A stretch of DNA of 64,000 bases from the NCBI GenBank assembly GCA_905250025.1, contig CAJNOJ010000043.1, positions 1-64,000 of the forward strand, read 5' to 3'. Both the position numbers and the translations under genes were made by a program. Shown piece after piece: positions 1 to 64,000 of this stretch. Under the pieces are notes generated by a model. The model made no database searches and was not told where the DNA came from. It was given only the letters and a program-made list of their open reading frames with translations. How positions within the stretch are numbered: position 1 is the first letter of the stretch; every line of letters starts with the position of its first letter. Source of the DNA: Adineta ricciae. Its lineage: Eukaryota; Rotifera; Eurotatoria; Adinetida; Adinetidae.

Positions 1-865
1 CTTCATCAGCACTCGATCGGATCAATTTCCTGTTAACACCTACAGATGGCTCTTTGGGTTAAGTATAGTGTATCGACGTATTTAAATTGAACACTTTCTT
101 CAACATATTTGAACAATAAAATAGAGATTAGGGTTAGTTATTGTGAAAGATAATCTCAAGAAACATATGGTACGTTCGAAGCGATGAAGAAAATTTACTT
201 CGACACCCCATCGGCAATATCGTGTTTATATTTATATAGGTTTCTAATAAAAGCTTTTAGTACTAATGATAACTATGATCTCATTTGAGGAAAAAGTAAT
301 GTTCCTATATATAGACACTTAATCTAATTAAGATTTGATTTCAATGAATACGAGATCAGTGTAAATCGGTAAGAAATGGATTTTTCTAGCGAATGGAGGA
401 AGAGTCAAAGTATCTTCGATGCGTATATTCTTCCGCGGAAAGGAATGACACAATTGATACAATTTGATTCATGTCTGAAATAAAGAGCCGCAGTAGAATC
501 ATCCCGAAACTCTTCTTCTTTCTTGATTATTCCACAAATTTTCTTTTTCCTTTTTTCTCAACTCAATGTCTTCATTTCCGTTACTTTTGACATTGAAATA
601 ATCTTTTCATCATCATCTTCTACTACTACTACTACTTCTTCTTCTTTTCTTCTTCTTTTTTTCCACATCGTATATCTTGTCTCTTTGAACGACGAGAAGA
701 AAAACTCCGAAGATGTGAGAAAAATAACTACGTCAAAAAGAGTGTTTCACTTGTAACGTTCTTTCTTTCCTTTTCTCAGCTTTACAAGTCAAATGTAAAA
801 CCATTCCTCTCATATTAAAAGAAAACTATATCCAGATCGCTAAGTTAACTTCATCCTCCAATCTT
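1..865. other. Intergenic / upstream region
   Basis: I recognise no gene here. The stretch is AT-rich and carries a long pyrimidine and ACT/CTT-rich tract at about 530-665, ending in a further TTTCTTTCC...TCTCAG run at 755-780 shortly before the RD3-like start codon. That tract could be an intron end or a trans-splice acceptor for the downstream gene. The short ORF at 523-756 is low-complexity translation of this tract and is not supported as a protein. Confidence 0.5.
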
Positions 866-1558
866 ATGGCATTTTCGAATATATTTCGACGTCATTCGGC
901 TTCTCATGAACCTCCAGGAGCGAATTATGCGTGTCTAGATGAAAACTCCATCGCTGAAACATTACTAGATGAACTTGAAATACAATGTCGGAGTAGTTCA
1001 ACATTAACAAGCTTGCGAACAAAACGTCATTCGGATGTTTTAGCTCATCGGCCAGGTTTATTAGCTTCAACATATGACTCGCCATCGAAACGACGTTCAT
1101 CAGTCGACTATTCTTGGTTAACTCCTCAAAACAATCTTCTGCAAGCACCAAGTGAATTGTATCAACTACCGGATATAATCAAAATGGAATTGAGTGAACT
1201 TATTCGAGGAGTTTCACCGGAAGATTGTACAACTGTGGTCAACCATTTTCGTCGAGATCTACGTTTTCAAAGTCAAGCAAGCACACCGGAACAAGTGATT
1301 GCTATCTTCCGTAATACCTTATCGGATTATATTGAACATAAGCGAAAGAATCGTTCCAACGAAACCATTCAGTCCACGGAAAGCAGTCAAACAACTTTTA
1401 AACCAAGTCAGTTGTTAACACGAAACAATCGCATTTTACCAAAACATCTTTCCGAAGAAGAACAACATTCAGTTGCTGAATTAGCTCAAATATCCCTGTC
1501 AGCAACTCGTACAAACGAGCCTGCCGATGTCAAACCTCGCGCCAATACCTATGTATGA
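866..1558 (+). CDS. RD3: RD3 (retinal degeneration 3) family protein
   Basis: A single-exon gene of 230 residues. The centre matches the RD3 family: a VDYSWL box at residues 80-85, then a helical core at about 100-157 with the spacing YQLPDI...LI.G..PEDC...V..FR..L......PEQVI.IFR..LSDYIE, equivalent to the vertebrate YDLSPIERLQL...VSQLFRSVLQEVLE segment. In vertebrate photoreceptors RD3 binds and inhibits retinal guanylate cyclases and helps their trafficking; a role in cyclase control here is inferred from family only. The N-terminal 75 residues and C-terminal 70 are Ser/Thr/basic and look disordered. Vertebrate RD3 is about 195 residues, so the length fits. The ATG at 866 is the first in frame and follows a pyrimidine-rich leader. 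RD3-like paralogues (RD3L) are the alternative name. Confidence 0.8.
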   Translation: MAFSNIFRRHSASHEPPGANYACLDENSIAETLLDELEIQCRSSSTLTSLRTKRHSDVLAHRPGLLASTYDSPSKRRSSVDYSWLTPQNNLLQAPSELYQLPDIIKMELSELIRGVSPEDCTTVVNHFRRDLRFQSQASTPEQVIAIFRNTLSDYIEHKRKNRSNETIQSTESSQTTFKPSQLLTRNNRILPKHLSEEEQHSVAELAQISLSATRTNEPADVKPRANTYV

Positions 1559-3113
1559 AGAATCGAAATAACTCATTCGTGTTGTCTGTGTGTACGTACA
1601 ATTCTACATATATATGTAGATATATATGTAATTCTTTAATTATCGAAATCGGATGCATTGATGACAAGAATCTTCGTTGCCATAAAATTCAGGATATGAA
1701 CAAATGGAAACTAATGTTTCTATTGAAATAAGCTAAGCTGTACATCCGGATGAGATTTAGTGAAAAGTGAATATTATACAGGTTGAAATATATCGATTTC
1801 AAACATACTCTTAGGATAATTATCAGAAACCTATTTTTAGAAATTAATTAAACATCGGAAGAATGACTCGTTGAATAACATGTATTCATGATATATCTAA
1901 AAAGATTTACGTTGTAGTGAAAAATCATTCGTGTTGCTAATTTTAGAAAGGTAAACGAGAAATCATGAGCAAATGTAATCCAATTTTTAGTGGATAGTTG
2001 TCGCTGTGTGGTTGGAAATTCGGATATTTGTGGTGTTACAAATAAAATTTTTCATAAAACTCCTGGAATTATCAAGGACGAACATTTCCTACGTGTCGCG
2101 GTTAATTAATTCTTCGTGTTTTACTCTGTGAATGCATCATTGTCCTTCCTGTTTGAAGAAAACTACCATTATTTGCGCATTAATCTTCAGCTGAGATTAA
2201 TACAACGGAATTCTGAAATTTCAAACTGAGTACAAAGAATTGCTGAGTCGAGCGAAGCAGTTGATGTTCATAGACGACTTATTATGGGATTGGTTTACGC
2301 CATTCTCATTCCGTAAGGCAAGTAAAATCCATTATTACGACAAGCAGTAGTAATAAACATCCTTGAAACCTCCATGAATATTAATGAATTGATAATTGCG
2401 AGGAGAGATTTTGCACTTATTCGAAACAATATACCTCGATAAAAATATCTCCGGAGAAATGTGGATAGTAATGAAAAATCGATGCAGTACTTCAAGTACC
2501 ATAAACAAACTTCGTCAGAACTAAGAGCTAAGCGAGTTGTCGTGATATTAAATAATACTTTGCGTGAACCGAATACATTAATGAACACTTACGATGAACG
2601 ACTGTCTGGTGTAATATTAAAAATAAAGGACAAATACGGATTGTACTCGTATGGACTTCGAACGGTATGATCTGGTCGTGTTTTTTGCTATTGTTGGTCG
2701 GAAGTGCGTTCATTAGCACGTGTTTGACGAAGTGACGTTTAGTTATTTGGTGTATATTTTGGGAAAAGAAAAGGAGTCGTTAAACACATGAAATTTCGGA
2801 TAAGATACACGCGATCGTAACAACAAACAACAACAACAACAACGAACAACAGACAACGACTGTTTGCCACGACTATTGGTTCAAAAAGAAAGAACACAGA
2901 TTATTAAAAAAAAAAGAAGAAGATTTGATATTGTGTGCACAAACTGAGAGAAACAGAGAGGGAATTAACGATGAGATAATAAATAAATCAGATTTTCTCT
3001 TAAATATAAATAAATAGAATTATATATGGAATGAAGAAGAAAATAAAAGAGGTCAGATATATAGAAAGGAAAGGAAGCGAATCAGTCATGTTGATCATTC
3101 ATATGATGGGAGA
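1559..3113. other. Intergenic region
   Basis: Between the convergent ends of the RD3-like gene (+) and clathrin light chain (-). It is AT-rich, with a CAA simple repeat at about 2821-2845 and a purine-rich stretch at 2900-3080. ORFs of 60-100 codons at 2295-2719 show no recognisable domain and overlap on both strands, so I treat them as chance. No RNA gene was recognised. Confidence 0.5.
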
Positions 3114-3834
3114 TTATTTTCCGGAGGTTTGCTGTTGTTTTAATTGGAGTAGAACGCTTCGATAGCGTGTCAGATCTTTTTGTGAACGATTTGTTTTCGG
3201 ATTGAATTCGCATAAACTGGTGATTTTGTCCCAATCACTAACTTTGCCATTGGATGTGCTGGAGCTTTTACCATTGTTCAAGAGATCATCTTCGAATGCA
3301 CGATTATTCGTACGATTTTGTCCTTTCGTACGTTCTAGTTGTTCGACACGTTGTTTATGGAATTCTTCTAATTCTTTTTTGGCTTGTTCGCGCATTTCTT
3401 TGCGCTTTACTTCTTCTTCGGTATCTTTTTTTTCGATACGTGCAGCGAATTCTTCTCGCCATTTTCGGATCGTTTCAGGTTCATTTAATTCCGATAAAGC
3501 CTGATACTGTGAACCACTCGACGGAGTTGGTGATGCATTCGCACCTTGATTCATCGTCGGTGAATGACTACCTAAAGCGAAGAAAATCTCGAATCCTTGG
3601 AGAAAAACAACAGAGAGATAGCTATGCTTTGTTACCATTCGTCAAAAGAGCATTGTTTGACAGTTGCGTCATGAACGGATTGCTGTTTTCTTGACCAGTG
3701 ATATCACCTAGCTCAAGTTGTTCACGCTGAATGAATTCAGCGGCTGGATCTTCATCATTGAAATTGTAGAAATTATTTGTTGTGTTTTCATCGAGATTAT
3801 TGCTGTTGCTATTGAATGGATCGTCGGAAGCCAT
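3114..3834 (-). CDS. CLTA: Clathrin light chain
   Basis: Two exons, 3834-3636 and 3571-3114, joined over a 64-bp GT-AG intron with phase-1 continuity (codon G|GT), giving 218 residues. The N-terminus is acidic with DEDPAAEFIQREQ, matching the light-chain DPAAEFLAREQ-type segment that contacts Hip1-family proteins. The middle is a long charged helix (IRKWREEFAARIEKKD onwards) that packs on the heavy chain. The C-terminus, WDKITSLCEFNPKTNRSQKD followed by RYRSVLLQLKQ, is the conserved trimerisation-proximal tail. The protein is a structural and regulatory subunit of clathrin coats in endocytosis and Golgi traffic. It lies 280 bp downstream of the coiled-coil gene on the same strand, with an AG acceptor-like site 13 nt before its ATG. 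Vertebrates have CLTA and CLTB; invertebrates usually have one gene, so the A/B label is nominal. Confidence 0.95.
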
Positions 3835-4114
3835 AAGTTAGGATGCTAGAGAAGAAATCCTGGAGAACACTGAAAAAAATAGAGATTTGCAACTTGTCAA
3901 GAACGTCGACAACGCCTATATTATTTATTTGTTTTGTTTATTTGATCATTTTTCTTGATTAATAGATGTAAAAGAAATCTGTCCAATCAGATCGACTAAC
4001 ATTCAGATGTCACTACACACCTATTTTCTGTATCTGATGAATCATACGCACGAATTTACTATTTTATTATTTACTATAAAAGACAAGTGATCATAAAGAA
4101 ATAAAAAGAAAGGA

Positions 4115-4825
4115 TTAACTATTTGACGAAAGTACAAAAGAGCAGACTTTTTTCGTTGTACCCAATGCAATCGCTGCCATACCGTAAGCTATAGTGCTCA
4201 AGCCACAAGCCGTTGTTAAAAGCGCTGTTTTGGCCATTGTCGTTGCAGCAACTGTCGTCGTATTTGTTGCAGCTATAGTGCCCACATGAGTTAAAGTTTT
4301 GACGATACCAACGGCTAGTGCTTGTTGGACAGGTTCGGATGTGAGAAGTTTCGAGACAGGATTTTCCGGTTTGTTTGCCGTAGAATGTGGAAGAACAACA
4401 TAGATTTTTTCGCTAGATTTTTCTTCATGTTTATGAATATCGATAATCACTAAATCGTCGTCTATTGAGACATCGTCACATTGCACTCGAATAGTTCGTT
4501 CGAGAAGTTCATGAAGATTATCCGGAATTTGTTGTTCGACAATAATATTCGGTTTGAGCTCATCGATTTGATGTTGTAACTTCAAAAGTGTGTGTGTATT
4601 CTTCTTTCGTGTTCGTTCGAGTTCAGATTGTTTTTCCTTAATTTCTTCTTCGATGTTCGCTGCCATGATATCAATATCATTCATACGATTCGAATAAATT
4701 TGTTCAATCAAACTCGTCATTTTCTTCTGCCAAGCTTTTAATTGAATGATTGCATCTAATCTTTTACTATCAACATCAATACTTTTCAATTGTTCATTCA
4801 AGTCAAGAAGAAGTTTATTTTCCAT
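4115..4825 (-). CDS. Coiled-coil protein with hydrophobic Ala/Thr-rich C-terminus, unknown function
   Basis: A single-exon ORF of 236 residues that I do not recognise. Residues 1-100 are Leu/Lys/Glu-rich and predict a coiled coil (a run of E-K heptads around residues 55-95). Residues 100-155 include an Ile/Asp-rich strand-like segment. The last 75 residues are Ala/Thr/Val/Gly-rich and hydrophobic, with two possible membrane-spanning or amphipathic stretches at about 165-190 and 195-225. The ATG directly follows a TATTTCTAG acceptor-like sequence and lies 118 bp after the GLOD4 stop codon, so it may be a downstream cistron trans-spliced from a shared transcript. A membrane-tethered coiled-coil adaptor is possible, but nothing in the sequence fixes a function. 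Confidence 0.6.
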   Translation of the reverse strand: MENKLLLDLNEQLKSIDVDSKRLDAIIQLKAWQKKMTSLIEQIYSNRMNDIDIMAANIEEEIKEKQSELERTRKKNTHTLLKLQHQIDELKPNIIVEQQIPDNLHELLERTIRVQCDDVSIDDDLVIIDIHKHEEKSSEKIYVVLPHSTANKPENPVSKLLTSEPVQQALAVGIVKTLTHVGTIAATNTTTVAATTMAKTALLTTACGLSTIAYGMAAIALGTTKKVCSFVLSSNS

Positions 4826-4943
4826 CTAGAAATAGTTATAAGCTGAGCTAAAAATTAGATTGAATGCAGCAAAACTGGAATATCAAAGAGAATAAACGAG
4901 CAGAGGAAGAAAATACAAGAAAATGACGTTTTGATTTCGGTCT

Positions 4944-6002
4944 TTACGACGTTGTTGTACGTTTAGTTGATTCGTCTTCACCAATTAGATATTTATTCGG
5001 ATCATCGGGTGTGTTTTCTAAGCCTTTGTAAAATTTTTTCTCCGCATCAGGATCAGTCTCACAACCTTTAAAATAATTTTCTTCGCCGACAAAACAGATC
5101 TACAACGAAACACGACAATGTTTTACATCTTAATGTGAAACGTATCCTACTTCATGTCCATCAGGATCAGATAAAATAACGACTTTTTGCTTATTGAAGT
5201 CCAATAAGCCTCCTAATTCCATCGCTGGTATGAGTACAGTGAATCCTTCCTTTTCCATCATACTTTGGATCAAATCGATGTCATGTTTGGGACACGAGAA
5301 CGCTTTTCTACCGTAGCCAGTACCTCGATCGATGTGTTTATTCAATCCGTTCAGTTGCAATTGACATTGTTTGTCTAAGAGAAAGCCGGATTTGCTCTTT
5401 ACTTGTGAGTCCTGCGATGTTGTTAAACCGTAGTACAACTTGACATGTTTATCATTGGATTCCTTCTCATTGATTTTCATTTTTAACAAACGTGTATAAT
5501 AATCTTTGGATTTGTTCAAATCCGAAACATTCAGCGACAGACATCGAACAGGATCTTGGCCAGGATAAATATCTTCGTCAATTAAAATAAACCGATGACC
5601 ATCGGGCGAATGAATAATCAACGATTCTTTATTATCGCTCTCAATATACTTCTTATCGAGAAATTGCTGAGCGTTGGCAACTGCTTGTCGACTATAGATT
5701 GTTACTGCAGATAAATCATCCCCATATATATAACCCTCAACGTCGTAATTGTAATTCAATTCAAATGTGAAGAAGGAATGTTCGTGTCCATAACCTGCCA
5801 TGGTTTTCGACCACGGAGATTCGTAATCACCATTGCACTGAGCGGAACAACCAGAGTCCATTTCTTCATGACGTAGAATTTTCATTCCTAATATATTACA
5901 AAAGAAGTTCTTCGTGGCCAAACGGTCGGTTATTTTCATTGTATAATGAAGGAAACGTCGATCATCAGAGGATGATTCTTGAAAAGCAGTTGCATCGGAC
6001 AT
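4944..6002 (-). CDS. GLOD4: Glyoxalase domain-containing protein 4-like
   Basis: Two exons, 6002-5151 and 5099-4944, with a 51-bp GT-AG intron in phase 0 (GHE|ICFVG), 335 residues. The protein has two tandem vicinal-oxygen-chelate modules. Family hallmarks are visible in order: FFCNILGMKILRHEEMDSGC near the N-terminus, NGDYESPWSKTMAGYG, the second module's LSLNVSDLNKSKDYYTRLL, GRKAFSCP, and VVILSDPDGHEICFVGEENY across the splice junction. Vertebrate GLOD4 is about 300 residues; this one has an N-terminal extension of about 15 and a loop insertion near residue 205. GLOD4 is a glyoxalase-I-fold protein found partly in mitochondria whose reaction is not firmly settled. No targeting peptide is obvious here. 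It is the first gene of a three-gene minus-strand tandem. Confidence 0.93.
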
Positions 6003-6572
6003 TAGTAAAATTTTGTGCTTTAACGACGACTAGTTTTGTAAAAACAGAATACGATATGATAAGACAATAGTATCACACGTATGTGTGCACGTCGTCGAGA
6101 AGTGCTTCTCTTTTACCAGAGAGACTAGAAAATGATTGGCTAACACATAAACGAATCGAGTTTGGAAAATATTTGGCAGACAAGTAACAGTCACCGTTTT
6201 CTAGGTATTAAAAAACGCGTTTTCTTCTTCTCCTTTCTCTCGCATGGCTGCTTTCAAACCAGATTATGCAGTAGAAACTACCGAGGGGAAGAAACCTTAC
6301 TCAATCGATGGCAATGACAGTACTTGCATAAATAATGAAATGATTGCCTAATGACTGTTTTACTAAAATTTAACAAAACACAACTGAATCATTTCTTATT
6401 CGAACGTCAAACGAAAGGTAAGGGTTGCCCTTTGGGTTACGAAAAAGCGCGTGTGTGTACTGGCAGACAGATTCGTACCAGTTTTTTTTGGATCGTAAAG
6501 ATGACTTGTGTTTTTGAGTAGATCGATGGGAAACTGATTTATTTTTTAAAATTTTAATCCGTAGAATATCAT
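6003..6572. other. Intergenic region
   Basis: The 5' side of GLOD4 and the 3' side of the proline-rich gene. No ORF or RNA gene is supported. TAA/TTA-rich sequence follows the proline-rich stop codon at 6573. Confidence 0.5.
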
Positions 6573-9167
6573 TTACATGAAGGATGGATACATATAGGGT
6601 TGAGCACAAAAAAATGGTTGCTGAAAGTTTTCATTATATGTATACAGGCTTGCCGTTTTCGTAACTGGAGCATGATTGATCACAAGTGGTGGAGTAACTA
6701 ATGGCAACAATGCGCACATGTTCATGTGTTGCTGTTGATTAGCCATCCACTGTTGTTGAGCGTGAATTTGTTTTCGAGATCGTTGTTGTAAACATTCCAA
6801 CTCTTGTTGCGTCGATCGAGCGAATTCATCGAACGTAGAGATGGGTCGTTCTCTCGCAATACAATCGAACGATTTATGCCTTTCAATATGAACAGGGATC
6901 GGTGCACGAGACGTTGATCTCGAAGTACGACGTCTGTGAACAACCGGTTTATCAGCAGGTTGAAATTCCGATTGAATATTAGAGTCAACAACACGTTCGT
7001 AGATCACTGCTCGTGGCGGTTGTGGCTTGTAGGGTAGCCATTTTTCGATTATTATTGATTGAGGTTTCGGGGGTAACTAAGAAAAAAAGGGAGAAGTAAG
7101 TCGATCGCAGCATAAATAGTGACTTTACTGCAGGCATATGTTCAACAAAGAGACGTTGCGGTGGTGGAGGTGCTTTGGCAACGACTTTCGTAATGATTTT
7201 GGTTTCAGGACCCGGAGGTGGAGGTGTCGGTGGAATCTCGCGAAGAATCAGAGGAGGTGGTGTAGGCGGCTCCAGTTGATCGTGTTCGATAACCAATGGA
7301 GAAGGTGATCGATCACATGGACGTAAAATTTCTAGGAAATGAATTAGTTGGATTATTCGATGATAAGCGATATTTACCTCGAATAATCAATGGACCCGGA
7401 GGAGGAGGTGTTGGTGGACACAGATAACGAATAGTTACGTTTCGATTGTAAATAATGTCGTCGGGATTCGGTCTTCTAACAATTTCTGGATCGGGATCTC
7501 TGAGTACATCTGGATGATCGCGTAAGACTCGTCCGTAACAGCAATTCTCTTCCAGATTTCGTTGAGAAGGCGAACCTATCGATCCATTGACTGTCAATGA
7601 TTGTAAATCGTTTCGTGAAAAATATTCTCGTATCGTGATTTGCTTGGGTTTTAATTGTTGAACAGGTTTAAAGTCTCTCGGTGTTATAGACCGTTCTGAA
7701 AATATAGGTGAGCTTTCTCGCTCAACAGACGAATGTCGACTGGACACTGAGCTAGCACTTTCAGCATCGTCAAACCCATACATTCGACTAATTCGATTTT
7801 CAAAACTTTCTTCATCCAATGGTTCATTAACTATGTTCATCGTGTTGACGGACGGCTGACTAACAGTACTTGTTGGATAATTATCTAACTTCTGCGTTGC
7901 TTTCTTATAAAAGTGATTTATTGGATTATACTGAGTTGGAGGTGCAGCACGCAGATATCGATCACAATACCAGTTTTGAAAATATTGTTTATTGATGTTG
8001 GTATGAGCCTGTTGAATACTTCGTTCCGGACTTACACTGCACGTGGTTGATTGATCTGATGAACTGCTCCTGCTTCTCGAACGACGATCACTGTTGGTAA
8101 CAGTCTATATTGAATGAAAACAACGATAAAGTTTGATTAGTCACAAGCAATTAGAATGGTTTACATGCGATGGTTCATTCAGATGAAAAGGTTCAGTTTG
8201 AATACGTTCTATTGGATCTTTTCGATTGATTAGCTGCAAAGACTAAATAGACGATATTCAAGACAAGTTGACACGTTGTAAGGTCAAAAAGATTTCTGTA
8301 GACCACCGTTTGCACCGAAGAGAAATTCATGGACAAATTTCTACTATCGAAACTGTCCCGATTGTATCTTTGAAACAAAAAAATTGTTCTATACATTCAA
8401 GGTTAATAAAATCGAGTTCAGACACTAAAATTGGCAATTTTGAAATTCATAACTTTTCTTATCTCGAACAATTATCATTGTTTCATTGGCGCCTAGTTCA
8501 ATATATGAAAAAATAGTCTTCAGTTGAAATCCGCATCGATTAGATGATTTGAAACTCAAAGCAGAATGAATATAAATCAGTTGTCATCACTTCGAATTTC
8601 AGAGATTGACTGAAACTGTAGTAACAACAATCGTCAGATCACCTGGAATCTATTTCGAACATGATAAAAGCAAATTTACTATCTTCGATCTTACTGCGAG
8701 CGACTCTGTAGACAAAGCAAAAACTTACCGCTCTCTCTCTCTGTGACAAGTACGTAACTGATTTCGATCTAGTACGGCACTTTCTGATCGATCGGTTCTA
8801 TTGGTATTGCTTAGTCTGGAACAATTACATAAAATTACCATATTCATGCGGCAAAATGTTTTCACTCTCTCGCTCTCACTATAGTCACAGTTTCTAATGC
8901 GTAACATAAAATCATTACAGTTTTATCAATATTATTGCGTAAACATTCTTAATATGTCAACGATTGTCAACTACGTTTAAAAATAATTTTCATTTATTCG
9001 ATTTACCCGATGCTTGTCAAACCTACTGTATTCATTTGTATTTGTTCATCTTGACGTCGAAGATCATTTTGAATCGCTGCAAAATTTTCATAGAATGGCT
9101 CGTTATCAACTAGATTTCCATTCTCGTAAAGAGCTTCATCCGCTTGAGCAAGATTTTCATCATCCAT
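6573..9167 (-). CDS. Proline-rich repeat protein (PPTPPPPGP / IIIEKWLPY type)
   Basis: Best in-frame model: exons 9167-9027, 8242-8165, 8104-7378, 7331-7129 and 7076-6573, about 550 residues. The last three exons are secure (phases 0, 1 and 0). The N-terminal two are probable, and an extra exon around 8819-8733 may be used with a different exon-1 donor at 9007. The N-terminal half is Ser/Arg/Asp-rich and looks disordered. The centre repeats a PPTPPPPGPLIIRE-type motif followed by PPPPQRLFVEHMPA, then IIIEKWLPYKPQPPRAVIYE. The C-terminus is Gln-rich. The motif recurs in the gene at 23102-23873, so both belong to one family. I do not know its function; a structural, cytoskeletal or cuticle role is only a guess. 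The gene is head-to-head with FBXL4. Confidence 0.75.
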
Positions 9168-9420
9168 TGTCAAAGTTACCATAAAATTGTGCCTTGTATG
9201 AATATGTTACGGTGTCGTATATATTTAAAGAGACACATGAATGATTTTTCTTTCTTTTTTCTTCTTCTTCTTCTTCCTTTATCAGCAGTAAAGAAAAAAA
9301 GCAATCAGACATCTTCTATCCTTGACTCTTCAGGTTTGTAATATACCTAACAAACACGTTGTTTCGTTTACTCATCAATGATTTCTCAAGGTTGAATATC
9401 TTTCTGTTCTCTCTTTAGAC
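9168..9420. promoter_or_regulatory. Shared divergent promoter/leader between proline-rich gene and FBXL4
   Basis: The start codons of the two divergent genes are only about 250 bp apart. On the + strand the interval contains a long pyrimidine tract (9248-9279) ending in CAG, then a short piece to 9333 with a GTTTGT donor, then a TCTCTTTAG acceptor at 9410-9418 two bases before the FBXL4 ATG. This reads as a 5' leader exon flanked by acceptor signals. No clear TATA box was seen. Confidence 0.45.
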
Positions 9421-11862
9421 ATGACCGAACAAAATCAATCAGAGCTGGAGACTGTTTCGTTCATTCCAGAGAAAGTGTTAGATAATTCATCTCAATATGG
9501 ATCACTTGGGTCGCGATATTATAACTTAGACAATATTTGTACTCAACCACAAGTCTATCCGTCTTATGGTGATTCTACAAATGCACTGGTTTTTCGCACT
9601 TATGGCCCATGGTGGATAAACCTTCCGTCATATAGAACAATTACACGGCAGTTCAAACGTCCTGAAAAAGAATTTACTAGTCGAGACTTCATCGAGATTG
9701 AATATCCTGTTTTAGTGCTTACTTGTCTAACAATCGATATCTACGAAACGTACAATCCCGGTTCGTTGGAAGCAGCTTATGTAGGAAAAGAAGAGGAACC
9801 CGGAAAAATATCATGGCACCGAGTCTGGAAGTTTCCCGATCCATTTAGTATTGTTTTACGAAACGGAGAAGAAATCTTCATTGAAAACGGTAAGAACAAA
9901 AGTACATTCTCATTGTTTTCTTGACCTTTCCTCCTTATACATCATTGATTTTCCGTAAATGCATTGTACCTATTGTTCTGATATTGACTTACAATTTTAG
10001 GTCGTCAACAAATGCATGATATATTTCCGCAACATATGGATGTTGTCACATCATCACTACAATCTCTTCAGTTGAATACAGATCATACCGGAATATCAAA
10101 AATTTATACTCGCCATTCGTATCCGCCAGCGGCACGTATTCCGCGCATAACGAAAATACCTGTGAAAGACAAAATATCCTTTCCGACACGACACGTCCGA
10201 TTGGAATTCGATCACTGTACAGCGAACTATTACATTGAAATCGATACGATTATGTTAACCGGTCAACGTCTGAAAGATCATTCACCTTCAGTATCAATTG
10301 TTGGTGAAACGAAACGAGACGAACACGTTGAAAATCAATCGTCCATGGACTTAACTAAACTTCCATTTGACGTACTTTTCCAAATTTGTTCCTATTTGGA
10401 TTTACGGTCATTGGCGCGCTTCGCATCGACATCTCGATATTTTCAACGGCAGTGTCTCGATTCATTACAATTTAAATCGCTCAACTTACAACCCTATTGG
10501 AATACGATAACGAATGATTCGATTGAGTGTTTCTTCTCGAACTATTGCGAACAAACCTGGTATCTTTCCCTAGCATGGACTAGGAATATTCAACTGACGT
10601 CATTCACTTGTCTGTTAAATAAATGTTCCAGTAATCTTCGACAACTAAACCTAGCGTGTTGTCAGTATTTGACCAAACAGTACATCGAGGTCGTTGTCAA
10701 CACCTGTCCAAATATTGAGATTTTAAATCTAGATGCTTGTGGATGTTTGGAGAGTGATGATTTTTTGCCTTTGACAAAACTCACCCATCTCCGATCGTTA
10801 AACGTCTACCGAACAGCGATTGACTTTCGAACTTTACTGCCGCTGATCAATCAGAATAAAGAACATTTAGAACATCTCAATCTCGGTAAGAAAAATTCCT
10901 TTCCAGAAAGAAGTTTCATCTGTAATTAATTAAATCGCTCACATTCGATGTAAAAAGTTCACTCCCTTTCAAAGACAAATAGACATTTGAATAAGTATAT
11001 ACTGTCAAAAATCTATCACGTTGTGAGCTATTATTACACATGTTGTCTGAACATCCGGAAACGAAATCGGAAATTGACATTTATTGGGAGCAACTTAGAA
11101 GCTGAACGTTCCTCGCAGACAAACTCTTTAATATCTCATAAACAAGATTAATCTAAAGTTGGTTTGTATTCTATCTAGGTAATTGTCTACAATTGATTGA
11201 TGTTGCTGGTATTGTGCGATTACTGTTTGCACGTTGTTCGAATCTTCGATCGCTTGACCTCTGGCGTTTGCGGATACGTGATATCTATGAATCAATTGTC
11301 GGTATACCGTGCGATCTTGCTAATGAAGAAGATCGACTTTCACAAATACCGTCCGAATATCAAGATGATCTAGTGTTGATCTATTCCTCACTTGACATGC
11401 CTGTTGCAGCCAATCCAATAACTCACATGAAGTGTCTGAGTGAGATTGATTTTGGATGGACAGATCCGCCGGCAGGATTTATTGAAATTCTTGTTCAACA
11501 AGCAGGCCATTCGTTAATCAAAATAGTTCTTACCGCTTGTCGACGTAAGCAAGCATTCGTTTTCATATAAATTCATTTTCTTTTTTTCGTATGAAATAGA
11601 TGTTTCGGAGAAAGACATCATTGCCATCAGTAAAAATTGTCCAAAACTTCGTCAACTCGATCTACTTGACGTGCGTGCTGCTACTGAAGACAATATCGAA
11701 CAAGTTCTCAAACAATGTCCACATTTAGAATTTCTCGATATCTCTTTCGGTGCGAACATTCCCGATGCTGTTTTAGAGAAGTGGATTCGTCAATACAAGA
11801 ATTGTTTCAAGCGCACTTATCCTCCAACAGACAATCCCGACATTTATCACGAATTTGCTTAA
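9421..11862 (+). CDS. FBXL4: F-box and leucine-rich repeat protein 4-like
   Basis: Four exons, 9421-9889, 10001-10885, 11179-11544 and 11600-11862, all phase 1 at the junctions, 660 residues (human FBXL4 has 621). The N-terminal region carries the FBXL4-specific discoidin-like domain with YPSYGDSTNALVFRTYGPWW and a TFP-like HVRLEFDHC strand. The F-box at about residues 274-318 runs LTKLPFDVLFQICSYLDLRS to the diagnostic LNLQPYW. Leucine-rich repeats follow to the C-terminus. FBXL4 is an SCF E3 ligase adaptor at the mitochondrial outer membrane that limits mitophagy receptor levels. An in-frame upstream exon (up to 9333, joining as G|AC) would add a Phe/Leu-rich stretch that could serve as the membrane anchor, but the same bases look like a pyrimidine tract, so I start at 9421. 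Confidence 0.93.
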
Positions 11863-14800
11863 TTCCTGAGAACTGTTTTAAAGAAAAAAAAACTATTGAC
11901 TTCATCAAACAGAATTTTAATCGTTTTTTGAGAAAGATAAAGAAAGCCGGAAAAAGTATGTAATCCGTTTTCACAGGAAACTTTGTTCCTCTTCCTGCCA
12001 TTAACATAATCGATAATATTCCCAACTATATGAGAAAAAAGAATCCTCATCCAACTGAGAAACTTCTCATCTCGTCAATCTTTCGACACGCAATTTGCAA
12101 CTATTTGTTTTCGACATCATATTCTCGCTTGTGTAACAAGTGTACTTCAATCATTCTAGTTACGTTCGTAATCATCGGGCTAACTCGATGATTCGCTTAC
12201 ATTATTTATATCTGTTGATTTTATTGCTTCGCTTTAATATTCTGACAGGTATGAAATACACGTCGGATCATGTTCAAATAGTGTAGCAGAGGATTTGACA
12301 AGCATATCTCAAAAAAAAAGGTTGGCTATTCTTTATTAAAACACTGTCTTCATTGCGATTTGAACGTGGAAGGCAGAAAAAGTGGTATTGCGAAGAAAAT
12401 ATTCTCAAAAGATTGGTCAAGCAGAAGCTAAAGAAGTTCTATCGAAGCAGATTAGTTTTTGATTAAGAATTATTTTCACATTAAGTTGGAATCGTTCAAG
12501 TAAAAACTACTCAGACACATTGATTTTGTTGTCAGTGGAAATTTCACAATGATTTGCTTTGTAATCCAATAAGAAGGAAATGTTTATTGTGACGAAAAAC
12601 CGCGGTGACAAGTGATCAGAATGAAATCTTCGAGATTCTAATCCAAGTGCTTAAAACTGCGTCTACTCGATCGTCAATCTGTATAACACTTGAGCAAATC
12701 ATTATTGCAAGCTCATATTAGCCTTTCCATTTCCATTTCTAACAAATACAAGGACGCATTAAGCCAAGGAAGAAACAGACGAAGAAGAAGAAGAAGAAGG
12801 AGAAAGGAAATTTGTCAAATGGTAGATTTACTCGAGGCATTTCTATGTGGGTGTTTCACACCGTTCAGTCTGACTGCTGTTTTTGTTGATATAACTAATC
12901 ATGTGCACGATGAATTCAATTAGGTAAGATGAATTCTTTCGGGTTCGAGGAGAGGAAGAAGAACAAGAAAAGAAAACAGCCGGCTAGCTTTTCTGCATAT
13001 TCATGTCCTTTTCTTTGCATTTAGTGATGACGATTAATGATTTCTAATTTGATCTTTTCGATCTGACCGGCGCGTTGCTCGACAAGGAGCATTTATTCTT
13101 CTTCGTTGAGAAATATATGACATCAGATCATATAAATGAACTTGTTACTTCTCGACGATGTGAATGGCACTTAACTAAGACGAGTAGATAATAACTCGAA
13201 GTTGTTTCAATTGGAAATTTTTCTGATGATGCTATAAAACTCTTGTGCATAGAAAAATCAAGGAGATATACTCGTATGAACATGCAGTTTTTCTTCTTCT
13301 TCTTCATCGTACTGTTTTACATGGAATAATTTCCGTGAATAAGGAACAGAATAAAATGTCTTTCTATAGGGAAATACTACGAAGCACTAAGATTTAACTT
13401 CAATGAAGAAAACTATCAATTTCCCATATGACATCGACCATCTTCCGTACGTATGTTTAACAAGTGTGATGAGTTCGTTCGTCTTCCGGTATTTAATAAT
13501 GGATGGATGAAGTCCAGGTATAGTTCATCCACGATATACAAATATGGAGAAGAGATGTAGACGTATTTGACGCGCGATCACGAGGCATTCAATAATTTGA
13601 TTAGTGGAGACGAGAAAGAAACTCTTGTGGCGCATTGAGTTGTTCAATGAAAGGAAAAGCAAGAAGATAGTGAGTAAGAAAAATAGAAACAGAAACAATC
13701 CAATATTTTCTCTTCTTCTCCTTCTTCTTCTTTATGTTCTTTGATAATGCCTAGCACGTCGTCAATGCGATCTTCTTGTTCTTGTTCGTCTCCTTCTCTT
13801 CATAGAATTAACAGGAGCAAATTGAGTTCAATTCGACTTAAGCCAAGGTACTGATAAGCTGATTAATTGTCTTTTCAAATATCCAACAACAGACACAGTT
13901 CGTTCGATGGAACCAGAGATCTTCTTTACATACTATCAGTGAGAGAATTCTTTTCTTTTTCTTCATCTGCTCGGCTGGATGAGATAGATTGGACAACACG
14001 ACACTTAACGTTTCTTTTTTTTTGTCTTCCATTGACAACAGCCACATTGTGTAAGTACTCTTGAGACTATAAGCAGAAAATAGAAGGAAGATAGAAACAA
14101 CTAAGATAAAAGAGAATATCATTGTTAACAATTGAGCCTTTAAGTCAAACAATAAGAAAATACACATCTTAACTCATCAATCACATCCGGGCTTTGATTG
14201 CATGGAATGTTCGATTACAATAACAGATGTCTATTTAGAATAAACGTACATGTATATAAACAATACATTTGCCGAGTAGTTAAATTGACATAACAATGTC
14301 AGTTGAAATGCCTATGCAACACATGTTGATTATTTTTGTTGGAGAGAAAAGTGTTTTTCAGTCTTAGTTCTTTTTTTTTAACAATATTACTGTTGTTGCT
14401 TGCCAAAGAAGTAATCAAAGAAACATGTTCTGTGTACTTTTATCTTTGTCCCCTATTCCCCCCTCTCTCTCTCTCTCTCTATCTTGTCGTCCTGTTCGTT
14501 CTCTTTTGTTCTCTATGTGTGACTGACTAGCTACTATGACGGTTGATGATGAGTAGAATGGCACTTTTTCATTATTTGAAATGACATACAACTGACTACG
14601 ACACGCTAAGTAGACGGGAGAGAGAGAGAGAGAAAGAAAAGAAAAGAAAATTTCTTTTTATTTGTCTAGAAAATCTTATTTTCACTTGAAAACTAATATT
14701 TCTATTAACATCAATGTCGTTTAGATACGACAGAAGTATGATTTTCGTTCGAAATCTTATGGACTTCTTATTGAAAATGTCATGAGAATACATTCTTCGA
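11863..14800. other. Large intergenic region upstream of the K2P channel
   Basis: About 2.9 kb without a gene I can support. It contains a GAA-rich tract near 12779-12805, several TTCTTC pyrimidine tracts (for example 13290-13310 and 13710-13735), a (CT)n microsatellite at 14463-14480 and a (GA)n run at 14618-14632. The pyrimidine tracts may mark untranslated leader exons of the channel gene. The ORFs at 13838-14167 and 14596-14886 are low-complexity or read antisense to simple repeats. Confidence 0.45.
14463..14480. repeat. (CT)n microsatellite
   Basis: A run of alternating C and T directly readable in the sequence. A complementary (GA)n run lies about 140 bases downstream at 14618-14632, so the two could pair as a weak hairpin in RNA or single-stranded DNA. 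Confidence 0.85.
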
Positions 14801-16353
14801 ATGATTATCGGTACGCAAAACGTGCGCACAGTTGCACTGATGTTCATTGTGCTGATGTACTTACTCTTCGGTGCTGCTGTTTTCAATGCTTGTAAGTAGA
14901 TATCTACACCAAATTATGATTGATTGTCTTCACTAAACTTTCTCATTCTAGTGGAATCCAAAGAAGAACATAATTTACGTGAAGCTTTGCAAGCAAGAAT
15001 CTCGCGGATTTTGTTTAAAAACGAAACCATTCATAATGAAGTTCTGTTCACTTCTTTAACAACAGCCATATTCGACAGCCGACATTTTCGTTCAGGAACG
15101 ACCAAACAATGGACGTTTCCGGGTGCCTTCTATTTTTCTACTCTAGTTGTGACGTTAATTGGTAAAGTTTCGATTGACCATTAATTCATAATCCTCATTT
15201 GTCGGCTTTTCAGGTTACGGTCACACAACACCCAAAACTAGTAAAAGTTTATTCTTGTTTTTTTTTTAATTAAAAAAATCTTGTTTGTCTTCTAGTGGGC
15301 GGAAAAATCTTTTGTATGGTGTATACCGTTGCCGGCGTGTATGTTGACTTGAATATTGATCTTTCTCGATCTTGTGCTTCGTTTCTTTTTTTTCCCTCTT
15401 AGTCCTCTTAATTTAATTATGTTTCAATCAGTTGGTGAACGATTGAATGCAATTATTTCATTTGTTTTATCGCGTATTAAACGTCTATTCGGTTTTCGTC
15501 GGCATAAAGTATCCGGTTTTGAATTAATCGCTGTCGAACTTTGCATGACAACAATGCTTGTATTCGGTGGCTCACTTATTTTCAGTCGGCAAGAAAAATG
15601 GACATATTTCGAAGCGATCTATTACTCTCTTGTGACATTTTGGACTATCGGTACGTTGAATTCGATTTTCTCGAGTTTCACTCGTCCCTTTTCTTTTCAG
15701 GCTTCGGTGACCTAGTCCCACTAGCGAGTTTACAACGTACTGGACAATCATTGTACTCTCATTGGGGGTATTTTATCTTTACCATATCATTTATTCTTTT
15801 TGGACTTGCATTAGTTGCTTCATCATTGAATTTACTCGTCCTTCGTCTAGCACAATTTCATTCGGAGAATGGGATCGGCGGAATATCAGCATTTCTCGGC
15901 CGAAATGAAGAAGATCTTATCGCGGCTGCCATCGCTGAGCATCGTGCGTCGATGTGTGTTCAGCAACGTACTCGCATTTGTTCGAACTCTAATTCAAACA
16001 CTCTGAGTCAAACAAACAAAAACTTGACACCGTTTCTTTCCATGAAAACCAATTCACAATGGTCGTTGTCGTCGTCAACAGCCGCATCGCACGATAAAAA
16101 GTCGGATATACACGCGAATTTGCATGAAAACACGTGCTGTTCATGTCTATCCGTATTCTATTGTCGAAAACGACGCCGACGCCATTGGCACCTGCGTCGT
16201 TCACCGCAAAATATCAAACATTTACTATATTCAGATAATCAAAAACTAAAACTCGTACGTCGATCATTGATTTCAAATCAATATCATCATCCAGTTGTCA
16301 ATCATGTTTCTGAACCAGCTTTCTCGCACAAGCAACATAGAATATCGATTTAA
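14801..16353 (+). CDS. KCNK: Two-pore-domain potassium channel, TASK-like
   Basis: Six exons, 14801-14891, 14952-15161, 15214-15240, 15296-15338, 15403-15650 and 15701-16353, fully in frame, 423 residues. Transmembrane segment M1 is at the N-terminus (VALMFIVLMYLLFGAAVFNA), then the cap, pore 1 (VTLIGYGHTTP), M2 (IFCMVYTVAGVPLNLIMFQS followed by VGER), M3, pore 2 (FWTIGFGDLVP) and M4 with ALVASSLNLLVLR. The GYGH and MFQSVGER blocks match the acid-sensitive TASK (KCNK3/KCNK9) group. These channels carry background K+ leak that sets resting potential. The long basic and Ser-rich tail contains RKRRRRHWHLRR. Odd points are the loss of the conserved Thr before Ile in the first filter (TLIGYG instead of TTIGYG) and a 27-bp exon that encodes the pore-1 loop. 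Confidence 0.93.
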
Positions 16354-17929
16354 TCAGACGGGCTTATAAATCATATGTATTCTTTTCATGACATATATTC
16401 TTGATCGTTTCGATTTGTTAGTAACGACATAATAGAATAGTTGATGAAACATGTTAACATTTCTGTCTAAAAATAGTCTCTCATTGATGATAAGTGTGCT
16501 CTCATGTATTCTTTTTACAAGTATAATTTTCAACAAAGATGTGTATAGTCCTTATCATGATGATAATTAAACTTATACTTTTCTGAAAAGAATTTTCTAT
16601 TCGTTTTAGATTGAAGACAAGAATCTAATCAGCTTGATGTCATTCCTTCTCATTTTTTTTTCTTTCGAAAGGAAGAATTTAGATTTAATCTAAATCTACA
16701 TGGTGCTTACATATATTGCCTAGATTCACTGTCGATGAGATTCAAAATGTCGTGGGGCCACTGTCATGAAAGTGCTTCCCTCCATGAAATGTGACGAATG
16801 AGACAATTATTTTAATTAAATAACTGAATACATCACAACTCGCTTTCTCTTTCATTTGCATGTGCAAAAAGGAATATTATTTTGTCATGTGATTAATTAT
16901 GTCATATCCATTGAAGTACATTTCGGAATCAATACTTATTAATGAATAAGTTCTTATTAAGCAGGACAATCCGATTTCGTCAATCTGCTTGATTGAAAGA
17001 AGATTTTCCATCAATCAGATGTACGCCGTTATGCTACGTCGAACGATACAGTCGTCCATTTGACATTCTGGAATAGATGTCGCTAGATATACGCTAATCT
17101 GACGAACATGGCACAACGTCGTGAAAGTGCGCAATTAACGATGACGAGTTCTAATCTGCTAGAAAGAGTTCCTGCTTGTCTTTTATTCACACACAAGGAA
17201 AACCACGAGAACAAAAACACTATATCGTACAATAACACAAAGAAAAACAAGCGAAAGACACACAGAAAAACGTTTTGTAGTTGAGAAATATATGTATGCA
17301 TATAGAAGAATCATCACCAGGAACAATACTATTGAAGAAAATCGACAATAGAAAAGAAAATCGTCAATATAATACAGAAAAGAAAATTGACAATCGTCAA
17401 TTTCAATGGAAATGTCACGAGAAAAACAAACGAAGAAAGATTTCAATTTTTTTTAAAGTGTTTGTAGATGCGTTTTGTCAATATATAAATAATTGAGAGA
17501 TAGAGAGAAAGACACACACACACACGCGAAAGAGAACAAAAAATCAAACGTCTGAGTGAAAAGTACTTTTTTTTTCAGAGAATTGGCTTTTTTATTCTTT
17601 TTTTTTTGGGAGGGCAAATTTTAAACTACTTATAAAATTTTCTTTCAAAAAGAAAACAAAAGACTGACCACACAGAATTTCTCTTCATCTGGATTGAACG
17701 AAATATAAGTTGTACATGATTAATTAGATTCTCTTAGAAAAAAAATAATGATAGTCTTAAATTACTGTCTTCATTGATATTAATTTCGATGATGTACTGT
17801 TTGTGGTTGCACGTATGACCGATGGCCACGATGGAACGTATTGTTTGCTTGTCTTTGTGAATGATAATTTCGGTTCGAATTTCCACGGCTTCCATGAGAT
17901 TTTGAGGGCGATGTCTAAACGAAAGGGAT
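16354..17929. other. Intergenic region between convergent genes
   Basis: Lies between the 3' ends of the K2P channel (+) and TENT5 (-). AT-rich; a perfect 8-9 bp inverted repeat occurs at about 16678-16697 (ATTTAGATT / AATCTAAAT), and a (CA)n run lies near 17512-17525. Homopolymer T runs lie at 17567-17610. The antisense ORFs at 17083-17446 are not supported. Confidence 0.45.
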
Positions 17930-19887
17930 CTACTTTACTAAGAACGACGAATAACTGTAACGAACCGATTGACTGGAATTCATTGATGTGTTATAATTTC
18001 GATAATGATGATGATGATAGTGGTGGTTGTGAGAAGGATATTGATGATTATATACATGATATTTTTGATAATGCTCATTGTCACCTTCAAATAACGGTCC
18101 ATATTCGCGGTGATAGCATTCTTTGAGAAAATAAATGTTGGATAACAAGAACTGTTGTTCTTCATACGTGAGGCAAACAGTACTTCGGTGAATAACATAA
18201 CTCAAATGATCGAAAAATAATGAACATAATCGAGCATTCAGCAGATCAGATCGATCGATTTGTTTGCTATCATATTTGGAATTCATCAATTGAGTTTGTG
18301 TGTATGCTCGTTGATGAAAGATTTCGTTCGTGTTGTTAGTTATGTGTAAATTACTGATAATCAACGATGGTAAGAAATGGGTAGCAGCATATTGGGCAAT
18401 AACATGAATTTGTTCCACACTACTGTTATAATCGATGAAAAAGCGTGAGCACATGTACCGTTCCATGTGAACCATAATAGCTATGTCATAAAGTTCATAT
18501 TTTCTTGCTAATAGATCACAATATTTCTAAATACCAGAAAAAAAAAACAAATATGTAGAATCGTACCGATCTGGTTCAGTTTGATCAAACTTACCAATAG
18601 ACCTCCACCACGCATTGCTTCTGGTTCATATGTACAAATCAATTTCTTATTTAAATGGTCCAGTGCTTGATGTAGATCTTTGTAGGCTGAGAAAACTTCA
18701 CTCAATAATGGTACTGCCGCTGATGCTGACGACGATGACGAGGATGATAGAACATCGGTTGTCGAACTTTCTTTATCGGTAACCGATGAAGGAAATACTT
18801 GATCATCATCTTCATTCGTGGAGTCGTCGGCATCAACTTCGATGCCATCATCAACATCTTCATTGATTGAAATTTGAAATTGAAGTGAGGAATTCGATTG
18901 ATTATCGTCGTGCGTTGCTTCCGATGGTTTCGATGAACGAGAACGGGATTCGCAGGCTGCTAAAAGGCAGAGAAAAATATTCATTGATTTGACATAAGCA
19001 AGATGTTGGTTTGTCAACACCATCCTGTACTTACAATTAGCTTTCTCTACTTCGATCGTTGTTATTGTTGCCAATGTTTGACATTGAATAGGATTTTCTT
19101 GTTCACTTACATCCGGTAAAGAAGATGGAGCAAAAGAACCGAATTGTAATGGACTCGTACTGGCATTTGATTGTTCGTCGTTCGGTTTCTTGATGATTGT
19201 TAGTCCGCTGAAAGCTTCGATGACTAAATTTTTCGTGTCAATCTTGGTCGTTACTGATTTGGAATTGATTTTCTCGAAAAGCAATGGGCGAAGATCGATT
19301 TGAAAGGAATCGACACTGAACTGCCATTGGCGTTTCAGACTTTCGACAAACTTCAATTCAAGATTCTGCCCGAGGAGATTCTGTAAGGATAATAATGCCC
19401 AAGAATCTTGATCGGACGTAATTTTAATATTCTTCTTCGAATATGTATCAAGGACCAAGGAAATAAAGTATTGTGTACACGACGTGGCATTTGGAATATG
19501 TTCCATCAAACAAGACGAAATAACATATTTAATAATTGTCCAAACATCACAAAGATAAGGTTCATTATTGGAAGAGAAAAGTGTTGTTTGTTGTTCAGAT
19601 GATAACGATGTTTTGATGAGAAAAAGAATATCAATATCACGATAGACGAAATCTGAATCATTGACAAGTACATAGGATGCTGCTCCGCCATGTAAACGAA
19701 TCGACGAGATTTCAATTGAATGTTCTCGGAGTTTTATGAGAAGATTACGAAGAAAATCTTTTGGAGTAATGTGTAACGTTGGAAATGATGATGTGGCCGG
19801 TGATGGATAAATAGGAATCGTCGGGATTAATACCCGCCGTAATTTATCGTTTTGTTCCGGAGTTAAATAAACTGGTGCGACATGCAT
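17930..19887 (-). CDS. TENT5: Terminal nucleotidyltransferase 5 (FAM46) family, non-canonical poly(A) polymerase
   Basis: Three exons, 19887-19035, 18959-18595 and 18526-17930, in frame, 604 residues. The nucleotidyltransferase core shows IRLHGGAASYVL with the catalytic acidic pair in YRDIDILF, then WALLSLQNLLGQNLELKFVE and FSVDSFQIDLRPLLF. The second half has LNKKLICTYEPEAMRGGGLL, KYCDLLARKYELY and MERYMCSRFFID, all FAM46 signatures. Members extend poly(A) tails of selected, often secretory-protein, mRNAs. Human paralogues are about 390-440 residues. The extra length here is mainly a Ser/Asp/Glu-rich disordered insertion at about 240-385 between the two halves. I chose the ATG at 19887 because an AG acceptor-like site (AATTTTTAG) lies upstream, which makes the longer reading from 19944 less likely. 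Confidence 0.92.
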
Positions 19888-22800
19888 TGTTAAGAAAAAT
19901 GTCTTTCGAATTTCTAAAAATTGACAAATAAGTAGACAGCTCATGAGTCATGACACATGTTTGAGTAGGTGTGGAAATTGCGCAACTAGGTGAAATTTTT
20001 CCCCTTACCGAACGATTCTTGAGTTAGAATATCTAAACAATTCTCATAGATAGAAGTATGTTTATCATATACGCAAATACTCAATGGTTTGTTTTGTTTC
20101 AAGCAAAGCGTAAGGGTATGATAGTAATAGGAGGAGGAAGAAAAACGACTAGTCGTTTCGATATTTTTCGAAAGAAAGGTAAGAATTATGATTGGATGAA
20201 AAGAGATGCGTATGCATCGAGCAAAAGACAACAATGAATGACGACATCTTTTGACGTCTTACACAGGCTATATAGGAACGTAATAGGAAGATTCCCTGTC
20301 ATTGAATTTTGGGAAAAAATTCATTTGCCATTACTTACGTCCTCAGCTGTTTACTTTTCGTGTGACGAAAAATAAAAAGAATTCTTTTGCATATACTTAC
20401 CTGTCTGTTTTGTTTATATAAGTTTTTATAAATAATACCTGATTTGTTTTTCTCTCATGTGGTTCAGGAAGAAGAGAATACGTAAGGAAAGTAATCTGAT
20501 GAATTTTGTTTTTCAACAGGGAAAAGATTTTGTCGAAGAAATTCGTGCGAAACACTAGATGTACTTTAAAAATTAAAAAAAAATGAACAACTGATTGTTC
20601 GACGTCGTTTTGTAAAACAACTGTCTTCTATACTAAAAATAAACTTTTCAAACTGAATAAAGTTCGAAAAAAAGAAAACTTCATCTATGAAATTATTTTT
20701 TATTTATTTGTTATGTCACTTTCGCTTTAATAAGCGTTACAAACGTGAGTAATAACGTGCCGAAAATGTAAATGCGACATAAAAACTGCAACGCAAAAGA
20801 TAATGTAGCCTCGAAACAAGCGAAGAAAAATTCTCTTCATGTCTACAAATCGACACTTTTGTCGAGAAAATGAAAAGAATCGACGCTATTGTTGCGAAGA
20901 TTTCAAAAAATCAAACACTTTTCTTTTTTCCTTATTGCACATTATTAACCTTGTTTCACACTAATAATTACCTCTGTTTCTTAATTGATATGAGGAAAAA
21001 GAAGAAAGAAATTGTTCGTCATTCATTAGCAGTAACACTACTACATATTGTTACATTTTAAATACAAAAAGAAAGTTGTTCATTCAGCATACAAGAATAT
21101 GCTGGAAGAATAAGAAGCACATCGAATGAAGATCAATACTGCACAGAACTTACGAGAATAAACTTGAGCGATGAGAAAGAAAAGAGAAGAATACATATAT
21201 GTACAGTGAAAGCGAAAGGCCACGTTCATCGTCACACAGTTAATTCATTGGTGAACAATACTCCAGCTTGATTACTGATCTATGAGAAAATGTCGTGCTG
21301 ACCGAGAAAACCGAAATTACCATTTAATCAACGTTCCGTGTTTTATAATCTGTCAATGTTTCCATGATACGTCGCGCACGTTGTTTTTCCTATTATCCAT
21401 GTGAAAAACTAATTTAGATCGGTTATTATTATGATTTGATTTATTAACATAAGCAAAGCGTATGCTGATACACTTGTTATGATCATGTAACCTTGACACT
21501 CTGTTTCGAAGAAAAACACCGTTCAGTTGAGAAAATTTCGACAAAGGTGCAACTTGCTGATTGAGATGTATCTGCTTAATCATTGGATATTTCGATCTTA
21601 TTTACGTAAAGAAGAAATCTATCTGCCGTTGGTTGTTGAAGCAAATGAATGAAATAATCGCGATATCGAACCATCTGAATTTCTTGTCCACTGAAGTACG
21701 AAGAGAACTTGAATTCAGGCCTTGAGAGAAATCGAAATACAGAAAAATGTTTTCTGTCTATTTATTTATTATGAACAAAAAACGAACGACGATAAAAATA
21801 ACTGTATCAGAAATTCTATGCATATTCAAAATTCAATTATAAATAGCTACTAGTGCCGTTGTCTAGACATGCAACACTTCTTCGTCGTCTATTTTCTACT
21901 ACGGTACTAATTAATGAACAAACATTTTCTTGGCAACGTTATTTATTAATAGACTATCTAAATGAAAATCTTGATATGTTTCGTTTGCATTGTTTTTTGT
22001 TTATACAGAAAGAAGGAGTTTGCTCTATGTTTGAGAATTTTAATTAACCGAATCATCTAGTCTCTGATAGTTGCCATTCGTGAAGGTTTGTTCTACGGCA
22101 AAGTTGTTATTGACGATTATGCATATTTTGGTCGGCGATGGATAAGATACGACATGCAAAAACATATGCACGCGTCACGATAATATTTTTCTAGATTAGT
22201 TATCACTAGTCAAATCCGAAAAGTCAGTTATTCTTGCATGAAACTGCATCTGATAAACATCGTTTGATTTATGCTGATCGTGGCGTGATTAATCGAAAAC
22301 GAAATGATCAGATTTCGATTATTTTCATGTTTCTAACTTTGAATTCAGCATTCGTAGCGAATAGTTGTTCGTACGTACTATGCCTTCATTAATTCGAATT
22401 TATCTTGTTTTGAATCTTCATAATACTTTCGGCTTTTTGACTCGAACGAAATCGATCGCTATCAGTTTTTCATCGTCTTAGCGTATATACATCTAGCCGA
22501 TTCAATGTACGTCTATTAAAAACAAGGCACTCAACTGTGACGCAATTCTTGCATCGTAAATACCATGTTTTGTAATTTTTGTATTACATAATGATTGGTC
22601 TAACTTGTTTTGTAGATAATAGTTTTTTTTCTCCCTTTTCGCTCCTTTGTGTATTTTCAAATCAACAAAAAATAAAAAAAAAATCATCAATATTGCCAAG
22701 ATGAAAGCGGTTTTCATCATGTTTTTTTTTTCTCTTCGTATGCCGGTTCTGGTTGAACGAACATCGGGTTAACCCATCAAACCATGTAAACGTGTGTTCG

Positions 22801-22999
22801 GAACGCGAAAAAAAAGCAATGTAAAGTGCAAAGTATAGTGGTTTTGTGTGAAGCACAACATGCGGTGAGATGGAGATACTCATCAATTGCAGGTATGGTT
22901 ATCGTTGATCAATAACCTTGAGAGAAAAAAATCGAAAAAGAGAGGTAAGACAAGAGGGCTACCCACCAACGTTTTCTCTCTTCGGTGGCAACTAGCAAG
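19888..22999. other. Intergenic region between divergent genes
   Basis: About 3.1 kb between TENT5 (-) and the proline-rich gene (+). AT-rich throughout with no recognisable coding, RNA or mobile-element signature. ORFs of 60-100 codons at 19986-20234, 20870-21061, 21353-21583, 21853-22047 and 22502-23189 lack conserved motifs. Confidence 0.45.
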
Positions 23000-23007
23000 T
23001 ATAAATA
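23000..23007 (+). promoter_or_regulatory. TATA box (TATAAATA) of the 23.1-kb proline-rich gene
   Basis: A TATAAATA element lies about 95 bases before the start codon at 23102. That predicts a transcription start near 23030 and a leader of about 70 bases. It is one of the clearest core-promoter matches in the window and suggests a strongly or conditionally expressed gene. Confidence 0.6.
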
Positions 23008-23101
23008 CTCACTGCACATCTTCATTCAAACGCTCTCATTTGAAGCTTGATATTCTGTTAGTCCCCTGCTTTTCTCGGTTTTTTCGTTTTCTCCCGAAAT
23101 C

Positions 23102-23873
23102 ATGGTTGCCATTGATCGTGTTGGATATGTCTACCCTTCAGTTCATCTTCAAGAAATGCTTAGTCTTGCGCAAAAGCCAGCACCTTTAGCTACACCAACT
23201 CAACAAGGTAGCGTACCATTTAATGATACTGTTGCTAGTGTGATGAATGGTGATGCTATGCAAAAAATCACACCAGAACAATTCGGCCTTGCTAACAATC
23301 CATCATTGCAATTCGCAACACCTGGCGGTGGTTTCATTCAAGTTTTTGGCCCATTGAAAACACCTGGTAACGATAAATTCTTTCATGATCCTAACCCAGT
23401 CGTCATTCAAAAGAAATCGAAACCAATTACCTACGTACAAAAGATCAATTTAGCTTATTATAAACCACCTGCACCACCAGCGCCCGGTCCAGTTATCATC
23501 AAAGAAGTACGTTTCGAAGTCTTGTCACTTCGTTGACTATTGTTATCTTATTTCAGGTTCGTCCACCTCAAGCACCAGTTCCACCACCACTCTTTGTTCG
23601 TATTCAACCACCACCACCACCCGAACAAGCACCAATAGTCATTCGTGAGGCTCCACCACCACGACCAAAACAAATTCCAGTAAGTTTGCCTTCGCAGCAA
23701 AACAATATTCTAATCTCTATCTTCATCTTTCTCTTTCCTAGACAACTCATTTAACTAAAGTCTTACCGGCCATTCCAGTTCCACCACCAAATGTTCAAGT
23801 GCGCAACGCTCCTGATGCAGCCACACTTGAGAAAACTTTAAATGGTCTAGGTCTTACATCACTATTACAATAA
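23102..23873 (+). CDS. Proline-rich repeat protein (PPAPPAPGP / VRIQPPPPP type)
   Basis: Three exons, 23102-23506, 23557-23679 and 23742-23873, all phase 0, 219 residues. The N-terminal 120 residues are non-repetitive (MVAIDRVGYVYPSVHLQEML; later GGGFIQVFGPLKTPG). From about residue 110 a module alternates Val/Ile-Lys/Arg strands with Pro blocks: VVIQKKSKPITYVQ, LAYYKPPAPPAPGPVIIKE, VRPPQAPVPPPLFVRIQPPP, PIVIREAPPPRPKQIP. The same PGPxIIxE logic occurs in the gene at 6573-9167. No signal peptide or membrane segment is visible, which argues for an intracellular structural protein, but I do not recognise the family. Introns fall between repeat blocks. The TATA box upstream and compact structure suggest abundant expression. 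Confidence 0.85.
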
Positions 23874-25512
23874 ACAAAGGCATTCATCATGACATAAACA
23901 TTCCTTTTTCTCTTTATATGTATTTTGTATGATGAGTATAGATAATTTATTTTTTTATATTAATCTTCAATAACGGTGGTCTGTGCGAGGATGCAATCAA
24001 TCTATTTAGCTGTTCATTTTATTCATAATCTTATATTCTTCGACTTCTTTCTATTTTTCTTTTTGTTCGATCTTTGACTTTTTTTTTCCTTCTGTGCGTG
24101 AAATATGTATTTCGGGAAGTCATTCACTTGTTATCACTTTTTTCTTGTATCTGTGTCCTGTGTTATCGACATGACAACGTGGAATATTTCTGGTATTCCT
24201 GGTCATCCGATGGTACGGTTGAAACGATCATGAACACTTTTGATAAACAAAGAATGATCAACTTGTTATGCAAATTTCGAATATGTAATGTTCGAAACAA
24301 AAAAAGACATATGAAAACAACAAAAAAAAAACGATTTAAAATAATAAAAAAAACCCTAAGCTCCGGCCGATCATTAAAATCATGTTTTTCTTATTTTCGC
24401 GAATAGAGATTTGATCGATGATAACTCGTTGTAATCCGACATCGATGAATAATCGACCAAACGAGACGTAAACATCGTTAAGATTGCCCGTGCGTAATAT
24501 CGTTTGCGATTGCATCATCTGCATACGTCAAACACATCCACGTAAACAAAAAAAGCATTTTTCTAAGAAGTAAAGGAGACAGAAGAGAACAGCACGTTTG
24601 CTCTGACAGCTCATCAATGAGATTCATCTATCATTCATTTTTCGATTATTATATTGGAAAACAAAAACAAAATACGTAATTATGATTTCTCGAGTATGAG
24701 ACATTGAATCTTTACGATTCGATTTCATTGAGTCGCGAGAGAGAACACGCCCAATCAACCCTATCGGTGTGACGGATGATTAAGAAGAAAATATCTGTAT
24801 GTTCTCAGAAATCCCTCGACGACTATCGACAATATTCAAACGAGCGAAATGAAACAGTTATTTTGTTGTTCTAGTAATTTATTTCATAATTACTTTCTCC
24901 CGTATTTTCGAAATTTCGAAGGATGCTCGTCGTTTGTTGATTGAAATGTTTATTATCGAAAAAAAAAGATGTGTTATCGACTGACTATTAATAATAATAT
25001 ATAGTTCATTAGAATGTGAAAATAGATATATTGATAAAAATATCAAAATGCAAAACATCGCTCCTTTTCGATGATAAATTAGACGAAGAGAACATATTGA
25101 AACAACGGAGTTCACGACGAAACTCGTGTGATTGACTGGAGAGAGCAAACCTTGCTAATGTATAAGGTTGCATGTCTATTAATCAATTCAATCATTGATT
25201 CAATGCTCTGTCTTTGATTTGATAAGAAACAAATAGGAAAATAATGACGTTTTGCACTTTCATCAGTCGTCTTTCGAAAAAAGAAATGATTTATGAAATC
25301 GACTAGTCATGCAACATTCATTTTGATCGTAGAGATAAACTCTATCATGAGGAAAAGTACATAGACAAGATCAGATGCTAAAGAACGATGACAGAAGAAG
25401 GCGTCTGAGTGCACTTTGTTGAAAGATAAATTGAAAATACAAATAAATGATACATGATTATGTCGAATGTATATTGAAAAGCAAAATACACGAAAGGTAT
25501 ACCGAACACTAT
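23874..25512. other. Intergenic region between convergent genes
   Basis: Downstream of the proline-rich gene and of the 25.5-kb gene. It starts with a T-rich 3' flank. ORFs such as 24074-24406 are driven by A/T runs and show no domain. Nothing else is recognised. Confidence 0.45.
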
Positions 25513-26165
25513 TCATTTGTCTTTACGAGCGAGAAGTTCTTGAGCTTTTTTCCCGACAAATTGTCGACCGGCATTGGATGTGTTGATCCATTCTTCAGGT
25601 GAAAATAGATCGAAAAAACCGATTTGTATTAATGTTGGCACACATTGTTCTAATAGTTGCTCGACCTCACCGCGTTGACCTTCGTTATACAGTGCGATGT
25701 TTTTGAGCATAGAACCAACAGTGCCCGTTTGAACACGTGTTCCATCTTTGAGTTCAATACTCGGCAATGCTATTCCCTCTTTCAGATTCAAGATTTCTGC
25801 ATATTTAGCTGCTAGGTTACTACTAGCAGTATTTTCACCGGATGAAATTTGATCTGCAGAAAAAGAATACAGATTTCCATGAATAATGGCATATAGCTTC
25901 TCTTCAAAGGAGATGAAAACTGCACTGGGTTACCTTTTCTATTGTTGGAGCTGTTTGCAATTGTCGTTGTTGATATATGTCGTTTGCTAACAGCAGATTT
26001 TTGTATACAAACACAACGATCCGTGTTTGTGGTAGTATTTAGATCGAATATTCTGTCGGAAATTGTTTTAGATCTGGGTGTTATATTATTTTGAACGATT
26101 CTGTGAGCGGCACGACTAGGCATGATACTCAGCAGTGATGTACAACGACGAAGAATTGTAGTCAT
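25513..26165 (-). CDS. Small conserved protein with probable mitochondrial presequence, unknown function
   Basis: Two exons, 26165-25934 and 25853-25513, joined as G|AT, 190 residues. The N-terminal 75 residues are rich in Arg, Ser and Thr and lack acidic residues (MTTILRRCTSLLSIMPSRAA), typical of a mitochondrial targeting peptide. The C-terminal 100 residues form a compact domain: LNLKEGIALPSIELKDGTRV, QTGTVGSMLKNIALYNEG, GEVEQLLEQCVPTLIQIGFF, SPEEWINTSNAGRQFVG. It resembles small single-domain bacterial proteins of unknown function in style, but I cannot name the family with certainty. The intron (80 bp) separates the presequence from the domain, consistent with addition of a targeting exon to an acquired domain. 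Confidence 0.75.
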
Positions 26166-27081
26166 TTACTTTTAATCTGAAAATATTCCATAACTTTAGG
26201 AGACAGAACTCGTCGTAGCTATTCTCCCAGTTTTTGACTTCTAAACTTATTGAAATATGTGGTAATTAACATCAAAGAAAATATGACTTCGTTTCTATTT
26301 CGAATCTGTACATTAAGTTCAGTTTTTCATCATAAAACGTGACTTTCTTGTTTAATCACAAATAGGTACATCATAATTTTGACATCACCTGGTTCGAAAG
26401 AAAACTCAAAACTTAGTGATCGCATAGCGTGCAGTGAAATATCCTCTATTCATTGAGATAGATAGAAAAACATCTATATTATTGGTACTCGAATCATTTT
26501 ATGTTGGTTTTGAAAGCTTGTGTAAGTCGTAGAGAACTCTTAATTCTCTTGAAAGTGATCTACGAAGAAGACTACTTGTGCTTAGTTTGAACTCAGTTCA
26601 TACTAATGTAATACAAACGGAAATAGTTTATATTGAAATTCTTAGATTTTGTAGCAATTGAGAAGTTATGGTAGAATAAAACTATTCTCAGTCGCAATTC
26701 AAATGTTGTTTACAAGACGATTTGACTCATCGTACATTTGTCTTAACTGCGTAAAAATGACACACCAATGCATTTCGACAACGTTTACGCTTCACAACGT
26801 AGATCGATGTTTATCAAATACTCAGATATTCACCTTTCGATTGATACAATGAATCTCATATTACCTTACAATTCATGCTTTGCTTGTTTACATTCATACA
26901 TCTGAAAAATACATTTTAAGATCAAAACAATCAGAATAGAAAATGACATAGGAGATTGAATTTTTACGCGAATGTATTTCTGTGAATTATATATATATTT
27001 TTACATGAAACAAAACAAAAAGAAAGACTTTCAGTACAAGTTCCGTAAATGACGACATGTATCTACAAACATTTCATCTAT
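26166..27081. other. Intergenic region
   Basis: Between the small mitochondrial-type gene and the 3' end of the ABC exporter, both on the minus strand. AT-rich, with TATATATAT-type runs near 26990-27000. No gene recognised. Confidence 0.45.
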
Positions 27082-30000
27082 TTATGATTCAGTTATATCG
27101 ACCATTTTACGATAAGTGCCTCTTTTGTTCATTAGTTCTTCGTGCGAACCTTCCTCATTGAGACGTCCTTGTACTAGTACAGCAATCTTATCACTGTTGT
27201 AAATGGTGGATAAGCGATGGGCTATTTTCACACAAGTACGATCCTGACGAGTGCGTTCTATAGTGGCCATAATTTTCTGCAGAAAGTTACAATAGAACAC
27301 GAATTGGTAGTAGCGTGAGAGTATTTACCTTTTCTACTTCGACATCAAGCGCCGAAGTTGCTTCATCGAACAGAATCAGTTTAGGTTTTCGAATAAGTGC
27401 TCGTGCTATAGCAATGCGCTGTTTTTGACCACCGGATAATCTACTTTGACCTTCAGAACCACACATAGTATCGTAGCCCTATGTAGATGTGAAAAAGAGT
27501 ATATGGTATTTTAGATTCAATCATATTATTCACCTGTTCGAGTCGAATAATTGTTTCGTGAATATCTGCTTCTCTTGCAGCATTTTCAATCTCTTCATTC
27601 GAAAACGTTCGACCAATATCTCCATAGGCAATATTATCTCGAATGGATAGATTGAAAAGCACTGGTTCCTGTTGAACAATGCCTACTATTGATCTGAGCC
27701 ATTTGATATTGAGTGTACGCAAATCATGTCCATCCAATTCTACGGAACCTTTGACTGGATCATAGAACCGTTGTATCAATGCAACACAAGTTGATTTTCC
27801 AGAACCACTCGGACCAACAATGGCTGTCTGTGAATTGGCTGCGCAAGTCAGTGACAAGCGACGCAAAGCATATACTTTGCGTCGAGATGGATAACCAAAA
27901 GTAACATTGCGAAATCGCAATTCACCTCGAACAGTCTCCTGCGAGAAATATACAACATATCAATTTCATCTACCGCTAAAATATATACTAACTAGCTTTA
28001 TACCATCTTCGCTGTCGGGATCAATGCGAGATTGTCGTGCATTCAGTTCAATGATACGTTTAGCTGCTTGTTTAGCTCGATTATAATTCGGCACCATACT
28101 AACACTACGCCCGAACGCTACGGTAGCATAAGTGATGACAGCGAATACTCTTCATGAATAGTAAATTTGAATAATAGATATATTTCAATTGATAACTTAC
28201 TGGAAAACTTTCACGTAAGTCATTTCGCCGTTGCGAACGAGTTGTGCCCCGTACCCGAATGCCGCAGTATGAATGAAAAACATCAATGAATTCGCTAGTG
28301 CGTTAGCAAAAGCTGTGCGTTGACTTTGTTTTAATGCATGTCTACAAGGACAGATAATTTAGAATTAATTTCTTTATAGAAAAATGAATAGCTGTCCGAT
28401 AGATTTACTTGAAGTCACGATCAAACGTTTCTTTATAAAGTTCAATAAAATAATTCTCGACATGTAGTGAAACAACCGTACGAATGTTTTGTACAGCTTC
28501 AATCGCATACTAAAAATTTGTGAAAATGCTCACTAAATTTACACCTTCTTTATTGATCGAAAGCTCTTACTTTGCCAGCAGTTTCTGCATTCGTTGACAC
28601 ATTGCGTTTCTGTCCGGCTTTAGCCAATGTCGAACCTTGGACTATTCCAGTGATGATAATAAACGGAGTGAAACAGAGAAGAACCAGTGTTAGTTTCCAT
28701 CCGGCACTGAAACTAATAGCAAGTCCTGCGACTAGTGTACCGACTGCATTGAGGAAGGCGCCAATCGTCACACCTGTCATGCCTTTCAACGCAGCTGCAT
28801 CACTTGCAAGTCGTGTGACAAGTACTCCATGTCGATTGACTTCTTGTTCAAACCACGATAATTCCTGGCGGAGCATTGTGGCGAAAGAAAGCATTCGCAT
28901 TCTTGTGGTTAATGCTTCACCCGAATAAGCAAAGGCCAATGACGAGACGAACTGACAAAGACCGCCCGCTAGACCGATGCAGAAGACATATATAGCATAA
29001 TTGCGTGCATTGCGTTCAGCCACCGATGCATCTGGTTCAGAAAATAAGCCGAAAACGAGCGAAAATGTAAAAGCAAACGATGGCATGACGGCACCGAAAA
29101 ATAATGCAGCAATACTACCTAACAAGATAGGTAGCCATTCGGGTGCGTTCATTCGAAGAATATCAAGAAAAAGCGGTCGTCTTGATGTCTTTATCAATTT
29201 ATTATTATCGTCATCGGTGTAAACTTCTGTCTTTGCACTTATTGACGATTGATTTGAATGAGTCGAACGAATGGACATGTGACGTTCGAACACATCTACA
29301 TAAAAGAATACTAACATAGTCTTAAGAAAACATCATTTCTAGGAAGACTGACCGTGGTTTTCTAGTTGTGCGTCATCAATCTCACCATCGATCTCGTCTT
29401 CAATTGGAGTACCATCGGCCATTTGCTGCGCAATAACTGCTCGCGCATAGTTTCCGTTACGAGCCATCAATTCAGCATGGGTTCCTTGCTCATGAACAAT
29501 GCCGCCTCGTTCTAAACCAACAATAAGATCAGCAGTGTAAATGGTTGATAGGCGATGAGCAATGACGATTGTTGTTCGACCACGCCGTGCTTGGTCAAGT
29601 GCTTTCTGTACTTCGCGTTCACTTTCCGTATCTACGTAGAGTATCGATATTATCAGATACTTTGAGGAAAAATTTTACCTAGTGCAGACGTGGCTTCGTC
29701 AAGTAAAAGAATTTTTGGATTGGACACAAGTGCTCGGGCAATAGCTATGCTAAAAATTTCATTAGGAGAAAACAATGATGTATATTACACAATGAATTAA
29801 TGTGCTGTACTCACCGCTGCTTTTGTCCACCCGAAAAATCACGGCCTGTCACTTGCGTTTCGTATTTCTAAAGACAGATTAAAACTTCGTATCAAATCGA
29901 ATATGCGAGAGATGAATTCATTCTTCTTAGCAGTAAAAAAGCAATGTGCTAAGACTTACATTCGGCAAACTTTGAATAAATTCATCAATATTCGCCAGTT

Positions 30001-32464
30001 TAGCTGCAGCATACACGTCAGCATCATTTGCCGATAAGTTACCTAACCGAATGTTCTCCGCAACAGTACCAGAAAAGAGCACAGGCTCTTGTCCAACAAC
30101 TCCGATTTGAGATCGTAGCCATCCCAAATTCAATTGTCGTGCATCTACTCCATCAATCAGGACCTGCAAACATCGACAGATTAATACTGAGTCGATTTTC
30201 GTCAATTTGTCCTATACTTGGCCTTGATCAGGATCGTAAAATCGTTGAATTAATTGAACAATTGTGCTCTCTGATAAAATGAAGAGTCTATGTAGAAATA
30301 CCGGCAGTGAAAAGAAGGAAGTAGCACTTACTTCCACACCCGGTCTCTCCAACAATAGCAGTTGTCGTACCGTTTCGAAACATGAGACTTAATCCTTGCA
30401 AAATCTACAATCAAGATTCGTTTTAGTAGATCACAACAGAGAACACTTAATGTACCGGTTGAGCTTCTTTCCTGGCTGGATAGTTGAAGATAACGTTACG
30501 AAATTCAATATCACCATGTAACTGAATATTGGATTGTTGTTGCTCACTACGGTCACTGATGTCAATGGGTGATTTCTATTCCAATGTGTACATTTGAATA
30601 AATCGAAATATTTAAGTAGAATTCGATACATACTCGATCTATAAGGGCAAAAACTCGTGCACCTGCTATAGATACTTCGGCAAATTCCAGCACAGCAGGA
30701 ATGAGTGTCGAGATATTGTTACTAGAGACAAGGCATGATGTGAAGATCTACATGTAAGATTAATATTATAGTAAAATAAGTATTTTGGTAGTCATCTACT
30801 TACGATAATAACTATCCCCGCATTGTAATTCCAACATTCCACACGAGTTAGATGAGGTCCATACCAAAAAATCAAACCAATAGAACCATATAGAGCGATG
30901 TTAACAAATGCTTGACTAATCCCAAGTAATAATCCTTTTTTATGACCTGTTTTCTTCGATTCTACTAAACTATCTTCATATCTACAATATCAGACTACAT
31001 ATATTTCAGTTTCTGTATGAACTATCTTCACTAACCTCTTTAGTTCTCGCTGTTGTCCGCAGAAAGCAGTTACAGTTCGTATTGCCGATAGAACCTCGTG
31101 CACAATAGAATTCGCCTGATTATAAGCAGCCTTCTCTTTCGCTGTATACTTTTTCATGATCTGAAAACCGACGCATATTGATTGTTTATGAAAAATTTTG
31201 ATCAGTCCTTACCATTACACTTGCATTGAACGTCAATACAATCAGTGGTGAGACACTCAGAAAAACCAAGGTCAGCTTCCAGCCAACATACAACGCATAG
31301 CAAAGACAACCCAGAATACGAGCACTCAAAGCAACGAAATCTGCTACTTTGACACCAATACCATCATGAATTGTATCTAAAGAACTAAAACAATGACGAA
31401 TAGTTGATTCGTTCAAATGCAGTGCACATACTCGATTAACAATCCACTGGATAGATTGCTGGATATTTGAGTATCGAACCAGCCGATGTTTTGCTTCATC
31501 ATGTTGCTGAACAAAGCGTATCTATAAGAGAAAAAAAGCAGGTATTTCATTTCGAAATAATCAATCCATCACTAGCTACCTCATGCGACGCACTTGTCGT
31601 TCAGCTGTGATGATCCAACATGTATACGAAATCCAATAGAGAATAAAACAACAGGCACCTAGAATCGGATACCACTTGATGACTGACATGATATCATCAT
31701 AGGGTGATAGCTTTTCAGTTCCATTTGATACCGATGATGCGGTACTAGCTAGACTAAAAGAAACAGGAATGAGAGATGATAATGATTTGTTCCTACTAGA
31801 GTAAACGAGATCCCTCACCAGCCATGAAATATGCTAGATGTTTCGTTGTAGTCTGCTGTGCTTCTGCCCAGAGCTACGAAGCCATTGACAACGCGTTGAT
31901 AAACAAGGAAAATGAGAGGAAATGTAGCACCACTAGCCAATCCTAAAAACCACAAAGAGCCATTCTGTTTGAATTCATTATATAATTCTTGTTCGTACCT
32001 GATATCAAAGCAATGATGATCAGAACTACGTCCCATCTGTTCGCAAAACGATACTAAACATGCAGAAGTTTAGTCAAACCATATAGACCGTACTATTTCC
32101 ACTTACAATCTGATAGAATTTCAATTTATTTGGTTTTTTAGTAGATGATTTTTGTTTGGACGATCTATTTCAACATAAAATACAAATTAACATCGAATTG
32201 CTTGTAACTATTCCAAACGAACGAAAATTCTCAAAAGCTGCACTAAAATTTCACTGATTTTCTATCATACAGTTCTCTCACTACCTGTAATTTATCAGAT
32301 AAAAAAAGCAACTTTACTTACAATTGTTCAGGTAGATTAATACTGGCGTGTTTTAGTATTTCGTTATCCTTGACAGCTTGACTTTCAAGCGTACCATATG
32401 TGTTAGTTTGATTCGCAGTTTTTGCAACATCACCATGCTGCTTTCTAGGATGTATCGACGGCAT
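27082..32464 (-). CDS. ABCB1: ABCB1-type full ABC transporter (P-glycoprotein / MDR)
   Basis: A 24-exon gene whose exons all join in frame: 32464-32322, 32164-32107, 32053-31999, 31942-31819, 31753-31580, 31521-31432, 31384-31213, 31160-31036, 30981-30804, 30747-30634, 30575-30456, 30404-30332, 30270-30218, 30163-29960, 29867-29815, 29749-29679, 29631-29353, 29295-28571, 28509-28409, 28341-28201, 28149-27993, 27938-27534, 27478-27329 and 27276-27082, 1319 residues (human ABCB1 1280). The architecture is TMD1-NBD1-linker-TMD2-NBD2. NBD1 has Walker A GETGCGKST, signature FSGGQKQR and Walker [16 protein letters not shown]2 has [17 protein letters not shown] and [12 protein letters not shown]. 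It is a plasma-membrane exporter of hydrophobic compounds, including cyclic peptides. NBD1's signature starts with Phe instead of Leu. It lies head-to-head with the CDPS gene, which may or may not be functional linkage. Confidence 0.95.
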
Positions 32465-33281
32465 CGTCTTCTAGAAAAGAAATTCGCGATAATTTCGTTC
32501 ACTCGTATTCTGTCATTTCAATTAACCACAAGTTAAATACAGCTATTTATTGCTTTCAACTTTATCATATATATAGCGTCATCGATATGTAATTGCAACA
32601 GTACATTTTTACTTATAAACCTTTGTGTGTTATTTCCATGTTAGAAGTAACTACATTTATTTATAGTCAAAGCTTTTGTGATAATTAGGAAGTCATGAAT
32701 ATGTGCAGACGTCATGTCACGCATCGTCACGGTAATTTGACGACATAAATAGTGAGATACGATCAAAGTTAAAAGAACAGAATAGAACAACTTCAACGTA
32801 TACTGACGCATTACATATTACGAAAAAATACATAAGGGATATAGTAGTGAATAAAACGAAAATAGAATAATCACACCTTAATTGATAAAAGACACATTTC
32901 ATCCACATGCATACTTGTAGCTTTCTCATTACTTCTCTAAGTTTGGTAACTGATTTTTCATCGAGACTGTGTCGATGGGAAAAAGCCAAGAGCATAATAG
33001 AAGATGCTATCGAGTATCTATGATAAATTGACTTCCTAGTTACTCATTGAGTTAATCGAGTAGGATGTAATGACACTTGCTCGATTGATTGATTATTCAT
33101 CTGGTATTGCTAATTAAATGTCATTACCAATCGACTCATATAGTTATTTTTGAAATCGGGTGTGACAAAGGCTACGTAGTTTGTTGGAAATCACGAAACA
33201 TCAGTTTTGAGTACACAGTCGACTCAGTGTCATGATTCTACAGTGACGTTTTTACGAATATGGCGCGGAAGTAACATGCGA
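32465..33281. promoter_or_regulatory. Divergent intergenic region between ABC exporter and CDPS gene
   Basis: About 900 bases separate the two divergent start codons. The CDPS side carries a TATA element at 33282-33289. The ABC side is AT-rich without an obvious core element. The ORF at 32717-32995 on the minus strand has no recognisable domain. This region would hold any shared regulation of exporter and biosynthetic pair. Confidence 0.4.
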
Positions 33282-33289
33282 TATATAAG
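33282..33289 (+). promoter_or_regulatory. TATA box (TATATAAG) of the CDPS-P450 unit
   Basis: TATATAAG lies 72 bases before the CDPS start codon, predicting a start of transcription near 33312 and a leader of about 50 bases. No comparable element is visible in the 133 bp between CDPS and P450, consistent with one promoter serving both genes. Confidence 0.6.
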
Positions 33290-33360
33290 GAGTGGAATCA
33301 GTTAGCGTTAGATATATCTGTCAATAACATTCGAGACAACAAATAGTAATATTGTAAAAA

Positions 33361-34425
33361 ATGGCCTCGGACATCTTTCAAAAAGATATTCTTCTATCAG
33401 TGCCATGTTGCATTGAAAGTTTTGATCTTGACCAACGAAGCCGTTCAGGTAGTACGGTGAGTAATTGCAGCAGCATCATCGACGAAGATTGGGCTCCTTT
33501 AACTGGACGAAGCAGTGAAACGGAAAAGAATGAAACACTATCTTCGACAATGGATGCTGATATCATCGCTCAAGTTTACTCTAATATTGTTCAAGTACCA
33601 TGGCAAGATGAACTCGCGATAGGTTGTAATCAGAACGAAAATTTACATATTTGCCTTGGAATTAGTCCTAGTCAATTTCGACGACTCTTACCGTCGAAAC
33701 GTGATGCTGCTCAAACATTTCCTCGTGTAGCCATCTTGTACGCGTATATGGCTCTCAAATATACACTGGAACAAATCAACCAAACAAAAACGAATGACTC
33801 TTCCAAGTCTCTCGTTGTACTTATTGTTGATGCCATTCAGAAGTATAATTTTGCAGTATTCAACAATAAGCTGTTGAGTACTGGTACTGCTTTAAAATAC
33901 GCCCTAGAAGAAGGAGATCGGCTGGCTGATGTGTTCGAACAGGCGCGGCGGCAACTAGAACCTGAACTTGCTCAATGCGTCACTGTCATTCGCTGGCATG
34001 ACATCTGTACGGATAAATACAAAGAATATGTTGAGATATTTCGTCGACATACAATGGACAATGAACAATTCGCTGAACTCGTCGAGGATGTGGTAAAAAT
34101 CTTTATTAAAGTACGCAAACCAACTAATCATTTCACTGCCGAACAACATTTAACCCTCCAAGAGTACGTTTTCAACGAACTACCTGCTTTAACACAAGGT
34201 ATTGTGTATGACAATCATCATTATCGAATCATTGCACATCCGGTTTTGTCATCCGATGATAAAAAAAATGATGATCAAAGAAATGTGATGCTTCGTCTTC
34301 TGAACTATATTCGAAATTCTACTGAACTTGCTCAAAATTTAGATCTAATCGAAAAAGTACATATGTGCGATGTCTATGATATCGTTATGCCTGCTTTTAA
34401 GCCGTTTAATCTATACACTAAGTGA
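33361..34425 (+). CDS. Cyclodipeptide synthase (CDPS) homologue
   Basis: A single-exon gene of 354 residues in an intron-rich neighbourhood. CDPSs condense two aminoacyl-tRNAs into a cyclic dipeptide through a Ser-bound intermediate on a class-I tRNA-synthetase-like Rossmann fold. Visible matches to the family: LGIS at 99-102 with the nucleophile-equivalent Ser102 (Ser37 in AlbC), the strand VVLIVDAIQKYNF at 152-164, a long helix with LADVFEQARRQLE, VTVIRWHDI then YKEYVEIFRRHTMDNEQFAE, and Tyr269-x3-Glu273 in EYVFNELP, equivalent to AlbC Tyr178/Glu182. The residue three after Ser102 is Gln, not Asn, which speaks against the NYH subfamily. The N-terminal 92 residues are an extra Ser/Asp-rich extension. 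The identification rests on motif order and spacing seen by eye. Likely horizontally acquired. Confidence 0.8.
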   Translation: MASDIFQKDILLSVPCCIESFDLDQRSRSGSTVSNCSSIIDEDWAPLTGRSSETEKNETLSSTMDADIIAQVYSNIVQVPWQDELAIGCNQNENLHICLGISPSQFRRLLPSKRDAAQTFPRVAILYAYMALKYTLEQINQTKTNDSSKSLVVLIVDAIQKYNFAVFNNKLLSTGTALKYALEEGDRLADVFEQARRQLEPELAQCVTVIRWHDICTDKYKEYVEIFRRHTMDNEQFAELVEDVVKIFIKVRKPTNHFTAEQHLTLQEYVFNELPALTQGIVYDNHHYRIIAHPVLSSDDKKNDDQRNVMLRLLNYIRNSTELAQNLDLIEKVHMCDVYDIVMPAFKPFNLYTK

Positions 34426-34558
34426 CACTGTTTACTAATACCATATAGTCTTTTTCGATTGTCATGGTTTTTTAAACTCGAAGAGGAAAATTTTACTAAT
34501 ATACTATTTACAAATATAATTAACCGAAATGATCTAGTTTGATTTATTTTTAGATAAA
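34426..34558 (+). other. CDPS-P450 intercistronic region with acceptor-like site
   Basis: Only 133 bp separate the CDPS stop from the P450 start. The last part reads TTTGATTTATTTTTAG at 34538-34553, a polypyrimidine tract with AG, five bases before the ATG. There is no TATA box. This is what a trans-splice acceptor of a downstream operon gene would look like. Spliced-leader trans-splicing is known in bdelloid rotifers. Confidence 0.5.
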
Positions 34559-36208
34559 ATGATAGAACTGAAAACACTTAGTAAACACTGGCCAAACAAT
34601 GATGCTATACATTCATTGATAGGCGATAAAGGCGTGAATCTTAACTTCGTAGGATTAATTATCATGGGTTCATTGATTGGTTTTCTACTGTCCAAAATAC
34701 CGGTGGCAACTGTTGTACTGCTCGGCATCTTCTTGGGTATTTTATGCTATTTTTTGTATCGAAAGGTAAAAGCGATAGGAGACTGGCCAAATGCAACCGG
34801 AACTACCTATCGATTTCCTTTCGGTGATGTACGAGCAATACAAGAAAGTCCCGATGGACGTTATCTGCTCAATCTATGGAAGAAACTCGGCTCACCTGAA
34901 ATCTATCGAATTTGGTTTGGCCCATCACCGGCACTAATGTTAGCTCATCCCAATGTTGTCCGACAATTTTGGCAACAACATGACGAAACATCGATTGACC
35001 GTATTGTCAAACTCGGTTGGCCATTATTAATGATTATGGGCGAAGGTATGGGTTTCAAAGCATATCAAAACCGGAACCGTATCAATCGATTTTTCCACGC
35101 TTGTTTCGGAATAAAACAAGTAAAATACTTTGAAAATAGTTACGAAGATCAGATTGATCTTTTCATGCAACGCTTTGACTCTCATGTGGCTGAAGCAAAA
35201 GGTGCAGCTGTGGACGTAGCTAATGAACTTCGTTACTTATCGCTCGATGCCAGTATAGATTTATTTGTGGGAGCGAAGGGTAAGAAATATTTAGACCAAC
35301 TGCATGAACTTGTCGATGAATTAGCAACACTTATGACTGTGACATTCAATGCTCGGTATATCAATGTTCCCGGCTTACAATGGTTTTTGCCGGAGACGTA
35401 TCGACTTCGATATGACATCTGGACTTTTCGGAAAAAGTGGCATGAGTTACTTCGTACACTTATGCGTGAATATGAGGAAGAGGGAAATATAGAACAAAGT
35501 GCAGAAGACGATTCAATACTTGTACACTACATTCGAATGCAGAAGACAAATGACAAAAGTGAAATTACATTCGATGAATTATCGGATACGATGATTGAAG
35601 GTTTTCTCGCTCCACTGGATGGTGTCGCCGCTACATTCGCAAACACACTTATCCTCTTAGCGCTGAATCCTGATAAACAAACAAAAGCACGCGAACAAAT
35701 CCGTGAACGACTAGCATTTGGAAACGAGAAAACCATTACATTAGCCGATCTCGACGGATTCAAATACCTTGACCATGTTCTGTCTGAATGCCAACGTCTA
35801 TTACCTATCTTTGTTTTCAATGTTCCTGAGTTAGCCAGCCGTCAAATGACATTGAAGGACGTAACAATACCAAAGGATACATTAGTGATGTACGATGTTC
35901 AAACGTTGAATCGGCATGAGGATGTTTGGCCTGACCCATTATCTTTTCAGCCAGAACGCTTTGAATGTTTAAATGATAAACAACGTAAAGCCTTGCATGG
36001 ATTTGGTAATGGACGAAGTCGACGATGCCTTGGTGAACATTTCGTGCCTCTTCTTCACAAGCTCCTTATTGCGCGTATCCTTCTCACTTATCAATTGGAA
36101 CCATGTAGTAACGAACGTGATATTGACAGATTGCCAAGAGTCAAGCGGCCTTTCATTTATGTACCTCATGTCATACTAAAATTTATTCCAATCGACAACA
36201 CAAATTAA
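34559..36208 (+). CDS. Membrane-anchored cytochrome P450
   Basis: A single-exon gene of 549 residues. An N-terminal hydrophobic hairpin at about 29-67 would anchor it in the ER. P450 landmarks: I-helix LDGVAATFANT at 353-363, the K-helix ExxR as E410-C-Q-R413, PERF at 465-468, and the haem loop FGNGRSRRCLGEHF with Cys490 as thiolate ligand. The haem loop has eight rather than seven steps from Phe to Cys, one more than the usual FxxGxRxCxG. It follows the CDPS gene by 133 bp on the same strand, so oxidation of the cyclic dipeptide is the natural hypothesis; P450s are common tailoring partners of bacterial CDPSs. The enzyme clan cannot be assigned by eye. Lack of introns in a gene of this length is unusual here and suggests recent acquisition or retroposition. 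Confidence 0.92.
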   Translation: MIELKTLSKHWPNNDAIHSLIGDKGVNLNFVGLIIMGSLIGFLLSKIPVATVVLLGIFLGILCYFLYRKVKAIGDWPNATGTTYRFPFGDVRAIQESPDGRYLLNLWKKLGSPEIYRIWFGPSPALMLAHPNVVRQFWQQHDETSIDRIVKLGWPLLMIMGEGMGFKAYQNRNRINRFFHACFGIKQVKYFENSYEDQIDLFMQRFDSHVAEAKGAAVDVANELRYLSLDASIDLFVGAKGKKYLDQLHELVDELATLMTVTFNARYINVPGLQWFLPETYRLRYDIWTFRKKWHELLRTLMREYEEEGNIEQSAEDDSILVHYIRMQKTNDKSEITFDELSDTMIEGFLAPLDGVAATFANTLILLALNPDKQTKAREQIRERLAFGNEKTITLADLDGFKYLDHVLSECQRLLPIFVFNVPELASRQMTLKDVTIPKDTLVMYDVQTLNRHEDVWPDPLSFQPERFECLNDKQRKALHGFGNGRSRRCLGEHFVPLLHKLLIARILLTYQLEPCSNERDIDRLPRVKRPFIYVPHVILKFIPIDNTN

Positions 36209-36658
36209 CTTATACTGCAGTGGATAACGTGTAAATTTTTGTTTTTAATTTTTGAAAAAAGAATAAACCTGATCTTGTGACTTATAGAGTTGCGTAGTAC
36301 TCATTGTGTGTGTGTGAAGCGGATATTGGATTAAAAAAGAGTGTTGTGATTGAGTAGCAGCATAACAATTCGACACTACACTGAAAGATGACGCTTTATG
36401 TCAATTAAGTCGACTCTAGAAATCTTCGGACATTTCCTTCTATCATTAGTGATACTCATCTTCATCATCTGCTGTTCACTTCCCTGTTCGATAAACGTTC
36501 ACCTATTTGAAAATAGTACTCACAGAAAAAGTAGCCGTACAATACCTATGGCAACATAAAAGCAATCATGATGAAAGTTTTGAAAATGTTTAAAAGAAAA
36601 CAAATTCAATGTCGCACTGTTTACATGTGTTTCGATTTACTTAACTCATTCTATCCGA
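36209..36658. other. Intergenic region
   Basis: The 3' flank of P450 with an AATAAA at about 36261, then AT-rich sequence up to the TLDc gene. No feature beyond the probable polyadenylation signal. Confidence 0.45.
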
Positions 36659-37699
36659 ATGTCTGCGTTAGTATGCGATGTAACCGGTTGTAGACGTGAC
36701 TATGATACGGTTTGCACGCATTGTCACGCGAATTTCTGTTCGAAACACTATGTGTCACATGTAAAAAACGCCAATCAAGATTTAGTACCAATTGCCGATG
36801 AATTGAATGCATTGATTAATAAAATTCAGTACACAAATCCAATGCATCAAGCTTTTCAACAACTGGAACAATCACGTGAAATGAGCCATCGACACATCGA
36901 TAATTTATACGATGAAAAGAAACGACAGTTACAATTTGAAGTTGATCTCAAACGTGAATTACAATTGAATAAACTACTTGAGTTGAATAAAAAAGTCACG
37001 AAATTAGTCTATGAAGGTGATGCATCATTCAAACAAATCGAAAGTTTGAAACGAGATTTTGACGATATCAAAAAGCAAAATAAACATTTTCAAAAATCGA
37101 ACTTTATTAATTTCAGTCTGGAATCGTCCGGTTTGAAAGCCAATCTATTAAATAAAGATTTCTTCTTCGGTGATGGTACATTATTATCATATGAACAACA
37201 AGCCAAATTGAACGAATTTTACGGCAAGGAAACCCAGAAATGGTCGTTGATCTACAAAGCTACTCGAGATGGATTTTCTAGTGTTGCTTTTCACAAACAT
37301 TGCGATCATCGTGGTCCAACCATGACCATTATCCAATCGAAACCTAGTGGTTATCTGTTCGGTGGATATACATCTGTCTCTTGGAGATCAACCAAAGGTT
37401 ACATTGAAGATTGTTACGGTCCATTCTTGTTTACATTAACAAATCCGCATGGTATCCCTCCGACGAGATATCCAGTTTTAGAACAGAATTATGCGATTTA
37501 CAATAAGAAAGAATTCGGACCAACGTTCGGTTGTGGTCATGATTTACATGTGTGTGATGATAGTAAATCGAGTAGTGGTAGTTATTGTTATTTTCCTTGG
37601 TCTTATAGTGATCGAACACATCGCGGTTCGGATACGTTTACTGGAAGTAAATTCTTTCAAGCCAATGACATCGAAGTTTATCAATTAGCGGACAGTTGA
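36659..37699 (+). CDS. TLDc-domain protein with N-terminal zinc finger and coiled coil
   Basis: A single-exon gene of 346 residues. Residues 1-35 hold a Cys/His cluster (C6, C11, C19, C22, C27, H30, H34) resembling a B-box or AN1-type zinc finger. Residues about 60-145 are a charged coiled coil. Residues about 165-345 are a TLDc domain: WSLIYKATRDGFSSVAFHKH, CDHRGPTMTIIQSKPSGYLF, GGYTSVSW, PFLFTLTNP, GPTFGCGHDL and the terminal FQANDIEVYQL. In animals TLDc proteins (OXR1, NCOA7, TLDC1/2) bind V-ATPase or act in oxidative-stress protection. The finger-coiled-coil-TLDc arrangement is not that of the vertebrate proteins, and the single exon is notable next to the intronless CDPS and P450 genes. 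Function is inferred from the domain only. Confidence 0.88.
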   Translation: MSALVCDVTGCRRDYDTVCTHCHANFCSKHYVSHVKNANQDLVPIADELNALINKIQYTNPMHQAFQQLEQSREMSHRHIDNLYDEKKRQLQFEVDLKRELQLNKLLELNKKVTKLVYEGDASFKQIESLKRDFDDIKKQNKHFQKSNFINFSLESSGLKANLLNKDFFFGDGTLLSYEQQAKLNEFYGKETQKWSLIYKATRDGFSSVAFHKHCDHRGPTMTIIQSKPSGYLFGGYTSVSWRSTKGYIEDCYGPFLFTLTNPHGIPPTRYPVLEQNYAIYNKKEFGPTFGCGHDLHVCDDSKSSSGSYCYFPWSYSDRTHRGSDTFTGSKFFQANDIEVYQLADS

Positions 37700-38018
37700 A
37701 TGGTTCTAATTTTGTATAAAATAAAGATAAAGGAGGAGTCGATGATGATATTTTCTAGACACCAGTTTATTTGTATAATTTATTAACGAAAAGAGAGAGC
37801 GAGAGAAAGAAAAAAAAAGAAATGAAAATGTTTCAAATTGTAACAGAGAACAGGTTCAAAAGAGTAAAATGAGTAGTTGACTGAGTGACACTTAAAAACA
37901 AACATTGGCTTGTAAAGCGATGTAATAATTTAGCTCGCTTCTCCATTCTTATCATACGAGTAAAATAAGTTCTATTAACGGAATGTTCAGTTGTTTGTTT
38001 TGTCTAGTTGTATTAAAA
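37700..38018. other. Intergenic region between convergent genes
   Basis: The shared 3' flank of the TLDc gene (+) and FUT8 (-), with an AATAAA-like sequence at about 37720 and GAGA/AAAG-rich sequence near 37790-37825. No gene. Confidence 0.5.
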
Positions 38019-40185
38019 TTATAGGTTATGATTATCAGGTTTCACTTTTATTTCAGGATATGTGTACATTTCAGCCGTAGCAACTATCTCTTCTACTTTA
38101 TACGAAGGGTATAGACCTGATTGACCACTGGTCTTGTCTGTTCCTTTAGAAAATCCATCCCAATGATTTCCTTCGGTACCGATAATATCACCGCGCTGAA
38201 AACTAAATTCGTTTGGCCAATCAGCAGTATTCGAAATCACTGCGCGTTGGTTGTGAGCATTTTGACCACCGAAATAATAGACGTCATCGAGTGGTTGAAC
38301 ACGCCATGCACCATCGATTACTCGCTGTTGCATGACTTCGTAAGCAACGCGACAAATCTAAAGATTGCAAAGATATTCGTTGAATTGAATGGAGCAAGAA
38401 AGTGGAAAGAACGAACCTGCGAAGAAAACGTGCAAACTAAATAATCTGATAATGAAAGAAAGTGGATATCTAAGAGAACGCCTTTTAAAGATTCGGTTCC
38501 GTATCTGGAATTCAATTGAGCAGATTGTGCGACGGCTGTGTCACCGTAAAATATGTAAGCTGGATATCTGTGTTGAAAGAACAATTGACTATAATTTCAT
38601 CAGAAGGTTGTTCTACGTACTTTGAACGTGCTTCACTGAAAACTTTAGGCTCATCTGTTGCTATATAAACGCGTTTTTTGAAAGTTAACTCAGGATTTTG
38701 ATATTGGTAAGTAGTGTAATAATCTTCGACAAATTTCATGTATTCGGATATATCATGGAAAGCAGCTTCACTGCCAACTTTGTCCGTCCGTCGGACGTGA
38801 ATTCTGAGAAACAAAACTAAGTTTCTCTTTGAACTAATTCTTCTCCTTACCCAACGATTGGCGTTTCAAATTTAATAGACTCGAGCTTCTTCGCCAGGAA
38901 TTCAGTTAACCACGGTTGTGGCCTTAGTAGATATTTCATTAGTTGTCCTGTAAACCAGACAAATGGATTGCCGTGTAAACGAGTCAACCTTTGCGATAAG
39001 TCGGCAGGAACAGTCATTGGCATAAAATCTTCTTTTGGATGAATATTGTCGATTAGAGGAATTTCAACTACATCTGCAGACTTATACCGGGCTAAGAAAA
39101 TCGAGCAGTTCAATATTTTCTCTATTCAAAACAAGTTCACATCATTCATACCCCAAGCTTCAGCACCAACAACATCTGCATGTGTACAGTTTTTACTTAA
39201 TGGATGAAATATTTCATCGAATCCACCGCGCGGGTTGTACCTCCATCCATCTAGAACAGATCATCAGATCGGAAAAAAAGAAGTCTTATCAAAATACCAG
39301 AAAAAAGAATCAGTGGTCGACCAAGTGCATAGGCAACATGAAAACAATGCATTGCATGATGAATTTCACATCCGTAGCCACATCCTTTATTGATATTACA
39401 CGATAAACGTTTGACATCGGAGCACCGCTTAGATGGGTTTTGTAAAGCATTTAGTCGTGCTTGCATCAGATTTGAAAGACTTTCATGTTCTTGTTCACGC
39501 CATGATTGATATCCATCTACGTCCGTTAGATTTCGAATAGCCGCAAGGAGAACCCTGTTTTAAACAGAGAGCTCAGTTCAATGTCATTACGCTTCAAATC
39601 AACAAACCTGTACTGATCCGCAAATCGATCGATAACTTTTTGCCAATTGCCTCTAAAGGGATCAGGTACTTTCTCTGCGATTTTATTCATTTGATCCAGT
39701 GCAAAATACGATAATTCACGTGTCTGGGTTTGGATTTTTCGCCGTAATTGTTCATATTCTAATGAAGGTCCTTCTGAAAACGAAATAACTACATAGTATA
39801 TCCATCGAGCCAACAGTTTTATACTAACGTTGAGGTGTGGTACTACCAGTTTTCGAAGCTAATTTACGTTTAACAGTTTTCAATTCATTACGTAGAGCTT
39901 GACATTCGGCATTATTACTAGAACATGCTTGTAAATGTACAGATCAATGCTTATTATCATATGAACTCACTTTCCATTTGACTCTTGATCAAGAGTTTTA
40001 CTTCCCGATTGTAATTGTGAAAGTTTTTGTCTCAATGTTTCTACTTCGCCTTGTAGGTATTCGATTCGATCTTCTAGCACTCGATCACTCGTTGGTGTTG
40101 TACGAAATGTGGTGAAAACGATGTATAATCCAAATATCCATAGTGTAATGAAAATGATATAAAATTTATTACCGAGTAAAAACAT
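38019..40185 (-). CDS. FUT8: Alpha-1,6-fucosyltransferase (core fucosylation)
   Basis: Nine exons, 40185-39971, 39917-39829, 39773-39608, 39554-39298, 39250-39152, 39091-38851, 38803-38621, 38567-38417 and 38357-38019, in frame, 579 residues (human 575). It is a type II Golgi protein: a membrane anchor at residues 8-25 ([17 protein letters not shown]), a coiled-coil stem, the catalytic GT23 domain with [17 protein letters not shown] and the donor-binding [16 protein letters not shown], and a C-terminal SH3 domain ending in [14 protein letters not shown]. It transfers fucose from GDP-fucose to the innermost GlcNAc of N-glycans. It starts 61 bp after the EXOSC4 stop, and a 34-base pyrimidine tract ending in TTTCAG lies 7 bases before its ATG, so it looks like the last cistron of an operon. 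Confidence 0.96.
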
Positions 40186-40246
40186 TACATATCTGAAAGA
40201 AGAAGGAGAAAAAAACAACAAAAAAACATGTTTCTTTGAATGTTAA
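40186..40246 (-). other. EXOSC4-FUT8 intercistronic region with strong trans-splice-like acceptor
   Basis: A gap of 61 bp. On the minus strand it contains an almost pure pyrimidine run of more than 30 bases ending TTCTTTCAG, followed by ATATGTA and the FUT8 ATG. There is no room for a normal promoter. Confidence 0.55.
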
Positions 40247-41199
40247 TCACATGTGAAGAGCAGTCTTTAATTGTGTGAGAACTGCTTCTTTCATTAGCTG
40301 AAACAGTTGTAAATTAGCACGCGTAGCAGCGTCTAGCATTTCGTTATAAATATCATAGTGAACACGCGATTCACATGTGAGAGCGACAATATCATCGCGT
40401 TGAGGCATCAATGTTAGTATCAATTGAGGTGACTTTTGTTGTTCTTCTTGTTGGTTGAGATCAATGATACATTTGTTTTGAACGTAACCAACTGTTGATG
40501 AGCACACGAAATCTTTCATTGGAATTCCTAAAACATCGGAACTATCGTCGTACAAAGACAAAATGATAACGCCTTCCGGTAAAAGCTAAACTCGTTATTT
40601 CGGCTGACATCTCTTATCGTAAGGCATGTGAAAAGTAACATTGTTAATGATTCTCTAGGGAAATGATCGGTATTTCAATTACCTGCATTGATGAACGCTA
40701 ATGTTGTTGCATTGACACATGGACAATAATCATTACCATCCGATTGTAAAATTTTTAGATGAATATCAATTTGTGATTTCGGATATGTCTCTGTATGAAC
40801 CGCTTGCTGAAAAACACGTTGAATGGCCATTTGTAACTTTTGACTTTTCATATCGCCGAACGTTCGTAAACGGCGTTCACTAACGCAGTATGATGTCATA
40901 CTGAAATCACATGTGATCACCGCCTGCTCCTGGTTCGATCGTGATTCGCCTTCGTACGGGCCGTAGATAGTGGCTAATAGTTTACAATTTCCATGTTCCA
41001 TGTAACAGGATCCATCAGCATCCGGAACAACATTGAATGAAACACGAAAATGGCGTAATTCATCTGCTTTACGCCCATCCTGTCGATAACCTTCAATTGA
41101 GATTAGATCAAACCCAGATATGTAATCTGTTGTTGACGTTGTCGTCAAGTCGTTTCGTTTAATTGTTGCTTCGGATGATGTTTCCATTGAGGTAGTCAT
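40247..41199 (-). CDS. EXOSC4: Exosome complex component RRP41
   Basis: Two exons, 41199-40683 and 40527-40247, phase 1, 265 residues (human 245). It is an RNase-PH-fold subunit of the RNA exosome core ring: GYRQDGRKADELR, DGSCYMEHGNCKLLATIYGP, RRLRTFGDM, SQIDIHLKILQSDGNDYCPC with CVNATTLAF, and after the splice GIPMKDFVCSSTVGYV. The complex degrades and trims RNAs in nucleus and cytoplasm; metazoan RRP41 is a catalytically inactive structural subunit. A 25-residue Ser/Thr-rich N-terminal extension precedes the domain. It lies 71 bp downstream of the LANCL stop with TTTTATTGTAG just before its ATG, and 61 bp upstream of FUT8. Confidence 0.96.
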
Positions 41200-41270
41200 A
41201 TCTACAATAAAATTGAGAGATTAATTATGCTACTAAAAAAAGTACATGGCATCAAGTCAGATCGTTTGAT
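41200..41270 (-). other. LANCL-EXOSC4 intercistronic region with acceptor-like site
   Basis: A gap of 71 bp. An AATAAA overlaps the LANCL stop codon, which is followed by two pyrimidine-AG sites (CTTTTTTTAG and TTTTATTGTAG); the second lies two bases before the EXOSC4 ATG. The layout fits polyadenylation of one cistron plus trans-splicing of the next. Confidence 0.5.
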
Positions 41271-42945
41271 TTATTCAAATGCAGGGAAACGAGCATGAGA
41301 CGGAGTTAAAACATCAGCCATATAATAGATTGTTCCTGCTAAACCTAGAAAAATAAGAATAACGTTAATTTCTCATAGATTGTGTTGCAAGTGTAGGAGA
41401 ATTACCTTCGAAGAGAGAATATGGTGAATCGGGTGTTCTTGATATATTATGTTTTCCATAGTCGAAGCAAAAGTTCGCAAACTAAGAATGAAAACGAAAT
41501 CATAGTGTCGTGAAGACGAGATCAACTAACTTGTATTGCGCGATGAAGCCATTTCAGATCATTTGTTGCATGATATAAATTGAGAAACACATAGCCATTG
41601 CCAGCTGTACCATGGCAAATACCATAACCTTTTGTTAAAATTCCGCGTTGCCAAATGGCATCACCTGCGGATACGGCTAATTCGAGATACGAACCATCTC
41701 CTGTCACCTATAAAAGTGACGACTATGTCAAATTAAGGAAATCTATCACAACTGACTTGGTATGCTCGAACAAATAAATAAACGAAACCCGGTGCTCCAT
41801 GACACCATTGGACGAGTTTGTCTGATTTACTGTCACTAGATGACATATAATTACCGCTTGGAAAGCGTAGTGATTTGAGGAATTCAATTGTTGGAATTAA
41901 ATGCGAATGAACGTATGGACGAAGATGCGCAAATGATTCGTGTTGTGTAACCTACAACCGTTTGCAAATAAAGGAAAACTTTGTCAGTGTTTTCTACTTT
42001 GAGAAGAAGATAGACTATTCCAGACACGCCATGTGCTGCTCCCATATATTCAGTATTGTGCCAACTGTACATCAATGGTGATTGCGAACGTGTTTTTCGT
42101 GCATAGTTCTCTCCTGATTTGATCATAGCTTCGAAGATCTTCAACAGAGAAAAGGTTCACCCATAGAATATTGTCAAACAGTTCGTCTTACATCAGTAAC
42201 GTGTTGATTATCGACAGCATGATGACCGAGCTCCCGTCGAAGGTACATTAATGTATAAAGATAACCAGCTCGACCATATAAATGTTCGTCTGGGGTTGAA
42301 CGACTCATAGCCTGTTTTTTCATCGACAAAATTCTAATAGTCAACCAGTTTTAACTAGCACAACAAGTCTTTTCTTACTTTTCAATACATTTGGTCACCA
42401 TATGCTGGTCATCAAGGCTGGAATAAATGACTGCTGCTATTGCTAGCGGTCCTGGAGCGCCACATAGAAACGTGACTGTATGTTCTAAGTACACGTTAAA
42501 TTGTTATTGTTTTCTGAAAAATTTAGATAAAGAACCTACGATCCAATTGTCGTAATGCTGCATCGATCGATGTCTTTGCCTTTGACAAGTATTGAGCTTT
42601 TTGATCCGGAAAAAGTGACGCCAGTCTTATGTAGAGCAATGCAATTCCTAAGTGTTATTAACAGGGAAATGATCAGCAATGACAATGTTGATTTCCATTT
42701 ACCTGCACTGCCAGTGTAAACTGAACCATCTGATGGATCAGTCCGGCTCAGATTTTGTTCGAGTCGTTGCGTGTGGTGTTCAATCCATCGAAGAATATTC
42801 GCACCGAGTTCTGAGTTCAACTAAGACCGAAGAAAAACATTTCAAACGACACGATTTAGTCAAAATAACAAACTTGATTCTGTTGATTGAGATATTGTTC
42901 TCCATTATACTCCGGAAATGTATTTGGAAAAAAACGCTCAGTCAT
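41271..42945 (-). CDS. LANCL1: LanC-like protein
   Basis: Ten exons, 42945-42874, 42820-42703, 42647-42540, 42484-42379, 42333-42192, 42138-41998, 41951-41757, 41707-41531, 41481-41406 and 41344-41271, in frame, 402 residues (human LANCL1 399). The alpha-alpha barrel repeats are visible: DGSVYTGSAGIALLYIRLA, HLYGRAGYLYTLMYLRR, YMGAAHGVSGIVYLLLK, VQWCHGAPGFVYLFVRAYQ and GICHGTAGNGYVFLNLY. The zinc ligands are the Cys of WCHGAPG and the Cys-His pair of ICHGTAG. LanC-like proteins bind glutathione, and mammalian members add glutathione to dehydroalanine/dehydrobutyrine residues in damaged kinases. LANCL1 versus LANCL2/3 is not resolved. It lies 90 bp after the JmjC-like gene with CTTCTGTCTTCAG before its start. 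Confidence 0.94.
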
Positions 42946-43035
42946 GAGTAAACTATCTGAAGACAGAAGAAATACACAACGAATTAGAAAAAAACACATT
43001 CGGTGGTGAGTAAAACAGTTTGTTTTTCATTCAAA
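42946..43035 (-). other. JmjC-LANCL intercistronic region with acceptor-like site
   Basis: A gap of 90 bp. On the minus strand a TTTTTTTCTAA segment is followed by TATTTCTTCTGTCTTCAG and then a 12-base leader before the LANCL ATG. No promoter element is visible. Confidence 0.5.
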
Positions 43036-44725
43036 TCACAAATCAGTTTTATAATTTTCTAAATGTAAATGTTCATCCGTTTCATCAATTTCTTTCTGCG
43101 CCGGCGGCTTCTTTGTTGATTTATTCTTTTGTTTTCTATCAACTAGTTCAAACATTTCATATAGAAGGTCCGATAGGTGATGTTGATGCTAAGAATACAA
43201 AATTGTCACCAAAGAATACTCCTTCAACAGCTTCTTACCGGTCCGTCGATGAGATCAATCTCGCTCATTACGATCTCACCATTTCCATCATGATCAAGAA
43301 TTCCGTATAACTAAAATAAATCCCTAAATTTCAAACAATGAATTTTCATTCGTCCGATTTACCTCGTCAAAAATTGCAGCGGTTTCAACATCCGAACTCA
43401 TATCAAATGAGAGGTACTACATAATCGATAAATGCACATTAACATTCGAGTCAGTTGCAATACATTACTCGAGAAAGCGTCTCCAACCATTTGTCGTAGG
43501 TATTTGAATTCGATTTTACCAAATTGATGATGACATCTCTACAAAAAAAGCATCGCGAATTTCTCAATCGATCAAAGATTCCATATACAATACTTCAAAC
43601 TTGGCGCTTCGTTTCCAGTGCTTGAAAAATCAACTTGATCAAGTGTAAATGATCGATCATACTTATTACTATTCGAACAAGCTTGTACTTCATTCAAATC
43701 GACATTCAATGCTTGTTTATGGTGAATACTATATACCACAGCTATCGTGCTATCGAAAGATCGTTCGTGAAAGATCCAATGAACAGGAATAAATATACAG
43801 TCACCAGCAGTTAAATTGGTAACATGATAATCGACATCTTTCAGCATAGGGAACTGATTGAAATTCACTCTTAAGAAATGAAACAGAGGCGTACAACAAT
43901 GGAAATCTGACGAGTAATTTTACTTGTCAGGATTGAAATGTGATCCACCAGCTTGTTGATTGTCCGTCATGACGATCTACGGACGACAACTGAAATATAA
44001 CGATAGAAGATGCGTTGTGTTACTTGACGTGTATCAGGATGTTTGTCTGTGTTAACAAGAACGAATTGTTTATTTCCTCGAAACAGACAAGCCAATGAAT
44101 CATATTCTTCATTGATCATCAATGGTGATGAATTGATTCCATTCATAACTAGAATCTACACAAGAAGAACTACATATATTCAAATTAAAAAAAAATGAAT
44201 ACAAACAGCGGATTGCAAGACAGGTAAAACAGCTGGACATTGTAAAGGCTGTGGAACAGTTAGATGTGATCTAGAAAAGAGTATTTGATACGAAAAACTC
44301 CTATAGACACAATAGAATATAGTTTACCGGAAAATATCAGGTACATTATCAGCAAAGTATAATGCTTCATTTTGATATCTATCGAGAAATTCTCCGAATT
44401 TCATTTGTATTCGTTGTGAATTACTTAATGAGTCGGCATAAATATTTACTTTTGCTAATCCACGAATTTCATTCTCAAGTTTTTCATCTGTTTTCCACAT
44501 ATAGAATGACTCTTCATTGATCAATACTCGACGAGAAACGATTGGTTCAGATCTGGGCAAGTAATACGTAAAAAGCTTCAAAACATCAACGTAATTTCCA
44601 CGAATTTCTTCAATATTAACTAATGATCCAACTGAACCAAACGGCTTCAAATGACCAGGATTGGATTGACTACAGAAATTGAGATTAACTAAAGCTACTA
44701 ATAGAACTGGAAGTAGCGAATTCAT
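43036..44725 (-). CDS. Secreted JmjC/cupin-like protein with C-terminal EF-hand, probably not a dioxygenase
   Basis: Nine exons, 44725-44328, 44270-44207, 44155-44024, 43976-43924, 43869-43594, 43538-43469, 43416-43363, 43310-43239 and 43188-43036, in frame, 423 residues. A signal peptide occupies residues 1-18 (MNSLLPVLLVALVNLNFCSQ). The cupin-8/JmjC core includes SHLTVPQPLQCPAVLP, SSPLMINEEYDSLACLFRGN, KQFVLVNTDKHP, and LTAGDCIFIPVHWIFHERSF. Active JmjC proteins have His-x-Asp where this protein has Met167-x-Asn169, so iron binding is probably lost. An EF-hand loop follows (DHDGNGEIVMSE, with the canonical D-x-D-x-N/G pattern), then a charged tail. A calcium-responsive extracellular or ER-lumen role is inferred. 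It is the first gene of the four-gene minus-strand array. Confidence 0.85.
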
Positions 44726-45481
44726 CTAGAACATCGGCGCGCACTTGAGACAAAACAGTTGGATGTGCATGTCTTAGAAAAAGAACAATGAAAAATTGTT
44801 TTAAAACTGGATCGAAAATGTAATCAATCGAGTAGAAGCAGAAGAGAGTTGGAGACTCTGTTACGAGACGCGAATATCCAATTGTAAATGTTACATGTGT
44901 CAGTTGCACTAGATGTCGCCATTTTTCGAAAACTATTCGTATGTATTTAAATTTATGAGCGAGTGAAAAAAAACCTAACCATCTGGCGTTCGTTGCTGAT
45001 TTCCGGCTCGTGATGCTCAATGATAGAATGAGCAGCTTGAAGAAAAATGCGTTTTCTTCTGTCACACTAAGCCAAAGGCAAAGTATTTCTTCTGATCTCA
45101 ACGTTCATGTCATGTAATCTCTTGAGGCCCTTTGTTGATGAGAGCGAAGCTCAATTTGAAGTAATTGCCTTCGAATAGAACATTCTTTTTCTGGGAATAA
45201 TATTCACACGATGTGATCGTCTATTTTGCATATGAACACTCGATAGTTGTTCTTTGGCGAGAGACAATCGCTTCGAAATGTAATTAGTTCAAAACTTGTT
45301 TTATTGATTAAACAAACAATTGATATTCACAATCAAAGAATAACATTGACTAGAAAACACAAAATGTGTAAGTATTATGTTCGATTCACATCTTAGTACG
45401 TCAGTGTCAAGTATCACAGAGAAAAGCAAAAACAATTATTCAATACTCGCTCTATCACTGTTCTAGTTCAAATCGTTTCAT
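44726..45481. other. Intergenic region upstream of the four-gene array
   Basis: About 750 bp between the LRRK1-type 3' end and the JmjC-like start. It is the only gap near the array large enough for a promoter. The minus-strand ORF at 44685-45101 overlaps the JmjC start and has no recognisable domain. Confidence 0.45.
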
Positions 45482-48400
45482 TTAGAGAATGAAATCATCC
45501 AATGACCATGCTTGTAAGAAAATTGCATCTGAAGAATAGTGTTGCAATTGAGGAATGGATTGACACGCTTTAGCTCCATAACCAATGGCTAACATGTAGG
45601 AGATATTATCGAGATCAGCTTCGTAATTATCAGATCGAGCCAAAAGTGCAGTAGAGCGAAGACTGTCCCGTTGGAATCGGTGTTGTTCGAATTTTTCCTG
45701 TAAGAATTTGAATTGACTCCGAAATCGATTATCGTATACATCATTTGTTGTGGCGGTTGTCGTCGACGGTGCTGATGATAAGAAAGCTGACGATGACAGA
45801 GAGAATAAATGTAGAACGTGTTGATCGTAAGCATGTACGATGTATAAAACTTGAATAGATGTTGATTTGACGATAAGAATATGGCCAGAACTGAGACCAA
45901 TAAATACCAATATTCGTGTAGGTAAAATCGAATCAACGGTTAGATCATTGGACTCATCTAAACACAAGAATAAGTTGATCAAGTAGCGACAAGAAAAATG
46001 AATACCTTTCGATCGTTTAAGAATTTGTTCACAATCAAGTTGATTAGATATGCGACGAGAGAGATGATTCCAAACGCATACGATACTTCCTAGAAGAACG
46101 AATGAGACAGAATTTTAGCGTGATATCTAAATGAGTATGATAGTACCTGTTTTCATCGCTGTCCATATGGAATATTGGTACGGTGAATCTTTTGACGCGC
46201 AAAGTAATTGTACAGCACTTGAACCAGATACTAACTGATGTGACAATTGAACTGATAGTTGAGCTGTACGAACATCGATAATGCGTAAATTTCCTAATGA
46301 ACAACCACACCAGATTTCCATACTAAACGGTAAAAGTCATCGAATGATAGAAGAGAACAGATGCTATTCTTACTTTCGACCGCTTGCTGTTGGTAATGCG
46401 AGAAGCTTGAATGTTGGCAATGAAACATTCGCAACGTAACGATAACAAAGTTCTTGCGCGGAAGATATTGAACTTCGAGATCCATGTAAAAGTATTGATA
46501 AATCAATGCTATATATAGAATTATCTGATAATAACAGAAACACAATCGATGTTTCAGCTAAACTGGTCATGTGGACTGGATGACCATTTTGTTGATGGGG
46601 TATGAGAAGAAATTGATTAATTTCTTGAAATGTTTGCGTGGAATAGACACGAATCAGATTTTGACGATCCGCAAGGAGAACAATGCGATCACGTTGATGA
46701 TAGTATATAACGCGTATTTCACATTGGCCAAGATCAATGATCTAAATAGAAGTTATGGTCGATAAAGATGAAAGAGATGAAGAATCGAACCTGTTGATTT
46801 ACAGCATTGAACTGGTCATAAGCAACAACGGTCAGAGTTGATTGACCATCTTGTTTTGATTGTCGAACGAACCAACAATCAGCAGTTGGAATGCCGATAT
46901 CGTCGTCATCAGCCGTCGAATTGTCCGTTTCGAAGCTTTCATTAACTAGTCAAGAAAGTTTCTGTAGAACAATTGCCAGTACTCATGTTTCGATTTACTT
47001 TCTCGATAGGAAATTGTCGCTAATGCATCAGAATCATTGGAGTTGCGTGGACCAAGCTCGATAACATCCATTAAATGTCGAAATTCCAAAGAACTAGATA
47101 ATCGATGGATATCTTTCGCTGATGGACGATCATTCGGATATTCGGACCAACAAGCCACCATTAAGTCAAGTATTAATGTTGGCGATGATAATTCCTACAA
47201 ATCGATGTAGTTTTCGCTAATATGCTTTGATCGTTTTCAATTACTTGTTCAGTAAGCGAAGGTCGCCAACCATGTAGAATTAATTCTCTTGCATGATCAC
47301 GTTTATTCCGACTGAATGGATGATTCAATGACAGACATTCATACATAAGCATCGAAAAGGAAAATATATCAGCCTTAAAGTAAATATTATTAGAAGACGT
47401 GTTCAACCGAAAGTTTCGAACAAACCTTTTCACTATATAATTCGTCGCCAGTGAAACGCACGATTTCCGGCGCAATGTATCCTTGAAAGAGAGATGGTTA
47501 GAAAGTTTCTTTTTCTCTTTTTGAATAACTTCTTTACCTTCCGTTCCAGCAAAACCTTTCGTACCTAATTAATCATCAGAAACAGAAATGAAACTAGAAA
47601 TTATTCTACAGAAATTCCTTACCAATCGGTGATAAAAATCGGCTGATACTAAAATCTGATAGTTTAACCAGAACTTGACCATTCGATGGCAAACGCGGCT
47701 GTGGCATATTCCAAACGAGGATATTTTCTGATTTCAAATCCAGATAAATGATATTATTACTATGTAAATGGGCAATCGCACTTGCTACCTAAACACGAAC
47801 AATCACGTTGCAGACATTCATCAGTATTAAACACAAACTTGAACAATCAATTTTTGGTAGATCGTAAACCCTAGTTGAGTATTCGTTCGTTTGTACTCTT
47901 TCAATATCGCTTCCAGTGATCCCATAGGAGCGTAGTGTAAGATTAAACTTAATGGATGAGTGCATAGGCCAAGTAATGGTACAATGTTTGGATGTGATCC
48001 CGTTGTTAGCAAACAGGAGAGTTCTTGACGACAAGTAATGTAGGCTTTACATGCTGCTCGCATGGGATTTCGAGTCCATTCTTTGGCGATATCACGCTGA
48101 AATATTGAACGCGTCAAATCTTTCGTTTCTTGATTCACATTTCTACTTACCAAAGATAGTTTCTTCTCGGATTCATCATCTCGATTGCCACTCTGTATTT
48201 GCTCGATGAGGCCATTCGTAATCGCTGGATCAATTGGTACAAATGCTTTACAAGCAAGATCCACAGTAGACTAAAGAAATTGATTGTCTCAAGGTGAAGT
48301 TATTCTCATTTCATTCATACCTTGTATGATGTCGCGGCAAACACAGTTCCAAATGTGCCTTGTCCGATCAACTTTTTCAATCGAATCACATCGAATGGGA

Positions 48401-51400
48401 TGATGAAATTCTTCGATGCTAAATCAACAAAAACCTAAAACAAAGATCTTAATCGAATCTGTTGTTTATTGCCATTCGGTAACTAACCAAATCAGGTGCG
48501 ATTGTTTTCACTGAGATTTGCCCATGTTTTTCACATGTGATCTCCATCTGTTTCTCAACGGACATCATCAATGCTTCCAACCAAAATGTCTGACAGATAT
48601 ACTTTTCCGGCAACTCATTTTCGTACAAACATTGATGACAAGGAATAAATCGATTGACTAAATAATCTCCTTTGGAATTCTGTACAAATCGCGTACCCAT
48701 CTCCGGATACCAATCTTCTAATAATGTATCGAAATGTGCCATTAGAGTCGTTAAGATGCTTGCAATCGTATTCTGCTGAACGAGAAGTTCGATTATGTAT
48801 GGGTTATTTTCTTCAGCATTTGAATCGATCATCATCTGTAAATCACTTGTGCAGATCAGAATCTCGATCAATGAACCTGCATCGTTAAATGGTAGGATTT
48901 GTTTCTTCTGTTCTTCATCCGTGTCGAATTGGAAGATTACATTTAGGTAGGAATACGAAATCCCATCGTCCTCATCGTTCGTCGAGGATGTTAAACTGAT
49001 TTGATTGATTCGTAGAAGACAACAATCATAATAACGAAGTTCTAAACCTGTTTGACAAACGATCCACGAGCATTCAGCGAGAAGAATATTTCTGATTTTT
49101 TCATTGGCTTGAGCGTCGACAAGAAAATATTGAGTAAATGTTTGTTGTAGTTGTTTATCACCGAGTAAACGCGTGAATAAACGTGACCAAAAGCAAGTCG
49201 GAACGAAAATTAAATGATAGAAGCGACGAATGTATGAGAATGATAGCTTGTCGTCTTTTTTAATCCGCGCTAAATACTTCAAATGAAACGAACTGGCGTC
49301 GGGCAATTGAGCAACCGAATGTTTAGTAGAGCTTTCTTTGAATTGGATCACACTCGATGAGGATATGATCGCTGCACGACAATGGCTGGACTAAAACAGA
49401 TGAATAATTAGAATAGGAAGTCGAATGCAGTTTAGTGGATTTACAATAGTGTCTAAACTGAGTTGAACGGGAAGTAATGATGGAAAAATTAGATGTTGAT
49501 TATCCCATGTGAGAGCTAAGTCAAATTTTTGTAATAGTGGAAGTAAAATGGAGATAGTTTTTGTGGAAAATGCACTTGATTCGTCGAATGTATTTGGTAA
49601 TTCATTGATTTTCATCAATCCTACATTGATAAGCAATGCTACAATTTATCCGTGGGCTAAAAGCTATGAAACTACCATGTCTTGCAAGACCATTAGTCTG
49701 TTCATTGGCGACCAGTTGCGCTAGCAATTCAGCGAGATATAGCGGATCGAGAAAATAATAATTTGACAATAATGTATCTTCGAAATGTAGAATAATTCCT
49801 AAACACAAACGATGAACAATCACATATATTGTTTGCTTCTGTTTACCGTTTTCATGTAACCACTTATTCGCTTGGTGAAGATCGAGTGAATCGCGAAATT
49901 GAACGTGTGCAGAGATATCTTTAATCAATTCTCTGGAACAATCGAGTAGATAAGTGCCGTTTCGGATTTCTTTTCTTTGATACTTACTGATATTCCTTAT
50001 CGTTTAAAATGAAAGTTTTTTTGTTCGATCGATGTCCTTCTAGCGCTTCTTCGAGATAAATATACTTCGCCGGGATTCGTTGTTGAAATATTGTTTGGTC
50101 TTTACTATTCGGTGCTAACAATTGTCCAGCGATATCATAAATTAGTGTGCAAAGTTGCTTGATATTATGGCCTGTTTTGCAACTGACTTCGATGGAATCC
50201 AAAACTTTCGGATAACCTAACTTTTCACTTTGAGATGTATCAATGAATTGCTGGTAGATCAATGATTGAAAATTTTCCGACAACTGTCGATAGTTTTTCA
50301 ATTTGGCTATTTGGTCATGATGTGTACCAACAATAATCACAGATGAACCCGGCGCGACAGTCTAAAACATATTTGATTATACAATCTGGTGTCATTCGCG
50401 TGCGACAGATGATGGTACGAATAGGTTCTCCTAGCTTGAGAGAATCTTTTCAAATGTTCTTAATTATAGACTTTGTTTCTCTTTCTCTCACATTGATCCA
50501 TTCGTATTTGTTATTATTGAAAGGTGACACATTCCTTCCTTCTCTCTCGAGCATACATTGCACTGCGTGCGCAGAAAAAAAAAACTCCGGAAGGTTCGTT
50601 CTATGACACTACAACCTTATTACATCTAATTGAAAGAAGAAAAAACAGAAGCTCACATCATTTTACGGGAATTCGAGCAATGTCAAGCGTACATGTTAAG
50701 TTTGCCGATGATCTGTTCAGTACTGTATGTAATCAAACTCATCTTCGAAACAAGAAAAAGCTGCTTGTTTTTTCTTCAGATTGTCAAAGACGAAATTTAC
50801 GAATTCATCAATTTACCACAAATCAGCGAAATTTCGTTTACTGCCGATGGTGCAATGGAAGATTTAACTTATCAAATAACCGAAATCTTAAAGCGTCTCG
50901 TTTACAAACACATCAAAGAGAATTACAAGGCAATTATGCAAGTGATCGCTTATCCGAAGAAACTGGAAGAGAATATTTTGATCATGAATCAATGTCTGTG
51001 GAATTCTCGAACTGATGATATGCTCTCACTAGAAATCGAAAGTGAAACGTTGAAGTTCGTCATTATTATTCATGGACTTATTGCATAAACATCGACTTAC
51101 TTGAATATTTATAAGAAATTTATGAATTGTATCAAAGATTTGTTCGTTTTGGTCGTATTCAGTCATTTTCCAACAAATTAAATAAAGTGTACGACGTGTG
51201 AAAAAGTACTGATAAATCGAATGGAATTCTCTCTGAAAAATAACCTGCAAGATGAGCATAGTGAATTTTGAATTGGATCCATGTACCTGTCCACCAAAAT
51301 CCCAAACTCGAAATGTGATTGGCCCTAACAACGTACGTGGTGTTTTCTCGTAAATCCATTCCGATATGTCCAGAATTGGAAAATTTCGACATGTTGAAGA

Positions 51401-54400
51401 TTTCTAAGCAATCATGGAGAACGATCTTCGAAAAATTGGAAAAGTACATACTTTTCGCTGATTCTGTGGAGTAGTGTTCGTACTCTCGCGTTTACAAATT
51501 TGAAACAATGTCGTTTTCCCTGTTTGTTCATTTCCAAGCAACATTAGTCTCATCTTGTTGTAGATTTTTGTGCTAAAGATACATAATTCAATCAAAGTCT
51601 AGCGAAAATTTGCATCTTACTCATCACATAAACTTTTCATATAGCCAATAATCTCTGCAGTTCGATAATTATTCGTAATAAACGACGATAGAGGCTCTTT
51701 TGTAATATCAATCATAGTCGCTGACTGTGTACCAAGTTATTTTCACGTTGGAAATAATCTAAAAGAATAAGTACCTTAGATGTAGTTTACATAAAAGAAA
51801 ATGATTGTCTGAATGTTTATTTGTTCAATAAATTACGAAAACAATGTTCAATCGATTCAGACTGTCGTAATACAACGTCTGAATATCTCAGGATATCTTA
51901 TGCGAGAGGTCGAATCATCATTTTCTACTCGCTCTCCCACAACCATGAAGATCTAAATTCCACAATTTTTGCATCGAACCAATCGACAAAGGAATCTAGA
52001 ATAGAACAAAACAAAATTTCTCTTTCCGATTCATTCAGTCTAAGCAAACCTCTCGCAGTAGGAGATTATCACGTAATATCAATGTTCCAAGGTTATCCAA
52101 CAATGCAATACTGGTTGGAATGGATACTAACTTGTTTTGACTTAAATTCAGACGTGTTATTGCTGGAAATAGCAATGCCGCACGTAATAACGACGCATCC
52201 GTGCCAGACGATGGTTTGGGTATTGACTACATAATAAACAGAATTTACATTTTAAAGAAGGAAGTCTACTTACAGATAATGTCAGTTCTTCAATAAGATT
52301 ATCGCTAAGATTTAGATCGTGCAGAAATTCTAACTTGACGTGTCGACGATGCGGACAGCATTGGTCATTGTGATCGGATTTCGATGGAGAATTTAGTCCA
52401 ATGGATAGATTTGCTGAAGCAAGAAGTTTATGCCGAGATACTGATCGACTTCGACGTCGTTTTGCGGCGTCTAATTGTGCGTTAGTAGTCTCTTTTAATT
52501 CAGGCCGGTAACAGATATTGTCGGGTGAGATCGTTTCATTGTGACGATTTCTTCGGTGTGTTCGATTATCTTTGCGAGACGAAGATGTTGACGATTCCGA
52601 GAGAATACTGGATTGAAGACGATTGAATGATAAATCAAGCATCTTTAAACGTGGAGGATAGGACGATACATTCAATGCATCGGTGAGGAGATTGTGTGAA
52701 AGATTTAAAGATGTTAAATATGGAACAAGACAACAGAGCATTGGTGGAAGAGTTTCGAAGTGATTGTAGGAAAGATTAAGATTAGTTAACCGACTGACTG
52801 TGGACGAAGGGGAAGATGAAGCGGAAGCTTTGACATTTGGTCCTATTTGTGGATCATCATCTGTTGACGGAGCAATGTGATTTTGCCAAAGGCAGAGTCG
52901 TTTTACTGGAATGGATTGTGATGCTGACGATGGAGGTGAGTTCTGATAACTGATTTTCAACTTAGCTCGGCGTTCAAGTTCATCGTCGTCGTCAGGTGAT
53001 TGTGGTATGTCATCTATTGGCATTTGAACAAATGTTGTTGAACGTGGAGGAGCAGAAAGTGGAGGAGACAGTGTGGATAAATCAACAGTTGTTATTGATG
53101 ATGGTATTGTTGACGATTTAAGATCAATATGTGTTGGTTTTATCGCAGAAAGTAAACTTGCCTGCGGACGTAATTCACTTGCTGTGCGGTTTTGTGTGCC
53201 CAAATGTCGTGCTTATAGTAAACAAAGAGTTCTATAAGAAAGATTCCATTACTAAGAGTTTTACATACATGTCATATGTCGGCCGGATTTTTCTGCATAT
53301 TTTGTGGATACAACAGATGGTCTTGGAAGTTCTTTCAATGAATTATTCGCTACATTCAAATCAGTCAACATCGGCGCTGACCACATTTCGACTGGCAGAT
53401 ACTGAAGTTGGTTATGAGCTACAAATGTCACGAATTCATATGCTATCGAAGATCAATCGCTGTTATTTTACCTGCGTACGCTCTTTGAAGTGATCGAAGT
53501 TGAAACATCGCTGGTGGTAAAGAAATCAATGCATTATGCGATACATCTAATTCGGCTAATTGATGACATAACCAAACATTGTTTCCGTTTGGTAATTCTC
53601 CTAATTGATTATTCGACACATTTAATATTCTCAAAGAATACATTTGAAAAAGGAACACTGGTAGATTTTCTAGTGAGTTATCTGATAAATCAATGCGTGT
53701 AATGCAATGCAAGAGTAAATGGCGGTTCGATAATGTGATATCTGATAGTTGAATAAATGTGTCTTTGTTGACGAAGATCGATGCTTGAATGAACCAAAGA
53801 GGATCGACACTTTTCAATGGACCGTAATGATGCCATTGAATACCTACAGGTGTTGATGGAATCGGTGATGATAACGGAATCTGGGTTGGTGTCATAATCG
53901 AACGCGTAGAAAACCGATTTTTAAGTTGTTCAAAGCCTGTTGTTAATACCTGATATCGTTTACTCGGACGTCGTTTTAATACAGGTTCCATAGAATAATT
54001 CGATTCGGGTATATTGTTGTTCTTATCGACATTTTTCTCCTCAGCTGTACTCATCCAGATCTTGGATAGATCGATACATGACCAAAACTGTTCATCGAAC
54101 GGAAAAAGAACGTTGGATGTTAACTGTCGTTTAGTTAACTTGAATTCATTATCTTGTAAAACACGATACTTTAGCAAATGACCAATGAGGTACGATTGTT
54201 TGCAAGAATTGAACGCGAGAAACTCTTTATCAGTTGCATGAGAATTGAGCAGATATTCGATTAATTGAATATTACCAAGACGACAAGCACACGACAGAGG
54301 TGTAGAACGAGTGACAAAGCATCGTTCTTCGTTGGATGCTTGACTTGCAGTTTCTTCATATGGTAAATTAACATTAGCACCGTTGGAAACAAGCAAATGG

Positions 54401-57400
54401 ACTAATTTAAAATTTTGCTGTTCAACTGCTTCGTGTAATGCAGCTCGACCGTTGATAGAATACACATCAAGATTGAATGGACAAAACGACGTGGTCGTCT
54501 TCTGTAACGTTGCATTGAATTCTGCAAGAGTGGTGATTGAACCTAAGGATGAGATCGAGTTAGTTTTTTTTCTTTCGTATCGTAAAGGTAGTTACTTTCG
54601 GAATTGAAATAACTATGCGTGGATCGACGTTTGAATAATTCTACTTCTTGAGCGGTTAATCCATGGACACGAAAAGAAAGAAGATATTCAACAAGATCAA
54701 CATATCCACCAAGTGCAGCTAAGTATAAACTGGTTTGATCATTCAAATCTTGTGCTGCAAAAAATAAACATAAAGTAGATCAACTGATACCTTGACAATG
54801 CTCTATGATATTACATCTGCTTACGCAACTTACACGCTGTTTATGTGAGAACTTAATCTCATGCTAAGTAATAGTATACGGTATGAATACTTTTCTACTT
54901 AATCTACTGTTGAATCTCTCTTTCTCGTTGTACTGACTGATTGAGCAATGAAATAAGGTCATACCGTTAAGATTGAATGGGAAAACATACGATCGTTGCA
55001 AACGATCAGCGAAGAGTGAACAAGATCCAAATGGATAGTTTGGATAAGTTAAAAGAAGTTGTACAATTGATAAATGTCCTTGTGAACAAGCAGCAGCGAA
55101 CGGAAGAATTTGTTCCAAGGTTGCTACAGAGACTAAATGCGGAAAATGCTAAATAAAAAAGAACGATAAAGGAAGCAAATTAGTTAATGGGAACCAGATT
55201 TTCAACTTACAGTTAAGAGCATTTGAACAATCTCGAGATTTCCTATCCGGCAGGCAATGTACAGTGGTGAATACGATGTTTGACGATGTGGTTTAGCAAT
55301 TGCGCCATGCTTTAATAATAATTTAACTAAATCCACATTCCCCGTTCGACATGCTCGGTACAAAAAGTTCAATGTATCACTTCCATTTGGACTGGAATTC
55401 AAAACAGCTTTCGCATGTGCACCTAAATGTGCTAAACATTCTGCTGCTTTCTCCACATCACCATCAAAGCAAGCATCGAGCAGTCCTAAATAACATGATC
55501 TTTCGTTTCTTCATTTTTCCCTTTGAAAAAGCAGCATTTACTCTTTTCAGTTTCTTGTCGAACTTGCTGTCGAAGTTCAATCTCATTCTGAATCATCTCC
55601 ACTGAATCAACTTTCCGATTCATTTGTGCTAATGTCAATGCAGTTTCACCGTGTTTATCTTTGATCGTCACATCTGCCTTATGAAATAACAACAGAGCCA
55701 AAATCTTTTCGTTTCCCACTTCGGCAATCATATGCAACGGTGTCTAAAAGAAATACATCAATATAAAAAAACAGCTAACTAACAAAAAAATACAATCTAA
55801 TTTTCTAATCATTCCCCGGTTGGATAACATTTTCGGAGTAGTCTTTGACATTTGTAGGTATTGGAAAGTTTTCTTCACTTTCATCAACAACGGATATTTC
55901 CCTTGTTTGCAAAATTTTCCACTGAAATCGTCTAAATCCAATGACCAAACCATCGCTCCCGCTAACCGCTGTTTGACAACAAAACGACATTTTTGTTCGA
56001 TGGATTGTAAATTATCGTATCCAACCCATTGATCGTTTTTATATGCAAATGGCACTTGTTGCTCGCGATCGTACTCTGCAGACCATTTTTCTTTGGTAAT
56101 TAGGTTGCAGATCTCATAGTACGATAAAAATCCTTTGCTCGCAGTATAATTACCCAATGAACCTGCACCTATCGATGGTGCATAGGGTTTAACATCAGGA
56201 TTTATCTTTTGTTTTAACTTGAATGTTCGTCCATACATTCCAAGACCCAGAACGAGTTTTTTTGCTTGACATCCACCGTTAATCCATGTCTCGACAGTCG
56301 CTTGTTGATTCAAAAGACGTTGATCATTCGTTTCCGTCGAGCGTGGGTATAGTGGACTGTTGAAACCTATATAGGAATTCCAACTACCTAAAAAATCGAT
56401 CGGTTTTCTCTAGGGAACAAGTCGTCTTTCATTTCAACAAACCATGATAATCATACGCCATTAGATTTACATAATCAACGGATGAGCAGACGTTCGGAAT
56501 GTCATAGGCAATATGAATTTTTGGTTGATAGGCTGCGACCGCTGTAGTGAGCAAAAGTCGTGTTCGATTCATTGAACGAGCTTCATTTTGGAATTCGATA
56601 CGATAATCACGAATCATCGATGAAAATATTCGTCGATCATTGTCGTTTTCGGGATATTCCCAGTCAAGGTCTAGACCATCGAATCGATACTTTCGTAAGT
56701 ATCTTATCGTATTTCGGATGAACTCTTGTCGTATTCTTTCCGATTGAAAAACTTGTCGAAATTGTGTCGAATTGACTGTCGCACCACCCAATGTCAACAA
56801 TGTTTTCAATCGTCGGTTTTTTGCTTTTAACAAATAGATTTGTTCATACATTCCTTTAGATACACGCGGTTTTGTTAGATTGGTACTTCGACTGGGTATT
56901 GGTTCAATATCATTGAGTTCAAATGGACTTGGACTTCGTGTCATAACGTTGATATTCGCAAATGCGTAGTAGAGATGTGTACACAGCGATGGATCAATGT
57001 TTGACGGATCAAAATATCCGAGACCTTGCCTATATTGAGACCAATTTGTAAAATAACAGCCAACAATCAACTGTTGGCTGTTTCCCAAACGCATCACGAT
57101 AGTTATTACTGTCAGTAAAAACGACTTCATATTCATATTCATTTCGTTTCGTATGAGGAAAATATGTTTGTCAGACTTAACTTTTATATCTACATACACT
57201 TCCTTCCTTTTTCGATCTATGTAAATAACGCACAACTGATCAAACAGAGAATAAGATCCTTCATTATTCACGAAAATGTACTTCGAAAATCAATATAAAA
57301 ACGAACTCAATGTATCCTTACTTGATAATTGTAACGTTCACCAGATTGAATATTCAAGTCAGCTCCATGATCAATCAATGCCATTATGAATTCCAAGGAT

Positions 57401-57662
57401 GAATCGAGTACTTTGGTATCATTTTGAAGAGTTGCTTGTGCTGCCGAAATACATGCTGTATGCAATGGCGTACAACCGAAACGATCGGTAGCATCGATAT
57501 TGTTAATTTCGTCACCTGTGAGTAGATCCTAATGGAGAGAAAACGTGAGTTCGGGTGACTCTTTGCGTTGAGTTTTACTTTGAGAAGATCGACATTTAGG
57601 TATAATGCTGCCTGATGAAGAAGTTTGCCCGGATAATTATCGTCGTCATCATCGTTGTTCAT
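45482..57662 (-). CDS. LRRK1: LRRK1-type ROCO protein kinase (ANK-LRR-Roc-COR-kinase-WD40)
   Basis: 33 exons: 57662-57579, 57528-57322, 55743-55542, 55485-55211, 55148-54965, 54754-54596, 54542-53472, 53418-53269, 53211-52274, 52226-52050, 51995-51944 (or 51929), 51720-51621, 51572-51452, 51403-51287, 51244-51101, 50361-49988, 49932-49847, 49798-49676, 49620-49445, 49390-48488, 48434-48321, 48270-48151, 48096-47839, 47788-47623, 47564-47538, 47481-47426, 47373-47245, 47194-46999, 46945-46791, 46741-46374, 46322-46147, 46089-46006 and 45957-45482; about 2655 residues. Domains in order: ankyrin repeats (TPLHMIAE, YSPLYIACRIGNLEIVQMLL), LRRs, Roc GTPase (P-loop GNEQTGKTT, switch VWDFGGQ, VGTHHD), COR (FVPTCFWSRLFTRLL), kinase (GQGTFGTV, CKAF lysine, IIYLDLKSENILVW, SDFSISR, GYIAPE) and WD40-like blades. 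ROCO kinases phosphorylate Rab GTPases. YLDLKSEN resembles LRRK1 (human FCDLKSDN) more than LRRK2. Two introns contain other genes. The DFG glycine is serine. Confidence 0.93.
50680..51088 (+). CDS. DYNLT: Tctex-type dynein light chain, nested in a LRRK1 intron on the opposite strand
   Basis: Two exons, 50680-50724 and 50780-51088, phase 0, 117 residues (human DYNLT1 113). The fold signature reads IVKDEIYEFI at the first helix, MEDLTYQITEILKRLVYKHI for the second, then strands YKAIMQVIAYPKK, ILIMNQCLWNSRTDDMLSLE and the C-terminal TLKFVIIIHGLIA, matching the Tctex1 order VKEAI...VVEQTLSQLTKL...YIVTCVIMQK...SSCFWDSSTDG...IVSAFGLSI. These chains dimerise and bind dynein intermediate chains in cytoplasmic or axonemal dynein. 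The gene sits wholly within the 739-bp LRRK1 intron 51100-50362, antisense to it. It has its own 55-bp intron. Confidence 0.82.
55744..57142 (-). CDS. GH18 chitinase nested in a LRRK1 intron on the same strand
   Basis: Two exons, 57142-56443 and 56387-55744, phase 1, 447 residues. A signal peptide spans residues 5-22 (KSFLLTVITIVMRLGNSQ). The GH18 barrel shows IVGCYFTNWSQYRQG, LKTLLTLGGATVNS, the catalytic DGLDLDWEYP with acid Glu162, VNLMAYDYHGSW and the terminal GAMVWSLDLDDFSGKFC. All catalytic acidic positions (DxxDxDxE) are intact, so it should cleave chitin or related beta-1,4-GlcNAc polymers. There is no chitin-binding domain; instead the ORF ends in a hydrophobic tail (CIFLLVSCFFILMYFF) that could anchor it. 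It lies entirely in the 1578-bp LRRK1 intron 57321-55744, has its own TATA box, and its TAG stop coincides with that intron's AG acceptor. Alternative splicing near the 3' end could change the tail. Confidence 0.9.
57181..57188 (-). promoter_or_regulatory. TATA box (TATAAAAG) of the nested chitinase
   Basis: On the minus strand TATAAAAG lies about 40 bases before the chosen chitinase ATG at 57142, inside the LRRK1 intron. This supports independent transcription of the nested gene and a very short leader. It also argues for the start at 57142 rather than the in-frame upstream position at 57271. Confidence 0.55.
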
Positions 57663-58578
57663 TTTCGGTTAGAATATCAAATGTTTCATTCGAATCTTTC
57701 GTTTGTACAAAAGAAAATCTTTGGCAGAAGGAAAATTTTCTGATATGACTTGATTATTCTGTTGTCATTTTTTTTTATTTGTATACATTTTAACCAATCA
57801 TTTTCAAGTAGAGACATCTGTGTTCAAAGAAGATAAGCGATTGGAGAAAGACAGCGGAATGTATATTACATCGACTACTCAATCAGTTTCAATTTGTGTC
57901 ATTTGTCGACAAAAATGATTTTATTCAATAAGCATCGAAGTGGAAAATATCAAATTCATTTCAGTTTATTTCGTTTCTCATCTTTCTCATAGAAAAGACT
58001 CCAGTGAGAAATCAAGATTGTTATTGTTATAACCGATGACCTCATCTAGAGTACGAGAAAGAGAATTTTTCGGTCAGCTATACAATTGCTCAACTAATAG
58101 TCTCGACATCGTGTCGACGCCTTTCGGTCAAATACTTAAATAAGTTCATTCATTGTCGGTCAACACTAACGGCAATGACAGAGATTCGTCTCGTTTTCGA
58201 CAAATGCACGACGATAAAAGAATAAAAATTGCTTTATATTACTTTCTGTTCTATTCAATTACATTTATACAATGACAAGTGAAAATATGTTTTCATTGTC
58301 ACCATCACTACTAGGTTTTCTCTTGCACTTATGATTCATTCATCTCGACGCTGACGCACAGTTAAATGATAATAGAATCGAATAGACTTCGATGATTAAC
58401 ATATTTTATTATCAACAATAGTCTAGAGTGTGTTGCAACACAGCTGTGTCGTAATCATTCTCTTTCTTTCTCTTCTCCTCGACGTTTGTTGTTGACTAAT
58501 ACTCCTATTCCACTCCTTTTACTTCGTATAAAACCTTCAGCAGTTTCTCCTTCTTCCCGCTTATTCATTCATTCGACT
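57663..58578. other. Divergent intergenic region between LRRK1-type gene and Arf-like gene
   Basis: About 0.9 kb between two divergent start codons. Promoters of both genes should lie here; no TATA box stands out. A pyrimidine-rich leader (58455-58480) precedes the Arf-like gene. No other gene recognised. Confidence 0.45.
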
Positions 58579-59205
58579 ATGGGCAAACTACTCTCGAAAG
58601 TTTTGAAAAAACTGTCCTCCGACGGACCTAAACGGATCCTCATGCTTGGCTTAGACAACGCAGGGAAAACAACAATACTCTATCAAATGAAACATACAGA
58701 GGACTACAGTACTGTTCCGACTGTTGGTATGTTTATCTTTTGATAAGATTTCCATGACATAGGAATGATGTACTTCATAGGTTTCAATGTTGAAACAATT
58801 TCTCCCTGTCGGGGAGTATCATTAACAGTTTGGGATGTTGGTGGACAAGATCACCTACGAACACTCTGGCATCATTATTTCGATCATGTCGATGGATTAA
58901 TTTTTGTCATTGATTCCAGCGACCGGCAACGTCTGTCGATTTCGAAAGCTGAATTAAGAGGAATCTATCATCATGAAACGATGAAACATGTACCATTGGT
59001 CATTATTGCAAACAAACAAGATAACAAAGATGCTCTATCGACTGACACGATTCTCGAAAAACTTGAGTTGGACCAATGGGCCCAAGGATCGTATAATATC
59101 GTGCCCTGCTGTGCACTGACAGGTGATGGTTTAACCAATGCTTTTACACTTCTAGCGAAAATGATTCGAAAGCAATCGAAAGGTCAACGATCAGAAACGA
59201 ATTGA
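58579..59205 (+). CDS. Arf-family small GTPase
   Basis: Two exons, 58579-58726 and 58781-59205, phase 1, 190 residues (Arfs about 181). Gly2 after the initiator Met (MGKLLSK) is a myristoylation site. GTPase motifs: P-loop GLDNAGKT, switch I TVPTVGFNVE with the effector Thr, switch II WDVGGQDHLRTLW, NKQD for guanine specificity and CALTGDG at the G5 position. Arf/Arl proteins recruit coats and effectors to Golgi and endosomal membranes. Divergences from canonical Arf1 (SPCRGVSLTVWD and LWHHYFDHVDGLIFVID in place of KNISFTVWD and LWRHYFQNTQGLIFVVD) and a Ser/Arg/Gln tail suggest a lineage-specific Arf rather than Arf1 itself, so I give no symbol. The ATG at 58579 is chosen for the myristoylation motif; an in-frame upstream start would hide it. 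Confidence 0.92.
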
Positions 59206-59804
59206 AAAGAAGAAAAGAATCTTCGTTTTGTTTTGTATCGTTTTTCTCTTCTTAACTGTCAGATCAAATATTTTTTTATACGGTGAATTTTCATTTAACA
59301 GGTATTAATTATATTTTTTTTTAAATATAAATATGTAATATTGAAACAAAATCTTTCATTTCAGTACATGACTAATGTCAGAGTAGTGCCGTAATCTACT
59401 CGTGAATCATCGATTCGTCTTTCGATTGATTCGGATTCATATCGCTCCTCAATGACGTCATTATGAGTCCAGTTCGATAACTAGATTTTCTAGAAAATTC
59501 ACATTTGATGAACTTTTATGCGATGAAGGTGTGTAGTCAAAGAGTGATCGATGTATTTCTGTTGTGATCAAAACAAAACAGCGCAAAAGGTGAAGCAAAA
59601 ACATCTCGACATTCCTTTCTCGATCAGAATAGGATTTGACAGTACACTTTGGACTGGATTATCGATGCAATGTTTCTCTAGAAATAGAAGAAACTACTTT
59701 CAAATGTTATTGTTTTAGTAATAGATACATTATTTAATTGTCTGAAAGTAAAGATAAACACTTGTTGTTTTACTCGTTAAAAATACGATCGCAACGCACA
59801 GCGC
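59206..59804. other. Intergenic region between convergent genes
   Basis: The 3' flanks of the Arf-like gene (+) and the NHL/EGF gene (-). AT-rich, with T runs at 59266-59325. No gene recognised. Confidence 0.5.
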
Positions 59805-61830
59805 CTAATTTACGTATATAAAACGAATTGCGATTTGTTGTTTCGACTTCTTAATTTGCTTCTGACGACATTTCCAATTCAATTCTGGTCGTGCTGGATC
59901 GATACCAAATCTGAACTTCAGTATGTCCAAAAGCACGATAAACATGACGACAGATGACATGATTATAATCACAATATATGCAAATGATTTCGAAATATTT
60001 CGATAGAGTTGTATCCGATCAGCTGTTATTTCACAATGAACACCGGAATAACTTATTCCAAGGCATTCACATGTATAGTTACCGTACAACGATAGACAAA
60101 CACCTCGATTGAAGCATTTTATGTTTGCACAATAATCTACTCTTGTTTCGCAATGACCACCCTCCCATCCACCAACACACCGACAAATAAACGTGTTGTT
60201 TGATACTTCACTACAAATACCTGAAACAATTATTAGTAATGCTGTATGAAAGGAAAGAAAAGAGTGACTTGTGGTTACCGTTGTTCAAACATGTATCTGG
60301 TTTACAAAGACGATGATCGAATTGACAGTGAGTTCCGTTGATATACGGTAGGCATGAACAAAAATAACCGAGAAAAGATGTGTTATTGTTCATGCAAGTA
60401 CCATTGTTTTGACACGGTTGAATGGTATCACAAGGTAGATTAGAAATATTACAATCGGAACCGGTGAGTGCTCCATCAGAACATGTCAATGGAGTAAAAA
60501 TCGGTCTGGATGTGCTAACTAATAACAGACTCAATTAAGTGTAAATAGATTGAATAAATTATACCACTGATAGTCTGTGCAGTAGTTCTATCTTGTTCAG
60601 ACCGTACTGATGTGTTGCTCATAATCACAGACGTTATTGCAGGTTCAATTGAGGATACCTCTGAAAATAAAATAAAAGATCTGCATTCGATACTCGATTA
60701 GACTTGCCACAAGAATTGCTAATTAGCATAAATGTTTGGATACGATGATTGAACTCATCAGCTACATACATATTTGCTGTACTATCGAGGCGTATCGAAT
60801 ACGGCTTGTATAGAAGATCCGGAGTTGCTCCACTTACACCAGAACAGCCAGCTACACAATAGAAATATGTAGCTACCACACGAACAATTCGATGGTTCAT
60901 ATTGTCGGCAATGAATAGACAGCCACTACCGTCCACTATAACATCTGTTGGATTAGTGAGTGTTAAGTTGTTCGGAAAACCATTTTTTGCGACTGTCGAA
61001 GCATTAAGTTGATTTTGTCGAAAAAGTTGAATTCTGTTGTTTTGAGAATCAGCAATGTATAAATCAAAATTACTTGTGACAAATATACCGTAAGGATGCC
61101 TCAGTTGCACAGAAGTCGATCCTGCTGTTCCATTTCCAGCAACAGTTGTGACAACACTAGTATTTGTATTCAGTGACAATGAGACAACTTTATGTTTAGA
61201 CTTTAACGAACAGTATAGAGTATTGTTAAGATCAATAAACAATCCGTGACACATGTCTTCAAACTGAGTTACAAATGATTTATTCGCTGCACCATTATAC
61301 GAAAGTCGATAGATACATCCAGTTTCGTTACTACCGTAATAGATATCTCCAAATGTCGTAACGAATAGCTGCGTATATAAAAACAGTGTTTCGTATAAGG
61401 ATCGGGAGATAAAGGAGCTGCTATTCTTATAGCGTATCGTAATACTTTTGGCAGAAACTTTAGCACAGTAGAAAGTATCATCAGCATCGACAAATATACC
61501 ATGAGGTGTTGTCCCTGCATACGATTTATTTGCAAATGTGGTTGCATCGATATTCCACTGCGCACAAGAACTCAATTTTGGTTGATTGTACGATAAACCT
61601 GTAAAACATGAATGAGATGAAACATGAAATTCCTACACCATGATGTAAAATAAATACGCAACTGACTTTGAAGGCAGCTTTAAACTAAAGTATGTCAATT
61701 AGCTACTTTCGGGGTTAGTTAATATGCAGCGACCTGTTGAAGTCGATTTTATTGAAAAGAAATTCTTACGAGATTCTTCAGTGTTCAGCAACAACAGCAC
61801 AAAGTGGATAAAAACAGCTATGATATGCAT
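59805..61830 (-). CDS. NHL-repeat and EGF-domain single-pass membrane protein
   Basis: Five exons, 61830-61770, 61598-60694, 60658-60565, 60518-60279 and 60220-59805, in frame, 571 residues. A signal peptide is encoded by exon 1 (MHIIAVFIHFVLLLLN). Exon 2 alone carries an NHL beta-propeller: YGIFVTSNFDLYIADSQNNR, DVIVDGSGCLFIADNMNHRI and YSIRLDSTANMYVADEFNHR are successive blades. A short Ser/Thr linker follows, then three EGF-like modules with six-Cys patterns (CQNNGTCMNN..YFCSCL, ICRCVGGWEGGHC, CFNRGVCLS..YTCECLG), a transmembrane helix (YIVIIIMSSVVMFIVLLDIL) and a short basic cytoplasmic tail. Many N-glycosylation sites occur in the propeller. Proteins of this layout are numerous in rotifers; ligands are unknown. 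A role in adhesion or recognition at the cell surface is inferred. Confidence 0.88.
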
Positions 61831-62176
61831 TGTGTTCAATTTTTCAGGCTGTATGTAGGATGATTGCTCAACTGATTTTATACCTTCAAAAATCTTTCAT
61901 TATTTATGCTGACGTCATCAACATACGTGCATGGATCAAACTACTTCAAGAAATGTAAAGCAAACTTATTATTCGGAACGATACTTTGACGATCGTTTAC
62001 ATGAATAGATCTCGGAAACACAAATGTAAATACTGCTGCAACTCGTCATCTTCCGAACTCTTTCCTGCCTAGTACTGAATGAAATATGCAACAATTCTTG
62101 TGTAAAAGTAGAATTTTTATTTCTTTTTTAAATCTGCATATATATATATATAAAACGAAATCAAAATAGATCAAGT
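61831..62176. other. Intergenic region
   Basis: Between the NHL/EGF gene start and the 3' end of the TPR gene. Contains a (TA)n run at about 62140-62152. No gene recognised. Confidence 0.5.
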
Positions 62177-64000
62177 TCAAAAACTTTTTAACCGGTTTAA
62201 TTTTTCACTATCGTCAAACTCGGATGAATAATATTCTAATTCTTCATCGAGTACTATTCGAATACTATCATCAATCATCGGTAAAACAACATCGATGTGT
62301 GGAAGTGCTGCTAGTTGAAGGAGAATATCGTACGCATATTTGATATAAGAATATGGTACATCGTTCAATTGATGTTCTAGTCGATAAGTCTGTTCAGCTT
62401 GAATCATTACCCGAATGATATTGATCACAATTTCAATAGATCTCTTCGTTGTTAAATCAATTGAATGAAACGAATGAAGAATTGCTGAACATTGCTGTTT
62501 TAAATCACAGATGTGTTCGAGATCCATTGGTGAATTCATAAGATTGTCTTCTTCACGTATTTGTTCGAGATCTTCGTAAGAAAGATTATTGTCATTCTCA
62601 CTTTTTGATGATGAAGAATGGATGCGAATTCTTCGTTTCTTCCGTGGAATTTTCTCGTGTCGACAACTGTAATACTCCGTCAAAACAATTTGATTGTTTG
62701 GTTGAAGTTTTAAATATTCTTTCAATGTTAATTCATATAATTGATCATCACGAGAGATCTTGTAAGCTAATGCTTTACGATATAAAGCAAGTGTATTCGT
62801 TGGATCTTCTTTTAACACGACATCACAATCGTCAATTGCTTTTTTAGCCTAAATGCAAAGATTCGTATGTATTTTTATTTTGAAATTTCCATTTTATTAT
62901 TCGAATTTACCTCATAGACTTTTAAGTAACACGCCGCGCGTTTTAAATACGAATTCGGTTCGTCGGGTTGGAGTTCAATACAGCGAGTGTAACACCGGAT
63001 AGCAAGTACAAAACAAGCATCAAGATAGAATTGATCTGCGTTCGTTTGATGCCAGTCATAAGACTGTTCGGGACGTTTTAAATAAATAAAGAAAAGTTCA
63101 TCATCATCTTGACTGGTGGGTAATTGTTCGCGCCATGTGTCTCCATCAGTAGAGTTCAATTGAATTGTTAATCTAAATGCAAAGAATCGTGTATGAGCAT
63201 GGGTTCGATACCGTTTAAATGTCAACAAGATCGGACAATCAAACAATTGCACGATAAACATCGACAAGCTGTTTACAAGAAATGGAAAAACGAACTTGAC
63301 AAATACGATATCGCTCAATCCAATATCACGTTTTATGTTGACAGGGAAAAGGAGAACTTTGATAACTACGATAATCGTGTCAAGGATTTCAAATCTTAGA
63401 ACTCATTTTCGGTTATACATAGAATATACTTGCCTTTCGATGTCATGTTGGGCTCTATAGTAGCAAAAATGACTAGCCGGAACACGAATGTAGGCAGCAT
63501 AGCTGAAGAGGAGTCTAAAACAGGATCAATACTATCTAGGAGTTGTTGATTTTCTTTAAACATACAATTTTTCTTGTTCAAATGCCTTCGCTCGGCAAAG
63601 CAATGCTTCACCATATGTTCGATTATATTGTAGAGCTTCCGTAGCATATTGTATTGCGTGTGTGTAATCTTCGAGTTGTAGATAACACTCAGCACAGCCA
63701 ACCAATGCTTCGGTAATATATTCTGCATGGTAATGGTAATCTAGAAAAGCATAGGTTTGATGAAATGGAAAGCAGGTAATGATAGAATCTACCTAGAAGA
63801 CCATTGTGAAGCATCTTTTTCGAAACTTCGATAGCACTCGGATAATTGTAAAGACGAGAAAATCGATCAATATCATGTTGAATATTATTGAGTGACCATG
63901 GTCGAACTGAATTCGTCCATGGTCGATCGTGAATCGTTAATTGACGATCTGTGGATTGTTGAACGAGTAGATCACACAGCCAGTTTTGAATAAGAGGACC
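62177..64000 (-). CDS. Tetratricopeptide-repeat protein (5'-partial, continues beyond the window)
   Basis: Five exons in the window: 64000-63793 (continues upstream), 63740-63566, 63514-63434, 63172-62911 and 62848-62177, in frame, the last ending with TAA. TPR units are visible in HAEYITEALVGCAECYLQLE, AIQYATEALQYNRTYGEALL, CYTRCIELQPDEPNSYLKRA and DCDVVLKEDPTNTLALYRKA. The C-terminal 150 residues are a helical domain after a basic, Ser-rich linker (PRKKRRIRIHSSSSKSEND). The arrangement recalls TPR co-chaperone adaptors such as SPAG1/RPAP3-type proteins, but the diagnostic N-terminal part is outside the window, so I do not name it. The intron between exons three and four begins with GC in a perfect AG|GCAAGT context, is unusually long (261 bp), and contains an antisense ORF. 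Confidence 0.82.
63193..63399 (+). CDS. Small charged protein, possible nested gene in a TPR-gene intron
   Basis: A 68-residue ORF beginning MSMGSIPFKCQQD and continuing as alternating basic and acidic residues with aromatic positions (VYKKWKNELDKYD, FYVDREKENFDNYD). It occupies most of a 261-bp intron (63433-63173) of the TPR gene, on the opposite strand; neighbouring introns are about 50-60 bp, so something keeps this one long. Composition looks coding and helical rather than like the AT-rich chance ORFs elsewhere. I do not recognise the family; small ciliary or flagellar proteins have a similar look. It could also be one exon of a longer gene or chance. Confidence 0.4.
   Translation: MSMGSIPFKCQQDRTIKQLHDKHRQAVYKKWKNELDKYDIAQSNITFYVDREKENFDNYDNRVKDFKS

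What the first reader, a model, noticed from the sequence alone, without database searches (positions are those of the whole stretch)
33361..36208. CDPS-P450 pair arranged as a two-gene biosynthetic operon
Two intronless genes follow each other on the + strand with 133 bp between them. Only the first has a TATA box. The second has a pyrimidine tract plus AG five bases before its ATG, the layout of an SL trans-splice acceptor. In bacteria, CDPS genes are commonly paired with P450s that oxidise or dimerise the cyclic dipeptide. A eukaryotic CDPS-P450 operon would be a new type of animal natural-product pathway, in keeping with the report of horizontally acquired NRPS/PKS genes in bdelloid rotifers.
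Basis: partly seen in the sequence, partly recalled or inferred. Interest (0 to 1): 0.93.

Follow-up and report, generated by a model that had tools for sequence, protein, structure and literature searches.

The report
Rotifer cyclodipeptide synthase–P450 gene pair
A bdelloid rotifer carries neighbouring genes for an enzyme that probably joins two amino acids into a ring and an oxidising enzyme likely to modify the product, and at two other places in the same genome the two are welded into one gene, pointing to a small-molecule pathway that I found no report of in rotifers.

Summary
Window 33361-34425 encodes a 354-aa cyclodipeptide synthase (CDPS) and 34559-36208 a 549-aa P450: both intronless, same strand, 133 bp apart, with a pyrimidine-AG site five bases before the second ATG. 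The genome is Adineta ricciae.

The pairing is not chance. The genome search found three CDPS loci; at all three, the nearest relatives of this P450 lie directly downstream. At the other two (C223, C381) the domains form ONE spliced gene, an 812-aa CDPS-linker-membrane anchor-P450 protein; the database proteins equal my splice models. A partial A. vaga protein spans the same junction; relatives occur in Rotaria. A bacterial-type gene, DUF7709, was found at exactly three loci, each upstream of one unit.

The CDPS is supported by fold and catalytic residues, though under curated profile cut-offs; it resembles fungal/XYP enzymes, not the known NYH animal ones. The P450 has an unusual I-helix and a Cys loop one residue longer than usual.

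Most likely: tRNA-dependent cyclodipeptide synthesis, then P450 oxidation at the ER. Spliced-leader genes exist, but bicistronic transcription is unproven. A common donor is not shown; the P450's origin is unresolved. Bacterial CDPS-P450 operons, and a bacterial fusion, are already known.

The parts
33361..34425 (+). Cyclodipeptide synthase, split-type, single exon, 354 aa; low-confidence N-terminus (residues 1-60); catalytic Ser102, Tyr269, Glu273; His293-Pro294
34426..34558 (+). 133-bp gap: no TATAWA, no AATAAA; ends in a splice-acceptor-like tract (AG at 34552-34553) five bases before the P450 ATG
34559..36208 (+). Cytochrome P450, single exon, 549 aa; about 44-residue double-length hydrophobic anchor (residues 25-68), I-helix APLDG, ECQR, PERF, Cys loop FGNGRSRRCLG
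33282..33288 (+). TATA-like site 79 bp before the CDPS ATG (weak evidence)
36262..36267 (+). AATAAA poly(A) signal downstream of the P450
25516..25929 (-). DUF7709 gene (open frame with the domain; start of the gene not determined): bacterial-type, one of the three loci found in the genome, all upstream of CDPS-P450 units
27082..32400 (-). Multi-exon ABCB1/ABCB4-like exporter gene divergent from the CDPS (boundaries approximate, read by eye); no relative found on C381 or C223; possible exporter

Best explanation
The two genes are the split form of a bdelloid diketopiperazine pathway. The CDPS takes two aminoacyl-tRNAs and makes a cyclic dipeptide; the P450, anchored in the ER membrane by a probable two-pass hairpin, oxidises it. 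At two other loci the same enzymes are one fused protein, with both catalytic domains predicted on the cytosolic side of the membrane, where aminoacyl-tRNAs are. In the window the two proteins are made separately: the CDPS from its own promoter, and the P450 either from a spliced-leader-resolved bicistronic transcript or from its own transcript. Shown from sequence: both families, adjacency at the three loci found, fusion at two, purifying selection on the fused pair, SL genes. Inferred: catalytic activity, the cyclodipeptide as P450 substrate, hairpin topology, bicistronic transcription (about even odds), a defensive role.
For: 3 of 3 CDPS loci found carry the P450 next door, and these P450s are the query's best-scoring relatives by locus among 52 matches. 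Fusion: both spliced models are letter-for-letter the database proteins P0012 and P0013, 812 aa each, with four introns at matching places and phases; A. vaga P0014 starts inside the CDPS tail and runs through linker, anchor and P450. Purifying selection on the fused pair: dN 0.30 against dS 2.1 (CDPS part 0.29/3.1, P450 part 0.27/1.9; NG86, near saturation; YN00 failed). CDPS fold and catalytic residues. 46 SL-like sites, 0 in the reversed-pattern control; the four I read are followed by GTAAA. Double-length hydrophobic anchor in both types.
Against: No transcript, enzyme or metabolite data. The CDPS scores below both curated profile cut-offs, and TIGR04539 does not ring at any of the three loci in a genome search. 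The P450 departs from the usual I-helix motif and Cys-loop spacing, so a normal monooxygenase activity is not assured. The acceptor motif fits an ordinary trans-spliced single gene as well as an operon. Adjacency of the split pair in other species could not be tested. Selection on the window pair itself could not be measured (dS undefined or saturated against C223).
Confidence: 0.72

Rival explanations
1. Two neighbouring genes with separate promoters, each monocistronic; the P450 is an ordinary trans-spliced gene. The enzymes still work together, but there is no operon. (This rival concerns only the transcription step.)
For: More than half of bdelloid transcripts are reported trans-spliced (passages), so an acceptor before an ATG is expected for single genes too. 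The absence of TATAWA and of AATAAA in 133 bp is each expected about 86% of the time.
Against: 133 bp leaves little room for a 3' end plus a promoter; at the other two loci the two domains lie in one transcription unit.
Confidence: 0.45
2. In the window too the two ORFs are joined by cis-splicing into one fused protein.
For: 21 in-frame GT-AG joinings exist on paper in the stretch I scanned; the two paralogous loci are fused.
Against: By eye none combines a strong donor with a join that keeps the whole CDPS domain. CDPS-only proteins are annotated in Rotaria (P0002, P0003, P0008), and P450s with their own N-termini are in the database (P0016-P0018).
Confidence: 0.1
3. The CDPS-like protein is a degenerate tRNA-binding relative without peptide-forming activity.
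For: Weak Pfam/NCBIfam scores; His in place of Tyr at the position that by spacing corresponds to AlbC Tyr202 (AlbC numbering recalled).
Against: Ser102, Tyr269 and Glu273 kept in 10 of 10 rotifer rows of A3; the same His in 12 of the 14 other rows (one Gln, one gap), which are Fusarium or unnamed proteins; a Fusarium structure is deposited as CDPS; constraint on the fused pair.
Confidence: 0.12
4. Contamination, or a very recent bacterial or fungal insertion.
For: The ORFs are intronless and CDPS is a rare family in animals.
Against: A multi-exon ABCB gene lies beside them on the same 542-kb contig; two paralogous loci carry spliceosomal introns at shared positions; relatives in Adineta and Rotaria.
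Confidence: 0.01

Closest known systems
Bacterial CDPS-P450 operons (Bacillus pulcherriminic acid; M. tuberculosis cYY)
   Same: CDPS gene in a conserved operon with the P450 that oxidises its product (PMC2922099, passages)
   Different: Animal genome; membrane-anchored P450; only a weak match to the bacterial CDPS-associated P450 model TIGR04538 (9.1e-5, 21.5 of 500 bits)
Bacterial NYH CDPS 71, a CDPS-P450 fusion
   Same: N-terminal CDPS fused to a C-terminal P450 (PMC5816076, passages)
   Different: About 240 + 410 aa and NYH subfamily per the paper. Here 812 aa, hydrophobic anchor between the domains, XYP-like CDPS, animal
Animal CDPSs (Nematostella, Platynereis, corals)
   Same: CDPS encoded by an animal
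   Different: The 2010 survey called all the versions it found standalone (passages); the marine animal ones of the 2018 survey are NYH (passages). A 2022 review lists four eukaryotic phyla, without Rotifera (passages)
Fusarium CDPSs (FoCDPS, PDB 31ee)
   Same: Best solved-structure match by sequence; same Tyr/Glu and, in most rows, His-Pro
   Different: Mostly 26-29% identity over about half the protein; no P450 in the proteins seen, but the search's length limit would have hidden fusions; Thr in 14 of 14 non-rotifer rows where the rotifers have Ser
Bdelloid horizontally acquired NRPS/PKS clusters
   Same: Horizontally acquired biosynthesis near ABCB1 exporters and a P450 in A. ricciae (PMC11258130, passages)
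   Different: tRNA-dependent, small, two enzymes; 'cyclodipeptide' and 'diketopiperazine' occur 0 times in that paper's main text

Membership tests
Cyclodipeptide synthase (CDPS) | Curated profile score | tested here: not met
   PF16715 20.3 of 27 bits; TIGR04539 23.9 of 45 bits: hits with E below 1e-3 but under the cut-offs
Cyclodipeptide synthase (CDPS) | Rossmannoid class-I aaRS-like CDPS fold | tested here: met
   AF2 model, mean pLDDT 77.9, 178 of 354 residues at 90 or above; Foldseek ranks 1-44 all CDPS, TMt 0.57-0.71, TMq 0.39-0.47
Cyclodipeptide synthase (CDPS) | Catalytic Ser, Tyr and Glu (AlbC Ser37, Tyr178, Glu182; numbering recalled) | tested here: met
   Ser102, Tyr269, Glu273 in 10 of 10 rotifer rows of A3; Tyr and Glu in 24 of 24 rows; both fused proteins keep them too (alignment A1)
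Cyclodipeptide synthase (CDPS) | Makes cyclodipeptides from aminoacyl-tRNAs | not testable with these tools
   needs expression and LC-MS
XYP subfamily of CDPS | Not Asn at position 40; Tyr202-Pro203 (recalled numbering) | tested here: inconclusive
   Gln105 and Pro294 fit; His293 replaces Tyr, as in 12 of 14 non-rotifer rows of A3; positions inferred from spacing
NYH subfamily (known animal CDPSs) | Asn40, Tyr202-His203 (recalled numbering) | tested here: not met
   Gln105, His293-Pro294
Cytochrome P450 | Fold, ExxR, PERF, heme Cys | tested here: met
   PF00067 1.9e-57; motifs; fold of the fused homologue P0012
Cytochrome P450 | Canonical I-helix AGx[DE]T and FxxGxRxCxG spacing | tested here: not met
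   A-P at the motif start (APxDG in 8, APDEF in 1) and an 11-residue Cys loop in 9 of 9 rotifer rows; the 10-residue loop in 13 of 13 comparators, of which 12 show AG and one (P0023) no pattern match
Bacterial CDPS-associated P450 (TIGR04538) | Score over cut-off | tested here: not met
   21.5 of 500 bits
SL-resolved operon | SL RNA genes in the genome | tested here: met
   0 exact matches to the published leader; 46 with 1-3 mismatches (41 with one), reversed control 0; four read, all followed by GTAAA
SL-resolved operon | Bicistronic precursor and SL-capped downstream mRNA | not testable with these tools
   needs RNA data
One-donor horizontal cluster | Both genes from the same donor lineage | tested here: inconclusive
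   P450: with animals 94/93 (not starred), with prokaryotes not rejected, AU p 0.137; CDPS: no named non-rotifer relative in a single-sequence search, fungal ones only with a seeded alignment, long branch

The most novel reading that the evidence does not exclude
Bdelloid rotifers run an animal diketopiperazine pathway in which a CDPS and a structurally atypical P450 are fused through a two-pass ER hairpin into one bifunctional enzyme. The window's pair is the same enzyme split by gene fission and expressed through a spliced-leader acceptor. The P450, with its altered I-helix and Cys loop, performs an unusual oxidation on the ring.
Probability: 0.3. Interest if true: 0.9.

Novelty: new variant of a known kind. 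Interest (0 to 1): 0.75.

Why it matters
If active, this would, as far as the papers seen here go, be the first CDPS described in Rotifera, the first XYP-like CDPS in an animal, and the first animal CDPS covalently joined to its presumed tailoring oxidase. The fused protein is compact enough to express in one construct, so the product and the P450's chemistry can be tested directly. Having fused and split forms in one genome gives a test case for how eukaryotic operons, trans-splicing and gene fusion interconvert. It also adds a second, tRNA-dependent arm to the reported chemical arsenal of bdelloids.

Tried and rejected
Rejected: chance adjacency (3 of 3 loci found). Thought less likely: origin of the window pair as a lone retrocopy. 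DUF7709 lies upstream at all three loci, which favours a duplicated block, although it is 7.4 kb away in the window and why the window copy has no introns is still open. Tried without result: bacterial CDPS relatives through genome contigs (595 pattern stretches, 0 confirmed); Fusarium CDPS against plasmids (no match); TIGR04539 in 3 genomes (0 of 3) and in 398 genomes drawn from the phylum of G001 (1 of 398, 20.6 bits, below cut-off). TIGR04539 also misses the copies in the window's own genome, so that model is too insensitive to prove absence. DUF7709 in bacteria is not next to CDPS or P450 in the stretches held (0 of 9 loci; L050, L054 and L055 are cut short by contig ends). The P450 donor is unresolved (I left out L014, whose frame was under my 380-aa filter, and P0017, P0021, P0022 and P0025). 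Nearest curated P450 models point both ways: bacterial pentalenene oxygenase 1.5e-21 but far under cut-off, human CYP2C9 1.4e-20 in the PDB. Rfam and tRNA scans of the window: nothing. Idea not supported: that the P450's trans-splice acceptor is exactly homologous to the linker-intron acceptor of the fused genes; in the alignment they lie about 30 residues apart.
Full report
WHERE. [quoted passage not shown] ricciae, on contigs of those same lengths. The window is the first 64 kb of C43 (542,432 bp).

THE TWO GENES. CDPS 33361-34425 and P450 34559-36208 are single open frames on the + strand, 133 bp apart. CDPS assignment: profile hits have E below 1e-3 but lie below curated cut-offs. PDB sequence matches are all CDPSs (8 of 8, best 2.4e-9). 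An AlphaFold model from 24 aligned sequences has mean pLDDT 77.9, with 178 of 354 residues at 90 or above and residues 1-60 under 50. Foldseek ranks 1-44 are CDPSs; tyrosyl- and tryptophanyl-tRNA synthetases, structural cousins, appear among ranks 45-50. Ser102, Tyr269 and Glu273 are conserved in 10 of 10 rotifer rows of alignment A3. The P450 assignment is secure.

THE PAIR IS INHERITED AS A UNIT. A six-frame search of the genome with the CDPS gives five matches at three loci: the window, C381, C223 (the tool's counts are lower bounds). The same search with the P450 gives 52 matches; after the window itself the best-scoring loci are C381 and C223, directly behind the CDPS, at 43-49% identity. 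The next locus, C288, reaches 34% over 220 aa with stops inside. In the trees the two fused CDPSs form one starred group, as do the window-type P450s and the four fused-type P450s (in one search the fused-type P450s were unresolved).

AT TWO LOCI THEY ARE ONE GENE. Removing four GT-AG introns (49-87 bp, at the same alignment positions and phases at both loci) gives an 812-aa open frame in each: CDPS, a low-complexity linker, a hydrophobic anchor, P450. The CDPS exon reads straight into the first part of the anchor, and the P450 exon of C381 has no ATG at its start. The database annotations are identical. A. vaga P0014 (584 aa) begins in the CDPS tail and spans the junction. The fused pair is under purifying selection (dN 0.30, dS 2.1, NG86, near saturation; YN00 failed). 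Between the window and C223 the values are saturated or undefined (CDPS dN 0.70, dS undefined; P450 0.57/2.6), so selection on the window pair is untested.

DISTRIBUTION. Split-type CDPSs are annotated in Rotaria sordida (P0002, 66% identity; P0008), Rotaria sp. Silwood2 (P0003) and, as a 204-aa part, A. steineri; a window-type P450 in Silwood2 (P0018) and a fused-type P450 domain in R. sordida (P0015; whether it is fused there is not known). So both types probably predate the Adineta-Rotaria split. Outside A. ricciae the joining of the two is shown only by the A. vaga protein.

NEIGHBOURS. DUF7709 was found at exactly three loci (3 candidates, 3 matches), one upstream of each CDPS-P450 unit on the opposite strand; it rang in 0 of 14 control genomes. 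Its relatives found are bacterial (9 loci, up to 63% identity; that collection holds only prokaryotes), so it looks horizontally acquired; in those bacteria it is not near CDPS or P450 (0 of 9). In the window an ABCB1/ABCB4-like exporter lies between DUF7709 and the CDPS. Such genes are many here (68 exon matches, none on C381 or C223), so the exporter link is only suggestive. A similar ABCB1 association is described for A. ricciae NRPS/PKS clusters (PMC11258130, passages).

MEMBRANE ANCHOR. With a Kyte-Doolittle threshold of my choosing, four comparison P450s have an N-terminal hydrophobic stretch of 17-22 residues. Three fused-type rows (C223, C381, A. vaga) and four window-type rows (window, P0016-P0018) have 38-47, enough for two passes; P0019 has 27; P0015 was not scored. 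Inference: a hairpin would keep the CDPS on the cytosolic side with the P450, where aminoacyl-tRNAs are. A single pass with the P450 in the cytosol would put the fused CDPS in the ER lumen. That the split P450 keeps the double anchor fits descent from a fused ancestor, but does not prove it. The fused AlphaFold model (mean pLDDT 82.2, pTM 0.60) shows one 48-residue helix there and does not settle the topology.

P450 CHEMISTRY. 9 of 9 rotifer rows have Pro at the second position of the I-helix motif (APxDG in 8, APDEF in P0019) and a Cys loop one residue longer (FGNGxxRRCLG). The 13 comparison P450s all have the usual loop spacing; P0021 matched neither pattern. An atypical oxidation is possible; this is inference.

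TRANS-SPLICING. The bdelloid SL sequence in print (PMC3795323, passages) has no exact match here, but occurs with one base changed at 41 places and with two or three changes at 5 more, against 0 for the reversed control. The four read are followed by GTAAA. So the machinery very probably exists. The acceptor before the P450 ATG is a 2-4% event by chance, but any trans-spliced gene would have one. The operon is plausible, not shown.

ORIGIN. A search of 5.8 billion proteins with the window CDPS alone returned 11 proteins, the window's own included; those with a species name are bdelloid, and none is fungal or bacterial by name. Fusarium CDPSs appeared with help from a Fusarium fragment that I had put in the query alignment, which inflates those scores; the unaided evidence is the 2.4e-9 PDB match. 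The outgroup that I labelled fungal includes two unnamed proteins (P0036, P0052). The P450 groups with animal P450s at 94/93, not starred, and grouping with prokaryotes is not rejected (p 0.137). One donor for both is not supported and not excluded.

KNOWN AND NEW. CDPS-P450 operons (PMC2922099, passages) and a CDPS-P450 fusion (PMC5816076, passages) are known in bacteria. Animal CDPSs are known from cnidarians and annelids, and the 2018 survey puts the marine animal ones in NYH and the XYP eukaryotes in fungi; a 2022 review lists Ascomycota, Annelida, Ciliophora and Cnidaria, not Rotifera (PMC11610984, passages). Three searches of the held library showed no paper on a rotifer CDPS (one paper, unrelated by its listing; 15 listed of 16; 15 listed of 1,254, with 0 occurrences of cyclodipeptide or diketopiperazine in each). 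Papers outside that library, and the unlisted ones, were not seen.

Noticed in passing
G000 C6, C8, C43, C77, C79, C99, C146 (e.g. L029/L030): SL RNA genes sit in divergent inverted pairs: 17 pairs under 600 bp among 41 one-mismatch sites, 12 of them exactly 153 bp apart.
   Followed up: partly
window 25516-25929 (-); L048, L049: DUF7709, a bacterial-type small protein, found at exactly three loci in the genome, each upstream of a CDPS-P450 unit; function unknown.
   Followed up: partly
L026 and L027: C381 and C223 also share a methyltransferase-like gene upstream, but the shared trypsin-like gene lies on opposite sides of the unit, so the segments have been rearranged (gene names by my reading of the translations, no family search).
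   Followed up: no
P0030, P0038, P0040, P0046, P0049, P0053, P0055, P0056: Eight Fusarium proteins in the CDPS hit list bear the name 'chitinase', an apparent misannotation.
   Followed up: no
P0042: A 588-aa database protein joins an EpsG-like membrane part (PF14897) to a Fusarium-like CDPS; probably an assembly chimera.
   Followed up: no
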